Below are positions 1-64,000 of a stretch of 64,000 nt of DNA, piece after piece (the stretch's first letter is position 1; the number at the start of each line of letters is the position of its first letter). Made by a program: the position numbers and the translations under genes. The stretch covers positions 1,922,001-1,986,000 of the forward strand of contig NZ_CP047940.1 of assembly GCF_014280235.1 (NCBI RefSeq), written 5' to 3'. The DNA is from Cyanobium sp. NS01. GTDB taxonomy: Bacteria > Cyanobacteriota > Cyanobacteriia > PCC-6307 > Cyanobiaceae. The notes under the pieces are model-generated. The model had not been told where the DNA came from. It was given only the letters and a program-made list of their open reading frames with translations, and searched no databases.

Positions 1-531
1 ATTACTTCGGTATCTCGGTTAACGGAGGGAACCGCATCAACCGTTCTGTTGGCAAGGCGAACGTTTGACAATGAACAGCCGATGATGGTGGCCAATTCAG
101 ACCAGCTCGTTGATTTTGACGTCAACGACTTTATTGAGGACTGCATACAGCGCAAGCTGGATGGCTCAATACTGGTCTTTCGAGATCCGTCAATGGACCC
201 CAAGTGGTCTTTTGCGAGAGTTGATGAGGCCGGGCTTGTGCTTGAAGTAGCAGAGAAAAAGCCAATATCCGACTTGGCCACAGTTGGCATCTATCTATTC
301 GCAAAGGGCAAGGATTTTGTTGGAGCAGCATTGGATATGATGGTTGCCAACGATCGCGTGAATGACGAGTTTTACACGTGTCCCGTCTACAATTACATGA
401 TCCAAAATGGTGCCCGAATTGGGATTTATGAAGTCCCGATGGATGCGATGTCAGGTCTAGGGACACCAGACGATCTCAACCAGTTCCTGCAGGAACGTGG
501 TGCCTCACCATCCATTGACTCCCCGGATTGA
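1..531 (+). CDS. Sugar nucleotidyltransferase, 5' end outside window
   Basis: The frame is open from base 1, so the gene enters from the left and only its C-terminal part is seen; the TTG at 49 is not a convincing start. The visible chain has the middle and end of a nucleotidyltransferase fold: MVANSDQLVDF matches the strand carrying the metal-binding Asp, AEKKPISDLATVGIYLF matches the sugar-binding and second metal region, and FYTCPVYNYMI and GLGTPDDLNQFL match the typical C-terminal end. It probably activates a sugar phosphate for surface polysaccharide synthesis. It overlaps the next gene by 4 bases if that gene starts at TTG 528. The sugar specificity cannot be read from the sequence. Confidence 0.8.
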   Translation: MTSVSRLTEGTASTVLLARRTFDNEQPMMVANSDQLVDFDVNDFIEDCIQRKLDGSILVFRDPSMDPKWSFARVDEAGLVLEVAEKKPISDLATVGIYLFAKGKDFVGAALDMMVANDRVNDEFYTCPVYNYMIQNGARIGIYEVPMDAMSGLGTPDDLNQFLQERGASPSIDSPD

Positions 532-1238
532 CACCGATGCACGTAATTGTTCCTCTAGCCGGCCCCGACTTCGTGCGGGCAGACGGAAGTATTAAAGCCC
601 TAGATTCCTTTCAAGGCCAGCCTCTCCTTAGATATGCACTCGATTCCAGGCCGTGGGCTTCAAAGGCTATCAGCCATTCATTTGTTCTTTATGATTGCGA
701 GGAAACAAGACGGTTCGCCCATGACTGCCTAAAGCAATGGTACGAGGGATGCTCTATTGTTTACCTAGATTCATTTAGCCGTGGAGCCGCAATTAGTACC
801 CTTGCGGGTCTTTCGACACTAAATGAGTTTTGCCATCCTTTGATAATTGACTTGGCCGATATTATTTACAAAAGTAATGCAAGTATTGAACAAGTGCTTC
901 AAGCAGGCCCAGACATAGGCGGCATTGCCTTGGTATTTCAGTCGCAAAATCCTCAATACAGCTATTTGGCAAGTGACGCTAATGGTCGAGTCGTCGGAGC
1001 AGCAGAGAAGAAAGTGATTTCAGATCAGGCATCAGCGGGCACTTACATCTTTCGTGACTGCTCAACCGTTCTAAAAGCCTTAGCCCATGCAATTGACAAT
1101 GAGCCTAGCCACACACACAACGATCTATTTTATGTGTGCCCCCTCTTCAATGGTGTCATTGCCCAGGGAAAACAGGTGACACTCGAGCGCGCCTATGATA
1201 TTATAGACTGTAAGTTTCATAGACCCTTATATGGCTGA
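528..1238 (+). CDS. Nucleotidyltransferase-like protein
   Basis: This 236-residue protein has the same fold pattern as its upstream neighbour: VIVPLAGPDF...IKALDSFQGQPLLRYAL at the N-terminus, then LIIDLADIIY, AEKKVISDQASAGTYIF and FYVCPLFNGVIAQGK. The usual GxGxR phosphate-binding loop is replaced by PLAGPDFVRADGS while the following Lys is kept, so catalytic competence is uncertain. Start is TTG 528, which overlaps the upstream stop, or ATG 537, which is more conventional. Its end overlaps the next gene by 8 bases. The region is AT-rich compared with most of the window, consistent with a transferred polysaccharide locus. The substrate is unknown. Confidence 0.7.
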   Translation: MTPMHVIVPLAGPDFVRADGSIKALDSFQGQPLLRYALDSRPWASKAISHSFVLYDCEETRRFAHDCLKQWYEGCSIVYLDSFSRGAAISTLAGLSTLNEFCHPLIIDLADIIYKSNASIEQVLQAGPDIGGIALVFQSQNPQYSYLASDANGRVVGAAEKKVISDQASAGTYIFRDCSTVLKALAHAIDNEPSHTHNDLFYVCPLFNGVIAQGKQVTLERAYDIIDCKFHRPLYG

Positions 1239-1569
1239 GCTTCGAGAGCTTACCCAGCAATATGTGGCAGCCTTCAATGCGAAAGACATAGATGGTGTAT
1301 CCGCCCTCTTGACGGAAGATTTCAGCATTACTGATCCTTCAGTTACGCAACTGGAACCCAGGGACAAGGCAATTGAATATATTCGTGGTTTATTTATGTC
1401 TAATTCAGTTTTGAGTTTTCAAGCGCTGGATATTATTGTAGGTGATGATATCACTGCCCTCCACTTTGCCCTATCTCTTGGTGAAGAGAGGTACCATGGA
1501 ATTGACTTAATTAACTGGAAGCAAGACAAGATCTCTTCTATTCTCGCTTACCTTACAAAGCAGTTCTAG
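1231..1569 (+). CDS. NTF2-like / SnoaL-like small protein
   Basis: A 112-residue protein of the size and pattern of the NTF2-like cone fold: an N-terminal helix (ELTQQYVAAFNAKDIDGVSALLTEDF) followed by the D-P-S strand and a set of beta strands ending IISWKxDKISS-like. Family members serve as ligand-binding domains or isomerase/hydrolase domains, and short ones often sit in sugar-nucleotide clusters without a known role. The ATG start overlaps the previous gene by 8 bases, so the three genes at the left edge form one transcription unit. No specific function can be assigned. The 240 bases that follow are AT-rich and hold no convincing gene. Confidence 0.65.
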   Translation: MAELRELTQQYVAAFNAKDIDGVSALLTEDFSITDPSVTQLEPRDKAIEYIRGLFMSNSVLSFQALDIIVGDDITALHFALSLGEERYHGIDLINWKQDKISSILAYLTKQF

Positions 1570-1811
1570 CCTATTTGGAGGGAAATCCAACCTTAGATTG
1601 CTTCTGAAGCAAACATATGCTAGTAGTATTTATTTATGCTTGCTACGTGCATTTTTCTTGATTAGGTCTTGCCTCTCATGCTTGACTCATCCCATCGTGC
1701 CTATTTGGAAAACTACAGCAAGAGCTTTTTGCCTTTTACAAGCTAATATGGCTCAGCATAGCATAACTGACTCTTCCAAAGCATGTCAATTACTTGTACA
1801 CCAATTCAGAA

Positions 1812-3407
1812 ATGACCAGCCAGTTACCCGATAGTCCATGGTCTTTCTTGCTAGACGTCAAGAACTGCGATGACCCTAAAGAGCAAGTTGCTCGGATCCT
1901 CAAGCGCTATCCAGGTAGAGTTATCGATCTTGAGCAGATCGCGGATCTATACTGCTCTTTAATTGCACAACAAGAAGAGCTGCTAGGTGCAATTCCTCTT
2001 GTCGAAGAACAGCTCGATTATCACAAGGACTCGGTCGGCATCAATATTACATACATCAGACTTCTCAAGTCTAAGTGCGACGATAATTCTTATCGGTTCT
2101 TATCTCTGCTCCCCTTTTTGAAGAGTAATTACCCTCTGCATTATCTAGCGCATCTTATAGAACTTATTGGCTTGCATTCTATTGAATGCGCCACAAGCAG
2201 CAATCGTTGCAGGAACAGACTTTTTTGTGGCATTGCAGTTCATGGATGCGTATTTGCACTTTTCGGTCTATACGATAATGAATTACTGCCTGCAGATAAG
2301 TTATCTTTTTTCCTTCATAAGGTAAGCAGATCATCGATATGTGTAATGTCTCCACAAGATATGAGATTGCTCAAGGGAGACATACGACAAAGAATTGAAG
2401 AAAGAAAGATTGAGCCTTGCCTCCATTCTTGGTCGACTTTGCTGAGTTTCCGCAAATCTTCCGCTCCTCCCAAGATTGCCGTACTTCTCTCCGGTCAGTT
2501 TCGTGGATATGAACGTGCCAACGAATGGCTAAAAGAGCAGTTCTCACACTACGAAAGCACATTCTACTTGGCAACATGGAATCAGTCTGGCTTTAGGAAA
2601 CCAACACTTACCAAGGGAACAATAGCTCAGTTAAATAGAGTCTTTTCAAAGCGTGTCGTTGAATTCTGTTTGCGCCATCCAAATAGCGCTGTTTCATTCT
2701 TTGAGAATGAAAGGATGTTGTCTTCTCACTTGTCAAAGCCAATTGACAATGGCTATTTAGCGAAGACCTATATGAGATCTGAAATACCCCTCTGCAATCT
2801 TGTGGTCAAAGATGAATCCGAGTTTGCTGAAAAACATAAGGGTCTAATAGATGATATGTGGACAAGGCATCCGCACTATACTTGTCATTCAAAGCCCACT
2901 AACTCATCCAAGATGGTATATCTTAATCAAAAGTGTTTTGACTTAATCCCAAATAAAGGTGATTATGATGTATTTGTTCGGATTCGCCCCGATGGCTATG
3001 TCAAGAACACGAGTGTGATCAACGATGCCATTCGGGATGTACTGGATGGCACCATTGATGGATATGTCGATAGAGGTGGAGGTTTTGGGGATCAATGTAT
3101 AATTGGAAACTATGAGGCTATCAACTCTTACTGCAATCTTTGGACAAGCTTTTCCACTCTAGATCTTGATAGATCTGGTTCAATAGGACATGCTACTCAA
3201 CCTCACACGAGGCTAATGGATAAGTCTATATTAGACTGTATCAATGTAGCCCCAATCGAAAACCTTAATATTTTGCATGACAGCTCATCTAGAGTGTCTG
3301 ACCAAGAGCTTGTTGAGTTACTAATTAGAGAATGTGAACTTGGGTCTCATGACGAACCTACATGTCTATTCCTGGAAAGACTGTTAGACCATATTAAGAG
3401 CACCTAG
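1812..3407 (+). CDS. Glycosyltransferase-like protein, surface polysaccharide
   Basis: A 531-residue protein if started at ATG 1812; a TTG 18 bases upstream is also in frame. The first 220 residues are helical and unassigned. From about residue 225 a new domain begins with KIAVLLSGQFRGYE, and near residue 385 comes DVFVRIRPDGYVKN, followed by GFGDQCIIGNYEAI. The same layout, an N-terminal IAVxxxGxxR strand and a central D-x-x-x-(R/K)IR-x-D motif, is seen in the minus-strand protein at 7191-8114, so the two look like distant relatives of one glycosyltransferase-like family. A role in capsule or O-antigen assembly is inferred from context. Base composition is AT-rich, unlike the 28-64 kb part of the window. 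Confidence 0.55.
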   Translation: MTSQLPDSPWSFLLDVKNCDDPKEQVARILKRYPGRVIDLEQIADLYCSLIAQQEELLGAIPLVEEQLDYHKDSVGINITYIRLLKSKCDDNSYRFLSLLPFLKSNYPLHYLAHLIELIGLHSIECATSSNRCRNRLFCGIAVHGCVFALFGLYDNELLPADKLSFFLHKVSRSSICVMSPQDMRLLKGDIRQRIEERKIEPCLHSWSTLLSFRKSSAPPKIAVLLSGQFRGYERANEWLKEQFSHYESTFYLATWNQSGFRKPTLTKGTIAQLNRVFSKRVVEFCLRHPNSAVSFFENERMLSSHLSKPIDNGYLAKTYMRSEIPLCNLVVKDESEFAEKHKGLIDDMWTRHPHYTCHSKPTNSSKMVYLNQKCFDLIPNKGDYDVFVRIRPDGYVKNTSVINDAIRDVLDGTIDGYVDRGGGFGDQCIIGNYEAINSYCNLWTSFSTLDLDRSGSIGHATQPHTRLMDKSILDCINVAPIENLNILHDSSSRVSDQELVELLIRECELGSHDEPTCLFLERLLDHIKST

Positions 3408-3524
3408 AAAGATCGGGATTAACAGGCATGAAACTACATTGAGAAGCCGCCAAAAGAGGTGGGATGAAGTGCACAAGCGTGCAACTACCTGATTGGAGCG
3501 GATAGCAAATTAGAACGACTTGCT

Positions 3525-3841
3525 TCAGTGCGACGTAGCTGCAGCCAGGCTGGAAGTGCGCTGCAGATATCGGAGGAAGTTGAATGTGAGGTTTTGAGCC
3601 CCCACCACGCCACAGTTCTTGCCAGCCCAATTTTTCTAGTCGTCTTTCCGCCCATTGGCATAGTCATGCATCCAAAAACGTGCTCAACACACGCTCTGAT
3701 TACTGATTTGACGCGATTGAGTTCTTTGGCGGCCTCGCTAAGCGGATTGTTGCGCGCCCTTTTTTCGTGAATCAGGCTTTCGAAACCACCGAGACTCAAC
3801 AAATCCTCGAAAGCAGGTTAGCCTGTCTCGCGTCAAGCCCC
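3525..3841 (-). pseudogene. IS5-family transposase, C-terminal fragment
   Basis: Read on the minus strand, this stretch encodes IHEKRARNNPLSEAAKELNR, VRAxVEHVFG-like and MGGKTTRKIGLARTVAWWGL, which is the C-terminal end of IS5-type DDE transposases, including the catalytic Glu region in VEHVFG. After WWGLK the frame slips: the continuation NLTFNFLRYLQ is in another frame and ends at the stop at 3525-3527. The matching N-terminal piece lies 3 kb away at 6891-7072, also on the minus strand, beyond two later insertions. Much of the DDE core between the two pieces is missing, so this IS is dead and has suffered deletion as well as insertion. Confidence 0.75.
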
Positions 3842-3860
3842 TTGGCCGTCGCTTTGCATC
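3842..3860. repeat. Left terminal inverted repeat of integrase-type IS
   Basis: TTGGCCGTCGCTTTGCATC. It matches the reverse complement of 6872-6890 at 16 of 19 positions. It lies 10 bases beyond the transposase stop codon at 3870-3872 and directly against the IS5 C-terminal fragment. Confidence 0.55.
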
Positions 3861-4621
3861 AACAAGTTGTTACCCATTTTCTTTGACACCTGGTAACACT
3901 GCTATCTCTTCTGGTTCTGTCTCTTTTTGCCCCCTGGCTTTGGCATCCAGCATCTGCTCCATCTCCCGCTCGATCCGCTGCAGCCGGTAACCGCGCAGCC
4001 GGCGTTGCAGGGTGCGTAGGTGACGTTCCCCATAGCGCTCTGGGTTGTGTTGGATCAGCCGCTCCAGCAGGGTTTTGGCGCGGATCATCGGCTCGGCGAC
4101 CAGGCACTGCTCGATCAGCGCCACATCCGGCTCAAACGGATCGGGCCTGGAGCGCTTGCCGCTGCGGGGTTTGGGCTTGCGGCGCCTCGGCTGGCTGCTG
4201 TGCCACAGGGTCTGCAGTCCCCCCAGGAACACCTCCAGTGAACGGTTCTCAGCGGCCAGATCCCGAGCCGTCTTGCCTGACTGCTCTTGTGATCCGTTCT
4301 CACCGCTGGCCAGTACGGCCAGCTGCCCCTGGCAGCGGCGGATAGTGACAAGCAACGCCACCGGGTCCGTGCGGCGCTGCAGATCCCGCAGCGCCTCGCC
4401 TTGGCCCTGAGACAGGGCGCCGCTCTTGATCAACCGCTGCAGCGGCGCCCGGGGCGGGTGGTGTTGGCGCTTGATCCGGCCGCCATCGCGCTCACTGCTT
4501 TTGAGCTTGAACGAGGGCTGAAACAGATTGGTGAACAGACGCAGGGCCCCATACAGCTCCCCCAGCACCTGAGCGGCTTCCAGGCCCTCCAGTCGCTGGT
4601 AGCCCACCACCCGGCGCACCA

Positions 4622-4650
4622 GCATCCCGTTCCAGGGCCTATTAGAAGTC
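4622..4650. repeat. Target duplication and left inverted repeat of ISAs1-type element
   Basis: GCATCCCGTTC (4622-4632) is repeated exactly at 5892-5902. It is followed by the inverted repeat CAGGGCCTATTAGAAGTC (4633-4650), which matches the reverse complement of 5874-5891 at 17 of 18 positions. Because bordering bases can belong to either, the true duplication is 10 or 11 bases. Confidence 0.85.
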
Positions 4651-5891
4651 TGTCTCAATAGCCCTGGCCGGGGCCTCCCGCCTACGGTGTCGTGCGCGGG
4701 ACCCGCTCTTGACCCTTGGCCTCTGAGCCCGCCACCACGCCTGCTGCAGCAGGCGATCTGATCAGTTTTCTCCAGGCGCTGCCGGACTGCCGCATGCGAC
4801 GTGGCATCCGCTTCCCCCAGTGGTGGATGCTGCTGGTGGCGATCCTCGCGATCCTCAGCGGCCAGGGCTCGCTGGTGGGGATGGAGCGCTTTGCCAAACG
4901 GCATCGCCAGACGCTCAACGAACTGCTGGGTACTGATTTCGGCAAGTCGCCGTCGGATTCGACCTTCCGGTTGCTGCTGGCCCAGCTGGATGTGGCGGGC
5001 TTTGAAACCCTGCTCCGCGACTGGATGGCGGCCCAGACGGGCGTGGCCGAGGAGCTCGACACCCTGGTGTGTGACGGCAAGACGCTGCGGGGCTCCATCG
5101 ATGAAACCGCCTCCGGCGCAGCGAAGTTCATTGCCCAGGTGAGCCTCTACTCCCAATCGCTGGGCGTGGCAATCGCCCAGACCACCTACGCCACCGATGC
5201 CAGTGGCGAGATCCAGGCGCTGCGCCAGCTGCTGGAGGCCGTCGAGCTCGACGGGGTGCTGGTGCAGGCCGACGCGCTGCATGCCAACCGCCCTTTTTCC
5301 TCTACCTCGCCCAGCGCGGCGCCGACTTCCTGATCGCCGTCAAACACAGCCGCCGCAAGGGGTTTCGGCTGATCAGAGACCGGCTCACCTATGGCCGGCG
5401 AATCCCGTGGCGCACCAGCAGACGGGAGCTGAAACGGGGCCGTGACATCACCTGGACCCTGCGGGCGATGCCTGCGCCGGAGTGGGTGGTGGAGCAGTGG
5501 CCGGGCAGCGCGACAATCATCGCCGTGCGCAGCCATGGCATCCGTGATGGCAAGGCGACAGACGAGACCCGTTACTACGTCTCAAGTCTGCGGACCGGAG
5601 CCATGGCCCTGTTGCGGCACGTCAGAGACCGCTGGTCAATCGAGAACAGCTGGCACTGGGTGCGCGACGTGCCGCTAAGGGAAGACGCCCACCGCTACCG
5701 GGAGGACAACGGCGTCCAGATCCTGGCCACCCTCCGCAGCCTGGCGATCAATGCCCTGCGGCTCGATGGGATCTGGTCGATCACCGAGGGCATCGCCGCC
5801 CTGGCTCACGACATCAAGGGACTGCTCAGACTGCTGGGGTGGCGGGAACCGGCGGAAGAACGACCCTCAGGGTGACTTCTAATAGACCCTG
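4633..5891 (+). mobile_element. ISAs1-family insertion sequence
   Basis: A 1,259-base element bounded by 18-base near-perfect inverted repeats and flanked by a 10-11 base direct target duplication. Length, duplication size and the transposase it carries all fit the ISAs1 family. It is inserted in the transposase gene of another IS, in opposite orientation. The near-identity of its ends and the intact frame of the interrupted gene point to a recent insertion. Confidence 0.85.
4716..5875 (+). pseudogene. ISAs1-family transposase with a -1 frame break
   Basis: The first part (TTG start at 4716, to about 5297) has the N-terminal H-repeat-associated region (ALPDCRMRRGIRFPQWWMLL) and the first catalytic motif LVCDGKTLRGS, then QADALHAN with the second Asp. 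The second part is in the -1 frame and continues FLYLAQRGADFLIAVK to the end, including RWSIENSWHWVRDVPLREDA with the catalytic Glu region. The switch falls at C CCT TTT (5291-5297), a perfect slippery heptamer in the correct phase, so the protein could be made by -1 frameshifting; a lost T in the run is the simpler explanation. Joined, the protein is about 386 residues, normal for the family. Confidence 0.8.
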
Positions 5892-5902
5892 GCATCCCGT
5901 TC
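5874..5902. repeat. Right inverted repeat and target duplication of ISAs1-type element
   Basis: GACTTCTAATAGACCCTG (5874-5891) is the reverse complement of the left end with one mismatch; it overlaps the last codons of the transposase. It is followed by the second copy of GCATCCCGTTC at 5892-5902. Confidence 0.85.
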
Positions 5903-6871
5903 TTCTGCTCCACCCAGGCCTGGTCGTTGCTCTGGTAGGCCCGCGATCGGGTGAGCACGATCTGATGACCAGGCCGGTCGCACCAGGCCTCCATCAGACT
6001 GTTCATGAACACCGGATCGTTGTCCGCATCGATGCCCCGCAGCGGGAAGGGCAGTTGCCGGCGGATCAGCTGCAGGGCCGTGAGCACAACAGCGCCATCG
6101 CGCACCAGGATCGGCACGCTTTCACTCCAGCCGGTGGCGATATCGGTCGCCACCAAGGTCCACAGGAACGGTCCCTGCATCCGCCCGCCGCAGTGGGCCA
6201 CCAGGTCGATCTCCAGCCAGCCGGGCTCGTGGTGGTCCTCCCAGCCCTTGAACGTGCGCACCGGCACCCGCCGACGCACGCCGCTGTAGGCCCGCGGTGG
6301 GCGCCGCCAGTTGTTGCCGCCACTGGCCTTGCGAATCGGTGCCAGCAGCCGATCGATCGTGGCGCTGCTCATCGCCAGCACCTGCTCGCGCACTGCCGGC
6401 TCCAGAGACAGGTGGCCGTGTTGCTCCAGCGACTCCACCAGCAGCGGCAGAAGGGCCGCCAGGCGCTTGCCGCACAGCCGATCGCTGGCTTCCCAGAGCG
6501 GCACCAACGCCGCTGCAGCCTCCGGGCCATAGCGACGGCGGGGGTGGGGCTTGGGGGCCTGCATGGCCTCGCCCTGATCACCAGAGGCCACCGCCGCGCC
6601 GGCAGCGGCAGGGACCTTCCGGTTGAGTAGCCGCAGCAGGGACTTTCGGTGGTATCCCGTGATCCCCTCCAGCTCATCCAGCAACCGGCGCTTGCCGGCA
6701 GCACTCAGGCCCCCGTAGCGCTGGCGGGACGCCTCCATAGCGGCCCGTCTGCGCTGCGGATCAGGGTCGGCCAGCCCATCCCCACGCCTTCCACTCGCTA
6801 CCCCGCTCGGCATGGCCACCACTACGCGCCAGGCATTGATGCAACAACATTAGGCTGGTAACCAAAGCAAC

Positions 6872-6890
6872 GATGCAATGCGCCGGTCAA
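6872..6890. repeat. Right terminal inverted repeat of integrase-type IS
   Basis: GATGCAATGCGCCGGTCAA, pairing with 3842-3860. It abuts the broken end of the IS5 N-terminal fragment at 6891. Confidence 0.55.
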
Positions 6891-7072
6891 CCTGATTGTC
6901 GCCGGACATTAGCCTCAAACATCTCGAAGATCTCCTCGATCACACCCGTCTTTCGTAGTCTCTCTCTGAAGAAGGCGACCGTGGTTGCATCGGGAATGCT
7001 GTTCATCACGCCAAGACCGACAAACTCCTCGAAGGAGCGCCTGTCGTTGACTGGCCGGATGAGGACTCTCAT
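6891..7072 (-). pseudogene. IS5-family transposase, N-terminal fragment
   Basis: The minus strand reads RRSFEEFVGLGVMNSIPDAT, TVAFFRERLRKTGVIEEIF and EMFEANVRRQSG, the N-terminal region typical of IS5-type transposases (SFxxFVGL...IPDxTTxxxFRERL). It ends exactly at the inverted repeat of the integrase-type IS. The upstream part of the gene continues in another frame above 7072, so this piece had decayed before or after being split. Its C-terminal counterpart is at 3525-3841. Confidence 0.75.
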
Positions 7073-7190
7073 TCACCCTAGACCGATTTCCGGGGTCAAC
7101 GTCAGCTAACTGAGCAATCCAAGGGTTTCCACAAAAGCTCACGCAAATGAGTCCGTATATTTGGTATGCAACTATTTCTATGTCTTGAGT

Positions 7191-8114
7191 CTAGTCATGT
7201 CTATCTTTTTTTAAATATCCATCTAAGCAATCGCTCCAGTAAACAGGGGTTCCAGCAACATTAACATACTTCGCAAAGACTAGTTCCGAAGGCGCCAGTC
7301 TATTGCCAACAAAGACAACTACCGCATTGCTTCTGTAGCAGCACTGATCACCCAGTAAAACAATATCACCAGGCCCGAGATGCAATATTTGTGAGTAATC
7401 TGTCGCAATATGGGTAGCAAGAACCGTTTCTTTTAGTCTTTCACGATCGTTCTTTAAAAAATGTAGAGCGTCAACTCTTTTCGACCAAGAAGCATCAGAC
7501 TCTCCTCTGCTTCTTATGATCACGGGAAATGATTCAAACCTATGAAGACCTGATGATTCTTTTAGTGTTTTGAGATTCACTGGAATTTTATTGATTAGTC
7601 CCGAGACATAGAATGTCTCGAAGAATTCCATTATGCTCCCGAGAGAAAGCATCGGATTACGCGGTCCGCAGAAAATAAGATCACTTTTTGCGTATAGGTA
7701 ACTTTTGCGGCTCGAATCCTTGCCAGAAACACATGCTGCCGCCAGGCTGAGTAATGAATCAAAGTCCTTATACTCATAATCTGTTCTAATCTTGAAGATA
7801 AAATCAAACTCGATTTTGCAGTCCTCCTCAGACTTAATAATCATTTCACATGCCATCTTATATTTTAACCATTGCCGCATGTTCTGCTGACCGTTAGCGA
7901 TAAGTTCTTGGTCCCTGCATTCATATTGGCTGCCTTCAATATAAGATACGGTGACATTGTCTAGACAGTCGAACATGTCTATCTTCCCTTCTTCGCTCTT
8001 ATGGGTGACTACAAATAGATGAGTCTGGTAATTGGATTTAGCTATCTGCCTGACAATCCTCAGATTTGTGTCAAGACAGCGTAGTAAGCCAGGAATCATT
8101 ACTGCTATATTCAT
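7191..8114 (-). CDS. Glycosyltransferase-like protein
   Basis: A 307-residue protein starting MNIAVMIPGLLRCLD, with FIFKIRTDYEYKDF near residue 115 and DLIFCGPRNPML near 155. The N-terminal beta strand and the central K-I-R-x-D motif resemble those in the larger protein at 1812-3407, suggesting a common glycosyltransferase-like fold; no named family is certain. It is the last gene of the minus-strand polysaccharide run, 44 bases after the sulfotransferase. The sequence is AT-rich like the other genes bordering the IS nest. A role in adding or modifying a surface sugar is inferred from neighbours only. Confidence 0.5.
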   Translation of the reverse strand: MNIAVMIPGLLRCLDTNLRIVRQIAKSNYQTHLFVVTHKSEEGKIDMFDCLDNVTVSYIEGSQYECRDQELIANGQQNMRQWLKYKMACEMIIKSEEDCKIEFDFIFKIRTDYEYKDFDSLLSLAAACVSGKDSSRKSYLYAKSDLIFCGPRNPMLSLGSIMEFFETFYVSGLINKIPVNLKTLKESSGLHRFESFPVIIRSRGESDASWSKRVDALHFLKNDRERLKETVLATHIATDYSQILHLGPGDIVLLGDQCCYRSNAVVVFVGNRLAPSELVFAKYVNVAGTPVYWSDCLDGYLKKDRHD

Positions 8115-8158
8115 ATAATGCGTAGGAGGATTCTTTCCATTATGTATTGCTGGGCATG

Positions 8159-9103
8159 CTATAGATATGTGCCAATTGTTGTGCGAGATGCATATAGAAT
8201 GAGTTGGTCTCTTCCATTTTCAAGATCCGCAAATAAATCATCAAGTTCGCAAGGTGGCAAGATGGCATTCTTTGCTATCTCCATAAGCACTCTCCTTGAT
8301 GGTATGAGGTCATTATTCTGTACAGGAGAACTATCTGGTAATTTGCCATTCGAAAGGAGATTAGCTAAACTCTGTCTAACCATGAATGGAACTTCAAGAG
8401 ATATCTCTTCACAGGCTGGAAGGTTGTTGATCAACTCTAATACTAATTGATTTAAAGCCGGGTACGAAGAATTTACTGAGTCTTGAGGCGCCTTTATCAC
8501 GCTGGGGTCTAGATTAAGAATTTTGCAAAGCTTTTCATGAGGCATACAAGTTTGTTGATCGTCAACATTAATGCAATGCATGCGATATCCTCCTTTCTCG
8601 GCAATCTTGATCAGTCTTGTAAGATATCCAAGAGAGAGGTCGTTGGATGTCAATAGGTTCAGCCAGTCATCTTTTCTGCTGAATTTCATGGGATGTCCCC
8701 ACTTAAGCCTTTCTTGAAAAAGGCTAGATATCATTTTGCGAAAAGGTCGTATTGTAAGTACTATATTTACTTCGCAGTCTTTTGCAAGCAAGGCAAGCTC
8801 TTTTTCTAGAATCTCAATCTCGGCATCAATAAGTACTTCAGAAGAAAAAACTATATTCTCTATGGAGTCATCTGATGAGAATCCATCCTTGGCATATTTG
8901 TCAAGGATACCTGTCTCATTTTTTCTGTCTTTACCTTGGGCAACAACTTTCGCTGCCAGATTTGCTTGTCCAGGACCCATTCCCCACTGACCATAATAAA
9001 AACCCTTTGCTGCGAGCTCGCGCGAGGAGTCTTTAAGCGCTGTCTGAAGAAAAGTTGTTGCTGTTTTATGAAGGCCAGCGTGTATGTATGCCTTTGGGGT
9101 CAT
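8159..9103 (-). CDS. Sulfotransferase family protein
   Basis: The N-terminus contains YIHAGLHKTATTFLQTAL, the P-loop-like segment that binds the 5'-phosphosulfate of PAPS in sulfotransferases, and IVLTIRPFRKMISSLFQ near residue 120 matches the 3'-phosphate-binding strand (R...S). Length, 314 residues, fits the family. It would transfer sulfate from PAPS to a sugar or other hydroxyl, here probably on a surface polysaccharide given the heptose genes upstream. It lies 83 bases downstream of gmhB on the same strand. The composition is AT-rich (a sampled line near 8,770 is 22 of 60 G+C), unlike the 28-64 kb genes. Confidence 0.75.
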   Translation of the reverse strand: MTPKAYIHAGLHKTATTFLQTALKDSSRELAAKGFYYGQWGMGPGQANLAAKVVAQGKDRKNETGILDKYAKDGFSSDDSIENIVFSSEVLIDAEIEILEKELALLAKDCEVNIVLTIRPFRKMISSLFQERLKWGHPMKFSRKDDWLNLLTSNDLSLGYLTRLIKIAEKGGYRMHCINVDDQQTCMPHEKLCKILNLDPSVIKAPQDSVNSSYPALNQLVLELINNLPACEEISLEVPFMVRQSLANLLSNGKLPDSSPVQNNDLIPSRRVLMEIAKNAILPPCELDDLFADLENGRDQLILYASRTTIGTYL

Positions 9104-9186
9104 CGGTGAAACGTTGGGAGTTTGCGTTTGAAGCTGTTGCTTGTCACTTTCCTGAAGGCGGACTTAAATGAGTAATCATGGAGTAT

Positions 9187-9726
9187 TCAAGAATATCGAA
9201 AACAACTTTTTCCGAGAATATTTTGCTCATGAATTGCGCCAATCGCTTTTATGTGCCAATCAGCTTGGCGCGCGTCAATGTAACTCAATATTCCAGTAGC
9301 TATAGCCGCCGCATGGTCGGAGTCGTTATTTCCAATCATAATTGATGAGCGTGGGTTAAGATCAAGCTCGTTACAGGCTTGAACAAGCATGCCTGGTTTC
9401 GGCTTTCGGCAGAATGAGTCTTTTTTATAGGCTCCGACACCGTGAATCGGGTGGAAAGGACAATGATAGATCCGATTGATAGTAATGTCAAGTAGGCAAA
9501 ACCTATTAAGCATGTAACTTGTTACACGCCTGAAATCCTCATGTGAATAATAACCCCTCCCAATCCCCGCCTGATTCGTCACAACCACAATCTTCATTCT
9601 CGCTTTTTGAGCGGCCCTGCATACATCAAAGATCTCTTCTCGAAAGTGAAAGTCTTCAATCTTATGCACATACCCATAGTCTTCATTGATGACCCCATCG
9701 CGATCCAGGAACAAGGCTCTGTTCAT
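9187..9726 (-). CDS. gmhB: D-glycero-D-manno-heptose 1,7-bisphosphate 7-phosphatase
   Basis: A HAD-superfamily phosphatase of 179 residues. Motif I is LFLDRDGVINEDYGYV, motif II VVTNQAGIGRG, and the cap carries the zinc-binding CPFHPIHG...C arrangement of GmhB. KPKPGML and MIGNNDSDHAAA supply motifs III and IV; the usual GD(S/R)xxD is here GNNDSD, a small change in the magnesium-binding loop. It removes the 7-phosphate in the third step of the GDP-heptose pathway. The ATG overlaps the stop of hddC by 4 bases, and all four pathway genes are adjacent on one strand. The anomer (alpha in the GDP branch) is inferred from hddA and hddC. Confidence 0.85.
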   Translation of the reverse strand: MNRALFLDRDGVINEDYGYVHKIEDFHFREEIFDVCRAAQKARMKIVVVTNQAGIGRGYYSHEDFRRVTSYMLNRFCLLDITINRIYHCPFHPIHGVGAYKKDSFCRKPKPGMLVQACNELDLNPRSSIMIGNNDSDHAAAIATGILSYIDARQADWHIKAIGAIHEQNILGKSCFRYS

Positions 9727-10418
9727 GGCAACACCTCCGCAGCACGTTTCAGATCATCGGGCACGCCGATATCGATAAAAGCTCCTTCACAAGCTGTGCC
9801 GCACAGTCGTTCTGCAGCCAGGCGCTTCGGGAAGTAATCGGTCTCGATCGAAAAGACAGCTTCAGACCAGGCCGCAATGGCTTCGCGATGGAGCACGTAG
9901 ATGCCGCCATTGATCAAGCCAGGCCCCTGGGCTCCCTTTTCCGCCAGTGCCACCACCCGCCCACTGGCATCCAGCTGCACAGCCCCGTAGCGACCCACAT
10001 CCTCCACACGCCGGCAGGCCATCAGATCCGATCCGGCTGGGGTCTGCGCCACCAGTTGGCGGTAGTCCACATCGAAGAACGTGTCGCCATTGAGCACCAG
10101 CAGCTGCTCACAGGCGATCACCCGCGCCGCTGCACGGATCGCTCCACCGGTGCCCAACGGGGTTTCCTCCACGCTGTAGCCCAGTTGCATCCCCCCATAG
10201 GCGAGTCCCAGCGCCTCTTCCGCCATCTCCCCCTTGTAGCCAGTGAGCAGCGTGGCCGCCTGGAACCCCGCCTGGGCCAGCTGGTCGAGCAGGTGGGTGA
10301 TGAAGGGCCTGCCGGCCACCTCCGCCAGCACCTTGGGGCGATCAGCCACCACACTGCGCAGCCGGGTTCCCAGGCCGCCGGCCAGGATCAGCACATGAAC
10401 CGCCATCGCTGGGCTCAT
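9723..10418 (-). CDS. hddC: D-glycero-alpha-D-manno-heptose 1-phosphate guanylyltransferase
   Basis: A nucleotidyltransferase of 231 residues with the intact signature LILAGGLGTRLRSVV followed by PKVLAEVAGRPFI, the metal-binding LVLNGDTFFDVD, and EKGAQGPGLINGGIYVL for the sugar pocket. It would join GTP and heptose 1-phosphate to give GDP-heptose, the last step of the pathway. The specific call rests on being flanked by gmhA and gmhB with hddA one gene further upstream; the fold alone would only say sugar-phosphate nucleotidyltransferase. The start chosen at 10418 overlaps the gmhA stop (ATGA); a second Met lies four codons inside. Confidence 0.82.
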   Translation of the reverse strand: MSPAMAVHVLILAGGLGTRLRSVVADRPKVLAEVAGRPFITHLLDQLAQAGFQAATLLTGYKGEMAEEALGLAYGGMQLGYSVEETPLGTGGAIRAAARVIACEQLLVLNGDTFFDVDYRQLVAQTPAGSDLMACRRVEDVGRYGAVQLDASGRVVALAEKGAQGPGLINGGIYVLHREAIAAWSEAVFSIETDYFPKRLAAERLCGTACEGAFIDIGVPDDLKRAAEVLP

Positions 10419-10993
10419 GGGGCAAACACCCGCTGCTCCACCATCTCACATATGGTGTGGCCCATCAGCAGATGGCCCTCCTGGATCCGCGGAACACAGC
10501 TGCTGGGAACCCGCAGCAGCTGGTCGCAATAGGGGGCCATGCGCCCCTCGCTTGCTCCCGTGAGCCCCACCGTGGCCACCTCCAGCTCCCTTGCCACCTG
10601 CAGGGCCTTTACGATGTTGGGCGAGTTGCCGGAGGTGGAGTAGGCCAACAGCACATCCCCCGCCTTGGCCAACCCCTGCACCTGCCGGCTGAAGGCCTGC
10701 TCATAGCCATAGTCGTTGGCGATGGCGGTGAGGATCGAGGTGTCGGTGGTGAGCGCCACCGCCGGCAGCGGGTTGCGGTCAAACATGAAGCGGCTCACAA
10801 ACTCGCCAGCCATGTGCTGACAGTCGGCCGCGCTGCCGCCGTTGCCGGCAAACAGCAGCTTGTTGCCCTTCGCCAGGGCCTGCACCACCAGCTCCACCAC
10901 CGCCTCCAGGCTGCTCTGGATGCTGGCGTCGGCGGCCAGCTCGGCGTAGGTGCGGGCGGCATCTGCAAACGACTGGGCGATCGAGGGCGGCAT
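10415..10993 (-). CDS. gmhA: Sedoheptulose 7-phosphate isomerase
   Basis: An SIS-domain protein of 192 residues. LLFAGNGGSAADCQHMAGEF carries the phosphosugar-binding Ser, ALTTDTSILTAIANDYGYE and LLAYSTSGNSPNIV are further GmhA hallmarks, and the C-terminal helix has EGHLLMGHTICE with the metal-binding His. It converts sedoheptulose 7-phosphate to D-glycero-D-manno-heptose 7-phosphate, the first committed step. It lies 3 bases after hddA and overlaps hddC by 4 bases, so the three are surely cotranscribed. Length and motifs are normal for the family. Confidence 0.9.
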   Translation of the reverse strand: MPPSIAQSFADAARTYAELAADASIQSSLEAVVELVVQALAKGNKLLFAGNGGSAADCQHMAGEFVSRFMFDRNPLPAVALTTDTSILTAIANDYGYEQAFSRQVQGLAKAGDVLLAYSTSGNSPNIVKALQVARELEVATVGLTGASEGRMAPYCDQLLRVPSSCVPRIQEGHLLMGHTICEMVEQRVFAP

Positions 10994-10996
10994 CGT

Positions 10997-12040
10997 TCAG
11001 ATCCTCCAGGCCTGGGCGCCGTGTTCGCTGAGGCAGCAGAAGTTGGTTTCACCCCCGGCCTCCAGCAGGGCGCGCCGCAGCTGGATCGCCCTGGAGGGAT
11101 GGGTCATGAACAAGATGAAGCCACCGCCCCCAGCGCCCGACACCTTGGCGGCCTCAGCCCCATGCTGTTGGGCCAGGGCAATGCGCTCATCGATCACAGG
11201 GCTGCTCACCTTGCTGGAGGTCTGCGCCTTGTTCTGCCAGCTGCGGTTGAGCGACTCCCGTATCCCGTCACGGTCACACTTCAGCACCGCCTCCTTCATC
11301 GTGCGCGCTTCCTGCTTGAGGTTGTGCAGGAAGTTGAGCTTCTCGCTTTGCTGCTCGTGGGCCGCTTTGGTTTGATCTTCGATCACCTCAGCCGATTGCC
11401 GCGACACGCCGGTGAAGTGCAGCAGCAACGACGATTCCAGCTCACAGCGGAACCAATTCTTCACCCGCAGAGGATTCACGATCGTGCGGTCGTGCTCAAA
11501 CTCAATGAAGTTGAAGCCGCCAAAGGTAGCCGAATACTGATCTTGCCGCCCCCCTGCCAGCCCACAGTCTTCCCGCTCGATCGTGTAGGCCAGCTCAGCG
11601 ATTTCGTAGTCGTCGATCCCCAGGTTGAGGGCCTCCACAAAAGCCTTCACCATGGCCACCACCAAGGTGGATGAACTACCCAAACCCGAGCCAATCGGTG
11701 CATCGCAGTAGGTGCTCAGCCGGCAGGCAAACGGTGTAGCGCTGTTGAAATCAGCAACGATCTTGTTGTAAACGGCTTGATGCAACAGCAACTGACGCGG
11801 CAATTGTTCGACCGGCGTATCTCCGTTGATCTGTTGATGCAGGCCCGAATCAAGCGCTTCGGCGATAAAGCCGTCGTCGCAGCGCGACAGCTCGGCATAG
11901 GCGTAGCGATTGATGGTGGTGTTGAGCACAGCACCGCCATGCACACTGTAAAAATCTTTGATGTCTGTGCCGCCGCCGGCCAGCCCCACCCGCAGGGGGG
12001 CTCGGGCACGCACAAGCCTTGGCAGGACGCTGCTGGTCAT
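10997..12040 (-). CDS. hddA: D-glycero-alpha-D-manno-heptose 7-phosphate kinase
   Basis: A GHMP kinase of 347 residues: ARAPLRVGLAGGGTDIKDFY at the start, PIGSGLGSSSTLVVAMVKA as the ATP-binding loop, and KVSGAGGGGFILFM as motif 3. The AGGGTD(L/I) form is typical of heptose/fucose kinases of the HddA group. It phosphorylates heptose 7-phosphate at C1. It is the first gene of the heptose operon; the 84 bases upstream separate it from the large glycosyltransferase gene on the same strand and may hold a promoter, though none is obvious. Confidence 0.88.
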   Translation of the reverse strand: MTSSVLPRLVRARAPLRVGLAGGGTDIKDFYSVHGGAVLNTTINRYAYAELSRCDDGFIAEALDSGLHQQINGDTPVEQLPRQLLLHQAVYNKIVADFNSATPFACRLSTYCDAPIGSGLGSSSTLVVAMVKAFVEALNLGIDDYEIAELAYTIEREDCGLAGGRQDQYSATFGGFNFIEFEHDRTIVNPLRVKNWFRCELESSLLLHFTGVSRQSAEVIEDQTKAAHEQQSEKLNFLHNLKQEARTMKEAVLKCDRDGIRESLNRSWQNKAQTSSKVSSPVIDERIALAQQHGAEAAKVSGAGGGGFILFMTHPSRAIQLRRALLEAGGETNFCCLSEHGAQAWRI

Positions 12041-12124
12041 TAATCTAGCTTACTACAGTTCCAATGGGGCTGGAAAGACCGTTGCAGCAATTGTGCGTTA
12101 GCGAACATGCAAGGCCTGCATCGC

Positions 12125-15100
12125 TCAGCCGGCATCGATACGAGGCAACAGCATGCTGAGCTCGCGGCGGTCTGCGGAGCCTGGCGTTTCGATGCGGTAA
12201 GCGGGGCTTAACTCAAGTGCCGCAACAGAAAGGGGTTTAGTGGCAGGAAAGTGAATCACAAATGAATTCATTCCTGGCTGTACGCGCTGCACAAATGAGA
12301 GGGTCTCATTGCCGTCGTACAACACATCCACATGCACTTCCATTGCATCGTGATAGATCACCTTCTCCCCTTCAGGCAAATAGCCGGCAATTGAGAGCTC
12401 TCTGGCTTGATTGGGAATCGAAAGGATCAGCTGGTTGTTGCGAACCAGCCAGCCATCGTGCTCAATGCCGTAGCTGGCAGGCATCAGGGTACAGCCACTG
12501 AACTTTGTCTCCGTTCTTTTTTGCAGGAGGGTCTGCGCTGCTTCTTTATCTCGCATCGCCGGACCGATGGCCTGCTTGAACACTGTCTGAATGCGACCGA
12601 GATTGAAGCGGTCGGCCACATAGCTGCGGGCTCGTTTGCTGTTCTCGATCCAGGCAGAACGATCTCGGTGGAACACCTGCTGAATCGCTGAGGCAAACTT
12701 CTGGGCTGTATCGCAAGTGAAATAGATGCCCTGGGGAGCATCTTCCATTCCTTCGATTCCGTATTCAGAGCCAATCACCGTATGGCCAGCGGCAAAGGCC
12801 TCCACGACCTTGCCCTTGATGCCTGCTCCGTAGGGCAGTGGAGCCAGTGACACGGCGGTTTGCCGCAGCAGCTCTTCGAGCTTGGCATCGGAAGCAAAGC
12901 CATGGAACACAATCAGAGAATTGGATTCGAGCTTGGCCTTCAGCTCATCCGGGCAGCGACTACCAACAACATGAATGCGCACCCCTGGATCGAGCAGCGG
13001 CAGCACATGATCCACCAGCCACTCGATGCCGATCCGGTTAGGGGTATGGCCAAAACCGCCAACAAACAGCAGATCCTTCTGCGCCATTGATCCGCCATCA
13101 GGCGGCACACCGGCGGCGCCATCAGAAGCCACCTGGATCGCATAGGGGCAGATCGTGGCCACATTGCCGTGCGCCGGCTTGAGGAGTGCTTCTTCTTTGG
13201 GCGAGCACGTCAGTGCCAGATCCACCTTGCGAATGATCCGCTCCTCATCCGGCGTGAGCAGCTCAGCGCCGGCGAGATCGATCGGCGTACCCCATGCGGC
13301 GCCTGCAAAGGCCAGCTCCAGATGCTCGCGCAGGCCATGCATGTCGTGCATGTAATACAAGGTCTTGGCGGCCGGGAACTCCTCGGTGAGCAGGTCGATG
13401 TAGCGCTTGGTGATGTGCGGCCTATTGAAGAGGATGCAATCCACAAAGCGCAATTGCTCTCGCAGAATCTGCTCGAGCTGATTGGCCACGTAGTTGCCAT
13501 GAAGCACCATCACCCCCAACGCCTCAAGATTTGAGGTGTAGGGTTGGTGAGCTGTAAAATTCTCTGGCAGGAAGACCACGTTGTAGCCCAGCTGGATCAG
13601 CGCTTCACAGAAGGCCTGCACCGTGCGGCTACCGGCATCCTTATCGGGCTGCGGCACGTAGTGATCCACCACCAGCACCGTCTTGTGCGTGCGCAGGCGG
13701 TGGTTACTGGCATGGAGGATGTCGGCAGTGCTGCTCAACCCTCGGGTGAGGATGGGCAACTTCCACTTTTGATTCAGCTTTTGCAGATTGATCTTCTGAT
13801 AAGCCTTAAGCCCCTTCTCTACATCTTTAGAGTTGCTCAGCCCCTCAAAGTGAATAATTCGCGATTGTGGCTGCACCCACACCTGCTTGCCAAGGGCTCG
13901 GATCTTGAAGCAGAGATCAGAATCCTCGCAGTAGGCAGGGATGAACTCCTCCCCGAATCCCTTCACCTGCACCCACAGGTCACGTTGCACCGCCAGCGCG
14001 CAACCGGACACGTAGTCGACCTCGCGGGAGTAATTCACTTGATAGACCTTTTCCTTCTCAAAGTTGCGACCAAAGTTCCAGCACTCCCCATCCGGCCAGA
14101 CGATCCCGCCTGATTCCTGGATCTCGGAATTGTGAAACAGCACCTGGCTGCCAACGACGCCCGCTTCTGGCCTGAGCTGGAAGGTGGCGACAACCTGATC
14201 CAGCCAATGATCGAGAACAACGGTATCGTTGTTCAAGAAGTAGATGTACTTGCCGCGCGCGTGCATGGCGGCATTGTTGCAGTTGCGGATGAAGCGTCCA
14301 TTCGACTCCATGCGCACATGGCGCACCCATGGATTGAGCTTCAGTAGCTCGGCTGTCTCATCGGTGGAGCAGTCATCCGCAACGATCACCTCAAACGGAA
14401 CGCTGTTGGCGGCCGCTGCAATGCTTTTCAGGCAATTCTGCAGCAGCGGCCACAGGTTGTAGACCGGGATGACAACCGAAACAACAGGGTCAGCCGTGCA
14501 GAGCAGTGGTCGAGGGATCGCTACTACTCCATCGATGGCCGAGAGGTAGTACTCCAGTAAGAACCTGGCTTCTGGATCATTCTCGGTGCATTCCAGCACT
14601 GCCTTCCAGCCTGGCCGCTCACGCACAGGCACGAGCACGGGCCTGTTGGTGAGAGCAACCCAGTTCGTGGGGACGCTATCCCTGGCCTGCTGTTGATCCG
14701 TTTCAAAGCCCAACACGCCACTGAGAACATTCATCAGTGGTGCTGAGCCGATTCGCCCCTGCACGGTTGCCTTACGCAGCAGGTGACAGGCAGAGGCCAA
14801 CGACGACCCGGCCGGCTGGGCAGCCAGAAAATCCTGGCTCAACTGGTTTGCGGATTCAATGCGACCAGACCAGAGGTTGCTGGCAATCTGCAGCAGCTGC
14901 CATTCGGCAATGTTGATCACCCCTCCTGTGACCAGGCCATCGAGCTTCTGTTGGGCGGCCTGCTGTTGGTCATCGAGCAACAGGTCCATGTAGGCGCGGA
15001 TCTCACTGGCCTTCTCACCCGCCGCCTGCAGAACGGTGCGCCACTGGGCATCGGGCGGTGCAGTGGTCCTCTCCTGCTCTAGCTGCTCCCACAAGGCTGC

Positions 15101-15142
15101 GTTCCAGGGGTCGTCCAGAAGTTGCTGTTGGATCGTGGCCAT
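12125..15142 (-). CDS. Two-domain glycosyltransferase (GT2 plus GT4-like)
   Basis: A 1,005-residue protein. Residues 1-215 are helical. A GT2 (GT-A) domain starts near 221 with VSVVIPVYNLWPLLQ, has VIVADDCSTDET, the FLNNDTVVLDHW metal site, and DYVSGCALAVQRDLW and AYCEDSDLCFKIR. From about 487 a GT-B/GT4-like domain begins with TVLVVDHYVPQPDKDAGSR and contains LLFVGGFGHTPNRIGIEWL and PYGAGIKGKVVEAFA near the nucleotide-sugar site. Such fusions build or extend surface glycans. The protein at 32179-35154 has the same two-domain plan with closely similar motifs, so the window holds two paralogues. The gene lies downstream of the Nif11-methyltransferase pair on the same strand. Confidence 0.85.
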   Translation of the reverse strand: MATIQQQLLDDPWNAALWEQLEQERTTAPPDAQWRTVLQAAGEKASEIRAYMDLLLDDQQQAAQQKLDGLVTGGVINIAEWQLLQIASNLWSGRIESANQLSQDFLAAQPAGSSLASACHLLRKATVQGRIGSAPLMNVLSGVLGFETDQQQARDSVPTNWVALTNRPVLVPVRERPGWKAVLECTENDPEARFLLEYYLSAIDGVVAIPRPLLCTADPVVSVVIPVYNLWPLLQNCLKSIAAAANSVPFEVIVADDCSTDETAELLKLNPWVRHVRMESNGRFIRNCNNAAMHARGKYIYFLNNDTVVLDHWLDQVVATFQLRPEAGVVGSQVLFHNSEIQESGGIVWPDGECWNFGRNFEKEKVYQVNYSREVDYVSGCALAVQRDLWVQVKGFGEEFIPAYCEDSDLCFKIRALGKQVWVQPQSRIIHFEGLSNSKDVEKGLKAYQKINLQKLNQKWKLPILTRGLSSTADILHASNHRLRTHKTVLVVDHYVPQPDKDAGSRTVQAFCEALIQLGYNVVFLPENFTAHQPYTSNLEALGVMVLHGNYVANQLEQILREQLRFVDCILFNRPHITKRYIDLLTEEFPAAKTLYYMHDMHGLREHLELAFAGAAWGTPIDLAGAELLTPDEERIIRKVDLALTCSPKEEALLKPAHGNVATICPYAIQVASDGAAGVPPDGGSMAQKDLLFVGGFGHTPNRIGIEWLVDHVLPLLDPGVRIHVVGSRCPDELKAKLESNSLIVFHGFASDAKLEELLRQTAVSLAPLPYGAGIKGKVVEAFAAGHTVIGSEYGIEGMEDAPQGIYFTCDTAQKFASAIQQVFHRDRSAWIENSKRARSYVADRFNLGRIQTVFKQAIGPAMRDKEAAQTLLQKRTETKFSGCTLMPASYGIEHDGWLVRNNQLILSIPNQARELSIAGYLPEGEKVIYHDAMEVHVDVLYDGNETLSFVQRVQPGMNSFVIHFPATKPLSVAALELSPAYRIETPGSADRRELSMLLPRIDAG

Positions 15143-15205
15143 TGCTGGGGTGTAATCAGATGGAGAGCCTGGATTGAATCGAGACCGAAGTTGAGATCTA
15201 CACGG

Positions 15206-16102
15206 CTACCGCTGGGCCTCAATCACCAGGACGCCAGGCAGGTCAGATCCAAGAATCCCGTGCCTCCAACTGCAGATGTGATGAATGGCTGTCATCTTGA
15301 ACCCAGCGCGCTGCAGTTGATCAAGAATTTCCCATCCTGGAATGCGATACACCAAGGAGCCGTGGTCAGGACGTACAGGGTCACCGTGGTGTTCGGGTTC
15401 GCCGATCATATCAGGCTCTCCCGTCTCTTGGTTCAAGCGGGCTTTGAGAATGGAGTCCCTCTGGCCAAAGGCTAGTGGACAGGTTGCAATCAGTCGTCCT
15501 TCTGCTTTCAGAACACGGTGGATTTCGGAGAACGCCTGACCGAGGTCTCTGACGTGCTCGAACAATTCATTGCAGAGCACCAGGTCGAATGTCTGGTTTG
15601 AGAAGGACAGTTCACACAGGTCTTGATGGGGAATATCGCTGACGGGAATTTCCGATTCTTCCAAGAATTCGCTGCAGATCAGACCTTGATCGCCGACGCG
15701 CCGGCGCATCCAGCTGGCAAAGCCACTGATGGCCTCCACGAGATAAATCTGTTGTTGCGCCAAGGCTTCGACAGAGCCGTAGGTGCGCTCCACCACTTTC
15801 AGCACGGCACGATTGCGGCTGAGCAGACCATTGGCAACAACGCCCTCGCGGTAATTGGTGCCCGAGAGATCAATGGCGCCCGGTGGCACGTAGGATCCCG
15901 TCAATGGCTCAATCATTCCGAGCCTCTGAATGACAGCGAGGCAGTCCTCCCGGAGTGCGCCTTGATGCAACAGAGAAGGAATATTTGGCTTGAACTCGGC
16001 AAAGTCGAAGTAACTCTTCTGATAGCCCTGCAAGCCAAGCACCGCCTCGCTCGGCATTAACTTCGGTCGAGCTGATGATTGCACCAAGGAAGCCCTCACC
16101 AT
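15206..16102 (-). CDS. SAM-dependent methyltransferase (class I)
   Basis: The C-terminal half is a type 11 methyltransferase domain: FDLVLCNELFEHVRDLGQAF, EIHRVLKAEGRLIATCPLAF and SLVYRIPGWEILDQLQRAGF. The N-terminal half has YFDFAEFKPNIPSLLHQGA and GTNYREGVVANGLLSRNRAV, which are shared with a decayed copy at 26200-27002. Start may be 16102 or the Met at 16057, where homology to the copy begins more naturally. It follows the Nif11-like gene by 139 bases and precedes the large glycosyltransferase by 63. The glycine-rich SAM loop is not of the standard EIGCGxG form. The substrate is unknown: a glycan or the Nif11 peptide are both possible. Confidence 0.7.
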   Translation of the reverse strand: MVRASLVQSSARPKLMPSEAVLGLQGYQKSYFDFAEFKPNIPSLLHQGALREDCLAVIQRLGMIEPLTGSYVPPGAIDLSGTNYREGVVANGLLSRNRAVLKVVERTYGSVEALAQQQIYLVEAISGFASWMRRRVGDQGLICSEFLEESEIPVSDIPHQDLCELSFSNQTFDLVLCNELFEHVRDLGQAFSEIHRVLKAEGRLIATCPLAFGQRDSILKARLNQETGEPDMIGEPEHHGDPVRPDHGSLVYRIPGWEILDQLQRAGFKMTAIHHICSWRHGILGSDLPGVLVIEAQR

Positions 16103-16241
16103 TGTTTGGGGAGCCTAAGCAGTCCTGGTGGTAACTGCCAATGAATGCCCGAGGCCTGTTTGTCACCACTGCGACACCCCAGCATCTCTGCCCCTGATCC
16201 CCATGGCCGCCCCTGCTCGCTGGTGGCGTACCTCGGGCTGA

Positions 16242-16484
16242 TCACGGCAAGCTCCGAAAAAACGCCGTCCGCTGCGCCCGCCCACCACCGGCCCAGGGCC
16301 ACCAGGGTGCGGTGAAGGCCTCGTCATGCGCCCACAGCTGCAGCTCCCTGGCCGTGATGGCAAAGCCGGCGGCCTGGGCCCGTTGCACCAGCTGCGCCAG
16401 GTCGGCCGCTGCGCCGATCTGGGCTTGCAGGGCTGGGTCAGCCGCCACCGCTTGCAGGAACTGCCGCAGGGCAGGGCTCTTCAT
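16242..16484 (-). CDS. Nif11-like peptide, copy 1
   Basis: An 80-residue protein with the Nif11 pattern: MKSPALRQFLQAVAADPAL, then LAQLVQRAQAAGFAITARE, the helix ending in the family's G-F/Y-x-(I/F)-T signature. The tail is unusual: FTAPWWPWAGGGR followed by RTAFFRSLP. Nif11 domains are best known as leader regions of RiPP precursors, with a core following a Gly-Gly site; the GGG here is suggestive but the residual tail is only 12 residues without Cys or Ser/Thr clusters, so a free-standing regulator-like peptide is equally possible. A near-identical copy is at 27069-27308. The start sits 11 bases from a heptanucleotide tandem repeat, with a G-rich stretch (GGGGGTAGG) as candidate ribosome-binding site. 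Confidence 0.75.
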   Translation of the reverse strand: MKSPALRQFLQAVAADPALQAQIGAAADLAQLVQRAQAAGFAITARELQLWAHDEAFTAPWWPWAGGGRAQRTAFFRSLP

Positions 16485-16495
16485 GGCCTACCCCC

Positions 16496-16593
16496 GGTCG
16501 CTGGTCGCTGGTCGCTGGTCGCTGGTCGCTGGTCGCTGGTCGCTGGTCGCTGGTCGCTGGTCGCTGGTCGCTGGTCGCTAGTCGCTGGTCGCT
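16496..16593. repeat. Heptanucleotide tandem repeat, 14 copies
   Basis: GGTCGCT is repeated 14 times head to tail, perfect except that copy 13 reads AGTCGCT. The array ends 11 bases before the start codon of the minus-strand Nif11-like gene, so it lies in that gene's leader or promoter. The same unit occurs four times at the same place in front of the second Nif11 copy. Short tandem heptanucleotide repeats are known from other cyanobacteria; arrays of this kind readily change copy number by slippage. Confidence 0.95.
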
Positions 16594-16753
16594 GGCGCAT
16601 TATTTCCGCAATCACGCGCAGTCAATGCCAGTTTCTACCGATATTACCCCAGTTGTTGGTATGCCATCGCACCTATGCAGAACATGCATGCCTAGGGCTG
16701 TTTGGGGCCCTGGCCCGATGGCAGTGCTGCTCCGCTCTGCGTAGCGTTCCAGC

Positions 16754-17650
16754 ATGCAGCTCTACGCGGAGCCCACTGAGCTCACCGCCCAAGTGAGTGC
16801 CCTGCTGGCCAGTGAGACAGCGCCCTCGTCGGTCGCACTGCTGCAGTTGGCCCTGCTCTGCCTGCAAACCGGCCACCCCGAGCAGGCCGCTCGCCTGCGC
16901 CGCAGCGCCCTGCTCAGCGCTGAGCACCAAGCCGAGCTGCAGAGCCTGGAGCGCAGTGATCCGCTCAGCCTCTACAGCAGCTGGAAAGCTGCGGCCACCA
17001 GCGGCTGGCAGGCCGCGCTCAGCCCCGATGCCCTGCTGCGCCTGGGCCTGCTACTCAGCTCCTGCGAAGGCGACGCCCTCACCCGCCTGCACAGCGATCT
17101 GCAGGAGGTCTTCGGGGAGGCGATGCTGCAGGCGGACCTGCTGCAGGCCGTGCAGCTGTGGGACCAGCTCTGCCGCCGCTGCCCCGACTGGAGCTGGGCG
17201 CGGCTGATGGCCTGCGACCTGGCCCTGCAGGCCGAGCAGCTCGAGCTCTGCCACCACCACCTCGAAACCGCCCCGGCCGCTGAGCGCCGCAGCATCTCGC
17301 TGCTGGATGTGGAGGCCCGGCTGCGGTTGCAGCAGCAGTTCGTGCAGGAGGCGCTGCGCTGCTGGGATGCGGCGATCGAGCAGGCCCGCGCCGAGCGCCA
17401 GTTCAAGTGGGCCTCGGCCCTGGTGAACCGCCGCCACGCCGCCAAGATGGCCGACCTCAAAAGCCGCGCCAGCCAGACCATTCCCTACGAGGCGGAGCTG
17501 GACCGGATCTCCAGCTTCCTCACCTCGGTGGCCGATCGCTACGGCATCGCGCTGCCGCCGCCCAGCCCATCGAGCCACGGCTCTCAGAAGCTGGTCGCTG
17601 TGTCAACCAACCAATTGAAGGGCAGTCGCACCCAGTCATCAATCGAATAA
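16754..17650 (+). CDS. Helical repeat (TPR-like) protein, possibly truncated
   Basis: A 298-residue, Leu/Ala/Gln-rich helical protein with repeated helix pairs such as LLQLALLCLQTGHPEQAARL and VEARLRLQQQFVQEALRCW, in the style of tetratricopeptide repeats. No catalytic motif is visible. The last 25 or so residues are read from the antisense of the RES toxin gene (overlap 17584-17650), so the natural C-terminus was probably lost when the RES-Xre module arrived; the reading frame simply runs on to a chance stop. It is transcribed away from the Nif11 gene, with about 160 bases between the repeat array and its start. Confidence 0.55.
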   Translation: MQLYAEPTELTAQVSALLASETAPSSVALLQLALLCLQTGHPEQAARLRRSALLSAEHQAELQSLERSDPLSLYSSWKAAATSGWQAALSPDALLRLGLLLSSCEGDALTRLHSDLQEVFGEAMLQADLLQAVQLWDQLCRRCPDWSWARLMACDLALQAEQLELCHHHLETAPAAERRSISLLDVEARLRLQQQFVQEALRCWDAAIEQARAERQFKWASALVNRRHAAKMADLKSRASQTIPYEAELDRISSFLTSVADRYGIALPPPSPSSHGSQKLVAVSTNQLKGSRTQSSIE

Positions 17651-18081
17651 TGGCTGACCTGGCGGGGATCCAACACCACGTTGTGATCCGTTGTGCTGAT
17701 CACCGATGGCACCCGCAGCCCACACACGTGCTGGCCATCAGCAGCTGCACGATCAACGGCAGTGATGAATTCGCGGCCGATGCTCTGAGCATTCGGGCCA
17801 ACAGGGCGCACGTTCCAGTTGGTAGGAAGGATCAGGCCCAGATCATCCAGGTCCACCACCGACCCGTCGGGAATCGACAGGGCCGCGATCGTCAGTTCAG
17901 TCAAGGTCTGCCAGCCCGGTCGACTCACGACTTCCAGAATGGCCAGTGACTGAACCTCTGCTGCATAGAGAATCGGGCAGCGCCTGTCGTTGAAGCGCCA
18001 GCCATCTCGGGCCACGGATGCCTGTGTGTCCAGGGGATCAAAGGCATCTCGGGGGCGCCGGCTTGCGCGATACACCAGCAT
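17584..18081 (-). CDS. RES-domain toxin
   Basis: A 165-residue RES-family protein: MLVYRASRRP at the N-terminus with the first conserved Arg, then GWRFNDRRCPILYAAEVQSL and AILEV with the conserved Glu. The C-terminal half has the usual IPDxxxxDLDDL strand and a final SHYSIDDWVRLPFNW. RES toxins are NAD-degrading enzymes related to ADP-ribosyltransferases, kept in check by a Xre/MbcA-type antitoxin, which is the gene immediately upstream with an 8-base gap. Order (antitoxin then toxin) is standard. Its 3' end runs into the convergent helical-repeat gene. Confidence 0.85.
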   Translation of the reverse strand: MLVYRASRRPRDAFDPLDTQASVARDGWRFNDRRCPILYAAEVQSLAILEVVSRPGWQTLTELTIAALSIPDGSVVDLDDLGLILPTNWNVRPVGPNAQSIGREFITAVDRAAADGQHVCGLRVPSVISTTDHNVVLDPRQVSHYSIDDWVRLPFNWLVDTATSF

Positions 18082-18089
18082 CCCGAATC

Positions 18090-18683
18090 TCAGAGGGGGC
18101 CGCCTTCTGCCTGGGTGTGCAATTCATTGAGCACAAGCCGCTCGCCATCACCTGTCTTCACCAGCTCGGCTGGGGTGGAGCCACCTAGTGCGAAGTTGGG
18201 CGTGTGCATATACGCTCTCGCTGCAGCGAAGCTACCCAGCACATCGGCCGCTGTCACCGTGACCCGTGCAGCACGCAGTGCTCGCTCACTGGCGGCGGTG
18301 TCGAGCGGATGGCCCAGCCTGGCCTTGATGGTCTTGAAGCTCAGCCCAAAGAACCCCTCTGCATCGCTGAGGGTGTTCAGGAACATCGAGGACGACACCA
18401 AGAGCGACTCTCCCGCCAGGCCAGCCGCCAGGCGGCGATGCACGGCCATCGGCTCCAGAGGCTGGCTGCCAAGGGTGCTCTGCTGAGCCAGCGCTGCTTC
18501 TGTGAGCTGCCAGACGCTGGCGAGTTCCACCTTCTTGAGCTCACGCACCCGGGCCTGCAGGGCCTTGTTGTCGAGCACCTCAAGCACCCAGGCATCGATC
18601 AGCGCGGGTTCCATCCCGGCTGCGCTGTGGCGGGGCAATCTTGGCAGCGATGCCGCCGGCTGCGCTCGCTGATGCGTGGACAT
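18090..18683 (-). CDS. Xre/MbcA-type antitoxin (DUF2384)
   Basis: The C-terminal region (GFFGLSFKTIKARLGHPLDT, AADVLGSFAAARAYMHTPNF and ALGGSTPAELVKTGDGERLV) is the DUF2384 toxin-binding domain found in RES-associated antitoxins. The N-terminal half has helices fitting the Xre-like DNA-binding part. The frame is open from 18752, but ATG 18683 is chosen because a GGAG stands seven bases before it. It binds and inhibits the RES toxin and probably represses its own operon. At 197 residues it is slightly longer than typical members. Confidence 0.82.
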   Translation of the reverse strand: MSTHQRAQPAASLPRLPRHSAAGMEPALIDAWVLEVLDNKALQARVRELKKVELASVWQLTEAALAQQSTLGSQPLEPMAVHRRLAAGLAGESLLVSSSMFLNTLSDAEGFFGLSFKTIKARLGHPLDTAASERALRAARVTVTAADVLGSFAAARAYMHTPNFALGGSTPAELVKTGDGERLVLNELHTQAEGGPL

Positions 18684-18803
18684 TGGAATTCTCCACAGCT
18701 GGTTCTGGATTATCCCATGATCAAGGGCCGTTGGTAGCCCTGGCGCGTTCATTGCCGCCTTGGGGCCCGCGGGATCGGCGCTGGCCAGATCGTCGACCCA
18801 CCA

Positions 18804-18820
18804 CGTAGCAGAATGCTACG
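18804..18820. promoter_or_regulatory. Palindrome upstream of ParD-zeta pair
   Basis: CGTAGCAGAATGCTACG is a perfect inverted repeat of 7 bases around a 3-base centre, 31 bases before the antitoxin ATG at 18852. Toxin-antitoxin operons are commonly autorepressed at such sites, so this is a candidate operator; the function is inferred. Confidence 0.5.
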
Positions 18821-18851
18821 GTCGTAAGTGACGCATGCCCGGCTGCATCTG

Positions 18852-19274
18852 ATGGCAAAGGCTTCTTCCCCTGTTCGGCTTCAGAGCGAGCTGATGGAGA
18901 GTGCGGCCAGGGCGGGAGCTCTCCACCACCGCAGTGCTGCCGAGCAGATCGAATATTGGGCGGATCTTGGACGCCGGGTGGCCCGCGTGCTCGATCCCGA
19001 CACCCTGCTTGATCTGGCTGCCGGTGCAGTTCGCCTCCATCTGGAACCCGTTGTGACGCCGAGCGTGTCGCCAGAGCAGGTGTTTGCAGCCGTCGACGCT
19101 GACCGTGCTTCTGGAATTCTGGTGGGAGCCGTGACCACAGCCCCCCTGCGCTACCAGGTGGCCACCGGCTCGCCGGGCTACCTGGAGCAGATCGCTGCCG
19201 ATGGCACCCGGATGCTGGGCAGCTTCCAGGATGGCGTGTTCACGCCGCTGAACACCCCGGACACCAAGGCCTGA
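18852..19274 (+). CDS. ParD-like antitoxin
   Basis: A 140-residue protein starting MAKASSPVRLQSELMESA, with AAEQIEYWADLGRRVARVLD directly after: the ParD-like pattern of a short ribbon-helix-helix lead followed by the 'QIEYWA(D/R)LGR' segment. The C-terminal 40 residues (ATGSPGYLEQIAADGTRMLG) are characteristic of the longer ParD-like group that pairs with P-loop toxins. ATG 18852 is preferred to the in-frame GTG at 18828. It ends 4 bases before the zeta-like toxin gene, so the two are cotranscribed, and a palindrome lies in its promoter region. Confidence 0.75.
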   Translation: MAKASSPVRLQSELMESAARAGALHHRSAAEQIEYWADLGRRVARVLDPDTLLDLAAGAVRLHLEPVVTPSVSPEQVFAAVDADRASGILVGAVTTAPLRYQVATGSPGYLEQIAADGTRMLGSFQDGVFTPLNTPDTKA

Positions 19275-19278
19275 CGCC

Positions 19279-19872
19279 TTGAGCGCTGAAAAGCAGCTGT
19301 GGGTGCTGGTTGGCGGCAACGGAGCTGGAAAATCCACGTTCTATCGCCTCTACCTCCAGCCTCTGGGTCTGCCCTTTGTGAATGCTGACCTGCTCGCCCA
19401 GATCGCCTATCCCGAGGCACCAGAGCAATCCAGCTATGAAGCAGCCCTGTTAGCGCAGGAGCAGCGCCAGCAGCTACTGCTTCAAGGTGTGAGCTTCTGT
19501 TTTGAAACCGTTTACTCCCACCCCTCAAAGATCGACTTTGTAGGCCGCGCCAAGGCCCTTGGCTATCAGGTGGTGATGGTGTTCATTCACCTGGGCGATC
19601 CCAGCTTGAATCAGGCACGCATCAGCATGCGCGTGAGCCAGGGCGGCCATGCTGTGCCGCCCGAAAAAGTACAGAAGCGTATTCCCAGGTTGCTGGAACA
19701 GGTGAAAAAGTCACTGCCCCTTTGTGATGTGCTGAGGGCCTATGACAACAGTTCTGCTGATCATCCATTCATGCCTGTCTTCACCATCAGCAACGGCAGT
19801 CTCGAGACCCATCTTGCCCCCCTTCCTGCCTGGGCCGTGAATATGCTTGCAGATTCATCTCCTGATAGCTGA
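19279..19872 (+). CDS. Zeta-type toxin (P-loop kinase)
   Basis: The N-terminus LWVLVGGNGAGKSTFYRLYL holds the Walker A motif, followed by FVNADLLAQI and the family's FCFETVYSHPSKIDF with catalytic-site residues. Zeta toxins phosphorylate UDP-N-acetylamino sugars and so block wall synthesis; some relatives act on other targets. Length (197 residues) suits this short cyanobacterial group. The start is TTG 19279, 4 bases after the antitoxin stop. The ParD-like partner replaces the classical epsilon antitoxin, a pairing seen in many genomes. Target specificity is inferred. Confidence 0.75.
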   Translation: MSAEKQLWVLVGGNGAGKSTFYRLYLQPLGLPFVNADLLAQIAYPEAPEQSSYEAALLAQEQRQQLLLQGVSFCFETVYSHPSKIDFVGRAKALGYQVVMVFIHLGDPSLNQARISMRVSQGGHAVPPEKVQKRIPRLLEQVKKSLPLCDVLRAYDNSSADHPFMPVFTISNGSLETHLAPLPAWAVNMLADSSPDS

Positions 19873-19920
19873 GCTCAAATAGCAGGTTTGCGGGGGAGGT
19901 GATGGCAGCCTCGTTGCACC

Positions 19921-19934
19921 AGTACGGACGTACT
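19921..19934. promoter_or_regulatory. Palindrome before small membrane gene, copy 1
   Basis: AGTACGGACGTACT: a 6-base inverted repeat around GA, 34 bases before the GTG start at 19969. A related palindrome, GTACTGCAGTAC, stands at the equivalent position before the paralogue at 24093. The conserved location suggests a shared operator or promoter element. Confidence 0.4.
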
Positions 19935-19968
19935 ATTGATTGATCGGCCCTGGTGCGGGCTCGCTACG

Positions 19969-20424
19969 GTGAGGACAGACGTTCAAAGCCTTCCGGAGCA
20001 CCCTGATTCTGCACCGCCGCCTCGGCTGCTGGATCGTCAGGGGTGGCCAACCCTGTTTGCTGGCGCCCTGTTGCTCCTGATTTCGTTCACCACGAACTAC
20101 GGCGATGACAACCTTCTCCACTTCGGCAACCTCCAGGCCGCTCACAAGTTCGGAATGGGTCTCCACCTTGCCGCCCTGGCGGAGCTTGCTGGCGACGCTC
20201 AACTGGCGACCCGTCTACGACATCGAGATGCGTGGACGCGAGAGCGAGAAGCGCGCGAAGCAGCTCGAGAGCGAGATCGAGCTGCTGCAAGAGAGCAACG
20301 CCAGAATCGCGCGTTTCGAGCAGGAGCTCTTTTCCTCCTCGAACCAAGCCCCCTCCACCGGCGATTCCTCGCCCACATAGCCAACGAACTGGCAGGCCCG
20401 CCGCAAGGCGAGCAGGCGAGCTAG
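19969..20424 (+). CDS. Small membrane-anchored coiled-coil protein, copy 1
   Basis: About 151 residues. A proline-rich lead (SAPPPRLLDRQGW) precedes one hydrophobic segment (TLFAGALLLLISFTTNYG), then a conserved DDNLLHFGNLQAAHKFGMG, a short amphipathic stretch and a charged Arg/Glu/Ala-rich coiled coil ending in ALFLLEPSPLHRRFLAHIAN. The paralogue at 24093-24566 shows the same order. GTG 19969 is chosen because it aligns with the start of the second copy; an upstream TTG (19936) overlaps the palindrome. The +1 frame of the same DNA is also open and partly conserved (see findings). Function unknown. Confidence 0.55.
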   Translation: MRTDVQSLPEHPDSAPPPRLLDRQGWPTLFAGALLLLISFTTNYGDDNLLHFGNLQAAHKFGMGLHLAALAELAGDAQLATRLRHRDAWTREREAREAARERDRAAAREQRQNRAFRAGALFLLEPSPLHRRFLAHIANELAGPPQGEQAS

Positions 20425-20431
20425 GGGTGGG

Positions 20432-22236
20432 TCAGTACCCAGGGGGCCTGATCATGAAGCCAACGCACTGCGGTTCGTTTGCATCACAGCTCGGCGGGGG
20501 CATAACAACTTGCCACCGCCATCGCCAGGCCGTGAGCTCTTCGCCGCGGTTATCACGAAACCGCAGGCATTCCTTGCCGGCCAGCTGGCTTCCCGGCAAC
20601 GCCTCCAGACCCAGCACCTCGGCATCATCGCTGGCGGTGATCAGCACACTCTCCAGACCGCAGGGTTCATCAGCCCACAGCTCGTCTTCCACCGTGAGAC
20701 ACGCCGCGTTGCAGTCGAGCTGGATCTTGCGCAGCAGGCGCCGGTGGCCTGCCGCCGCCGGATAGGCATGGGTGAGGTCCAACTGGATCTCCACCGCAGC
20801 AGTGCCGGCATTGATCTCCAGCAGCTCCGCTGAAGACTCCCTCCCCGCCGCCTGCTCCTGGCCATTCACAAGCGGCACGGAATGGCCGCTACTGCGCGTA
20901 GCCAGCAACGTGTAACGCTTCGGGCCGAAGGTGTCCGCGGTGTATTCCGGCGCACCCAGCTCAATCGCCAGGCGCTGGCCGTCCACCTGGAGCAGAAAGC
21001 TGCCGCAGTCGTTGTGGTTGTGCGGCTCGTCGTTGTGGCCGCCTTTCACAGCCAGCTCCCAGCAGCGGCCCTGGCGATCAAAACGCCTCACCACCACCAA
21101 GCCAGCCTCGCGGTCGATCCAGTCGGCCCCATCGGGCTCGCTGGCCGTGGCCAACGCTTCCGCACTGGGCGACTCCAGCAGCATGCGGGTGAGATAGAAG
21201 AGATCGCAGCGCTGTGCATGCAGATCCAGCCCCCGCGCCAAGAGCTGCCGATACAGGCTCAAACCACCTGAGGTGCTCTCCGGCAGCTGCAGACGCCGAC
21301 CCAGCAACATCAGCAAGCTGGCCCGCGGCGGCATATCCAGCCGACTGTCGGCGAAGTTCACGAGCAGCCCACCTCTTAGCAGCATCGACGACCCAAAGCG
21401 CGCTATGCGGGAGATCTGCTCTTCCTGGCCCGCAAGCAGACTCTGCTGCCCACCACTCCAAAGCTCCAACTGCTCATTCAGCAGGACAAACCAGCCAAAT
21501 CCGTATTCCCAGTAGGTGATTCCCTCCAGGCAGCTGCCCGCTGCGCTGAAGCCATCCAGAAACAGCTGCAAGTGCTGACGGCTGAGCTCCAGCAACCGCT
21601 GCAGGCTGTCGCTCTCCAGGCCCAAGGCCAGTGCCGCGCCCACCAGCCCCTGATGGCACACCGCATTCCAATTGCTGGGCTTGGCCGTCCAGCCATAACG
21701 CTCCGGATGGGCCAGAAACGGCTCCACCATGCCCACCAACACCCGCTGCCGCATCACCGCCAGCCAGACCGGCGGCAGCCAGGGCCCGAACAAACTCACC
21801 AGCTCGCCGCAGAGATTGGCGGTTTCCGCCGCAAACAGGTCGATCACATCAGGACCAATCCCGCTCGGATCGCGCACATGGGCCGGCCAGGCCCAGGCTG
21901 GCTCCGCCAGCAGCTCCTGAATCGCCGCCAGCAGCTGGCCCCACCAAAGGCCGCCGGCCTGGCACGGGGTGCAGGATCGAGCAGCAAGCGCACCGCAGCC
22001 CGCGCCAACCGCCGCCGCCGCTCCTGCCACACCCGCTCAAATGGCAGTCGCTCACCGGTGCGATGCACCTGGCTGAAGAGCTCAAGGGTGAGACACGGGA
22101 GCGGCGTTCTGCAGTCCCCGGCCTGCAGCGCTGCCAGTTCCCGCACCAGGGTCTGGCCATAGGGGGTTTGGGCAGCGATCTGCCAGCGGTGATCACCCCA
22201 TGGGGGGAGCAAGCGGGCCTGGGGCATCGTTTGCAT
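20432..22236 (-). pseudogene. Heparinase II/III-like protein, frameshifted
   Basis: The N-terminal piece starts at ATG 22236 (MQTMPQARLLPPWGDHRWQ) and the remainder, 532 codons open from 22030, is in another frame; the switch lies near 21965-21975, in a run reading CACGGGGTGC, where LLLDPAP in one frame meets CQAGGLWWGQLL in the other. The downstream part has AVKGGHNDEPHNHNDCGSFL, the catalytic-domain segment of heparinase II/III-type polysaccharide lyases, followed by a beta-rich C-terminal region. The joined protein would be about 600 residues. It lies 10 bases after a glycosyltransferase gene on the same strand. A truncated copy of its 3' end is at 24575-25123. A sequencing slip cannot be excluded. 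Confidence 0.65.
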
Positions 22237-22246
22237 CAGCCCGGCC

Positions 22247-23431
22247 TCAATAAAAATCCGCCTGCCGCTCCTGCTCCTCTGCCAACAGCGCCGCCAGGTC
22301 AAACCCGCGCGCCTGCCAGTAGGCCTGCACCGCCACCACCGCGTCGTCATTGCCCCCAGCTGGGCCATTGAAGGCATGCCAGAGCGTTTGTTTCTGGGCA
22401 ATCGGCTCCCGGCTGGCAGCCGGGAAGGCCAGTTCCTTGGTTTTGGCAGCCGCATTGGGCTGCAGGATCACCGCCTGCACCCCCTGCCGCGCCGTGAGCC
22501 AGTGCAGCCACAGGTCGTCGTGGGTTGGGGCCAGCGCCAGCGCCGCCTCCAGCTCCAGATCCCGCGGAAACCAGCTGCGCCGGTACAGCACCCCGCTCTG
22601 CCCCGTGGGCAGATTGGCCAGCCGTGGTTCACGCACCCCGTCGTGCCACTCGGCATAGGGCCGGAAGGTTCCGCTGGCCTCCCCTTCCGCAAGTCGGATG
22701 CGCCGGCCCCGGTGCGCCACGACGCAACCGTGACGCTCGTAATTGCGCACCAGGTATTCGATGAAGCGCGGCGGGTAGAGGGTGTCGTCGTCGACGGTGA
22801 TGAACAGGTCGCCGTCTGTTTGCGATGGCCCCGCCTGCGCATAACCGTCCTCCTGCAAAAAGGGGATGATCTTGCGATACGGTCCCAGGTTGGCCACCCA
22901 GTGCAACTGCACCCAGCCATCAGCCGTGATCTCCTCCAGCAGTGGATCGTCGGCGGCAATGCCCTGATCCAGCAGGTGGGGGTCTTGCGAGAGGTGCAGG
23001 TGCACCTGCGCCGGCCGGTAGGTCTGCTGCCGCAGCGACTCCAGCACCGCAGGCAGTGTCGCCAGGCGGCTGCTGATCGCCGTGAGCGTCACGGGCGGCC
23101 CTGTGCGCACATCCGCCCGTAGCGGTTGCTGAAGCAGGGTCTGCAGCGCTGGCTGCTCAGGCAGCCCCACCAGGCTCAAGGCCTGCTCCAGGCTCAGCAG
23201 CACTGAGCGCCGCTGGGCGCCCGCAACCGCCTCAGCCGTCGCCCCCTCCTTCTGCGCCTGCACAAACGCCAGCGCCGCCTGCTGTTGCTGCTTGCCCACA
23301 TCCGGGCCCGGTTGGATCGTCTGCAGCAGCACCACCCCGTAGCGCAGCCATTCCCCTGGGTCGTGGCTCTCGAGCGGGTGCGCCTCGATCACCGCCTGCC
23401 AGTTGCCCCGCTCAAATGCCTCGCGGCTCAT
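22247..23431 (-). CDS. Glycosyltransferase family 2-like protein
   Basis: A 394-residue protein. The first 110 residues are helical. From about residue 112 a GT-A fold begins ([20 protein letters not shown]), and [20 protein letters not shown] carries the metal-binding D-x-[21 protein letters not shown] resembles the C-terminal acceptor region of GT2-like enzymes. It probably adds a sugar to a surface glycan and is cotranscribed with the heparinase-like gene. Composition is G+C-rich like the core genome. The donor and acceptor are not apparent. Confidence 0.75.
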
Positions 23432-23479
23432 GGCTGCGCGTTGCCGTGTCTCGCCCCATCATGACGGGGAACAACCGTG

Positions 23480-23840
23480 TCGCCGCAAGTTGGCCACTGC
23501 CATCCGCGCCGAGCAGCAGGCCCGCGGCGTGGTAATTCCATTTGAGGTGGTGTCGAACCCCGAGTTCATCAAGGATGGTTCGGCCGTGGCTGATTTCCAG
23601 CAGCCCGACCGCATCGTGGCGATGGACCTGCGCTCGGCCGAGCTCAGCCAAAGGCCGCATCGGCATCGGCGCCGACCCGCGCATGGGCTCCGTGGAAACG
23701 GTGAACCAGTTACAGAAGCAGCGCTTGCATCGCCTGATCAGCCAGCACTTCGGTGGGGGTGCGGGCCTGGCCGGCCGGCGCTTTGCGGTGTGGATTGACC
23801 CCAAAGCTCTGGCTGATGGCCGATTGACCCTTGCAGCCAC
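23480..23840 (+). pseudogene. UDP-glucose 6-dehydrogenase remnant
   Basis: Two pieces in different frames match UDP-glucose/GDP-mannose dehydrogenases. The first, [20 protein letters not shown] followed by [11 protein letters not shown], is the conserved (F/V)xxVSNPEFLKEGxAxxD region. The second, GIGADPRMG then [19 protein letters not shown] and LAGRRFAVW, corresponds to the segments around the active-site and the C-terminal domain, but the catalytic Cys region and several hundred bases between them are missing. The enzyme makes UDP-glucuronate for polysaccharides; this copy is dead by deletion and frame change. No intact copy is in the window. Confidence 0.7.
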
Positions 23841-24045
23841 CAAAGAAGAGGCCACCGAGTGGAAGCGTTACCGCCTCCCTTCAGCCCGCCCCTCCCTCTC
23901 GAAAGACCCTTCCGCGACGCTCTTGGATTCAGCCCAAAACCACACCACACCTGGTGCCTGAAATCGCGAATCCAGTGAGCGTCGCTGCAGGCATCACCCA
24001 CCAGGCCCGCCGCCAGCCCGCGAAACCACGCACCCATCGCAGCTA

Positions 24046-24057
24046 GTACTGCAGTAC
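24046..24057. promoter_or_regulatory. Palindrome before small membrane gene, copy 2
   Basis: GTACTGCAGTAC, a perfect 12-base palindrome, 35 bases before the start at 24093. It aligns with the palindrome at 19921-19934 ahead of the paralogous gene, although the central bases differ. Confidence 0.4.
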
Positions 24058-24092
24058 CATGGCGTGATCGGGATCGGTGCGCCCTGGCTACG

Positions 24093-24566
24093 GTGATGTC
24101 AGATGGTCAAAGCCTTCCGGGGCTGCCTGCTCCAGTCCCGCCGCCCCGGCTGCTGGATCTCCAGGGCTGGTCAACCCTTGTAGCCGGCTCCTTGCTGCTG
24201 CTGATTTCGTTCACCACCAACTATGGCGATGACAACCTCTCCCGCTTCCGCAGACTCCCGGCCCATGACCAGGTCGGAGTATGTCTCCACTTTGCCGCCC
24301 TGGCGGCGCTTGTTGGCGATGTTCAACTGGCGTCCCGTCTACGACATCGAGCAAGAAACCGAGAGATTGAGGATCGAATCGCTCGAAAGCGAGAAGCGGC
24401 TGCTCGAAAGCAAGAAGCAGATGCTCGAAAGCGAGAAGCGGTTGAAGCTGCTGCAAGAGAGCAACGCCAGAATCGCGCGCTTCGAGCAGGAGCTCTTTTC
24501 CTCCTCGAACCCAGCCCCCTCCACCGGCGATTCCTCGCCTACATAGCCAACGAACTGGCTGGCTGA
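24093..24566 (+). CDS. Small membrane-anchored coiled-coil protein, copy 2
   Basis: A 157-residue paralogue of the protein at 19969-20424: PAPVPPPRLLDLQGW, hydrophobic STLVAGSLLLLISFTTNYGD, then a Lys/Glu/Ala/Arg coiled coil longer by several heptads (RKREAAARKQEADARKREAV), and the same ending ALFLLEPSPLHRRFLAYIAN. Length difference is by whole codons. GTG 24093 is followed at once by ATG 24096. Like copy 1, it is followed convergently by heparinase sequence, here only a truncated 3' end, so the pair was duplicated as a block. The membrane-plus-coil build suggests a structural or septum-related role, but nothing more can be said. Confidence 0.55.
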   Translation: MMSDGQSLPGLPAPVPPPRLLDLQGWSTLVAGSLLLLISFTTNYGDDNLSRFRRLPAHDQVGVCLHFAALAALVGDVQLASRLRHRARNREIEDRIARKREAAARKQEADARKREAVEAAAREQRQNRALRAGALFLLEPSPLHRRFLAYIANELAG

Positions 24567-24574
24567 AGGGTGGG

Positions 24575-25123
24575 TCAGTTCCCCGCAGGTCTGATCACAT
24601 AGCCAACGCACTGCGGTTCGTTTCCATCACAGATTGGCGGGGTCACAGCTGCCTGCCAACACCAGCGCCAGGCCGTGAGCTCTTCGCCGCGGTTATCGCG
24701 AAACCGTAGGCATTCCTTGCCGGCCAGCTGGCTACCCGGCAACGGCTCAAGTCCCAGCACCTCGGCATTATCGCTGGCGGTGATCAGCACACTCTCCAGG
24801 CTGCAGGGTTCATCAGCCCACAGCTGGTCTTCGACCGTGAGACACGCCGCGTTGCCGTCGAGCCTGATCTGGCGCAGCAAGCGCCGCTGGCCCACCGCCG
24901 GATAGGCCTTGGTGAGGTCCAGCTGAATTGACACCTCATCAGTGCCGGCCACGACATCGAGCAGCTCTGCTGAAAACTCGCTGCCCGACGCCTGCTCCTG
25001 GCCGTTCACAAGCGGCACGGAGTGGCCGCTGCTGCGGGTGGCCAGCAGCGTGTAGCGCTTTGAGCCGAAGGTGTCGGCGGTGTATTCCGGTGCCCCCAGC
25101 TCAATCGCCAGGCGCTGGCCATC
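24575..25123 (-). pseudogene. Heparinase-like 3' fragment (duplicate)
   Basis: This stretch repeats the C-terminal 180 or so codons of the heparinase-like gene at 20432, beginning at DGQRLAIELGAPEYTADTFG and running to the stop with few changes. The catalytic HNHND region and everything upstream are absent: homology stops abruptly near 25123, where unrelated sequence begins. It cannot encode a lyase. It marks the right edge of a duplicated block that starts near 24045. Confidence 0.85.
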
Positions 25124-25228
25124 GGGGGAACCCCAGGCTAAGCAGCGCATTCAGCGTGATCGCCCAGTGGATGTGCACCGGAATCAGCACAGTAATGAGC
25201 GGGGGTTCGGCGCTGTCGGGCGCGGCTG

Positions 25229-25471
25229 CTAGCGCACCACACAGGGCTTGGGCAGCCCCGCAGCCAGCAGCACGTGGCCGCAGGCCTGCTGAAAGCCGGG
25301 CTGGGAGAGCACCAACGCCGGCCGGCGCTTCTGGGCTTGCCGATCCGCGAACGCAAACGGCACCCGCACCGAGCCATCCTCCAGCTCCCAACAGAGCTGA
25401 TCGCCCTGCCGCAGGCCCAGGGCATCACGCACCATTTTCGGCACGGTCACCTGGCCCTTGGCGTTACCAGG
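25229..25471 (-). pseudogene. AbrB-MazF fused remnant
   Basis: One open frame joins the DNA-binding start of an AbrB/MazE-type antitoxin (KGQVTVPKMVRDALGLRQGD, then QLCWELEDGSVR) directly to the N-terminal MazF motif VPFAFADRQAQKRRPALVLS, then a shortened toxin end AAGLPKPCVVR. Compared with the intact pair at 27708-28292, the antitoxin C-terminus, the intergenic gap and the toxin start are gone, with the join at the shared short motif VRV(P); a second in-frame deletion lies between HVLLA and AAGLPKP. The result is a 75-80 residue chimera that lacks a clear start codon. It is probably non-functional, though it could still bind DNA. Confidence 0.65.
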
Positions 25472-25547
25472 CGACCGGGCTGGGTTGGTGCGGTACTGGA
25501 CGCTCGGTTCGCGCCTGCTGCCCTTACCCTGACGAAGGCGCCGCCCA

Positions 25548-26198
25548 GTGACCATGACACTTGCCCCGCCAGCAAGCCCCGTCGACTGCCCCGGGCATGC
25601 CCTCGCGCCGTTGCTGCTGCCGCATGAGCTGCGGCTCACAGCTGAGCAGTTTGAGGCCGTCTGCCAGGTCAACCCCGACGCCGTGCTGGAGCTCGACGCC
25701 AGCGGCCACGTGATCCACATGACCCCCACCGGCAGCGAAACCGGATCCAGAAACCAGGCGCTCGGGGCTCTTCTCTGGATTGCGGTGCGTACAGCTGGGC
25801 TGCCACTGAAGGTGTTCGACAGCTCCAGCGGCTTTCGCTTGCCCGATGGCTCGGTGCTCAGCCCTGATGCTGCCCTGATCAGGCAAGAGCGCTGGGCGGC
25901 CCTCACGCCAGAGGAACGGCGCGGCTTTGCACCCCTTTGCCCCGATCTGGTGGTGGAGCTGGCCAGCCCCAACGACCAGGGGCCGCGCGGCCTCACGGGC
26001 CTGCGCCGCAAGATGGCCGCCTATCAGGCCAATGGCGCCCAACTGGGCTGGCTGCTGATTCCTGAGCAACAGGCGGTGGAGGTGTGGCCCGCCAGTGGCG
26101 GTGGCGATCCCCTGCGCATCGATGTCGCCACCAGCCTTGATGCCGGCTCCCTGTTCCCCGGGCTGCAGATCGATCTGCTGGAGATCTGGCAGGGGTGA
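25548..26198 (+). CDS. Uma2-family restriction-endonuclease-like protein
   Basis: A 216-residue DUF820/Uma2 protein. LTAEQFEAVCQVNPDAVLEL, GHVIHMTPTGSETGSRN, the putative active-site strands LPDGSVLSPDAALIRQERW and LCPDLVVELASPNDQ, and RRKMAAYQANGAQLGWLL are the family's conserved segments in order; the PD and (V)ExxS residues form the PD-(D/E)XK-type site. Uma2 proteins are abundant in cyanobacteria and of uncertain role. Start is GTG 25548 or ATG 25554. It lies in the toxin-antitoxin-rich zone, beside a broken AbrB-MazF, and shows no defect itself. Confidence 0.88.
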   Translation: MTMTLAPPASPVDCPGHALAPLLLPHELRLTAEQFEAVCQVNPDAVLELDASGHVIHMTPTGSETGSRNQALGALLWIAVRTAGLPLKVFDSSSGFRLPDGSVLSPDAALIRQERWAALTPEERRGFAPLCPDLVVELASPNDQGPRGLTGLRRKMAAYQANGAQLGWLLIPEQQAVEVWPASGGGDPLRIDVATSLDAGSLFPGLQIDLLEIWQG

Positions 26199-26199
26199 G

Positions 26200-27002
26200 C
26201 GGCAGCCAGGCCAGTCGGTCGCGGGGCAGATCCGAGCCCAGCACCCCGTGCTTCCAGTTGGCGATGTGGTGCATGCGCGCTTCCGAGAAGCCGGCGGCCT
26301 GCAACTGCTCCAGCACATCCCAGGCGGGGATGCGATACACCAGTGAGCCCTGATGCGGCCGCACCGGATCGCCGTGGTAATCAGGCCAGCGGGCAGGTGG
26401 CCAACAGCCTCCCGCCCGGCCGCAGCACCCGGGCGATCTCGCGGAAGGCCAGCTCCAGATCCTGCTCGTGCTCAAACAGCTCGTTGCACAGCACCAGATC
26501 AAAGCTGGCATCGGTGAAGGTGAGGGCGCAGAGGTCCTGGTGGGGACTATCCGAAAGGCCTGCTCGGCATCCTCCAGGAATTCACTGCAGCTCAGCCGCC
26601 CCTCCCCCGGCTGACGCCGCAGCCACAGGGAAAACCCGGGAGCGCCTCCACCAGATAGATGGCCTGTTGGCCCAGCCCCTCCAGGGAGCCATCAAGCTGC
26701 TCCAGCACCAGCAGCACCGCCCGGTTGCGGCTGAGCAGCCCCTTGGCGATCAGCGCCTCGCGGTAGTTCGGCCCCTGAATCGTGATCGCCTCCGGCGGGA
26801 TGTGCTCGCCGGTAAACGGCTCCAGGATCCCCAGGGCCTGGCTCGCCTGCACGCAGTCGCCGAGCAGACCGCCCTGCTGCAGCAGCGCCGGCAGCAGGAG
26901 CAGAAAGTCGCCCAGGTTGGCATAAACCAGCTGCAGATCGTGCAGCGCCAGCATCCCTTCGCTGGACTTCTGCGCTGGACGCTCAGCAGCCTGCACCACC
27001 AA
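26200..27002 (-). pseudogene. Methyltransferase, decayed duplicate
   Basis: A broken copy of the gene at 15206-16102. The N-terminal part is open from 27002 and matches in order (LLQQGGLLGDCVQASQALGI, GPNYREALIAKGLLSRNRAV and QQAIYLVEALPGF). Then frames shift near 26600 and 26550, the SFDLVLCNELFEHEQDLELA core reappears in another frame, and after ATCPLA a deletion (near 26385) removes about 25 codons and introduces a stop. The end, SLVYRIPAWDVLEQLQAAGF to KHGVLGSDLP, is again recognisable but the last codons are lost at the Uma2 stop. It lies downstream of the second Nif11 copy, as the intact gene does for the first. Confidence 0.85.
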
Positions 27003-27068
27003 AGCCGTCTCTCAGTTAAATGACTGTAAGCAGATCCTCCCGGTTGCTCACCCATGCCGCCTTCATTG

Positions 27069-27308
27069 CTACTGACCTCTGAAAAACGCTGTCCGCCCTG
27101 CCCGCCCGCCCCCGGTCCAGGGCCACCAGGGTGCGGTGAAGGCCTCGTCGTGGGCATACAGCTGCAGCTCCCTGGCCGTGATGGCAAAGCCGGCGGCCTG
27201 GGCCCGTTGCACCAGCTGCGCCAGGTCGCTCGCCGCACCGATCCGGGCCTGCAGGGCCGGGTCAGCCGCCACCGCTTGCAGGAACTGCCGCAGGGCAGGG
27301 CTCTTCAT
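27069..27308 (-). CDS. Nif11-like peptide, copy 2
   Basis: A 79-residue near-duplicate of the protein at 16242-16484: the helical Nif11 part differs at only a few positions (ARIGAASD for AQIGAAAD), and the tail is FTAPWWPWTGGGR followed by RTAFFRGQ. The conserved WWPW-x-GGGR and TAFFR elements in both copies suggest the tail matters. It is preceded by the same heptanucleotide repeat (four copies) 11 bases before the ATG and followed by the decayed methyltransferase. Both the coding part and about 90 bases beyond the repeat resemble copy 1, so the unit was duplicated with its promoter. Confidence 0.75.
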   Translation of the reverse strand: MKSPALRQFLQAVAADPALQARIGAASDLAQLVQRAQAAGFAITARELQLYAHDEAFTAPWWPWTGGGRAGRTAFFRGQ

Positions 27309-27319
27309 GGCCTACCCCC

Positions 27320-27347
27320 AGTCGCTGGTCGCTGGTCGCTGGTCGCT
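27320..27347. repeat. Heptanucleotide tandem repeat, 4 copies
   Basis: AGTCGCT followed by three perfect GGTCGCT units, 11 bases from the start codon of the second Nif11-like gene (minus strand). It is the counterpart of the 14-copy array at 16496-16593; the sequence just beyond, GGCGCATTA, is common to both loci. Confidence 0.9.
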
Positions 27348-27707
27348 GGCGCATTAATTCCATCGTCTCGCGCAGACAATCATCCTTACAGATATTGCCC
27401 CAATGTCGGTATTCCATCGCACCTATCCAGAACATGCATGCCTCGGCACCACCGCTGGGTGAGGGTCATTGCCACAGCTGGGATCTGAGGGAGGCGCGCT
27501 ACTCCATGGGACACCGCTGGCGTGATCGGCTCCAGTGCCTCGCCCATGCAGAAAGCGGTGTGGCTGTGATCCCGGATCACCAGGGCCTTGCCATCGGCCT
27601 GGCAGATCGCCACCGTCTGCTCCATGCGGCTGAGAAAGACCTCCTGGTTCTCCTCAGCCGTGAGGGCGCGATGGCCGCGCGGTCATGGCGTGCTTGGGAA
27701 TCTGGCC
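27348..27707. other. No intact gene; Nif11 promoter side and a coding remnant
   Basis: The first 90 bases are shared with the region upstream of Nif11 copy 1 (for instance CATCGCACCTAT and AGAACATGCATGCCT) and probably hold its promoter. From about 27450 to 27690 the minus strand has a short open stretch, MEQTVAICQADGKALVIRDH then SHTAFCMGEALEP, which looks like an internal piece of a larger protein, perhaps of sulfotransferase type, with no start or proper end. I cannot assign it. Confidence 0.35.
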
Positions 27708-28049
27708 TCAAGCTACGGGCAGCAGGCGGCGCAGGTGGGCCATCACCCCGGCCTGGTCCTCTGCCTCCAGCGCTCCAACAGCCCCGAGCACCAGCCGTGC
27801 ATCCAGTGTGAACAGCTTGAAGCGCACCAGGCAGGGCTGCTTCAAGCCAGCAGCCTGCAGATCCGCTATCGGCCAATCCAGGGGCCACGCCGATTGCCGG
27901 GCCGAGGTGATCATCGCCAGCACAAGATGGCCGCAGCGTTGCTGAAACCCTGGCGGCGACAGCACCAGGGCCGGCCGCCGCTTGCTGTCCTCACGATCGC
28001 TGAAAGGGAAGGGCACCCGAACCCCAGCAAACCTGTCGAAGGGTGTCAT
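27708..28049 (-). CDS. MazF/PemK-type toxin
   Basis: A 113-residue protein with the MazF N-terminal motif VPFPFSDREDSKRRPALVLS, then the strand GHLVLAMITSARQSAWPLDW and CLVRFKLFTLD, in the order of MazF/PemK endoribonucleases; the last helix ends in VMAHLRRLLPVA. MazF enzymes cut mRNA when not held by their antitoxin. The gene starts 24 bases after the AbrB-type gene on the same strand, and together they form an intact pair. A fused, deleted version of the same pair is at 25229-25471. Confidence 0.85.
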   Translation of the reverse strand: MTPFDRFAGVRVPFPFSDREDSKRRPALVLSPPGFQQRCGHLVLAMITSARQSAWPLDWPIADLQAAGLKQPCLVRFKLFTLDARLVLGAVGALEAEDQAGVMAHLRRLLPVA

Positions 28050-28073
28050 CGCTGGCCTGTGGGGAATCCCGGC

Positions 28074-28292
28074 TCAGAGGTCTTGAAACGCTTCGTGGTC
28101 CGCCTGGCTGCTCCACTCCGCCAGGGTGGCCTCCAGGCCCTTCAGGTAGGCCACATCCAGCGGCGCCACGGCCCGCACCGCCCCATCCTCCAGCTCCCAG
28201 CTGAGCTGATCACCCTGCTGCAGGCCCAGGGCGTCGCGCACGGCCTTCGGCACCGTCACCTGGCCCTTGGCTGTGAGTGTGGCCAGCTCCAT
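28074..28292 (-). CDS. AbrB/MazE-type antitoxin
   Basis: A 72-residue protein: MELATLTAKGQVTVPKAVRD followed by ALGLQQGDQLSWELEDGAVR is the swapped-hairpin AbrB DNA-binding fold, and the last 30 residues (AYLKGLEATLAEWSSQADHE) form the acidic tail that would wrap the toxin. It is followed by the MazF-type gene. It likely represses its own operon as well as neutralising the toxin. ATG start at 28292; no competing start. Confidence 0.85.
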   Translation of the reverse strand: MELATLTAKGQVTVPKAVRDALGLQQGDQLSWELEDGAVRAVAPLDVAYLKGLEATLAEWSSQADHEAFQDL

Positions 28293-28571
28293 GGCGACCC
28301 CGTGCTCATGATGACCTTTTTGCTGGCCAACATCTTACTGCAGGCGATCCTTGCGGTAAGGCGTCATTACAGCAGGCCGCGAGGCGCTCTGCGCAGGAAA
28401 CCTCGGTGAATGCCCTGGTGCCCGATTTTCTTGAGCGCTATGTGGATGCCCGCAGCAACCGCCTGGCCTCCCTCGCCAGCTTTGAAGCCATCGCCGGCAG
28501 CAGCCGAAGCGTGAGCACCGGGCCGTGGAGCCGCGACGCCCTGACATGAGCGCGACTGATGCGCGTGTTCA
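28293..28571. other. No recognisable gene
   Basis: Short frames only. The plus strand has an open stretch near 28405-28549 reading LVPDFLERYVDARSNRLASL, which looks like a fragment of a helical protein, without start or family assignment. It may be debris from rearrangement between the toxin-antitoxin modules and the glycosyltransferase block. Confidence 0.3.
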
Positions 28572-28903
28572 AGGGCAGAAGCCAAGAATCTGACCCACGA
28601 TCTCCAGCACTTCCAGCCCCACCGTGCTCTGGAAAACCGGTGCTCCCAGCTCCAGAAACGGATGGTGATCCATCCAAATCACGTCCACACGTTGGGGGAT
28701 CCAACCCGGCCCCAGGCCATGGCTTCGGTGGCGTCAGCCTCCATGGGCCGGTACGCCTCAAGGCGCTCCGCAAGGCTCAGACGCGGGTGGGCGGAGCGGA
28801 TGAGGACGCCTTCCTCCAGAACCGCCAGCTCCACCTCCTGATCCTCGAGGAGGGTGCGCCTTATGGGCCAGGGCCGCAACGCTTGCCTTGCCGTGGTGGC
28901 CAT
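28572..28903 (-). pseudogene. MazEF-like remnant
   Basis: From 28903 the minus strand encodes 74 residues with LEDQEVELAVLEEGVLIRSA and HPRLSLAERLEAY, the middle and tail of a MazE/AbrB-type antitoxin of a different type from the one at 28074, but lacking a good N-terminal DNA-binding hairpin. In another frame downstream comes VDVIWMDHHPFLELGAPVFQ, like the first strand of MazF (GDVVWxDFxP) that then diverges, ending in LEVLEIVGQILGF. I read this as a decayed antitoxin-toxin pair with internal deletions. Confidence 0.45.
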
Positions 28904-28906
28904 GGC

Positions 28907-30118
28907 TCAGTCCTCCTCCAGCAGCGCCAGCACCGCCTCCGGATCCACCCGCAGATCCGGATAGTTGGGCCCGTTGGCGCTCGGCAGCGCCGCGCCCACG
29001 TGGATGCGGTGATCGATCCCCAGCCGCGCTGAAATCAGCGCGAACGAAAGTGTGCCGTTGCCCTCTGCCATCAGCTCCAGCGCCCGCTGCGGCGCCGCGC
29101 CGGCGAACAGCAGATGGGTGAAGGCCGCCCCGTGGGGCCCCAGCACCCGCTGATGCCGCCCCACCAGCTCCGCCTGCTCCCTCACGCCCAGCCCCTCCAG
29201 CCCGTGCACCACCTGCAGCCGCGGCGTATGCCGCTGCAGGGCGGCGATCAACGCAGCCTCGTTCACCACCCGGCGCCGCTGGCGGCACAGGTAGAGCACG
29301 CTGCCAGCCGGAGCCGGAGCCGGGGCCGGCCGGGCATCCACCAGCTGCCGCACCCAGCCCATCGCCAGGCCGCTGCAGCGCAACAGCGGATGGATGTGAA
29401 TGGCCCGCCGCAGGTAGAACAGCTGCCCCACCGCCAGCTCAAGGCCCGGCTCCAGCGGCACGATCGGATGACCCCAACGGGCAGCCACCCGCTCCAGCAA
29501 CTCCCGCTGAAAGGGTTGGCAGGGCGCGTCCACCACCAGCGGAATCCGGCGGCGGCACTCCCCCGCCAGCGCAATCTTGGGCAGCACATCGCACACGAAG
29601 TGGCAGAAGTTGGTGCCATCAACGTCATCGCAGACCAAAAAAGCTTCGGGCAGCTCCTCCCGCCGCGTTGGTTCCGCCGGCGGAAGCAAGCCGTCGCCGC
29701 ACAGCAGCCCACCGGCCAGGGGCCAGTAGGCCGATGAAGCATCGGCCACCAGGGCCGTGCCCTGGCTCACCAGGTGATAGCCCTGCCAAAGCCGCACCAC
29801 CCCGCCCTTGAGCAGGGCCACCTCAAGGCTTACGGGGCTGCTGTTCAGCCCCGGCAAGCCTCCCCGTTGGGGAAAGTGCAGCCGTTCAGGGGCATCGCAG
29901 TGCACCCCATAGGCCAGATCCAGGGGCGTATCCAGCCGAAGGGCCGTGGTGGCTTCGCCATCGCTGCAGGCGGGGAGTTCCGCCGCCACGCATTGCAGGG
30001 CCTGGCGCGCCGCCTCCGCCCCGGCATCACCCCACACCGCCGTGCTCACCCCCTGGCGGCGGTTGTGCTCGAGCAACGCCCCCAACAAAGCCCCGCGCCC
30101 CACCCGTTCAGGCCCCAA
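28907..30118 (-). CDS. Glycosyltransferase family 61-like protein
   Basis: A 403-residue protein. FLVCDDVDGTNFCHFVCDVL near residue 165 is the GT61 hallmark (N-x-x-H-x-x-x-D), followed by LPKIALAGE, a helical middle, VLYLCRQRRRVVNEAALIAA and the C-terminal VLGPHGAAFTHLLFAG (G-x-H-G-A) nucleotide-sugar site. GT61 enzymes transfer xylose, GlcNAc or related sugars; bacterial members are poorly known. It overlaps the end of the 663-codon gene upstream by 11 bases, so they form a unit, divergent from the secretion operon that starts at 32179. Confidence 0.8.
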   Translation of the reverse strand: MGPERVGRGALLGALLEHNRRQGVSTAVWGDAGAEAARQALQCVAAELPACSDGEATTALRLDTPLDLAYGVHCDAPERLHFPQRGGLPGLNSSPVSLEVALLKGGVVRLWQGYHLVSQGTALVADASSAYWPLAGGLLCGDGLLPPAEPTRREELPEAFLVCDDVDGTNFCHFVCDVLPKIALAGECRRRIPLVVDAPCQPFQRELLERVAARWGHPIVPLEPGLELAVGQLFYLRRAIHIHPLLRCSGLAMGWVRQLVDARPAPAPAPAGSVLYLCRQRRRVVNEAALIAALQRHTPRLQVVHGLEGLGVREQAELVGRHQRVLGPHGAAFTHLLFAGAAPQRALELMAEGNGTLSFALISARLGIDHRIHVGAALPSANGPNYPDLRVDPEAVLALLEED

Positions 30119-32099
30119 GCCAGCTGGACAGGGGCCGGCCGCTGCTCAGGGCCGCCACGCCATAGCGCTGGTGCACCGCCCGCAGCAGCGGCAGCCGGTA
30201 GGCGCCGCAATCGGCCAGCAGCACCGCAAACGGCCGCTGGCGGTGGAGGCCATCCACCCCCTCCAACAGCACCGCCAGGCTCTCGGCAAAGCTGGCGGCC
30301 GGCCGCGCCGGCCAGCAGCTGGCAGGGCTCTCCAGCACCCGCAATCCGAAGGGTTCACCCTGGAAACAGCGCCCGGCCCGGTGAGCCTCCTGCACCGCCG
30401 CCGCCCGATCCCCGACATACACCACCTCCAAACCCCCCAGTTCCGCCAGCAGCTGCTCCGGTGCCGGCGGTGCCCCCAGCAGCGGCAGCGCCGACACCTG
30501 TTGCTGGCCCACCAGCTCCTGGGCCACAGCCAGCCACCGAGCCAGGCAAGCGGCGTCATCGGTCCAGAGCTCAGCCTCCAGCAGGTCCCGCACCACCTCC
30601 CGGCCCCAGTCCATCAGCCCCTCCAGGGGCTCGTGGGCACTGGCGTAATAACCCTGCTCCAGGTGCAGACGCCGCAGCGCCTCCAGCGGTGGCGGGCACT
30701 GCATCCAGGGCAGCTCCTGGCGCTCCTGCCAGAACCCAGGATTGTGGTGCTCACGGCGCAGCTCCGCCAACACCGGCTCCAGCGCCTCCGGCTGGGCCAG
30801 CAATGGGTGGAGCACCGCCAGTTCGGTGCTATCCAGCTCGATCAGCAGGCTGTGCTGCCAGTCGATCGGCGGCAGGGGCTCCAGCTTCTCCGCCAGCCGC
30901 CGCTGCCAGGCTGCCGCCAGGTACGCCAACCGCTCAAACGCAGCCGCCGGCAGCCGCAGCCCGGCACGCCAGGCCGGCTCCAGCGCCGCCAACAGCGCGG
31001 GGGCGGCGGGCTGGGCATGGCTACCCCGCGGCAGGTGCCACACGAAATCGTCGAGGGCGGCCTCGATCGCTTCAAAGCCCGCCTCCCCATCCCCAGCCAG
31101 CAGCGGCGCCACATCCAGCTGTAACGGGGAGGTCTCCCCGCCCGGCTCCAGCAGCACCAGTGCGGCCACCCCAGCAGCGGAGGTTTCCGCTTGGGCAGCG
31201 CTGCCCCCAACCGCCGGCCTTGGACTCAGCGGCCCCAGCTCCGGCGCCAGCAGCTCAAGAACCAGCCGCGCCCGCAGGAGGGCCGCAGCCAGGGGCTCCT
31301 TCTGCTCCGGCTCCACCGGCAGGCTCTCCAGGTGTGTGCACAGCTGGGCCAGGGCCGCCGCATCCGCGGTGGGCCGCGCCAGCAGCTGCTCCACCGCAGC
31401 GGCCAGATGGTCGCGGGCCTGCTGCAACACCCAGGCCGGTGCGGGTGCCAGCAGCTGATTGAGGCGCAGCAACAGCCCATAGGCCCGCTGCCGTGCCACC
31501 CCCGGCTCCTGGCCCTGCTCCGCCTCGATCAGGGCCGTCCAGTAGGCAGCTCCGTCCTGCACCAGCTGCTGCTCCAGAACCGCCAGCCACTCCGGCGGCG
31601 TGAACGGCAGCTGCCGGCCCAGATTCAAGCGTTCAGCCAAACGCCAGCACAGCTCCGAGCGCAGGGGCTCAGGCGGCGGCGCAGTGCTGTGGCTGTTCAC
31701 CGCCCCGTGCACCGCGGCGGTGAGGCTCGCCAACAGCTCGCCATAGCGATTCCAGAATGATGCCGCCTGCTCCGGCAGCACCTGCGCCAGATCCACCACC
31801 AGCTGCAGCAGCTGATCGTGGTGTTCCAGGGCTTCGAGCCAGGCACCGGTGGTCCAGGCGTGCTCACAGCAGCGCAGCTGCAACTCGGCCTGTTCGGCCA
31901 TCAGCTGCACCTGAGCCGCACCGGTGGGGGCGGAACCCTGCAGCTCCCGCAGCAGCGCCAACCGCGCCTCCTGGGTGAGCGGCAGCGCCCGCAGCTGCTC
32001 GATCGACAGCCACACCCCCGGCCCGCTGCCCGGCTGGCTTGCGGCAGCAGGGCTTGACCCTGAACTGGCGGAGGGACGTGGCGAGACGGTCAGAATCAA
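30108..32099 (-). CDS. Large helical protein of unknown function
   Basis: A 663-residue protein, rich in Leu, Ala, Gln and Pro. Most is helical and repeat-like without a clean TPR pattern. The last 110 residues look like a separate alpha/beta domain: LEVVYVGDRAAAVQEAHRAG, then FAVLLADCGAYRLPLLRAVH and RYGVAALSSGRPLSSWLG, which could be a nucleotide-binding or glycosyltransferase-like fold. No family is recognised with confidence. TTG 32099 gives the longest frame; a later start is possible since the first 25 residues are low complexity. It is cotranscribed with the GT61 gene and diverges from the glycosyltransferase at 32179. Confidence 0.55.
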   Translation of the reverse strand: MILTVSPRPSASSGSSPAAASQPGSGPGVWLSIEQLRALPLTQEARLALLRELQGSAPTGAAQVQLMAEQAELQLRCCEHAWTTGAWLEALEHHDQLLQLVVDLAQVLPEQAASFWNRYGELLASLTAAVHGAVNSHSTAPPPEPLRSELCWRLAERLNLGRQLPFTPPEWLAVLEQQLVQDGAAYWTALIEAEQGQEPGVARQRAYGLLLRLNQLLAPAPAWVLQQARDHLAAAVEQLLARPTADAAALAQLCTHLESLPVEPEQKEPLAAALLRARLVLELLAPELGPLSPRPAVGGSAAQAETSAAGVAALVLLEPGGETSPLQLDVAPLLAGDGEAGFEAIEAALDDFVWHLPRGSHAQPAAPALLAALEPAWRAGLRLPAAAFERLAYLAAAWQRRLAEKLEPLPPIDWQHSLLIELDSTELAVLHPLLAQPEALEPVLAELRREHHNPGFWQERQELPWMQCPPPLEALRRLHLEQGYYASAHEPLEGLMDWGREVVRDLLEAELWTDDAACLARWLAVAQELVGQQQVSALPLLGAPPAPEQLLAELGGLEVVYVGDRAAAVQEAHRAGRCFQGEPFGLRVLESPASCWPARPAASFAESLAVLLEGVDGLHRQRPFAVLLADCGAYRLPLLRAVHQRYGVAALSSGRPLSSWLGA

Positions 32100-32178
32100 C
32101 GCGGTGGCTTTGTTTCAAGTATCGCCGACTTCGCCACTTCCGCCCAGCCCATCCCACGCCGCGCCATCCCACGCCACG

Positions 32179-35154
32179 ATGGAGTCGCCCCAGCTTTTCG
32201 AGCCCGTGCAGGCGGCCTCACCCCAAGAACTGCGACACCTGCAACGGGGACCCGTGGTGGGGGAGCTTGAGGGTTTTGTGACCACCGGCGGCGTGGCGGG
32301 CTGGGTGTGTGCGACGGCCAGCGGCACCGGCGACAACAACCAAGACGCCAACGCCGCCCCACCCCTGGCCGTGCGGCTGGTGCTCGCCGACCTGCTCCAC
32401 CCCAGCCGCACCTGGCAGCTGGCCGAACTGCAGGCCCAGCAACCCCGCCCCGATTTGCCCGCCCTCGGGATGGAGCTGGAGCGGGCCTGCGGTTTTCTCT
32501 TCCTCGGCCATTCCGGCGTGGAGCTGCCAGCCCACAGCTCCGGCATGGTGTTGCGTGCCTTCTGCCAGCTGCCGGCCCAGGCGGCTGAAACCTGGCAGGA
32601 ATTGCCCGGCAGCCCCCTGCGCCTCGACGGCGAGCGCTACGCCCTGCTGCAGGAGCTCTGTCGCCTGGGGCTGGGCCGCCGCGCCCGCCTGGTGGGCCTT
32701 GACGGCCACCAACTGCGGGGCTGGGCCACCGGCACCACCCCCCTGCAGCTCCGCCTTGATGGCGGCGAGGCCCCCCTGCCAATCGCCCCACCCGACCCCC
32801 TGCCCCAGGGCGAATGGCCCTTCCAGCTGGAGCTGCCCGCCGGCCTCTGCGACGGCGCCGTGCACCACCTGCAGCTGGAGACCGACCAGGGTGAACCAAT
32901 CGACGAACGCCTTGAGCTGGTGCCCTTCCAGCTCACCCCCTGGGCCGCCCTGCTCGAGCACGGCCAGGCCCCCTTCCCCGACCACCTCTCGCCCCTGGCC
33001 CGCGAGCGCCAGCGCAGCCTGCTGCTCTGGCTGGAGCAGTCCGACCGCAGCGGCCAACCCCTGCCCGCCCAGCTGCCGCTGTGGCAACGGCTGCTCAGCC
33101 AGCCCCTGCGCCGCGACGGCCAGGGCCTGGCCCTGCCGCCCGGCTGCGAACCCGGCCCCGACGGCGCCCCCGTGCCCCGCCAGCCCCTGCAGCTGCCGGT
33201 AAGCGAGCAGCCGCGGGTGTCGATCGTGATCCCGGTGCACGGCCAATACCCCAGCACCCGCCGCTGCCTGGCGGCGATCGCCCACGCCCCCACCGCCGTG
33301 CCCTATGAGCTGATCGTGGTCGACGACGGCTCGCCCGACGCCACCACCACCTGGCTGGAGGCCGAGGCTCCGGCCGTGCGCCTGGTGCGCCACGACTTTG
33401 CCCGCGGCTTCAACCAGGCCTGCTGCAGTGGCGCCGCCGCCGCCCGTGGGGAGTTCATCGTGCTGCTCAACAACGACACCGAGCCCTGCGCCCACTGGCT
33501 TGAGGAGTTGCTCGATCCCTTCCAGCGCTGGCCGGATACCGGCCTCAGCGGCGCCCAGCTGGTGTTTGCCGACGGCCGCCTGCAAGAGGCCGGCGGCATC
33601 GTGTGGGGCAACGGCGAGCCCTGGAACTACGGCCGCGGCGGCAACCCCTACGACCCTCGCTACGCCTACGCCCGCCAGGTGGACTACGCCAGCGGCGCAG
33701 CCCTGGCGATCCGCGCCGAGCTCTGGCGCCAGGTGGGCGGCTTCAGCCCCGAGTTTTCCCCCGCCTACTACGAGGACACCGACCTGGCCTTCAAGGTGCG
33801 CCAGGCCGGCCACACCGTGCGCTACGCCCCCCTGGCCCGGGTGATCCACCACGAGGGCGTGAGCAACGGCAGCGACACCGAGGCCGCCAGCGGCCTCAAG
33901 CGCTACCAGGAGCTCAACCGGCCCCTCTTCGAGCGGAAGTGGGCCGAGGCCTTCGAGGGGTCGGATCAACCCGACCTCAGCCGCGCCGAACGGATCAAAG
34001 ACCGCGGCATCCTCGGCCGCGCCCTCTTCCTCGACCACGACACCCCCCGGCCCGACCGCGATGCCGGCAGCCACGCCGCCCTGGTGGAGATGGAGCTGGT
34101 GCAGGCCCTGGGCTGGAAGGTCACCTTTCTGCCCGCCAACCTGGCCTGGTTGGGCCGCTACACCGAGGAGCTGCAACGCCGGGGCATCGAAGCCCTGCAT
34201 GCCCCGTTTGTGCTCTCACTCGAGCAAGTGCTGCGCCAGCGCGGCGCTGAGTTTGGGCTCATCTACATCACCCGCTACACGGTGGCCCAGCAGGCCCTGC
34301 CGCTGATCGCCCGCCATGCCCCCCAGGCCCGGATCCTCTTCTGCAACGCAGACCTGCACCACCTGCGCGAGTTGCGAGCCACCCGAGCCCAGGCCCTCGA
34401 GGGCGAGGCTGCTGAGCGTGCCCTGGCCCAGGTGCGGGAGGTGCAGCAGCAGGAGCTGGCCGTGATCCGCCAGGTGCACCTCACCTTCAGTTATTCGGAG
34501 GTGGAACGGGCGGTGATCGAGGCCGCAACCCTCGGCGGCGCCCCCACCGCCCCCTGCCCCTGGGTGGTGCAGGCCCCCGAGCAGCCCGCCCCCCTGGCCG
34601 GTCGCGCCGGCCTGGCCTTCCTCGGCAGCTATGGCCACCCGCCCAACCGCGAAGCGGTGCAGTGGTTTCTGGACGAGGTTTGGCCCCTGCTGCAGCAGCA
34701 CTGCCCCGAGCAGCATCTGCACCTCTATGGCAGCGGTATGCCCGCGGAGCTCAGCGCCAGCTGGGGTGCCATCCCCGGCGTGGTGCTGGAAGGCTGGGTG
34801 GCGGATCCGGCCAGCGTGTATGCCCGCCATCGCCTCTTCCTCGCCCCGCTGCGCAGCGGGGCCGGCCTCAAGGGCAAGGTGGCCGCCGCCGCCGCCCACG
34901 GCATCCCCCAGCTGCTCAGCCCCCTGGCCGCCGAGGCCACCGGCCTGCGCCACGGCCAGGAGGTGTGGATCGCGGAGGCGCCCAGCGACTGGCTCGCGGG
35001 GGTGGAGCAGCTCTGCCACAACGACCACCAATGGCAGGCTATGGGCGATGCCGCCCACCGCTACGCCCGCAGCACCTGGAGCCGGGAGCGGGGGCTGGCC
35101 CTGATGGCCGACGCCTTGCAGCGCCTCCGGCTACCCCTGAGCCAACCCGCATGA
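32179..35154 (+). CDS. Two-domain glycosyltransferase (GT2 plus GT4-like)
   Basis: A 991-residue protein from ATG 32179 (the frame is open further upstream). Residues 1-340 are beta-rich and unassigned. A GT2 domain starts near 347 with VSIVIPVHGQYPSTRR, with LIVVDDGSPDATTT, VLLNNDTEPCAHWLEE and YYEDTDLAFKVRQAGH. From about 613 a GT4-like domain follows (ALFLDHDTPRPDRDAGSHAA, FLGSYGHPPNREAVQWFLDE, LRSGAGLKGKVAAAAAHG). Plan and motifs match the paralogue at 12125-15142. It overlaps the parvulin-like gene by 4 bases, making it the first gene of the secretion operon, which argues that it glycosylates the exported product or the glycan bound to it. Confidence 0.85.
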   Translation: MESPQLFEPVQAASPQELRHLQRGPVVGELEGFVTTGGVAGWVCATASGTGDNNQDANAAPPLAVRLVLADLLHPSRTWQLAELQAQQPRPDLPALGMELERACGFLFLGHSGVELPAHSSGMVLRAFCQLPAQAAETWQELPGSPLRLDGERYALLQELCRLGLGRRARLVGLDGHQLRGWATGTTPLQLRLDGGEAPLPIAPPDPLPQGEWPFQLELPAGLCDGAVHHLQLETDQGEPIDERLELVPFQLTPWAALLEHGQAPFPDHLSPLARERQRSLLLWLEQSDRSGQPLPAQLPLWQRLLSQPLRRDGQGLALPPGCEPGPDGAPVPRQPLQLPVSEQPRVSIVIPVHGQYPSTRRCLAAIAHAPTAVPYELIVVDDGSPDATTTWLEAEAPAVRLVRHDFARGFNQACCSGAAAARGEFIVLLNNDTEPCAHWLEELLDPFQRWPDTGLSGAQLVFADGRLQEAGGIVWGNGEPWNYGRGGNPYDPRYAYARQVDYASGAALAIRAELWRQVGGFSPEFSPAYYEDTDLAFKVRQAGHTVRYAPLARVIHHEGVSNGSDTEAASGLKRYQELNRPLFERKWAEAFEGSDQPDLSRAERIKDRGILGRALFLDHDTPRPDRDAGSHAALVEMELVQALGWKVTFLPANLAWLGRYTEELQRRGIEALHAPFVLSLEQVLRQRGAEFGLIYITRYTVAQQALPLIARHAPQARILFCNADLHHLRELRATRAQALEGEAAERALAQVREVQQQELAVIRQVHLTFSYSEVERAVIEAATLGGAPTAPCPWVVQAPEQPAPLAGRAGLAFLGSYGHPPNREAVQWFLDEVWPLLQQHCPEQHLHLYGSGMPAELSASWGAIPGVVLEGWVADPASVYARHRLFLAPLRSGAGLKGKVAAAAAHGIPQLLSPLAAEATGLRHGQEVWIAEAPSDWLAGVEQLCHNDHQWQAMGDAAHRYARSTWSRERGLALMADALQRLRLPLSQPA

Positions 35155-35972
35155 GCCAGCCCACCCCCCGCACCAACCTGCCCGAGCCCCTCTCGGGTCT
35201 ACCCGATGCGGCGGTGGTGGAGCTGGGCCATGGCCTGCCCTGGCTCACCCTCGGCGAAACCAACCGGCTCGTGCGCCAGCAGGGTCTCGCCCCGGCCCTG
35301 GCCCGCGCCTGGCTGCTCGATGAACTGGTGCGGGCCATTCCCCTGGATGCCGAGCAGGAGCGGCAGCTGATCCGCGCCTGGGTAGAGCAGCAGGGGGTCC
35401 ACAGCGAGCTGGAACTCGACGCCTGGCTAGAGCGCCAGCGGCTGCGCCGCAGCGATCTGGCCGTGCTCGCCACCCAGCAGGAACGGCTGGAGAGCTTTCG
35501 CCAGCACCGCTGGGGGGATGAGGTGGAGGTGCAGTTCCTGCGCCGCAAGGCCGAGCTCGATCAGGCCGTGTACTCCCTGCTGCGCGTCAGCGACCAGGCC
35601 CTGGCCGAGGAGCTGCACCAGCGCATCGCCGCCGCCGAGGCCGACTTCGGCAGCCTCGCCGCCCAGCACGCCGAGGGGCGGGAGCGCCACAGCCGCGGAG
35701 TGATCGGCCCGATTCCGATGGCCGCCGCCCATGCCGAGATCGCCGGCCGGCTGCGGCTGGGGCAGCCCGGCCAGCTCTGGCCCCCCTTCCCGGTGGAGCG
35801 CTTCTGGGTGGTGCTGCGGCTCGAGCAGCGCCTGCCGGCCCGCTTGAACGCCGAAACCAGGACCCGCATGATGGGCGAGCTGTTCGAAGCCTGGTTGCAG
35901 GAGCGTCTGAATCTGCTCCTGGCCGGCGAGCCCCTGCCCGCCCTGCCGCCCCTGCCGGGCTCCGCCCCATGA
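35151..35972 (+). CDS. Parvulin-like (PpiC-type) protein of a type I secretion operon
   Basis: A 273-residue protein whose second half follows the PpiC/SurA pattern: DEVEVQFLRRKAELDQAVYS, ELHQRIAAAEADFGSLAAQH, then GVIGPIPMAAAHAEIAGRLR and a hydrophobic strand ERFWVVLRLEQRLPA. Parvulins isomerise prolyl bonds and assist folding of exported proteins; no signal peptide is seen, so this one would act on the substrate in the cytoplasm before export. Some parvulin active-site positions look altered, so it may be mainly a chaperone. Start ATG overlaps the upstream stop (ATGA), and its own stop overlaps the ABC transporter start. Confidence 0.75.
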   Translation: MSQPTPRTNLPEPLSGLPDAAVVELGHGLPWLTLGETNRLVRQQGLAPALARAWLLDELVRAIPLDAEQERQLIRAWVEQQGVHSELELDAWLERQRLRRSDLAVLATQQERLESFRQHRWGDEVEVQFLRRKAELDQAVYSLLRVSDQALAEELHQRIAAAEADFGSLAAQHAEGRERHSRGVIGPIPMAAAHAEIAGRLRLGQPGQLWPPFPVERFWVVLRLEQRLPARLNAETRTRMMGELFEAWLQERLNLLLAGEPLPALPPLPGSAP

Positions 35973-38938
35973 CCTCCGCTCCGGCCGAGCTGCTGCTCCG
36001 TGGCTTTGCGCCCTTCGAGCGCCTGCCCGTGGCCCTCGCTCCCCTGCTTGACCCCCTGCTGGAGCCCTGCCGCTTCCGCCTCGGGCAAACCGTGCTCCGC
36101 CCCGACGTGCTGCCCGCCGGGGTGCTGCTGATCCGCAGCGGCCAGCTGCGCAGCCTCGCCCCCGCCCCCCGCGGCCAGGGGCTGCGCACGATCGAGCGCC
36201 TCGGCGCCGGCGCCATCGCCGGCTGGGTGTCGCTGCTGCGCGACGAGCCCTGCGAGCACCTGCGCGCCACCACCGAAGTGGAGGCCTCCCTGCTCCCCGC
36301 AGCCCCCTTCCGCGAGCTGCTCGCCGGCCACCCGGCCCTGGCCGCCGCCTTCCAGCAGCGCCCCAGCGCCAGCGAGCTGCACGCCGTGCTGCTGGCCCTC
36401 GCCCCCGCCCAGCCCTGGGCCCTGCAGGAGCTCGAGGCCTGGCCCGAGCCCCTCACCACGAGCTGCGTGCGCAGCCTGGCGCCCGGCCCGGAAACCAACC
36501 TGGCCCTGCCGCCCGGCTACCACTGGCATGTGAGCAGCGGCCGTCCCCTCGGCGAAGCCTGGCCCGAACCGCCGCCGGCCCTGGCCCCCCTCGCCGCCAG
36601 CGATCCCTGGCTGCGTCTGATCGGCTTCCCGGCCCCCGAGCCCGCCGCAGAGGCCCCTCCAGCCGCAGACGCGCCCAGCCGGGCGGCGGTCGACAGTCAG
36701 CCCCCCCTGGCCACCCCCGAAGTGCTCGGCCCCGACGAATACACCCCCTCTCCGGAACCGCCCCCAGCCCGCAGCCAGCCCGGCGAGCTGCGCCTCCAGC
36801 CCGCCAGTGGCTCCCGCGCCATCGCCCTGGCCCTCTGCACCGCCTTGGCCGACTACTTCGGCCTGCCCCTCAACCGCGACTCCCTGCACCAGCAGGTGGA
36901 CGCGATCCTGCAGCGCCAGGCCGCCATCAACCTGGTGAACCTGGGCCAGATCATGGACACCCTCGGCCTGCGGGTGGTGCTCAGCCGCGTGCCCACCGAC
37001 CGGCTGAGCCGCGTGCCCACGCCGGCCGCCCTGATGCAGAACGGCCGCATCGGCCTGCTCGACGGCGTCGATCCCGAAGGCCAGGCCCGGCTGCTCGAAG
37101 CCGAACTCGGCACCCTGTTCGTGCCCTGCGAGCAGCTGGCCACCCACGACGGCGACCAGACCGAGCTGCTGCTGTTCCAGAAGAAGGACGACGCCAAGAC
37201 CCAGAACTTCGGCTGGGGCTGGTTCCGCCCCTACCTCAGCGAGCACCGCCGCGAGCTGGTGGAGGTGCTGCTCAGCTCCGTGGTGATCAACGTGCTGCGG
37301 CTGGTGTTCCCCCTCGGCATGCTCACCCTGATTCGCTCCAGCAGCGTGAGCGGCGGCATCGGCACCGTGCTCAGCATCGGTGCCGTGATGCTGCTGGCGG
37401 CCGTGATCGAAGCGCTGCTCAAGAGCCTGCGCACCTACGTGTTCACCGACACCGCCAACCGGGTGGACCAGGCCGCCAAGAGCACCGTGCTCGACCACCT
37501 GATCCGCCTGCCCCAGGGCTTCTTCGACAGCCGGCCGGTGGGCCGGGTGGTGTTCTATTTCAACGAGCTCGACAAGCTGCGCGACCTGCTGCTCGGCCGC
37601 ACCCTCACCTCCCTGATCGACCTGGCCTTCGTGCCCCTCTACCTGCTGGTGATCCTGTTCATCAGCCCGGTGCTGGCCCTGGTGCAGCTCGCCTCCGTTC
37701 CGGTGATCCTCGGCGTGGGCCTGCTCGCCAATCCGGCCATCAAGGCCCAGATCCAGCGCGCCAAGGGCGAGGCGATCAGCACCTACAGCTTCCTCACCGA
37801 GGCCCTCACCGGCGTGCAGACGATCAAGGCCCAGAACGCCGAACTCAAGACCCGCTGGGAATTCGAAGACCGTTACACCCGCTTCCTGGGGGAAGATTTC
37901 AAGCTGCGCGTGATCAACGATTCCAACGCCAACCTGCTCGAGTTTCTCAACAACTTCAGCCAGCTGCTGTTGATCGTGGTGGCCATGTGGCTGGTGATCC
38001 AGCAGAAAATGAGCATCGGCGGCCTCTTCGCCGTGCGCATCCTGGGGGGCTATGTGGTGGGGCCCCTCACGCAGCTGCCGCGCCAGTGGCAGCAGATCCA
38101 GCTCGGCGCCCAGTCGCTGGCAATCGTGGCCGATGTGGTGGACAGGCCCACCGAGCAGACCCTGGCCGAAACCCAGAACATCCCCATGCCGGCGCTGCAG
38201 GGCCGGGTGGAGTTCCGCAACGTCAGTTTCCGCTACCGGGATGAGGGCCCGCTCAACCTCGAAGGCGTGAACCTGGAGATCCCCGCTGGCGCCTTCGTGG
38301 GCTTGGTGGGGGGCTCCGGCAGCGGCAAGTCCACCCTGCTCAAGCTGCTGCCCCGCTCCTATGCCCCCCTGGAGGGCGCGGTGCTGGTGGATGGTCTCGA
38401 CATCAGCAAGATCGAGCTCTATTCCCTCCGCCACCAGATCGGCGTGGTGCCGCAGGAATCGATGCTGTTCGACGGCTCCATCCGCGACAACCTGCTGCTT
38501 GTGAAGCCCGACGCCACCGCCGCCGAGATGATCCGTGCCGCCCGTATCGCCTGCGCCCACGACTTCATCATGGAGCTGCCCCGCGGTTACAACACCGGCG
38601 TGGGCGAACGCGGTGCCGGCCTCTCCGGCGGCCAGCGTCAGCGCCTCGCCCTTGCCCGGGCCGTGCTGCAGAACCCTCGCATGCTCATCCTCGATGAGGC
38701 CACCAGCGCCCTCGACGCCAGCACCGAGCGGCAGCTCTGCATCAACCTGCTGGAGGCCTTCCGCGGCCGCACTGTGTTCTTCATCACCCACCGCCTCGCT
38801 ACCGTGCGGCCCGCCGATGTGATCGTGCTGATGGAAAGGGGTGCGATCATGGAACTGGGAAGTCATCAGCGTCTGATGGACCAGCAGGGCTGGTATTACG
38901 CCCTCTACCGCAGTCAGAACCAGGAGGGCATGGCCTGA
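35969..38938 (+). CDS. Type I secretion ABC exporter with cyclic-nucleotide-binding domain
   Basis: A 989-residue half-transporter. Residues 1-150 resemble a cyclic-nucleotide-binding domain (FRLGQTVLRPDVLPAGVLLI, GAGAIAGWVSLLRDEP). Residues 270-400 are C39-peptidase-like but degenerate: around SRAIALALCTALADYFGLP the catalytic Cys position is not kept, and no His follows where expected. A transmembrane domain (about 415-700) comes next, then the ATPase with Walker A GLVGGSGSGKSTLLKLL (near 780), signature LSGGQRQRLALARA (near 885) and Walker B MLILDEATSALD. Lack of the Cys means no leader cleavage, as in RTX exporters, so it probably exports C-terminally addressed proteins together with the adjacent HlyD protein. 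Confidence 0.88.
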   Translation: MTSAPAELLLRGFAPFERLPVALAPLLDPLLEPCRFRLGQTVLRPDVLPAGVLLIRSGQLRSLAPAPRGQGLRTIERLGAGAIAGWVSLLRDEPCEHLRATTEVEASLLPAAPFRELLAGHPALAAAFQQRPSASELHAVLLALAPAQPWALQELEAWPEPLTTSCVRSLAPGPETNLALPPGYHWHVSSGRPLGEAWPEPPPALAPLAASDPWLRLIGFPAPEPAAEAPPAADAPSRAAVDSQPPLATPEVLGPDEYTPSPEPPPARSQPGELRLQPASGSRAIALALCTALADYFGLPLNRDSLHQQVDAILQRQAAINLVNLGQIMDTLGLRVVLSRVPTDRLSRVPTPAALMQNGRIGLLDGVDPEGQARLLEAELGTLFVPCEQLATHDGDQTELLLFQKKDDAKTQNFGWGWFRPYLSEHRRELVEVLLSSVVINVLRLVFPLGMLTLIRSSSVSGGIGTVLSIGAVMLLAAVIEALLKSLRTYVFTDTANRVDQAAKSTVLDHLIRLPQGFFDSRPVGRVVFYFNELDKLRDLLLGRTLTSLIDLAFVPLYLLVILFISPVLALVQLASVPVILGVGLLANPAIKAQIQRAKGEAISTYSFLTEALTGVQTIKAQNAELKTRWEFEDRYTRFLGEDFKLRVINDSNANLLEFLNNFSQLLLIVVAMWLVIQQKMSIGGLFAVRILGGYVVGPLTQLPRQWQQIQLGAQSLAIVADVVDRPTEQTLAETQNIPMPALQGRVEFRNVSFRYRDEGPLNLEGVNLEIPAGAFVGLVGGSGSGKSTLLKLLPRSYAPLEGAVLVDGLDISKIELYSLRHQIGVVPQESMLFDGSIRDNLLLVKPDATAAEMIRAARIACAHDFIMELPRGYNTGVGERGAGLSGGQRQRLALARAVLQNPRMLILDEATSALDASTERQLCINLLEAFRGRTVFFITHRLATVRPADVIVLMERGAIMELGSHQRLMDQQGWYYALYRSQNQEGMA

Positions 38939-40470
38939 TGCAGCGCCGACCCTCCTCCCTCGTGAACCTCTACGACCGCTGCCTGCACTGGCTGCGCTCG
39001 CCCCTGAATCGCCGCCCGCGGGCCTTCGGCAGCTCGCGGCGCCCCAGGCCACCCGCAGACAACGGCGCAGCCGGCGCCGCGCCGATCGAGCCCGTGCGCG
39101 TTGACCTGGTGGGCGGCGAGCCCACCTCCCTCGCCGGCAACGACGCGCCCACCACCTTCGGCGGTTCCTTGGCGCCCCGCCCGCAGGGCCTGGCCCCCTC
39201 CTGGAGCTTCAACCAGACGGTGCTGCTGCGCAAGCAGCGGCGCGGCTCCTCGGTGATGATCTGGGCTGGCATCGGCACCACCGCCGTGCTGGGCCTCTGG
39301 GCCATCACCGCCCCCCTGGCCGAAACCGTGGCCGTGGAGGGCAAGCTCGAGCCAGGCAATGCCACCCGCCGCATCGATGCCCCAGTGCCCGGCGTGGTGG
39401 AGGAGGTGCTCGTGCAGGAGGGGCAGCAGGTGCGCCAGGGCCAGCCCCTGGTGCGCTTCGACCTGCGCGAACCCCGTAGCAAACTGGCTGCCGCCGAGAG
39501 CATCCGCGAACGCCTGCTGAACGAGAACCAGATCGCCGCCGCCACCCTGGGCGACGCCGCCGCCACCGCCGCCCTCACTGCTAACCAGCGCCAGCAACTG
39601 GCCAGCCAGGCCGAAGAGTTGGCCAGCCGCCGCGAAGCGGCCCGCCAGGAACTGGCCAAGGCCAAAGCCCGCTACGCCGGCTTCCGGGCTACCCTCGCCA
39701 CTTACCGCAACATCGCCAACCGCTTCGCGGGCCTGGTGAGCGAGGGAGCCGCCAGCGAGGTGCAGCTGCTGGAGGCCCGTCAGCGGGTGCAGGAAACCGA
39801 GAGCAGCATCGCCCAGGAGCAGCGCGAGATCGCCCGGCTGCAGTCCACGCTGGTGAACACCGGCGCCGTCACCAGCGTGGAACTGCGCCGCAAGGTGGAG
39901 GAGAACCTGCGCCAGATCGCCCAGCTCGACAGCGAAGTTCAGCTGGCCCGCCAGCAGATCCAGTTCGGCGAACTCACCGCTCCCGCCGCTGGCACGGTCT
40001 TCGACATCGAGGTGAGTCCGGGCAGCGTCGTGGCCCAGGGAACCGGCACCAGCACCAGCGCCGTGGGCAAGTCGCTGATGAAGGTGGTGCCCCAGGAGGC
40101 CCTTGAGGCCCTGGTCTACCTGCCCAACACCGCGATCGGCTTCGTGCAGCCCGGCCAGACCGCCCAGCTCTCGATCGCGGCCTTCGAGGCTGGCGACTTC
40201 GGCACCGTGCCCGCCGTGGTGGAGCGCATCGCCTCCGATGCCCTCACCGCCGATGAGCAGACCCGTGTGCTCGGCACCCAGGCCTCAGGCCTGTTCTATC
40301 CCGCCGTGCTGCGGCTCGAGCGCCAGACCATCGACCTGCGCCGCAAGCAGGTACCGCTACAGGCGGGCATGACCCTCACCGCTGATATCAAGCTGCGCGA
40401 ACGCCGCTTCATCAACATCCTCACCAGCTTCCTCGAAGACCAGCGCCGCAACCTCGAGCGGCTGCGCTGA
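38938..40470 (+). CDS. HlyD-family membrane fusion protein
   Basis: A 510-residue periplasmic adaptor. A Pro/Arg-rich cytoplasmic lead of about 100 residues precedes one transmembrane helix (VMIWAGIGTTAVLGLWAITA), then the first lipoyl half with PVPGVVEEVLVQEGQQVRQG, a long coiled coil (about 185-330) and the second half beginning QFGELTAPAAGTVFDIEVSP. It links the ABC exporter to an outer-membrane channel (TolC-like), which is not encoded in this window. The ATG shares one base with the exporter's stop codon, so the two are translationally coupled. Confidence 0.9.
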   Translation: MQRRPSSLVNLYDRCLHWLRSPLNRRPRAFGSSRRPRPPADNGAAGAAPIEPVRVDLVGGEPTSLAGNDAPTTFGGSLAPRPQGLAPSWSFNQTVLLRKQRRGSSVMIWAGIGTTAVLGLWAITAPLAETVAVEGKLEPGNATRRIDAPVPGVVEEVLVQEGQQVRQGQPLVRFDLREPRSKLAAAESIRERLLNENQIAAATLGDAAATAALTANQRQQLASQAEELASRREAARQELAKAKARYAGFRATLATYRNIANRFAGLVSEGAASEVQLLEARQRVQETESSIAQEQREIARLQSTLVNTGAVTSVELRRKVEENLRQIAQLDSEVQLARQQIQFGELTAPAAGTVFDIEVSPGSVVAQGTGTSTSAVGKSLMKVVPQEALEALVYLPNTAIGFVQPGQTAQLSIAAFEAGDFGTVPAVVERIASDALTADEQTRVLGTQASGLFYPAVLRLERQTIDLRRKQVPLQAGMTLTADIKLRERRFINILTSFLEDQRRNLERLR

Positions 40471-40757
40471 TGGCGCCCGGCCACGACGACCCCCGCCAGC
40501 ACCCCTGGTGGCAGCACGTGCCGGCTGCCGACAAGCGCGGCGTGCAGCGGCGCCGCCGCTGGCGGCGGCTGGGCACGGCGCTCGGCAGCCGGTCTGGCCA
40601 GCTGGCGCTGCTGCTCGGCCTCTACCTCGCCATCGCCCTGGGGATGCTGCGTGCCGGCGCAGGCCCCATCACCCTGCTGGTGGTGCTCCCCCTGGTGCTG
40701 CTGCCGGCCCTGGCCGGCCTCGCCTACTGGCTCATGTGGAAGGACTTCCACCACTGA
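40470..40757 (+). CDS. Small two-helix membrane protein
   Basis: A 95-residue protein with a basic N-terminal part (RRRRWRRLG) and two hydrophobic helices, LALLLGLYLAIALGML and ITLLVVLPLVLLPALAGLAY. Its ATG overlaps the HlyD stop by one base, so it belongs to the secretion operon and may be an accessory inner-membrane subunit. No family name is known to me. Its last 26 bases overlap the 3' end of the convergent gene at 40732. Confidence 0.7.
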   Translation: MAPGHDDPRQHPWWQHVPAADKRGVQRRRRWRRLGTALGSRSGQLALLLGLYLAIALGMLRAGAGPITLLVVLPLVLLPALAGLAYWLMWKDFHH

Positions 40758-41907
40758 CCGCCTGGGAGCTGGCCGCCTGGGGTTGCTGGCCATAGATGCC
40801 GGAGATCTCCCGCACCAGCCACACCGGCAGGTGCTGCTCCCCGCCCCCGAAGGCGATCCGGCCCGGGGGGTAGAAGGGCAGAGCTGCCATCAGGGCATTG
40901 TTCGCCCTCGGCTGGCTCATGTCGGCCACCAGTGGCGCCAGCGCGTTGCGCAGCTGGCGGTCGTCCGGGCTGAGCACAGTTGCGGAGAATCCGCTGCCCA
41001 GCAGGTCCCGATACAACCTTCCGAAACTGCTGCGGTACAGCGCCTCCAGCTGCTCCGCCGGCGCATCCAGCCAGATCTGTCCCAGCAGCAGACGCAGCTC
41101 CTCCAGCTCCTGCTGCACCGCCCGATCCTCCGGATCGATCACATGCAGGTTGATCAGGCCGTTCATGCGGCTCTGAAAGTCGGCGCTCTGGGCCAGCTCC
41201 AGGGCCTCGCCGCCGCGCCGCGATGACAGCTGGGGGAGCTGGGGGAGTGGTTCGCGCCGGGGGGCAGGACCCCCATGGCGGTCAGGGTTCACGCCGAGGC
41301 TGGGCGCCCGGCCATAGGCCTGCCCGGCCGGCTTCAGCAGCGCAGCCGGTTGCCACAGCCGCTGCAGCATCTGTGGATCGAACAGACGGGCGTAGTCCTC
41401 CTGCAGCCAGTCGGGAACCTGGCTGAGTGGATCGGCCACGCGCATCTTGCCCGGCTGGAAGTAGGGCATCGCCGCCAGCAGCACATTGGCGGTTTCGGGC
41501 CGCTCAAAGGCGCTGGTCAGCCGGTGGGCCAGGGCATCCTTCCAGGCCTGCTCCTGCTGCACCAGCGTTTCCCGCGCCAGCCGACCGGCCAGCAGCACCC
41601 GGTAGCACTCGCCGATCGGCGAGCGGTAGAGCACCTCCAGCTGGTCCACCGGCGCCGACAGCCAGAACTGACACAGGCACTGGCGAGCCAGGCGCGCCTC
41701 CGCCAGCGCTTCCGGCGAGCCGCTGCTCTCGTAGGCCTGGAAGATGCCGGCCAGCCGTGCCACCGACCAGGGGGTGATCCGAGGGGTGGAGCCCAGACCC
41801 GTGGCCGTCAGGCGCGGATCATCCACCAGGGTGTCCAGCGGCGGCCTGGCCAGGCCGGCCCCGTTATCGACTCCGAGGCGACGCAACAGCCGGCTCCACA
41901 GTGACAT
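40732..41907 (-). CDS. Protein with two tandem ~120-residue domains, unknown function
   Basis: A 391-residue protein in which the N- and C-terminal thirds are clearly homologous: QFWLSAPVDQLEVLYRSPIG with VLLAAMPYFQPGKMRVADPL against QIWLDAPAEQLEALYRSSFG with ALMAALPFYPPGRIAFGGGE. Each repeat ends in P(D/V)WLxxxxxxxY. The linker between is Pro/Gly-rich. No signal peptide or membrane segment is seen. I recognise no named domain; the fold is all-helical. It is convergent with the secretion operon and may have a role connected to it, but this is only proximity. The 120 bases between it and the next gene hold nothing obvious. Confidence 0.65.
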   Translation of the reverse strand: MSLWSRLLRRLGVDNGAGLARPPLDTLVDDPRLTATGLGSTPRITPWSVARLAGIFQAYESSGSPEALAEARLARQCLCQFWLSAPVDQLEVLYRSPIGECYRVLLAGRLARETLVQQEQAWKDALAHRLTSAFERPETANVLLAAMPYFQPGKMRVADPLSQVPDWLQEDYARLFDPQMLQRLWQPAALLKPAGQAYGRAPSLGVNPDRHGGPAPRREPLPQLPQLSSRRGGEALELAQSADFQSRMNGLINLHVIDPEDRAVQQELEELRLLLGQIWLDAPAEQLEALYRSSFGRLYRDLLGSGFSATVLSPDDRQLRNALAPLVADMSQPRANNALMAALPFYPPGRIAFGGGEQHLPVWLVREISGIYGQQPQAASSQAVSGGSPST

Positions 41908-42026
41908 TCCAGACCTCTAGCCAGGGCTCGGATCGTAAGGGAATGACCGGGATCATTCGGCCAACGGGAACAGTTTTCCGTGTCCATTGCTCGGCCGGTT
42001 TCTCCGGTGGTTGTCTGGCTTGTTTC

Positions 42027-43400
42027 TCAGCTGCAGCCCGCTTTAAGTTCAACTTCCGCTCCGAGATCAGCACCGCGATCCCGCAGCGCCGTGAGCACCT
42101 CCCACACCACTGCCTGCCAATCCCCCGGCTGAGGCTGGCGGAACAGCCGCAGGCTCGGATACCACGGCGTATCGGCCCTGTGGCGCAGCCAGCGCGGCGC
42201 GGCGCTGAACGGCAGCAGCAGCCAGCCCCGCCGGCCCATCGCCCCCACCAGATGGGCCATGGCCGTATCCACACTGATCACCAGATCCAGCTGCGCCACC
42301 AGCGCCGCCGTGGCGGCGAAATCGGCCTCGGCGGCCAGCTCCTCCGTCCCAGGGGCCCTAAATGGGTCCGCCTGGTGGCGATCGGGCCCGAACTGCAGCA
42401 ACGTACAGCGGGCCCCCAGCCCTTCCAGGCCCAGGATCAGCGCCCCCAGGGCCTCCGGGCTGAGGCTGCGACGCCGGTACTCCCGGGCCGTCACGGGGTC
42501 GTCCAGCTTGCGGCCCGCCGCCCAAACCAGCCCCACCCGCAACGGCTGCAAGCCCTGCTGCCCCTGCCGCCCGAGCTCCCGAGGCTGCGCCCACGACACC
42601 GCCTGCAACCAGGCAGCCGCCTTGGGAAGCGGTGCCCCCCCCAGCAGGCCCGGCAGGCTCAGCAGCGACACCTGGGCTCCCCGCCAGGTCGGCGCATCGC
42701 CACCCGTCTTGCCCCGGACCACCGGCCGGGGCTCCAGGTGGGCCAGGCCCTGGCGGAGCAGTTCCACCAGACAGGGCTCCACCTCCAGCACCAGGGGAGG
42801 AGCGGCCTCACCGCGGCGCTGCACCAGGGGACCCAGCCAGCGCAGGTGCTGCAGGGTGTCTCCCAGCCCCTGCTCGCTCCACAGCAGCAGCGGACCCTGC
42901 CAGCCCTGCGGCTCGCCCCGCCAGGCCGTGGTCGGATCCCGCCACGGCTGAAGCCCGGCCAGTTCCCAGCGGCTCTCAGCCAGAGCGTAGCCCTCGGCGT
43001 AGCGCTCCAGCCCGATCAGCAACTGGCTGTGGTTCCAGGCCGTGATCGCCTCAGCTGCCAGGCCGCGACTGCGGGCATAGGCCCGATCCGCCGCCTCGAA
43101 GGCCTGGCGGTCGCAGTGCACATTGGCGAGCCCTCGGTACACAACCGGGTCGTCGGGCGCCAGCTGCACGGCCCGCTGATAGGCCGCCAGGGCCTGCATC
43201 GGCCGATCGGCGATCCACAGGGCGTTGCCGCGATTGGCCGCAAGACGGTGATCCTGGGGCGCAAGAATTTGGGCGGCTGCGTAGCCCTCCGCAAGCGCCA
43301 GCCAGTCGTCAGCGCTACGCGCCAACGTCTCGCTGCGCACCAACGCCGCGAGCTGGGCCGCGAACGTCCCGCCTGGTTCCGGTTCGCGCAAATCCTGCAT
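42027..43400 (-). CDS. TPR protein with glycosyltransferase 9-like domain
   Basis: A 457-residue protein. The first 150 residues contain tetratricopeptide repeats (QALAAYQRAVQLAPDDPVVY and FEAADRAYARSRGLAAEAIT). From about 175 a GT-B fold begins, with LLLWSEQGLGDTLQHLRWLG and, near the C-terminus, LDLVISVDTAMAHLVGAMGR followed by GRRGWLLLPF and DTPWYPSLRLFRQP, as in heptosyltransferase-like (GT9) enzymes of TPR-glycosyltransferases. Such enzymes often glycosylate proteins such as flagellins or surface proteins. It is divergent from the repeat-protein gene at 43594, with a 193-base AT-richer gap between. Acceptor unproven. Confidence 0.78.
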   Translation of the reverse strand: MQDLREPEPGGTFAAQLAALVRSETLARSADDWLALAEGYAAAQILAPQDHRLAANRGNALWIADRPMQALAAYQRAVQLAPDDPVVYRGLANVHCDRQAFEAADRAYARSRGLAAEAITAWNHSQLLIGLERYAEGYALAESRWELAGLQPWRDPTTAWRGEPQGWQGPLLLWSEQGLGDTLQHLRWLGPLVQRRGEAAPPLVLEVEPCLVELLRQGLAHLEPRPVVRGKTGGDAPTWRGAQVSLLSLPGLLGGAPLPKAAAWLQAVSWAQPRELGRQGQQGLQPLRVGLVWAAGRKLDDPVTAREYRRRSLSPEALGALILGLEGLGARCTLLQFGPDRHQADPFRAPGTEELAAEADFAATAALVAQLDLVISVDTAMAHLVGAMGRRGWLLLPFSAAPRWLRHRADTPWYPSLRLFRQPQPGDWQAVVWEVLTALRDRGADLGAEVELKAGCS

Positions 43401-43517
43401 GGCTCAAACGATGCGCAAATGCACACATACCTCTCCCTAGAAAGTATCGTATCGAACAAAAAACGCAGCCAACCCAGTGCCAGCAACGGAGTAGACACTT
43501 TGCAAATCGCACATGGC

Positions 43518-43559
43518 TTGACCAATCCTGCGCGTTTCTTGACCAATCCTGCGCGTTTC
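43518..43559. promoter_or_regulatory. Tandem 21-base repeat with TTGACC boxes
   Basis: TTGACCAATCCTGCGCGTTTC occurs twice without a gap (43518-43538 and 43539-43559). The period of two helical turns would place two bound factors on one face of the DNA. The second TTGACC with TAACTT at 43563-43568 (18-base spacing) makes a plausible promoter for the gene at 43594. A TATAAT at 43587-43592 is too close to the ATG to serve with a normal leader. Confidence 0.5.
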
Positions 43560-43593
43560 TGGTAACTTGTAAGCACTAGAACCAAATATAATC

Positions 43594-44325
43594 ATGTCTC
43601 AAACTCTTGCCTTTGGCCAGGGCGGGTTCACCCTAACTGCTAGTACAGAAACGGGCGATCAGAAGCTCGAAGGTGTTGAGCGCAGGGGGAGAATTCAGCT
43701 TTTCAACAATGACGGTAGCCCCATTGTTGGTCTTAACCTTGATGGCAGTGCTGGGGGCGAGTTCGTCAGGCTCCGCACAGGAAGTCCATCCGAGGGCGGA
43801 GGATCACGGAAAGATGTTCTTGCTCGCAGGCTCGACGCCGATCTCGGCGGCGGCGACGATACCCTGGTGATCGGTGGAGGTGCCAGACGATCGTCCATCG
43901 ACCTGGGCGAAGGTGACGACAGGTTCGTCAATCAGGGCGACTTCAATCGGTCAGATGTTTCTGCTGGCACAGGTGATGACGTACTCGAGTTCAACCGAGG
44001 AGTTAACAACTCCACCATTGCTTCTGGCGATGGAGATGACAAGCTGGTGTTCGGCGGCAATGTGCGCAACTCCAGCATCTTCGCCGGCGACGGCGCTGAC
44101 AAAGTCAATTTCAAGGGGGATGTGCGAAACACCGACCTGAACCTAGGCGGCAGTGATGGCGAACGCGATGTGGTGAGAATCTCCGAAGATGCCAAGGTCA
44201 AAGGCCTGCGCATCTTCGGCGCCGATGAAAATGATGTGCTCTTCATCGGCTCCTCCAAGTACGAGTACGACGGAGACCGCAACTGGATCAACGTCGACAA
44301 CGCCGACGACAACGTCAGGTTCTGA
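43594..44325 (+). CDS. Acidic 20-residue-repeat protein, likely type I secretion substrate
   Basis: A 243-residue protein. Residues 83-182 are five exact 20-residue units, for example DLGEGDDRFVNQGDFNRSDV and ASGDGDDKLVFGGNVRNSSI, with consensus xxGxGDDx(L/F)x(F/I)xGxxRNSxI. The G-x-G-D-D core resembles calcium-binding RTX repeats, but with a period of 20 rather than 9, predicting a beta-solenoid with two strands per turn. There is no N-terminal signal peptide, as expected for type I secretion, and the exporter operon ends 2.8 kb away. The composition is visibly less G+C-rich than its neighbours. Binding of calcium and export are inferred. Confidence 0.7.
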   Translation: MSQTLAFGQGGFTLTASTETGDQKLEGVERRGRIQLFNNDGSPIVGLNLDGSAGGEFVRLRTGSPSEGGGSRKDVLARRLDADLGGGDDTLVIGGGARRSSIDLGEGDDRFVNQGDFNRSDVSAGTGDDVLEFNRGVNNSTIASGDGDDKLVFGGNVRNSSIFAGDGADKVNFKGDVRNTDLNLGGSDGERDVVRISEDAKVKGLRIFGADENDVLFIGSSKYEYDGDRNWINVDNADDNVRF

Positions 44326-44352
44326 CCCCTGACCTGAAGCTCAGCTGCGCCT

Positions 44353-45429
44353 GTGGCCGTCGCCCCCAGCACCATGCTCGATCCTGTGCAGCGGGCCGCT
44401 GGGGTAAGGGCGGCCCTCGAGCGCCAGGAGGTGGCGTCTGCCAGCCAGCTGCTCCTGCAATGGCTGCGCGATTGGGCTACCTCCCTGCCCGAAATGCCGG
44501 GCCGCGCGCTGCTGCGCCAGCCTGAGCTCTGGGCCTGCCTGGCCGACGTGGTGGTGCTCAGTGGCGATCACGGCCCGATCGAGCGCCTCTGGTGCCTGCT
44601 CGATCGTCTGCCGCCTCCCCCGCCGTCCGAGGGCCTCAGCAGCCTGCCCCTGCTGGGGGTGCCGATCCTCAACCGCCCCGATCTGCTCGAGCGGCTGCTG
44701 GAGAGTCTCGATCACCCGGTGGCCACCCTGGCCATTGTTGACAACAGCGCCGCCGCTGCAGGCCCCAGCGCAGTGTCGGCCCAGCTCGAGGCGATCCGTG
44801 AGCGGGGCCATCCCCTGGTGGATCGGATCCACATCGCCCGGCCCTTCTCCAATCTGGGCGTGGCGGCCAGCTGGAACCTGATCCTCTCCAGTTTTCCCGA
44901 GGCCTCCACCCTGCTGCTGGCCAACAACGACATGCAATTCGCTCCGGGCGTGCTGCAGGCAGCCCTGAACCGGATCGATCCAGGCCGCGCCCAGTTCCTG
45001 CCGCTGCTGCCCCCGCCCCACGGCTTCAGCGCCTTCCTGCTCACGGCCTTCTGCTGGGATCGGCTGGGCCTCTTCGATGCCAACTTCCACCCCGCTTACT
45101 GCGAGGACCTCGACTACCGCGACCGCCTCCAGGCCAGCGCCGGCGCCGAGGAACTGGACGGCAGCTTCGCCCACCCCGCCATGATCGCCCTCAACCAGAC
45201 CCACAGCGCCACCATTGCCAGTGACCCGCAACTGAGGCACTACAACGGCATCAGCTACGAGCTCAACCGCCTCTGGTACCTCAGTGAGCGGCGCCTCCGC
45301 CGCGACCCCCGGGGCAGCTGGCGCCGGCTCTGGCTGGCCCAGTGGAGTGACGACCTTCCCCCACAGCCCCCAGACCATGCCCCTCTCGTCCGAGCAGGAT
45401 CGCCTCAAGCAAGGCCCGCTCAGAGCTGA
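44353..45429 (+). CDS. Glycosyltransferase family 2-like protein
   Basis: A 358-residue protein. After an N-terminal helical part (to about 95) comes a GT-A fold: LLGVPILNRPDLLERLLESL, VATLAIVDNSAA, LGVAASWNLILSSFPEASTL and LLLANNDMQFAPGVLQAALN with the acidic metal site, then FHPAYCEDLDYRDRLQAS. Start is GTG 44353 or ATG 44374, the latter closer to usual practice. It lies 27 bases after the 20-residue-repeat gene on the same strand and may be cotranscribed with it, which would fit modification of that protein or of an associated glycan. Confidence 0.75.
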   Translation: MAVAPSTMLDPVQRAAGVRAALERQEVASASQLLLQWLRDWATSLPEMPGRALLRQPELWACLADVVVLSGDHGPIERLWCLLDRLPPPPPSEGLSSLPLLGVPILNRPDLLERLLESLDHPVATLAIVDNSAAAAGPSAVSAQLEAIRERGHPLVDRIHIARPFSNLGVAASWNLILSSFPEASTLLLANNDMQFAPGVLQAALNRIDPGRAQFLPLLPPPHGFSAFLLTAFCWDRLGLFDANFHPAYCEDLDYRDRLQASAGAEELDGSFAHPAMIALNQTHSATIASDPQLRHYNGISYELNRLWYLSERRLRRDPRGSWRRLWLAQWSDDLPPQPPDHAPLVRAGSPQARPAQS

Positions 45430-45697
45430 CTCCGTGGCCGCCAAGCGCGGCCGCCGGGGCCTCGGCCACGTCTTCAGCCGCAGCTTCGGGGCTGGAGCCG
45501 TGGTGATCGCAGTGCTGGTGGGCATCCAGCTGGGCACGATCCCCTGGCGCTACCGCCGCCAGATCTGGCAGCTCCAGGGCTTCCTGCTCGGAGGACTGGC
45601 GGGCTACGTGGCTGGCCGGCTGGGCCGCTCCAGGGGCGCTTCCGGCGCAGACGACCCGGGCGATCGCCACCCGCCGAGCCTGCCTCCTCCCTCCTGA
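45377..45697 (+). CDS. Small membrane protein, unknown function
   Basis: A 106-residue protein from ATG 45377 (the frame is open upstream but overlaps the glycosyltransferase). A basic stretch AAKRGRRGLGHVF precedes GAGAVVIAVLVGIQLGTIPW, then a second weakly hydrophobic segment GFLLGGLAGYVAGRL and a polar tail. It overlaps the previous gene by 53 bases. No family recognised. Confidence 0.55.
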   Translation: MPLSSEQDRLKQGPLRADSVAAKRGRRGLGHVFSRSFGAGAVVIAVLVGIQLGTIPWRYRRQIWQLQGFLLGGLAGYVAGRLGRSRGASGADDPGDRHPPSLPPPS

Positions 45698-45766
45698 GAG
45701 GATGCAGCCACCCGGGCGATCCGGCAGGATTGATGGCGCGGCCCATCATCACCAAGAGACAGTTCG

Positions 45767-46207
45767 ATGGCCCCGTTCCTCAGTACTTCGGCTTCCAAAA
45801 TCCGGCCCCTGCCCCAGCTGCCCGACTGGGTGAACTGGCTGCAGGCGGGCAGCACGGTGCTGCTGGCCGTGCTGTTCCTGGTGATGGTGGGGAAGACACG
45901 CCAGCAGGGCGTGCAGATCCTTGAGCTGCAGGAACGCCTGCAGGGGCTGGAAAACAGCCGTGCCCTGGATCGCACCACCGGGCTGGAGGAGCAGCTGCGC
46001 TCCACCGTGGAGCGGCTGCAGGTGGTGGAGCGCAACTCCTCCCGCATCGAGGTGCTCAGTGCTGAGGCCGCAGCCCTCAAGACTGAATTGCAGCGGCTCC
46101 GGCGCAGCGCCGCCCCGGGTTCCACCGCCAGACCCACCGCACCGCCGCCACCCGTACCCCCCGCGGCCAGCCCGGACCCGGCGGCACCGGAAGCTGCCCA
46201 GCCCTGA
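45767..46207 (+). CDS. Single-pass membrane protein with coiled coil
   Basis: A 146-residue protein: one hydrophobic helix (STVLLAVLFLVMVG, residues about 29-42), then a heptad-patterned coiled coil (LELQERLQGLENSRALDRTT to LKTELQRLRR) and a Pro/Ala-rich tail. ATG 45767 is chosen because the membrane segment follows at a usual distance. Similar small proteins are widespread in picocyanobacteria without an assigned role. It is convergent with the permease gene, 18 bases apart. Confidence 0.6.
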   Translation: MAPFLSTSASKIRPLPQLPDWVNWLQAGSTVLLAVLFLVMVGKTRQQGVQILELQERLQGLENSRALDRTTGLEEQLRSTVERLQVVERNSSRIEVLSAEAAALKTELQRLRRSAAPGSTARPTAPPPPVPPAASPDPAAPEAAQP

Positions 46208-46225
46208 ACGCCAGGCTCGCCGGCC

Positions 46226-47074
46226 TCAGCCCTTCACCGCATCGCCACTGGCACTGGGCAGGATGTAGCGCTGCAGGCCGATGAACAGGGCCAGCACCGG
46301 CAGGATCGACACCACCGCCCCCGCCGCCACCAGGCGCCAGTCGAGCGAGAAGCTGCTGGCCAGCTGTTGCAGGCCCAGGGGCAGGGTGTAAAGGCTGGGC
46401 TCATCGAGGATCACCAGGGGCCAGAGGAAGTCGCTCCAGGTGCCGATGAACACGAACATCGCCAGGGTGATCAGATCGGCCCGAGCGGCTGGGATCATCA
46501 CGTTCCACCATTCGCCGACGGGCGTGCAGCCATCACTGCGGGCCGCCTCCTCCAGTTCCACCGGCACGCCCAGGAAACTCTGGCGCAGCAGGAAGATGCC
46601 GAAGGCGGTGGCGGCCTGGGGAATGATCAGGGCCCAGAGGGTGTTGCGCAGGCCGATCTGCACCATCAGCAGGTAGAGGGGGATCATCACCACCTGGAAG
46701 GGGATCAGGATCGTGGCCACCACCAGGGCCAGCACCAGGCCCCGGCCCGCGAAGCGCAGGCGGGCCAGGGGGTAGGCCGCCAGGGAACAGAACAGCAGGT
46801 TGGCCAGCACCGCCAGGGCACTCACCACCGTGCTGTTCAGCAGATAGGTGAGCATGGGGTTGTCGGCGAACAGCCGCCCGTAGGCCTCCAGGCTGGGTTC
46901 GGCGGGCAGCAGGGCCGGCGGGCTGGTGAAGATGTTCTCGGCGGGACCCTTCAGGGAGGTGCTCACCAGCCACAGCAGCGGCACCAGCATGGCCAGGGCC
47001 ACCAGCAGCAGCAATCCCAGCTGCAGGGCGGAGGTGAGCAGCGAACGGCCCTGGCCGGCAGAGGTTGAGCCCAT
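46226..47074 (-). CDS. Carbohydrate ABC transporter permease (MalG/UgpE type)
   Basis: A 282-residue permease with six predicted membrane helices and the conserved EAA loop, ELEEAARSDGCTPVGEWWNV, which docks the ATPase. NPMLTYLLNSTVVSALAVLA and VMIPLYLLMVQIGLRNTLWA are typical of MalG-type second permeases, which work with a MalF-type permease, a binding protein and an ATPase; none of these is adjacent here. In related cyanobacteria the equivalent serves uptake of compatible solutes such as glucosylglycerol, so that is a possible substrate, unproven. It starts 3 bases after the leuA stop on the same strand. Confidence 0.85.
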   Translation of the reverse strand: MGSTSAGQGRSLLTSALQLGLLLLVALAMLVPLLWLVSTSLKGPAENIFTSPPALLPAEPSLEAYGRLFADNPMLTYLLNSTVVSALAVLANLLFCSLAAYPLARLRFAGRGLVLALVVATILIPFQVVMIPLYLLMVQIGLRNTLWALIIPQAATAFGIFLLRQSFLGVPVELEEAARSDGCTPVGEWWNVMIPAARADLITLAMFVFIGTWSDFLWPLVILDEPSLYTLPLGLQQLASSFSLDWRLVAAGAVVSILPVLALFIGLQRYILPSASGDAVKG

Positions 47075-47077
47075 CCC

Positions 47078-48721
47078 CTACACCCTGGGCCGATCGGCCA
47101 GGGGCAGATCGCCGAGCTGGGGCAGAGGCGCCTTCTGGGGATGGAGCGGCTGGCTCTGGCTCCCCGACACCAGCCGGTTGAGGGCATTCACGAAGGCCTG
47201 GGCCGAGGCCACCACGATGTCGGTGTCGGCGGCATGGCCGGAATAGAGCACCCCGTCATGCCGCAGCCGGATCGTCACCTCGCCCATGGCATCGATCCCC
47301 TCGGTGACGCTCTTCACCGAGAACTCCACCAGGGCATTGGGCACCCGGGCCAGATTGTTGAGCGCCTGGCACACGGCGTCCACCGGTCCGGTGCCGATGG
47401 CGGCCTCGCTGATCTCGGCGCCGTCGGCGGTGAGCAGGGTCACAGTGGCGGTGGGCTGCAGGCCCGTGCCACAGCTCACCTGCACGCTCTTGAGGCTGAA
47501 GCGCCCCTCGTCGTACTGCTGCACCTGCTCGCTCACGATCGCCTCAAGGTCGCGGTCGGTGATCTCGCGCTTGCGATCGGCGAGCTCCTTGAAGCGGGCG
47601 AAGGCATCGTCGAGATCATCGCGGTCGAGCTCGTAGCCCAGCTCCTCCAGGCGGGCGCGGAAGGCACTGCGGCCGCTGAGCTTGCCCAGGGAGAGGCGGT
47701 TGTCCGCCAGGCCCACGGTGCGGGCGTCGATGATCTCGTAGGTGAGCGGGTTCTTGAGCACCCCGTCCTGGTGGATTCCAGACTCATGGGCAAAGGCATT
47801 GGCGCCCACAATCGCCTTGTTGGGCTGCACCGCCATGCCGGTGAGGTTGCTCACCAGCCGCGAGGTCTTGGTGATCTCCACCGTGCGCACCGCCGTGAGC
47901 GGCTCGCCGCTCTCGGCCGGGCGCCCCAGGAAGGGATTGAAGTAGGCGCGGCGCACATGCAGCGCCATCACCAGCTCCTCCAGGGAGGCGTTGCCCGCCC
48001 GCTCACCGATGCCGTTGATCGTGCACTCGAGCTGGCGGGCGCCGTTCTTGACGGCCTCGAGGAAGTTGGCCACGGCCAGGCCGAGGTCGTTGTGGCCATG
48101 CACGGAGATCACGGCCTGGTCGATGTTGGGCACGTGGGCATTGATGCCGCCGATCAGCTCGCCGAACTCGGCCGGGGTGGTGTAGCCCACCGTGTCGGGA
48201 ATGTTGATCGTGGTGGCGCCGGCGGCGATGGCGGCCTCGATCACCTCATACATGAAGCCGGGATCGCTGCGCCCGGCGTCCTCGCAGGAGAACTCCACGT
48301 CGTCCACCAGGGAGCGGGCGTAGTCCACCATCTCGGCGGTGATCGCCAGCACGTCAGCGCGGCTCTTGCGCAGCTTGTGCTCGAGGTGGATGTCGCTGGT
48401 GGCGATGAAGGTGTGGATGCGGCGGCGGGCGGCGGGGGCCACCGCATCGGCGCAGGCCTTGATGTCGCCGGCGGCGGCGCGGGCCAGGCCGCAGATCACC
48501 GGCCCCTCGGGGCTGCCGACGCTCTCGGCGATGCGCTGCACCGCGTTGAAGTCGCCGGGGCTGGCGAAGGGGAAGCCGGCCTCGATGATGTCCACACCGA
48601 GGCGGGCCAGCTGCTGGGCGATGGCCAGCTTCTCCTCCAGGTTGAGGCTGGCACCGGGAGACTGCTCGCCATCGCGCAGCGTGGTGTCGAAGATCAGGAC
48701 ACGGCCTGGGTCACGGGCCAT
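47078..48721 (-). CDS. leuA: 2-isopropylmalate synthase
   Basis: A 547-residue enzyme that condenses 2-oxoisovalerate with acetyl-CoA in the first committed step of leucine synthesis. [20 protein letters not shown] is the catalytic signature, [20 protein letters not shown] carries the metal-binding His-x-His, and [20 protein letters not shown] is the second family signature. The C-terminal regulatory (LeuA dimer) domain, from about 390, is present, so leucine feedback inhibition is expected. Length is normal. It is followed by an unrelated sugar permease 3 bases downstream, and preceded by 67 intergenic bases. Confidence 0.97.
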
Positions 48722-48788
48722 AACGGCGGCTCTATCCGTAGTGACTATGAGTTAATGCATTGTATGGGCTGGCAGGGCGCTGGCCCCC

Positions 48789-49406
48789 TCAGTTGCGCAG
48801 GAACACCGGCTGCTGCAGTGATTCGGCCTTCTCGAGCACGGGCCGCAGGCTGGCCAGATCCACAAACCCGTCGGCGGCATTGCGCAGTTCCCGCGCCACC
48901 ATGCCCTCGGTGCTGATCAGGGTGATGCGCAGCCCCTGGGCCCGCAGCACCTCCACCAGCCGGTCGAGATCGCGGCTGCCGCTGAGCAGCCACACCTCAT
49001 CGGTGCGCGGCGCCACCATCATCAGATCCACGGCCACCTCCACGTCGAGATTGGCGCGCACGAACTGCTTGGGCTCCGCAGGCCGTGGCTCAAGTGACCT
49101 GGGTTCGGCAGGCCTGCGCGGGGAGTCCGGGGGCGTCAGCTCCCGCAGGGGCCGGGTCCGAACCGTGAACCCCAGGCTGGTGAGGGCATCGCGGAAGGGG
49201 CGCTGGTCGGAGGGGTCCTTGAGCCCCGCATACCAGAAGGCACCCGCTAGCTCCAGACCCGCTTGGGCCGCGGCATGCACCAGCAGCCGGCGCGGATCAA
49301 AGAACCAGCCCAGCTTCTGCTGGGCGTAGAACATGCTGTGGCCGTCCACGGCCAGCACCAACTGCCGCAGTCGCGGTTCAAACCGGGCTCCGAGCTGGTT
49401 CTCCAT
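48789..49406 (-). CDS. NYN-domain (LabA/DUF88-like) protein
   Basis: A 205-residue protein from ATG 49406 (the frame extends a little upstream). LRQLVLAVDGHSMFYAQQKL has the first Asp of the PIN-like NYN fold, FVRANLDVEVAVDLMMVAPR the K/D-V-D segment and EVWLLSGSRDLDRLVEVLRA the S-x-D-x-D active-site strand. NYN proteins are putative RNases; cyanobacterial relatives include LabA, involved in circadian output. Between strands lies a Pro/Arg-rich insert. It is divergent from the GH57 gene, with 73 bases between. Confidence 0.78.
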   Translation of the reverse strand: MENQLGARFEPRLRQLVLAVDGHSMFYAQQKLGWFFDPRRLLVHAAAQAGLELAGAFWYAGLKDPSDQRPFRDALTSLGFTVRTRPLRELTPPDSPRRPAEPRSLEPRPAEPKQFVRANLDVEVAVDLMMVAPRTDEVWLLSGSRDLDRLVEVLRAQGLRITLISTEGMVARELRNAADGFVDLASLRPVLEKAESLQQPVFLRN

Positions 49407-49479
49407 CAAAAAAACCCTAGGACCGCTGAGAGGGCTGCAACAGAGACTGCACCTACAGTGCAAATCTCGCAGTCAGGCC

Positions 49480-51048
49480 ATGGCCACTGGGGAACTGGCC
49501 CTCGTTCTGCACGCACATCTGCCCTACGTGCGCTCCAGCGAGCCGGGCTCCCTGGAGGAAGACTGGTATTTCGAGGCCCTGCAGGAGTGCTACCTGCCGC
49601 TGCTGGCCAGCCTTGAGGCCAGTGCGGCCGATCCGGCCCAGCACCCCCGGCTCACCCTGGGGCTTTCCCCCACCCTGCTCAGCCTGATGGCCGATGGCGA
49701 GCTCAATGCCCGCTTCAGCGGCTGGCTGGCTGTGCGCCTGCGGCTGCTTGAGCACGCGCCCCGGCAACTGCGCGGCGCCGCCACCGCTCTGGCCGAGCAG
49801 CTTCAGGGCGTGACGGCGCAGTGGCAGGCCTGCGGGGGCGATCTGGTGGCCCGCTTCCGCCGGCTGCAACAGCTGGGGGTGCTCGACCTGATCACCTGCG
49901 GCGCCACCCACGGCTACCTGCCCCTGCTGCGGCAGGTGCCGGAGGCCGTGCGTGCCCAGCTGATCAATGCCGTGCGCGAGCACCGGCGCCAGCTGGGGGA
50001 GGCCCCTCTGGGCATCTGGCTGCCGGAGTGCGCCTACTACGAGGACCTCGACCGGCAGCTGGCGGCCGTGGGCCTGCGCTATTCGGTGCTGGATGGCCAC
50101 GGCCTGCTGCACGGCCTGCCCCGCCCGCGCTACGGCGTGTTCGCCCCGATCTGCAGTCCGGCGGGGGTGGCCTTCTTCGGCCGCGACGGCAACGCCACCC
50201 TGCCGGTATGGAGCGCCCGCGAGGGTTACCCCGGCGACAGCGTCTACCGGGAATTCCACCGCGACCTCGGCTGGGATCTGGACGAGGAGCTGCTGCGGGG
50301 CGAGGGCATCAGCAGCCGCAGGCCCCTGGGACTGAAGCTGCACCGCGTCAGCCAGCGGGGCAGTCGCCTGGATCAGAAACAGCCCTACGAGCCCGCAGCC
50401 GCCCTGGAGCAGGTGGAGGAGCATGCTCGCGACTACCTGCGGGGCCGCAGGCGGGAGCTGGTGGATCTGGCGCGGTCGATGCAGCAGACCCCGCTGTTGG
50501 TGGCGCCCTTCGATGCGGAGCTGTTCGGCCACTGGTGGTTTGAGGGGCCCCAGTTCCTGGCCGGCCTGTTCCGCCAGGCCGCCGCCATGGGCGTGCAGCT
50601 GGTGACCCTGCGGGAGGTGCTGGCCCAGGCACGGCCGCTGCAGGTGGTGCGCCCCTCCCCCAGTAGCTGGGGGGAGGGCGGCTATCACAACTACTGGCTC
50701 AACCCCGCCAATGCCTGGGTGGTGCCGCAATGGCAGCGCGCTTCTCGGGCCATGGTGCGGCGCGTGGGCCAGGGGGTGGGCAGCCAGCTGCATCGCCAGC
50801 TGCTCACCCAGGCGGGGCGGGAGCTGCTGCTCGCCCAGAGCTCCGACTGGAGCTTCATCCTGCGGGCCGGCACCACCACCGAGCTGGCGCAGGAGCGGAT
50901 CGAACGCCACCTCGACCGCTTCTGGCGGCTGCTCAATGCGATCGAGAGCGGCGCCGAGCTGCCACCGGGCTGGCTGGAGGCGGTGCAGCGCGAGGACGCC
51001 CTGCTGCCGGAGCTGAATGCCGCCGACTGGCTGGCCCCGCCAGGCTGA
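49480..51048 (+). CDS. GH57 1,4-alpha-glucan branching enzyme
   Basis: A 522-residue glycoside hydrolase family 57 protein of the DUF1957 branching-enzyme type. ALVLHAHLPYVRSSE is the N-terminal metal/substrate motif, GIWLPECAYYEDLDRQLAAV contains the catalytic Glu, and LLVAPFDAELFGHWWFEGP the catalytic Asp; HNYWLNPANAWVVPQWQRAS begins the helical C-terminal part. It introduces alpha-1,6 branches in glycogen. The frame is open upstream from 49333, but ATG 49480 places the conserved LHAHLPYV at the usual distance. It converges with crtL. Confidence 0.9.
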   Translation: MATGELALVLHAHLPYVRSSEPGSLEEDWYFEALQECYLPLLASLEASAADPAQHPRLTLGLSPTLLSLMADGELNARFSGWLAVRLRLLEHAPRQLRGAATALAEQLQGVTAQWQACGGDLVARFRRLQQLGVLDLITCGATHGYLPLLRQVPEAVRAQLINAVREHRRQLGEAPLGIWLPECAYYEDLDRQLAAVGLRYSVLDGHGLLHGLPRPRYGVFAPICSPAGVAFFGRDGNATLPVWSAREGYPGDSVYREFHRDLGWDLDEELLRGEGISSRRPLGLKLHRVSQRGSRLDQKQPYEPAAALEQVEEHARDYLRGRRRELVDLARSMQQTPLLVAPFDAELFGHWWFEGPQFLAGLFRQAAAMGVQLVTLREVLAQARPLQVVRPSPSSWGEGGYHNYWLNPANAWVVPQWQRASRAMVRRVGQGVGSQLHRQLLTQAGRELLLAQSSDWSFILRAGTTTELAQERIERHLDRFWRLLNAIESGAELPPGWLEAVQREDALLPELNAADWLAPPG

Positions 51049-51076
51049 AGGGCCCAGCTGAACGACCGGGGACCTG

Positions 51077-52426
51077 TTAGGGGCGCAGCAGGCGGGCGAG
51101 CAGGGCAAGCTCCCGCCCCTGCAGGTTCATCAGGCCCAGCCGCACGCCGGGGGGCGCCGTGAGAAACAGACGCACCATGGCCGCCACCAGCTCAGGCACG
51201 CTCAGGGTGTTGGTGAGAAAGCCATACCACTGCTCGTTGGGCAGGGCGAAGAAAGTGGCGAAGAACTGGCGCAGCCGCTGCTCGGGAAAGCGCATCAGTT
51301 TCTCCAGGCCGAACTGATACAGCGCATGCTTGCGGCGCAGGGGCTGGGACCAGAGGGCCTGCCAGCCGGCGGCCGCCAGGCTGGCGGGGGAGGCGGCGGG
51401 ATCGGCCAGAGCCCCGGCCAGGGCCTGAGCCAGCTCGGGAGCCCGGCGCAGCAACGCCCCCACCAGGTAGCCACTGGCCGGATGCACCATGGCGGCCGCG
51501 CCGCCGAAGGCCAGCAGGGGCTGCTGCAGATCCGGCAGCGGCAGGTTCATCGGAAACAGGCAGAACTCCTCGTGCTCCACGGCACTGATGGCCAGGCCCC
51601 GATGGGCCAGGCGCAGCTGCAGTCGCTGCCGCAACGTGTCAAACGACAGCGGCGGCGCCAGGGCCAGGGAGGTCTCTTCCACGAAGTGACGGCCGTCGCC
51701 CAGATCCATCGCGTAGAGAAACGTGGGCTGCTGCTGGCGCTGCTCAAAGGGGAGATGGTCACAGCGGAAGTCCATCAGCACGAACTGGCCGGGCTCCACC
51801 GGGGGAGCCGTGAACCGCCCCACCACGCCGTAGGCGGCCTGGCCGGCCACCGGTCCATCGCTGGGGCGACCGATCAGGGCGCTGCCATGGCCGCTGGCAT
51901 CCACCACCAGCCGCGCCCGCAGCACCTCACCGCTGGCCAGGGTCACCACGCTGCAGCCCCCCGGGGGGCCGCCGGCACGGCCCGGCTCAAGGTTCTGCGC
52001 GACCTCAACGGCCACCGCCTCACCGCGATGCCAGGGCACGCCGCCGCGGCGGAGCTGCTCCAGCCAGTGGTGTTGGAGCTTCTGCTTGTCGAACAGCCCG
52101 TAGTCACGTCTGTGCGGCGTGGGGGCGTTGGCGGAGTCGGCGGCGTCGGCGGCTCCGGGGCCGAAGTAGCTCACGGTGTGCTGCCAGCGGTGCTCCAGCA
52201 GGTGCCCCAGCCCGAGCGCATCCACCTCATCGCCCCAGACCCCATAGGTGTTGGGCCAGGCGGCCTGCGGATCGCCGGGGCAGAGCAGCGCCACCGCCAC
52301 CCCCTGCTCGACCAGCGCCGCAGCGATCGCGAGGCCGGCCGGTCCAGCCCCCAGCACCAGCACCTCAGCGCAGAGGGCGCCCTCGGCTGGCTCCGCCGCC
52401 AGCGGTAGAGCCATGGCCCCCAGCAT
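51077..52426 (-). CDS. crtL: Lycopene cyclase (CrtL type)
   Basis: A 449-residue FAD-dependent cyclase. VLVLGAGPAGLAIAAALVEQ is the dinucleotide-binding motif, PNTYGVWGDEVDALGLGHLL is the family's conserved segment, and LVVDASGHGSALIG and FGGAAAMVHPASGYLVGALL are further CrtL motifs. It cyclises lycopene ends to beta-ionone rings for beta-carotene and zeaxanthin at the thylakoid and cell membranes. Whether it is a beta- or epsilon-type enzyme is not certain from sequence reading alone, but the beta type is expected. Its start shares a base with the gyrA stop codon, so it is cotranscribed with gyrA. Confidence 0.93.
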   Translation of the reverse strand: MLGAMALPLAAEPAEGALCAEVLVLGAGPAGLAIAAALVEQGVAVALLCPGDPQAAWPNTYGVWGDEVDALGLGHLLEHRWQHTVSYFGPGAADAADSANAPTPHRRDYGLFDKQKLQHHWLEQLRRGGVPWHRGEAVAVEVAQNLEPGRAGGPPGGCSVVTLASGEVLRARLVVDASGHGSALIGRPSDGPVAGQAAYGVVGRFTAPPVEPGQFVLMDFRCDHLPFEQRQQQPTFLYAMDLGDGRHFVEETSLALAPPLSFDTLRQRLQLRLAHRGLAISAVEHEEFCLFPMNLPLPDLQQPLLAFGGAAAMVHPASGYLVGALLRRAPELAQALAGALADPAASPASLAAAGWQALWSQPLRRKHALYQFGLEKLMRFPEQRLRQFFATFFALPNEQWYGFLTNTLSVPELVAAMVRLFLTAPPGVRLGLMNLQGRELALLARLLRP

Positions 52427-55107
52427 CAGGTCAGCTCCTGGTCGCCGCCCTCTGATTCAGCAGCGTCCACCAGCTCGGAAGCGGCGTCAGCAGAGGTGGC
52501 CTGCTCCGTGCCGGGCTCTGCCAGCTCCTCCTCGTCCTCCAGGGCGGGAGGCACCAGCACCATCTCCACGAGGCGGTCGCCCCGATCCAGCCGCTGCAGC
52601 CGCACGCCGGTGGCCGCCCGCGACTGCTGAGGGATGGCATCGGCCTCGGTGCGCACGATCACCCCTCGCTCGGTCACGAGCAGCACCTCCTCGCCGGCTC
52701 CCAGCACCTTCAGCCCCACCAGCACGTCGCCATCCACCCGGAACTTGATCGCCCGCAGGCCCATGCCAGCCCGCTTCTGCAACCGGAACTGATCCACAGG
52801 CACCCGCTTGCCCAGGCCTCCGGCGCTGGCCACCAGCACCCAGGGCCCCTCACTCGGAGCCACCTCCGCCGGCAGGTCATCGGCCGCCTGCTCCTCGTCG
52901 CTGCTGCTGTTGGCCACCCGGTCAGCCAGTTCGGCCGAGAGCACATCCATGCTCACCAGCTGGTCGCCGGCACGCAGCTGCATGGCCCGCACACCGCGCG
53001 CCGTGCGGCCCAGCGGGCGCAACTCCTCGTCGCTGAGACGGAAGTGGATCGTCATGCCCTTGAGGGAGCCGATCAGCACGCTGTCTCCAGGCAGGGCCAG
53101 GCGCACCCAGCGCAGGTCATCGCCGTCTTCCAGCGAGATGGCGATCAGGCCATTGGAGCGTATGTTGGCAAAGGCGGAGAGGCGGGTGCGCTTGATGTAG
53201 CCGCCACTGGTGAGCATCACCAGCACGGCATCCTCTGAAAAGGCACTCACGGCCTGCAGGGAGGTGATCTGCTCCTCCCGCGGGATCGGCAGCATTTGCA
53301 CGATCGGCGTGCCCTTGGCCGCCCGGCTGCAGAGGGGAACCCGGTAGGCGGGCACCGCGTAGACCACACCGCGGTTGCTGAACAGCAGCAGATTGTCGTG
53401 GTCGTTGCAGCTGATGAACAGCTTCACGGCCTCCTCGCCCTGAGTGCGGGTGCCGGCCTTGCCGCGGGTGCCCCGGCTGGTGGCCTCGAACTCACTCACC
53501 GGCATCCGCTTGAGGTAGCCGGTTTCGGTCAGCAGCACCACCGAGCGTTCGTTGGCGATCAGGTCGATGTCTTCCAGGCCACCTTCGAGATCGAGGATCT
53601 CGGTGCGGCGCGGCGAGAGGTAGCGGCTGCGGATCGCCCCCAGCTCCGAGGTGATGATGCCGAACACCCGCTCGCGCCGGGCCAGGATGTCTTTGTAGTC
53701 GGTGATCTTGGCGAGCAGATCTTCGTGCTCCAGCCGGATCTTGTCGGCCTCCAGGGCCGTGAGCCGGCGCAGTTGCATCTGCAGAATCGCGTCGGCCTGA
53801 ATCTCCGTGAGGCCAAACTGAAGCACCAATTCGGCACGCGCCGAGGCCGTGTCGGCGGCCGCTCGGATCAGGGCGATGATCGCATCGAGGCTGTCGAGGG
53901 CAATCAGCAGGCCGAGCAGGATATGGTCGCGTTCTTCTGCCTTGCGCAACAGGTATCTGGTGCGCCGCTCAATCGTTTCGACTCGAAAATCGAGGAACAC
54001 CTGCAACATCTTGTGCAGGGTGAGCACCACCGGTTCACCCTTGACCAGGGCCAGCATGTAGGCACTGAAATTATTCTGTAGTGGCGTGAGTTTGAACAGA
54101 TTGTTGAGCACAACCTGGGGGTAGGCATCGCGCCTGAGCTCAATCACGATGCGCATGCCATCGCGATCCGACTCATCCCGGATGTCCGAGATCCCCTCCA
54201 GCTTCTTGTCGTTGACCAGTTCAGCGATCCGCTCGATCAGCGACGCCTTGTTGGTCTGGAAGGGCAACTCGGTGATGATCACCGCATCCCGGTCAGGACG
54301 TCCTTTGACTTCCAGCGTCTCCACCGAGGCGACACCGCGCATGGTCACCGAACCGCGCCCGGTGGTGTAGGTCTCGCGGATGCCGCGGCGGCCCAGGATC
54401 TGCCCACCGGTGGGGAAGTCCGGCCCCGGCACGATGGCCATCAAGGCCTGCTCGCTGAGCGCAGGATCCTCGATCAAGGCCAGCAGGCCATCGATCAATT
54501 CAGTGAGGTTGTGGGGCGGGATGTTGGTCGCCATGCCCACGGCGATCCCCGTGGACCCATTCAGGAGCAGCTGGGGAATCCGCGCCGGCATCACCGTGGG
54601 TTCCTGCTGGGAACCATCGAAGTTGTCGGCAAAGTCAACCGTCTCGGCTTCGATGTCCTCCAGCAGAGAGTCTGTGGTAAGGGCCTGCAGGCGTGATTCG
54701 GTGTATCGCATGGCGGCCGGTGGGTCACCATCCACCGAACCGAAATTGCCATGCCCATCCACCAGCGGCATGCGCATGTTGAAATCCTGAGCCATGCGCA
54801 CCAGGGCGTCGTACACGGCCGTATCCCCGTGGGGGTGGTACTTACCGAGCACCTCACCCACCACGCGGGCGCATTTGCGGTAGGGGCGGTCGCTGGTGAG
54901 ACCCAGTTCGTACATCGCATAGAGAATGCGGCGATGCACGGGCTTGAGGCCATCGCGGGCATCGGGCAGGGCCCGGCCCACAATCACGCTCATCGCATAC
55001 TCCAGGTAGGAGCGCGACATCTCGTTGCGAAGGTCCGTCTGGATGATCCGAGAATCACCGTTGGAGCCGGAGTCACCGGAGTTGTTCGGTCCGGTGGGAT
55101 CCGCCAT
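52426..55107 (-). CDS. gyrA: DNA gyrase subunit A
   Basis: An 893-residue type II topoisomerase subunit. [20 protein letters not shown] opens the catalytic part, [20 protein letters not shown] is the quinolone-interaction region (Thr where E. coli has Ser83), and [12 protein letters not shown] holds the DNA-linking Tyr. IADxxx-type C-terminal beta-pinwheel repeats follow ([20 protein letters not shown] includes a GyrA-box-like segment). With GyrB it introduces negative supercoils. Start ATG 55107 is preferred to the upstream in-frame codon at 55116. A short acidic tail (DEEELAEP) ends the protein. Confidence 0.97.
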
Positions 55108-55170
55108 GCAGAGCAACCTTCAACACCCCCCATCCTATCGACAGCTGCGCCCGCTGCTCCGGGGCCCCGC

Positions 55171-55212
55171 CCGCCGCTGAGGCCACCGACCCCCGCCGCT
55201 GAGGCCACCGAC
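55171..55212. repeat. 20-base direct repeat before homocysteine-synthesis gene
   Basis: CCGCCGCTGAGGCCACCGAC occurs at 55171-55190 and again at 55193-55212, ending one base before the ATG at 55214. The period is 22. It occupies the place of a ribosome-binding site, and no purine-rich site is evident. Confidence 0.85.
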
Positions 55213-55213
55213 C

Positions 55214-56368
55214 ATGGAGCCACCGATCCGAAGCGAAGCCCAGCTGCAGCAGCGGCAGCAGCGCGGCGACCTGCGGGTGCGCCGTGCCAGCGCCTACCGC
55301 CGCCTGGTGCGGCAGGAGGGCCTCGAAGCGGCTTTTGCCAGCACCGATGTGGTGGTGGCCGCCGATGCGGTGTTCACCGACCAGGCGTCCCTGCACCTCT
55401 CCCTGGGCCCCAGTGATCCGCCGATCCGGCTGCACAGCGTCCAGCTGGGCGGCGTCAGCGGCCTGGCCAGCGGCGGCAGCGGCGAACTGGTGCTGCCGAT
55501 CGGCGGCGGCCTGGCGGACCCCGACCGGCTCAGTGGTGCCACCGTGCTGGATCAATTGCTGGCGGGGCAGACCCTCCCCCTCGATGCCAGTGGCGAGGCC
55601 ACACCCCTGCACCCCAGGCGGGAGCTCCACACCGACCTCAACCTGGAGCGCATCGGTGCCGGACGTCTGCTGCTGCACCGCGCCATCGTCGAAAACGGCG
55701 TAGTGGCGGTGAGCAGCGCCCCCGGGGTGTGCCACAGCCCCTTCGGCCCGCTGCTGGGCCCCTTCACCACAGGCCTGTACAGCTGCGGTGGCGCCGGCAG
55801 CATCGGCCTCACCATGCCCGCCCTGAGCTTGCTTGGGCCGGGCTCCCCTGTGCTCGTGGCAGGCTGCATCGGCTGGGTGATGGGCAGTGGCAGCGGCCAC
55901 CAGCCAAGCCCGCGGCGCCAGGCCAGCGGCCATGCCACCACCCCCGGAGCCGCCGTGGCGGTGGCGGTGGATCTGCATGGCCTCGATCGCCGCTGGCTCC
56001 GGGCCGCCCACTTCGAGGGCCATGGCGCCGCCCTGCTGGTGGCGATCGCCGCGCCGGTGCCCCTGCTCCACCTCGAGGGGGCCCGCCAGGCCGCGGCCGG
56101 GGCCTCAGAGCTCGAGGCCACGGTGCTGGATCTGGCCTTGCCCAGGCGGGTCAAGCCGGCCTTCGGGCGCGTCAGCTACGCCGAGCTGACCCAGGGCAGC
56201 TTCCGGCTGCGAGACCGCCCCGTGCGCTGTGCGCCGGCCCACAGCCCCCGCCTGGCCGAGGAGATCGCCCAGCAGCTGCTGGAGGCCCTGCAGGCGGGCC
56301 GTTTCCCGTTGCGTCTGCCCAGCCGGGCCCTGGGCAGCCGATCCGCCCAGCTGCCGCTCGATCCCTGA
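55214..56368 (+). CDS. Homocysteine biosynthesis family protein (DUF39)
   Basis: A 384-residue protein of the DUF39 family. DVVVAADAVFTDQASLHLSL, GCGGAGSIGLTMPAL-like (here CGGAGSIGLTMPALSLLGPG) and PVLVAGCIGWVMGSGSGHQP, with its conserved Cys, are the main family blocks. DUF39 proteins in methanogens and other anaerobes take part in homocysteine formation from aspartate semialdehyde; the role in cyanobacteria is less clear. It is divergent from gyrA with 106 bases between. Its start region contains a 22-base-period direct repeat. Confidence 0.82.
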   Translation: MEPPIRSEAQLQQRQQRGDLRVRRASAYRRLVRQEGLEAAFASTDVVVAADAVFTDQASLHLSLGPSDPPIRLHSVQLGGVSGLASGGSGELVLPIGGGLADPDRLSGATVLDQLLAGQTLPLDASGEATPLHPRRELHTDLNLERIGAGRLLLHRAIVENGVVAVSSAPGVCHSPFGPLLGPFTTGLYSCGGAGSIGLTMPALSLLGPGSPVLVAGCIGWVMGSGSGHQPSPRRQASGHATTPGAAVAVAVDLHGLDRRWLRAAHFEGHGAALLVAIAAPVPLLHLEGARQAAAGASELEATVLDLALPRRVKPAFGRVSYAELTQGSFRLRDRPVRCAPAHSPRLAEEIAQQLLEALQAGRFPLRLPSRALGSRSAQLPLDP

Positions 56369-56438
56369 TGTCTGACCACCACGGCAACCACGCTTAAGCT
56401 CCCCCCCACCACGATCACCGCACGGTTGCCGGAGGGCC

Positions 56439-57008
56439 ATGGCTGAGGACAACAAGACTGGGCAGAGCGGGGCTGAGCAGAGCGGGGCCGCAGACAGCTC
56501 GGCAGAGACGATCCCGCAGCCGCCTCAACCCGAGAGCACCCCGCCTGCCGAGCCGGCGGCCATCCCCCCCGATGCGGGCGTCACCGCGGCAGCTCCTGGT
56601 GTGCCCCCGGAGCCCAGCCCCGCACTCGACCCCAGCATCGCCGCCACGATCACCGTGCCGCCGCTGGAGGGCGCGGACGCCGACGGCGCTGAGGGGGGCG
56701 AGTGGGCCCTGCTCAGCGGCAAACTGCAGGACTGGCTGGCCAGCGGCGAGCTGCAGCGGATCTGGCAGCAGTCCCGCACACCCCTCACGGCCCTGCTGGC
56801 TGCGGTGGCGGTTGTGCTGGTGCTGCGGATCTACGCCTCCCTGCTCGGCGCGCTCAACGGTCTGCCCCTGGTGCCCGGCCTGCTGGAGCTGGTGGGGGTG
56901 ATCTGGGTGCTGCGCAAGGGCCTGCCCAAACTGCTGCGCAGCAACGAGCGCCGCGAGCTCGTGGCCGGCCTCAGGCAGCGCTGGGAGTCGTTCCTCGGCG
57001 GCGGCTGA
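56439..57008 (+). CDS. CAAD-domain membrane protein
   Basis: A 189-residue protein: a disordered Ala/Pro/Glu-rich N-terminal half, then the CAAD region with two membrane helices (PLTALLAAVAVVLVLRIYAS and VPGLLELVGVIWVLRKGLPK) and an amphipathic end. The CAAD domain was first described as an appendage of cyanobacterial aminoacyl-tRNA synthetases, anchoring them in thylakoids; free-standing relatives (CURT1/CAAD type) shape or organise the thylakoid membrane. GGAGG stands six bases before the ATG. The gene is followed by guaB3 on the same strand. Confidence 0.82.
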   Translation: MAEDNKTGQSGAEQSGAADSSAETIPQPPQPESTPPAEPAAIPPDAGVTAAAPGVPPEPSPALDPSIAATITVPPLEGADADGAEGGEWALLSGKLQDWLASGELQRIWQQSRTPLTALLAAVAVVLVLRIYASLLGALNGLPLVPGLLELVGVIWVLRKGLPKLLRSNERRELVAGLRQRWESFLGGG

Positions 57009-57076
57009 AGGCCTGCCTGGCGGCGGCGGAGCTCGTCAGACCACTTGATAGCTTGACCCCAATACGTCAGTTTCCG

Positions 57077-58240
57077 GTGGACATCCAGCTGGGCCGCTCC
57101 CGAACCGTCCGTCGCGCCTACGGCATCGACGAGATCGCCCTGGTGCCCGGCGGCCGCACGGTGGACCCTTCGGTGACGGACAGCAGCTGGACTCTGGGGG
57201 GGATCAAGCGCGACATCCCGATCATCGCCAGTGCCATGGATGGCGTGGTGGACGTGGGCATGTGCGTGGAACTGACCCGCCAGGGGGCCCTCGGCGTGCT
57301 CAACCTCGAAGGGGTGCAGTGCCGCTACGACGACCCCAACCCCGTGCTCGACCGCATGACGGCCGTGGGCAAGAGTGAGTTCGTGGGGCTGATGCAGGAG
57401 CTCTACAGCCAGCCGGTGCGGGAAGACCTGATCCGCCGGCGGATCAAGGAGATCAAGGACCAGGGCGGCATCGCCGCCGTGAGCGCCACCCCTGTGGCCG
57501 CCATCCGCTTCGGCAAGGCGATCGCCGAAGCCGGTGCCGACCTGTTCTTCGTGCAGGCCACGGTGGTGAGCACCGAGCACGTGGGGCCTGAGGGCCAGCA
57601 GACCCTCGATCTCGAGGCCCTCTGCCGCGACTTCGGCGTGCCGGTGGTGATCGGCAACTGCGTCACCTATGAGGTGGCCCTGAAGCTGATGCGGGCCGGC
57701 GCCGCCGGCGTGATGGTGGGGATCGGGCCGGGTGCGGCCTGCACCAGCCGCGGTGTGCTCGGCATCGGCATCCCCCAGGCCACGGCCGTGGCCGACTGTG
57801 CCGCCGCCCGCGACGACTACGCCGCCGAGACGGGCCGGATCGTGCCGGTGGTGGCCGACGGCGGCATCGTCACCGGCGGCGACATCTGCAAGTGCCTGGC
57901 CTGCGGGGCTGACGCCGTGATGATCGGCTCCCCCATCGCCAGGGCCAGCGAAGCCCCCGGCAGGGGCTTCCACTGGGGCATGGCCACCCCCAGCCCGGTG
58001 CTGCCACGGGGCACCCGGATCCAGGTGGGAACCACCGGCAGCCTGGAGACCATCCTGCGGGGTCCGGCGGGCCTCGACGACGGCACCCAGAACCTGCTGG
58101 GCTGCATCCGCACCTCCATGGGCACCCTGGGGGCCCGCACTCTCAAGGAGATGCAGCAGGTGGAGGTGGTGGTGGCCCCGTCCCTGCTCACCGAGGGCAA
58201 GGTGTACCAGAAGGCCCAGCAGCTGGGCATGGGCAAGTAA
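57077..58240 (+). CDS. guaB3: GuaB3-family IMP dehydrogenase-related protein
   Basis: A 387-residue TIM-barrel protein from GTG 57077. [60 protein letters not shown] with the catalytic Cys, and [20 protein letters not shown] match the GuaB3 group, which lacks the CBS domains of classical IMP dehydrogenase. It would oxidise IMP to XMP in GMP synthesis, or carry out a related reaction; GuaB3 members were long annotated only as related proteins. The frame runs on upstream, but the aligned start is the GTG. A strong terminator follows at 58295. Confidence 0.9.
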
Positions 58241-58294
58241 GTCCTATCTTGAAACCGTGGGGGCTTCACAGCTCGCACACTCCTCACACCCTCC

Positions 58295-58317
58295 GGCCCG
58301 GCACGTCCGGGCCTTTT
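58295..58317 (+). terminator. Rho-independent terminator after guaB3
   Basis: GGCCCGG, a 5-base loop CACGT, then CCGGGCC and TTTT: a perfect 7-base G+C stem followed by a T run, 54 bases after the guaB3 stop and before the trxA promoter region. Confidence 0.85.
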
Positions 58318-58405
58318 GTCCTTAACGCCCTGCAACGCTTGTCTGGCCTCGTCAGGGGAGATCAGACGGCCCTTGCTAGATTGCAGAAACCCGATCACCA
58401 CAAGG

Positions 58406-58729
58406 ATGTCCAGCGCAGCCGCCGTTACCGACGCCTCCTTCGAACAGGACGTGCTCAAGAGCGACGTGCCCGTGCTGGTCGATTTCTGGGCGCCCTGGTG
58501 TGGCCCCTGCCGGATGGTGGCGCCGATCGTGGACGAAATCGCCAAGGAGTTCGAGGGCCAGATCAAGGTGTTCAAGCTCAACACCGACGAGAACCCCAAC
58601 GTCGCCAGTCAGTACGGCATCCGCAGCATCCCCACCCTGATGGTGTTCAAGGGTGGTCAGAAAGTGGACACGGTCGTGGGGGCCGTCCCCAAGACCACCC
58701 TCTCCGGCACCATCTCCAAATACCTCTGA
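58406..58729 (+). CDS. trxA: Thioredoxin
   Basis: A 107-residue thioredoxin with [20 protein letters not shown] (the redox WCGPC), [20 protein letters not shown] with the cis-Pro, and [16 protein letters not shown]. It is a standard m-type thioredoxin reducing target disulfides, driven by the photosynthetic chain. ATG 58406 is supported by the normal family length; the frame is open further upstream. An AAGG directly precedes the start. A hairpin follows the stop codon. Confidence 0.95.
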
Positions 58730-58743
58730 AGCGGGCCCGCTTC
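58728..58743. other. Perfect 16-base palindrome after trxA
   Basis: GAAGCGGGCCCGCTTC spans the trxA stop codon and is followed by a second small hairpin (CCCCTCAGGGG). There is no T run, so it is not a classic terminator; it may stabilise or attenuate the transcript into the LOG-family gene. Confidence 0.5.
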
Positions 58744-58784
58744 GAGCCCCTCAGGGGCCTCGCCCCTGTGTTGAGTTCCAACCC

Positions 58785-59858
58785 ATGAGCGGTTCCGGGC
58801 CCATCCAGCCCGCCACCAGGGCCGGTGGCCTGAGCCCCCTGGATGCGATCGCGGCCGTGAGCCGGAACCATCCCCAGCGGCGCCTGATCGACCGGGCCCT
58901 GGTATCCCTTCTGGACATCTGCCGGCAGGAGCAGGAGCCCGAGGCCTGGCGCATTGTCGAAGGCACCCTGGCTGACATCAGTGAAGCCCTGGCGGTGTTC
59001 CGTCCTCGCCGGGATGTGCGCAAGGTGTCGGTGTTCGGCTCTGCCCGGACCGAGCTGGATGATCCCAGTTACCAGCTGGCTGAGCAGCTGGCCGAAGCCG
59101 CCGTGGCCGCAGGGTTTGAAGTGATCACCGGCGCCGGCAGCGGCATCATGGAGGCCGCCAACCGGGGCGCGGGCTGTGAGCGCAGCATCGGCCTCAATGT
59201 GGACCTGCCCTTCGAGCAGCATCCCAATCCGATCGTGAGCAGTTGTGACGGACGGCTGCTGCACTTCCGTTACTTCTTCACCCGCAAGTTGTTCTTCCTG
59301 CGGGAGAGCGATGCCCTGGTGGTGCTGCCCGGTGGCTTCGGCACCCTCGACGAGCTGTTCGAGTCGCTCACGCTGATCCAGACCGGTCGCACCCCTCCGA
59401 TCCCGCTGGTGCTGCTGGCCGCCCCGGACGACCCCTTCTGGCTCAGCTGGCAGGAGCACAGCCTCAACGCGATGCAGGAACGGGGGCTGATCTCCCCGGA
59501 GGACACCTCCCTGCTGTTTCTCACGGACAGCGCCGAGGCGGCCATGGCCCAGATCGAGCGCTTCTACCGCCGCTTCCACGCCGCCACCTTGGAACGGGAC
59601 CGGGTGGAGCTGCTGCTCAACGCCTCCCTCACAGAGGAGCAGCTGCGCCAGCTGAACCTCAGCTACGACGACCTGGTGGACCAGGGCAGCATTCAGGCCG
59701 CCGAAAGCATCGATCAGCGCGGCTTTCTGCGGCCCTGTCTGCGCTTTCATTTCGACAGGCGGCGGATGGGGCGGCTGTATCAGCTGATCGATAGCCTCAA
59801 CGCCATGGACGTTCCCTCAGACCTCCCGGTGGAGCTGCCGAGCCAGGAGCCGGCATGA
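58785..59858 (+). CDS. LOG-family protein (TIGR00730-like)
   Basis: A 357-residue protein from ATG 58785. VSVFGSARTELDDPSYQLAE, GFEVITGAGSGIMEAANRGA and ALVVLPGGFGTLDELFESLT with the P-G-G-x-G-T-x-x-E motif are the LOG (Lonely Guy) signature. LOG enzymes release cytokinin-like bases from nucleoside monophosphates or act as nucleotide pyrophosphorylases; bacterial roles vary. This one has an N-terminal helical extension of about 75 residues and a C-terminal one with LRFHFDRRRMGRLYQLIDSL. It overlaps hisH by 4 bases. Confidence 0.87.
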   Translation: MSGSGPIQPATRAGGLSPLDAIAAVSRNHPQRRLIDRALVSLLDICRQEQEPEAWRIVEGTLADISEALAVFRPRRDVRKVSVFGSARTELDDPSYQLAEQLAEAAVAAGFEVITGAGSGIMEAANRGAGCERSIGLNVDLPFEQHPNPIVSSCDGRLLHFRYFFTRKLFFLRESDALVVLPGGFGTLDELFESLTLIQTGRTPPIPLVLLAAPDDPFWLSWQEHSLNAMQERGLISPEDTSLLFLTDSAEAAMAQIERFYRRFHAATLERDRVELLLNASLTEEQLRQLNLSYDDLVDQGSIQAAESIDQRGFLRPCLRFHFDRRRMGRLYQLIDSLNAMDVPSDLPVELPSQEPA

Positions 59859-60499
59859 CCCGCATCGGCCTGATCGACTACGGCATGGGCAACCTGCACT
59901 CGGTGCAGCGGGGCTTCGAGCGCCTGGGGGCCGCCGTGGTGCCGGTGCAGGCCGCCGAGCAGATGCAGGGCTGTGACGGCCTGGTGCTGCCGGGCGTGGG
60001 GGCCTTTGATCCGGCCATGGAACGGCTGGAGAGCAGCGGGCTCGCCGCCGCCACCCGCCACTGGTGCGGCGCAGGACTCCCCCTGCTGGGCATCTGCCTG
60101 GGCCTGCAGCTGTTGTTCGAGACCAGTGACGAGGGCCGTTCCCGGGGCCTGGGGCTGATCCCCGGCCGGGTGCGGGCCCTGCCCCGCAAGCCGGGCCATC
60201 CGATCCCCCACATGGGCTGGGAGCCGCTGGTGCCGGGCCGGGCCAGTCCGCTCCTGCCCGCCGAAGCTCCTGAAGCCTGGGTCTATTTCGTGCACTCCTA
60301 CGCCGCGGATCCCCTGGACCCGGCCTGCACCACCGCCTGGGTGAGCGTGGCGGGGGAGCTGGTGAGCGCGGCGGTGTGGCAGGGAGCGATCGCCGCCTGC
60401 CAGTTCCACCCCGAGAAGTCGGCGGAGGCGGGCGAGGCGATGCTGCGGCGCTGGCTGGAGTGGCTGGAGCAGGCCCGTGGCGTGGAGCGGACGCCGTGA
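59855..60499 (+). CDS. hisH: Imidazole glycerol phosphate synthase, glutaminase subunit
   Basis: A 214-residue class I glutamine amidotransferase. IGLIDYGMGNLHSVQRGFER is the HisH start, GLPLLGICLGLQLLFETSDE contains the nucleophile Cys, and AACQFHPEKSAEAGEAML the His and Glu of the triad. It supplies ammonia to HisF in histidine synthesis. Its start overlaps the LOG gene (ATGA) and its end overlaps rsmD (GTGA), a tight operon. Confidence 0.95.
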   Translation: MTRIGLIDYGMGNLHSVQRGFERLGAAVVPVQAAEQMQGCDGLVLPGVGAFDPAMERLESSGLAAATRHWCGAGLPLLGICLGLQLLFETSDEGRSRGLGLIPGRVRALPRKPGHPIPHMGWEPLVPGRASPLLPAEAPEAWVYFVHSYAADPLDPACTTAWVSVAGELVSAAVWQGAIAACQFHPEKSAEAGEAMLRRWLEWLEQARGVERTP

Positions 60500-61287
60500 G
60501 CCTGCGCCTCAGCGGCGGCCGCAAGCTCGAAAGCCCTCCTGGAGCCAAGGCCCGCCCCACGCCGTCGCGGGTGCGGCAGGCCGTGCTCAATCACCTGGCC
60601 CCCGAGCTGGACGGCTGCCGCTGGCTGGATCTCTGCACCGGCAGCGGCGCCATGGCCTGCGAGGCCCTGCAGCGCGGTGCCCGGCTGGTGGTGGCCGTGG
60701 AGCAGGACCGCCGCCTGGCCTCCCTGGCCCGGCGCAACCTGGAGCTGGTGCTGGGCGGTGTGCCCGTTGTAGAGGGCGGGCCTGAGCCCGGCACGGGCCG
60801 GGTGCAGGTGCACTGCTGCGAGGTGGTGCGCTGGCTGCAGCGGGGCTGCCAGGGCCAGCCCTTCGACCTGATCTACGCCGATCCGCCCTACCGGGCCGGG
60901 CTGTACCCAGCCCTGGCGCAGGCCATCTCCCAAGGGGGGTGGCTCAGCGGCCACGGCAGGCTGCTGCTGGAATGCGCCAGCGACGCTGCACCGGCCGTGC
61001 CACCGACATGGAGCCTCGATCAGCAGCGGCGCTACGGCTCCACCAGCGTGATCATCCTGAGGCCCTGGGGCCCGTCAGGCGTCGAGGGCGCTGCCGCGGC
61101 GGTATTGGTTCCAGGCGGCCACGAACAGACCCAGCAGCGTCACGGGGACCAGGCCGAGCACGATGCCGCAGAGCAGGGGTTCGATCATGGGGACGCGCAA
61201 CAGGCCTCAGTCCACAATCTTCCCATGGGCAGCGCCATTGTTGGGGAAGGCAATGGCAACGTTGATCCTGCCTCGCCACTCCCTTAG
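60496..61287 (+). CDS. rsmD: 16S rRNA (guanine966-N2)-methyltransferase, with extended C-terminus
   Basis: The first 195 residues are Rsm[40 protein letters not shown], the SAM loop [20 protein letters not shown] and the catalytic [20 protein letters not shown]. It methylates G966 of 16S rRNA. GTG 60496 overlaps the hisH stop. After [10 protein letters not shown], where RsmD normally ends, the frame continues about 70 residues with composition unlike the rest (Gly/Gln/His-rich) and runs through the antisense of petG. The extension probably results from loss of the original stop; it is unlikely to be functional. Confidence 0.9.
61075..61188 (-). CDS. petG: Cytochrome b6f subunit V (PetG)
   Basis: A 37-residue single-helix membrane protein read on the minus strand: [20 protein letters not shown] then [17 protein letters not shown]. 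This is the PetG sequence pattern (MIEPLLxGIVLGLxxxTLxGLFxxAxxQYxRG), a small core subunit needed for stability of the photosynthetic cytochrome b6f complex. Length is exactly as in other cyanobacteria. It lies wholly inside the antisense of the extended rsmD frame. The gene neighbourhood with a c-type cytochrome is in keeping with its role in electron transport. Confidence 0.93.
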
Positions 61288-61323
61288 ACCCGCTTCCCTG
61301 TCCTGCAGCCCCCACCCGCCTCG

Positions 61324-61701
61324 ATGACCGGCCAGATCGCCCAACCCGCCATCCCCCGGGGCCTGGTGGCGGCCCTCGTGCTGGCGGCGGCGGTGGCCTG
61401 CGTGGTGGTGGCTCTGCTGGTGCTGCCGGCCTCCCGCCGCGACCCCTACACCCGCCAGACCCTGGAACTGCGCGGGTCGGTGGAGCACGGGGCCCAGCTG
61501 TTCAGGCTCAACTGCAGCGGCTGCCACGGCATTGCCGCCCAGGGCCTGGTGGGCCCCGACCTGCACGGCGTGTCCCAGCGCAAGAACCAGCGCCAGTTGA
61601 TTCAACAGGTGGTGAGCGGCCGCACGCCGCCGATGCCGCGCTTCCAGCCCGAACCCCAGGCCATGGCCGACCTGCTGGCCTACCTGAACGGGCTGGTGTG
61701 A
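61324..61701 (+). CDS. cytM: Membrane-anchored c-type cytochrome, CytM-like
   Basis: A 125-residue protein with an uncleaved-looking N-terminal helix (GLVAALVLAAAVACVVVALL) and a small cytochrome c domain: GAQLFRLNCSGCHGIAAQGL with the haem site CSGCH, and TPPMPRFQPEPQAMADLLAY with the axial Met. CytM is a low-abundance cyanobacterial cytochrome that tunes photosynthetic and respiratory electron flow. Position beside petG and size support this; other short cytochromes c cannot be excluded. The stop overlaps the next gene's GTG by 4 bases. Confidence 0.8.
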   Translation: MTGQIAQPAIPRGLVAALVLAAAVACVVVALLVLPASRRDPYTRQTLELRGSVEHGAQLFRLNCSGCHGIAAQGLVGPDLHGVSQRKNQRQLIQQVVSGRTPPMPRFQPEPQAMADLLAYLNGLV

Positions 61702-62489
61702 CGCAGTCCCCCGAGGCGAGCGCTCCCCGGCAGGGGATCTCGCCGCTGGCGGTGGTGCTGGTGGAGCCTGCCGGCCCCCTCAACGTGGGCAGCGTGGCGC
61801 GCCTCTGCGCCAATTTCGACGTTCAGGAGCTGCGGCTGGTGGCCCCCCGGTGCGATCCTCTCGGCGAAGAGGCCCGCCGCATGGCCGTGCACGGGGTGGC
61901 CCACCTGGAGCGGGCCCGGGTGTTCCCCCACCTGGCGGCAGCCCTGGCCGACTGCCACCGGGTGGTCGCCACCAGCGGCCGTGGCGAGGGGGAGCCCCTG
62001 CCGCTGCTGGGGGCCATTCCGGCCCTGACCTGGCTGGCCGATGGGCCGCCAGACCAGATCGTGGCGCTGGTGTTCGGCCGGGAGGACCGGGGCCTCAGCA
62101 ACGATGAACTGCTGCAGGCCGGCTGCCTGCTGCAACTGGACACCGCCACCCCCTACCGCTCCCTCAACCTCTCCCATGCGGTGGCGCTGGCCCTGCAGGC
62201 CTGGCGGGGCCTCGGCGGAACCCCGGCGGCAGGCCAGCCCAGCCGGGAGCCCTGCCGGCGCGGCGAGCTCGAGGATCTGCTCAGCGATGCGGAGGCTCTG
62301 CTCCTGGCCGTGGGCTTCCTCTACCCCCACACCGCCCGGGCGCGGATGGCCAAGCTGCGGGCCCTGCTGCAGCGCGCCACCCCCAGCAGTGAAGACACCG
62401 CGCTGCTGCGGGGGATGGTGCGCCAGCTGCGCTGGGCCAGCCAACAGGGCGCCATCCGCCCGGCTGGCAAGGGCGGGCCAGACCCCTAG
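61698..62489 (+). CDS. TrmH-family RNA methyltransferase (TrmJ-like)
   Basis: A 263-residue SPOUT methyltransferase of TrmH group 1. VVLVEPAGPLNVGSVARLCA is motif 1, IVALVFGREDRGLSNDELLQ motif 2 and YRSLNLSHAVALALQAWRGL motif 3 with its knot. TrmJ enzymes make 2'-O-methyl nucleotides at position 32 of tRNA; the group name fits but the exact target is inferred. GTG 61698 overlaps the cytochrome stop. A helical C-terminal part (ALLQRATPSSEDTALLRGMV) is typical. Confidence 0.87.
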   Translation: MTQSPEASAPRQGISPLAVVLVEPAGPLNVGSVARLCANFDVQELRLVAPRCDPLGEEARRMAVHGVAHLERARVFPHLAAALADCHRVVATSGRGEGEPLPLLGAIPALTWLADGPPDQIVALVFGREDRGLSNDELLQAGCLLQLDTATPYRSLNLSHAVALALQAWRGLGGTPAAGQPSREPCRRGELEDLLSDAEALLLAVGFLYPHTARARMAKLRALLQRATPSSEDTALLRGMVRQLRWASQQGAIRPAGKGGPDP

Positions 62490-62515
62490 CGTCGGGCCAC
62501 CCGTTCCGAACCGCG

Positions 62516-63622
62516 TTGACTGCTGGCCGACCCCCCCAGGCCCCCCGCGCGGGGTGGGGACAACCGCTGCGGCTGCTGCTGCGGCTCACCGTGATGGGAG
62601 TGGGTCTTGGAATTCTGGCCGGCACGGGCCTGAAACTGCTGGCCCCCTACGTGGCCAACGGCACCCTGCCCGTCTTGATCCCGAGTGGGGGCTCAGCCCC
62701 TGGCGGCTCTGCCACCACGCCAGGCGCCCTCCCAGCGGGCGCACCACCAGCCGGGAAGGCGCTCAAGCCGGGACGCTTCCAACCGAAGCAGGAGCTCACC
62801 GCCCTCAGCAAGCGCTGGGCCCAGCTGGCGGCGGCCCAGAAAGGTCTGCAGGCCTCCGGTTTTCTGCTGGTGCTGGACGATGGGCGCTTCGCCCAGCTGG
62901 CGGCGGATCAGCCCCTGCCGGCGGCCAGCTCGATCAAGACACCCATCCTGCTGGCGGGCCTGGAGGACGTGGATGGCGGCAAGATCCGCTGGAATGAGCC
63001 CCTGCCCCTCACCAAGGAGCTGGTGGGCGGCGGTGCCGGCTGGATGGCGAGCAAGCCCGTGGGCACCCGCTTCCCATTCTTCGAGGCGGCCACCGAGATG
63101 ATCCGGGTGAGTGATAACAGCGCCACGAACCTGCTGATCAAACGGCTGGGGGGCAAGACCAGCCTCAACACCCGCTTTCAGGCTCTCGGACTGCCCGCCA
63201 CAGTCGTGAACAACTGGCTGCCGGATCTCGATGGCACCAACACCACCAGCGCCCGGGATCTGGCCCGCTCGATCGCCCTGGTGGACACGGGCGAGAAACT
63301 GAGCCCCCGGGCCCGGGATCTGTTTCGCGAAATCATGGCCACCTCCCGCACCGACACCCTGATCCCCCTGGGCCTGCTCCAGGGCCTGGGCAAGGACGCA
63401 TCCGATCCCGACAGCGAACTGCTCAGCTTCGGCGTGACCGCCTACAACAAGACCGGCGACATCGGCATCGCCTACTCCGACGCCGCCCTGATCCACCTGC
63501 CCACCGGCCAGCGCGCCGTGGCCGCCTTCATGGTGAAGGGGCCGTTCAACGACCCCCGCTCCGCCGATCTGATCCGCTCCATGGCCGCTGAGGCCGCCAA
63601 AACCCTCGTGGGCCGCCGATGA
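62516..63622 (+). CDS. Class A beta-lactamase-like serine hydrolase
   Basis: A 368-residue protein with one N-terminal membrane segment (LLLRLTVMGVGLGILAGTGL), a Pro/Ala-rich linker, then a penicillin-recognising domain with the three motifs: AASSIKTPILLAGLEDVDGG (S-x-x-K), MIRVSDNSATNLLI (S-D-N) and YNKTGDIGIAYSDAALIHLP (K-T-G). It may act as a beta-lactamase or, more likely in this setting, a peptidoglycan-related esterase/peptidase. TTG 62516 is the only start that includes the membrane helix. It overlaps the next gene's ATG by 4 bases. Confidence 0.82.
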   Translation: MTAGRPPQAPRAGWGQPLRLLLRLTVMGVGLGILAGTGLKLLAPYVANGTLPVLIPSGGSAPGGSATTPGALPAGAPPAGKALKPGRFQPKQELTALSKRWAQLAAAQKGLQASGFLLVLDDGRFAQLAADQPLPAASSIKTPILLAGLEDVDGGKIRWNEPLPLTKELVGGGAGWMASKPVGTRFPFFEAATEMIRVSDNSATNLLIKRLGGKTSLNTRFQALGLPATVVNNWLPDLDGTNTTSARDLARSIALVDTGEKLSPRARDLFREIMATSRTDTLIPLGLLQGLGKDASDPDSELLSFGVTAYNKTGDIGIAYSDAALIHLPTGQRAVAAFMVKGPFNDPRSADLIRSMAAEAAKTLVGRR

Positions 63623-64000
63623 CGATGACCTCTCTGATCCGTTCCCTGCTCACCGTCAGCAGCGCCAGCGCCCTGCTCCTGGGGGCCGCAGCACCGGCCC
63701 CAGCTCCAGCCGCCCCAGCCCCAGCCGCTCCTGCGGCGGCGGAGCCCCCCCGGCCCATGCTCCGGCCCCAGACCGTGGCGCCGCTGCCGGGCGGCCTCGA
63801 TGCGGTGCTGGTGGTGAACGACAACAACCCCGAACTGATCACGGGGCCCGGCATCCTGATCTCCACCTTTGCGGGCAGCGAGCGCTCCGTGCCGGAGGCC
63901 CACCTGGATGTGCCCCTCAGCGGCCGCTTCGACCTGTTCAGCCACCACGTGTATGCCGGCAAGCCGGAAGCCCTCGATTCCACCCTCTGGCTGGCGGTGG
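63619..64000 (+). CDS. DUF3370-family secreted protein, 3' end outside window
   Basis: The frame opens at ATG 63619, overlapping the previous stop (ATGA), and is open to the end of the window (127 codons seen). A signal peptide (SLIRSLLTVSSASALLLGAA) is followed by an Ala/Pro-rich stretch and LRPQTVAPLPGGLDAVLVVN, then ISTFAGSERSVPEAHLDVPL and SGRFDLFSHHVYAGKPEAL, which is the conserved start of cyanobacterial DUF3370 proteins. Function is unknown; an exported or outer-layer protein is likely. Confidence 0.75.
   Translation, partial: MTMTSLIRSLLTVSSASALLLGAAAPAPAPAAPAPAAPAAAEPPRPMLRPQTVAPLPGGLDAVLVVNDNNPELITGPGILISTFAGSERSVPEAHLDVPLSGRFDLFSHHVYAGKPEALDSTLWLAV

Follow-up and report, generated by a model that had tools for sequence, protein, structure and literature searches.

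What role, if any, can be assigned to a long tandem array of seven-nucleotide units that ends just short of the start codon of a small gene? The window analysed here, a 64,000-nucleotide stretch of Cyanobium sp. NS01 (contig NZ_CP047940.1), carries such an array directly upstream of a nif11-like gene (Table 1). An earlier note on this DNA had described the array as variable and raised the idea that a change in its copy number by slippage could alter expression of the gene. We examined how the array is placed, how it arose, where else it occurs and which explanations of it are plausible.

The array, its spacer and the nif11-like gene

On the forward strand, positions 16496–16593 (98 nt) comprise 14 tandem 7-nt units, 13 of them exact GGTCGCT and one AGTCGCT (16580–16586), and 12 consecutive units (84 nt) are free of even a single mismatch. 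Dinucleotide-preserving shuffles of the window (n = 100) gave on average 0.00 matches to the 14-mer, against 13 observed, so that the array shows the tandem 7-nt units far above chance that characterize heptanucleotide SSRs (LSSR/STRR). Its predicted RNA fold was no better than that of shuffles (z = +1.0; it folds worse than shuffled sequence), its predicted DNA structure showed nothing beyond that of shuffled sequence, and no Rfam family matched.

Table 1. Features of the two nif11-like loci in the window.
Feature	Position	Strand	Remarks
Upstream leader, copy 1	16594..16693	-	Common to copy 2; conserved GCATGCATGTTCTG and GGAA.TAATGCGCC; presumed promoter
Heptanucleotide array, copy 1	16496..16593	-	Sense (AGCGACC)14; unit 2 from the 5′ end is AGCGACT
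11-nt spacer GGGGGTAGGCC, copy 1	16485..16495	-	Shine–Dalgarno-like GGGGG adjoins array; holds in-frame TAG
nif11-like gene, copy 1	16242..16484	-	80 aa; PF07862, TIGR03798; codon-position G+C 0.74/0.58/0.81
Upstream leader, copy 2	27348..27443	-	Pairs with copy 1 leader
Heptanucleotide array, copy 2	27320..27347	-	Sense (AGCGACC)3 AGCGACT; forward strand three exact units and one AGTCGCT
11-nt spacer GGGGGTAGGCC, copy 2	27309..27319	-	Identical to copy 1
nif11-like gene, copy 2	27069..27308	-	79 aa; ~91% identical to copy 1

The fourteen units end 11 bases from the start codon, as the earlier note had counted (A of the ATG at 16484, gap 16485–16495). The GGGGG of the spacer lies six nt from the ATG and pairs at about −10 kcal/mol with the anti-Shine–Dalgarno (anti-SD) sequence, taken here as the common bacterial 16S 3′ end, from which that of this genome may differ. 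In both copies, a TAG in frame with nif11 precedes the ATG by two codons. The number of units is therefore unable to extend or frameshift Nif11, and frameshift phase variation of Nif11 itself, as by an SSR switch in the coding frame, is ruled out. That the unit length is not a multiple of three, a point made earlier, is correct but irrelevant to the Nif11 frame, which the TAG isolates. The suggested location in the leader or close to the promoter is borne out, with the array 11 nt from the ATG and abutting the SD-like GGGGG. Judged by this arrangement, the array probably lies within the mRNA leader or overlaps the transcription start; because it abuts a strong SD-like element, a promoter downstream of it would give an SD-less or leaderless transcript.

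The leader of about 100 nt that precedes both arrays was found at no other place in the genome. A consensus sigma-70 promoter was sought in both leaders and not recognized; at the 5′ edge of the array, the pair TTGACT/TTGTCT and AATAAT/ATTAAT, with a spacer of 15, is suggestive by eye only.

The label Nif11-like is secure: the product of copy 1 scores 46.2 bits against PF07862 (copy 2, 45.4 bits; curated cut-off 23.8) and 43.8 bits against TIGR03798 (cut-off 32.3), and its G+C by codon position is coding-like. Given a dN of 0.04–0.05 against a dS of 0.18–0.27 between the copies, the protein is, on these estimates, under purifying selection. Although it passes both curated cut-offs of the Nif11/TIGR03798 leader-peptide family (PF07862), it carries, instead of a variable core, the conserved tail WPW..G..(R)xxFF, and no Cys. 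Nif11-derived RiPP precursors (N11P) are defined by a double-Gly leader, a hypervariable Cys/Ser/Thr-rich core and maturation enzymes nearby, and we rejected an assignment to this class, given a Cys-free tail that relatives conserve. Among the neighbours scanned, which are glycosyltransferase, methyltransferase, sugar-nucleotide and toxin–antitoxin genes, no maturation genes of the lanthipeptide or TOMM type were recognized. A viral or phage origin of nif11 was likewise set aside, as no relative was found in phage records or viral contigs.

One duplicated module and a changing copy number

The paralogous gene that the earlier note had reported, with four units in the matching position 11 nt from the ATG, is indeed present, and leader, array, GGGGGTAGGCC and ATG follow one another in this order at both loci. 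Their leaders are identical at 81 of 95 ungapped sites and differ at 14 (JC 0.16), and the downstream methyltransferase genes are far less alike (about 68–70% DNA identity). Beside nif11 copy 2, the methyltransferase paralogue (25993–27002, reverse strand) looks broken, or reflects an assembly error: it matches the protein of the copy 1 methyltransferase in three pieces, in different frames and one with a stop.

As read from this shared layout, the two arrays most likely descend from one event, in which a single module of leader, array, spacer and gene was duplicated. Because all four elements are common to both loci, the arrays do not provide separate evidence for a rule; the four-unit paralogue is real, but it is part of a single duplicated module and does not count as a second, independent occurrence.

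The paralogues carry 4 and 14 units as assembled, where an error in repeat number is possible, and thus show the change in copy number that also characterizes heptanucleotide SSRs. The description of the array as variable holds in this sense, that copy number has changed since the duplication, as a difference between the two paralogues. Assuming that the tract evolves at the rate given by the leader divergence (0.16) or by the nif11 dS (0.19–0.27), 7–11 substitutions are expected in the 84-nt perfect tract since the duplication, and the tract shows none (P about 1e-3 to 1e-5). A tract that is perfect despite this expectation points to recent expansion or homogenization of copy 1, and to a copy number that moves.

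Distribution of the repeat and known heptamer arrays

The earlier note had proposed a search of the genome for other GGTCGCT arrays. Exact units stand side by side at three places across its 2.75 Mb: the two arrays and an isolated pair at C1:461265. No heptamer array of at least three copies was found in 400 kb sampled across the same genome outside the window, nor in 400 kb of a congener; in the 464 kb made up of sample and window, the two arrays are the only ones of that length, a background rate that refers to the 400-kb sample. Three exact adjacent units were absent from the 399 other genomes of the family that were searched, and a search of the genus with three mismatches allowed gave one poor match outside this genome. 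With two arrays that represent one duplicated module, we rejected the idea that GGTCGCT marks a regulon of many sites, or a mobile repeat family, in this genome or genus, and two arrays in a genome are also unlike a TAACTGA-type heptamer regulon, in which many sets stand before many genes.

Arrays are not a general trait of Nif11 genes either, since the other Nif11 loci checked are without one: nothing comparable was found beside the genome's four remaining Nif11 genes, and no comparable tandem array near the Nif11 loci fetched from relatives. The placement beside a Nif11 start, which had been called notable, was seen at the two copies of the window and at none of the other Nif11 loci checked. 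As no other Nif11 gene examined, here or in relatives, carries an array, this one is, on the sequences compared, lineage-specific. A Nif11 subfamily bearing a conserved tail (W/F-P-W ... R..FF) occurs widely across the family (loci L218, L220, L235, L237, L238, L244 and L245), unlike the variable cores of RiPP precursors, and the two nif11 genes of the window are divergent members of it. In two congeners, a different small gene lies upstream of the syntenic methyltransferase; a candidate Nif11 remnant before that of one congener (L204, ~2795–2908) came down to a single weak match, rich in Ala and containing a stop, and was dismissed as unconvincing.

Among the matches listed, GGTCGCT arrays are scattered through many unrelated bacteria, both within ORFs and outside them. 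Many were seen in a Planctomycetota MAG (maxbin.317; JALHRW loci including L044), where the longest has at least about 17 units, and, among the matches listed, in two Marichromatium species (L069 and L105). In viral contigs, GGTCGCT was found in 18 contigs with about 65 matches, against 6–11 contigs and 11–13 matches for four control heptamers, a mild excess that makes no family of its own.

A text search for the GGTCGCT repeat sequence found no paper within the literature covered, and several systems with other units can be compared. In Haemophilus influenzae, the heptamer tract of hmw1A overlaps the −10 element of P2 and lies in the 5′ UTR, and expression falls as the number of heptamers rises (PMC8262952). 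The (ATCTTTC)n tracts of hmw1A/hmw2A resemble the arrays of the window in having 7-bp tandem units before the start codon at two paralogous loci with differing copy number. They lie between promoter and start, in the P2 5′ UTR, whereas no consensus promoter was recognized for the array of the window, and both the effect on expression and variation among isolates have been measured for them (PMC8262952). The unit also differs, and the product is an adhesin there and a Nif11-domain protein here.

TAACTGA heptamer direct repeats are known from Beggiatoaceae, cyanobacteria and Bacteroidetes, and most of those in the Maribeggiatoa genome lie no more than several nt before a start codon (PMC4679880). 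They share with our array the form of heptamer direct repeats close before start codons and an occurrence in cyanobacteria, but in some strains a single genome holds hundreds of such sites (PMC4679880), compared with another unit at one duplicated site in the window; furthermore, the TAACTGA unit contains a stop codon, and AGCGACC does not. Heptanucleotide SSRs of Nostoc, Calothrix and Xanthomonas likewise form tandem arrays, often intergenic and near ORFs, with cyanobacterial cases among them; those of Nostoc and Xanthomonas are of the G-quadruplex-forming GGGAATC and GGGGA(C/T)T types and abundant genome-wide (PMC4692102), whereas GGTCGCT has GG runs only. The array belongs to a known kind, the heptanucleotide SSR upstream of a start codon, of which this example is new.

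Possible leader-length tuning, its rivals and the setting of the locus

We see roughly even chances that a slippage-prone heptanucleotide SSR forms most of the nif11 5′ leader and tunes expression via its copy number. The array sits between the presumed promoter, in the shared leader, and the Shine–Dalgarno sequence; units would be gained and lost by replication slippage, the change in number would lengthen or shorten the leader, or shift the distance between promoter and ribosome site, and would thereby raise or lower nif11 expression by degrees, as in hmw1A. In favour of this reading are the layout kept at both loci, the perfect 84-nt tract, the strong SD-like element that the array abuts, the purifying selection on nif11 and the precedents of hmw1A and the TAACTGA repeats. 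Against it count that neither leader shows a consensus sigma-70 promoter, that the repeat has no notable RNA structure and that the array is conserved in no relative examined, so that comparison gives no sign of selection on it; maintenance as a phase-variation device would be a further, conjectural step. The main rival is a neutral repeat, to which we assign a substantial probability, if short of an even one: slippage expansion in a tolerant intergenic spot, copied with the gene and having no regulatory role. This would account for the sporadic GGTCGCT arrays inside and outside ORFs of unrelated bacteria among the matches listed, for the arrays that four other heptamers of like composition form in viral contigs and for an array before a Nif11 gene that is conserved in no relative examined. 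It sits less easily with the observation that the only heptamer arrays of at least three copies in 464 kb are placed exactly against a ribosome-binding site, and a difference of 70 nt in leader length likely affects expression somewhat, even if unselected.

We consider it unlikely that a DNA- or RNA-binding regulator recognizes the repeated units, with copy number setting operator strength. Regular identical units directly upstream of a start would suit this reading, and a similar proposal exists for the TAACTGA repeats of Beggiatoaceae (PMC4679880), but two sites in the genome fall short of a regulon, units spaced 7 bp apart do not keep helical register and no relative shares the sites. Slighter still is the probability of a frame-switched upstream ORF (uORF) through the array, in which the number of units modulo 3 would set the stop and so switch translational coupling to nif11; it would amount to phase variation by the frame of a leader peptide, outside the regulated gene. 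Such a uORF (ATG CGC CAG CGA CC..) has its ATG at 16600, conserved at 27354, and hence in both copies. None of the frames of the array contains a stop, although stop-free heptamers are common, and the position of the stop cycles with the number of units n modulo 3: at n = 14, as in copy 1, it falls on the nif11 start in an ATGA overlap (CCATGA), at n = 15 it is a TAG three nt before it, and at n = 4 it lies 47 nt inside nif11. Against this stand a weak Shine–Dalgarno sequence of its own (−3 to −4 kcal/mol, compared with −10 for that of nif11), an ATG that may fall in the −10 region of the promoter and go untranscribed, and the lack of such a uORF in any homologue.

At 9723–12040 on the reverse strand, NTP transferase, SIS-domain and GHMP-kinase genes stand in a row next to a 1005-aa double glycosyltransferase; we take the three to be the set expected for GDP-heptose synthesis, and the region is probably a surface-polysaccharide cluster. 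Several toxin–antitoxin-like genes lie near both nif11 copies (17584–19872 and 27708–28292): a RES gene paired with an Xre/MbcA/ParS gene, a kinase resembling zeta toxin, and a PemK/MazF-like gene preceded by a small partner. Other tandem repeats of the window, with units of 21 and 22 nt, are found at 24381–24441, 43517–43560 and 55170–55213.

If copy number does not tune nif11, the locus shows how an eye-catching repeat can be explained by slippage and the duplication of one module. In the literature searched, we found no described case of an SSR-based expression switch in picocyanobacteria. If leader-length tuning holds, the array would be a defined switch of this kind in a picocyanobacterium, and it would act on a Nif11-domain protein beside probable surface-polysaccharide genes.
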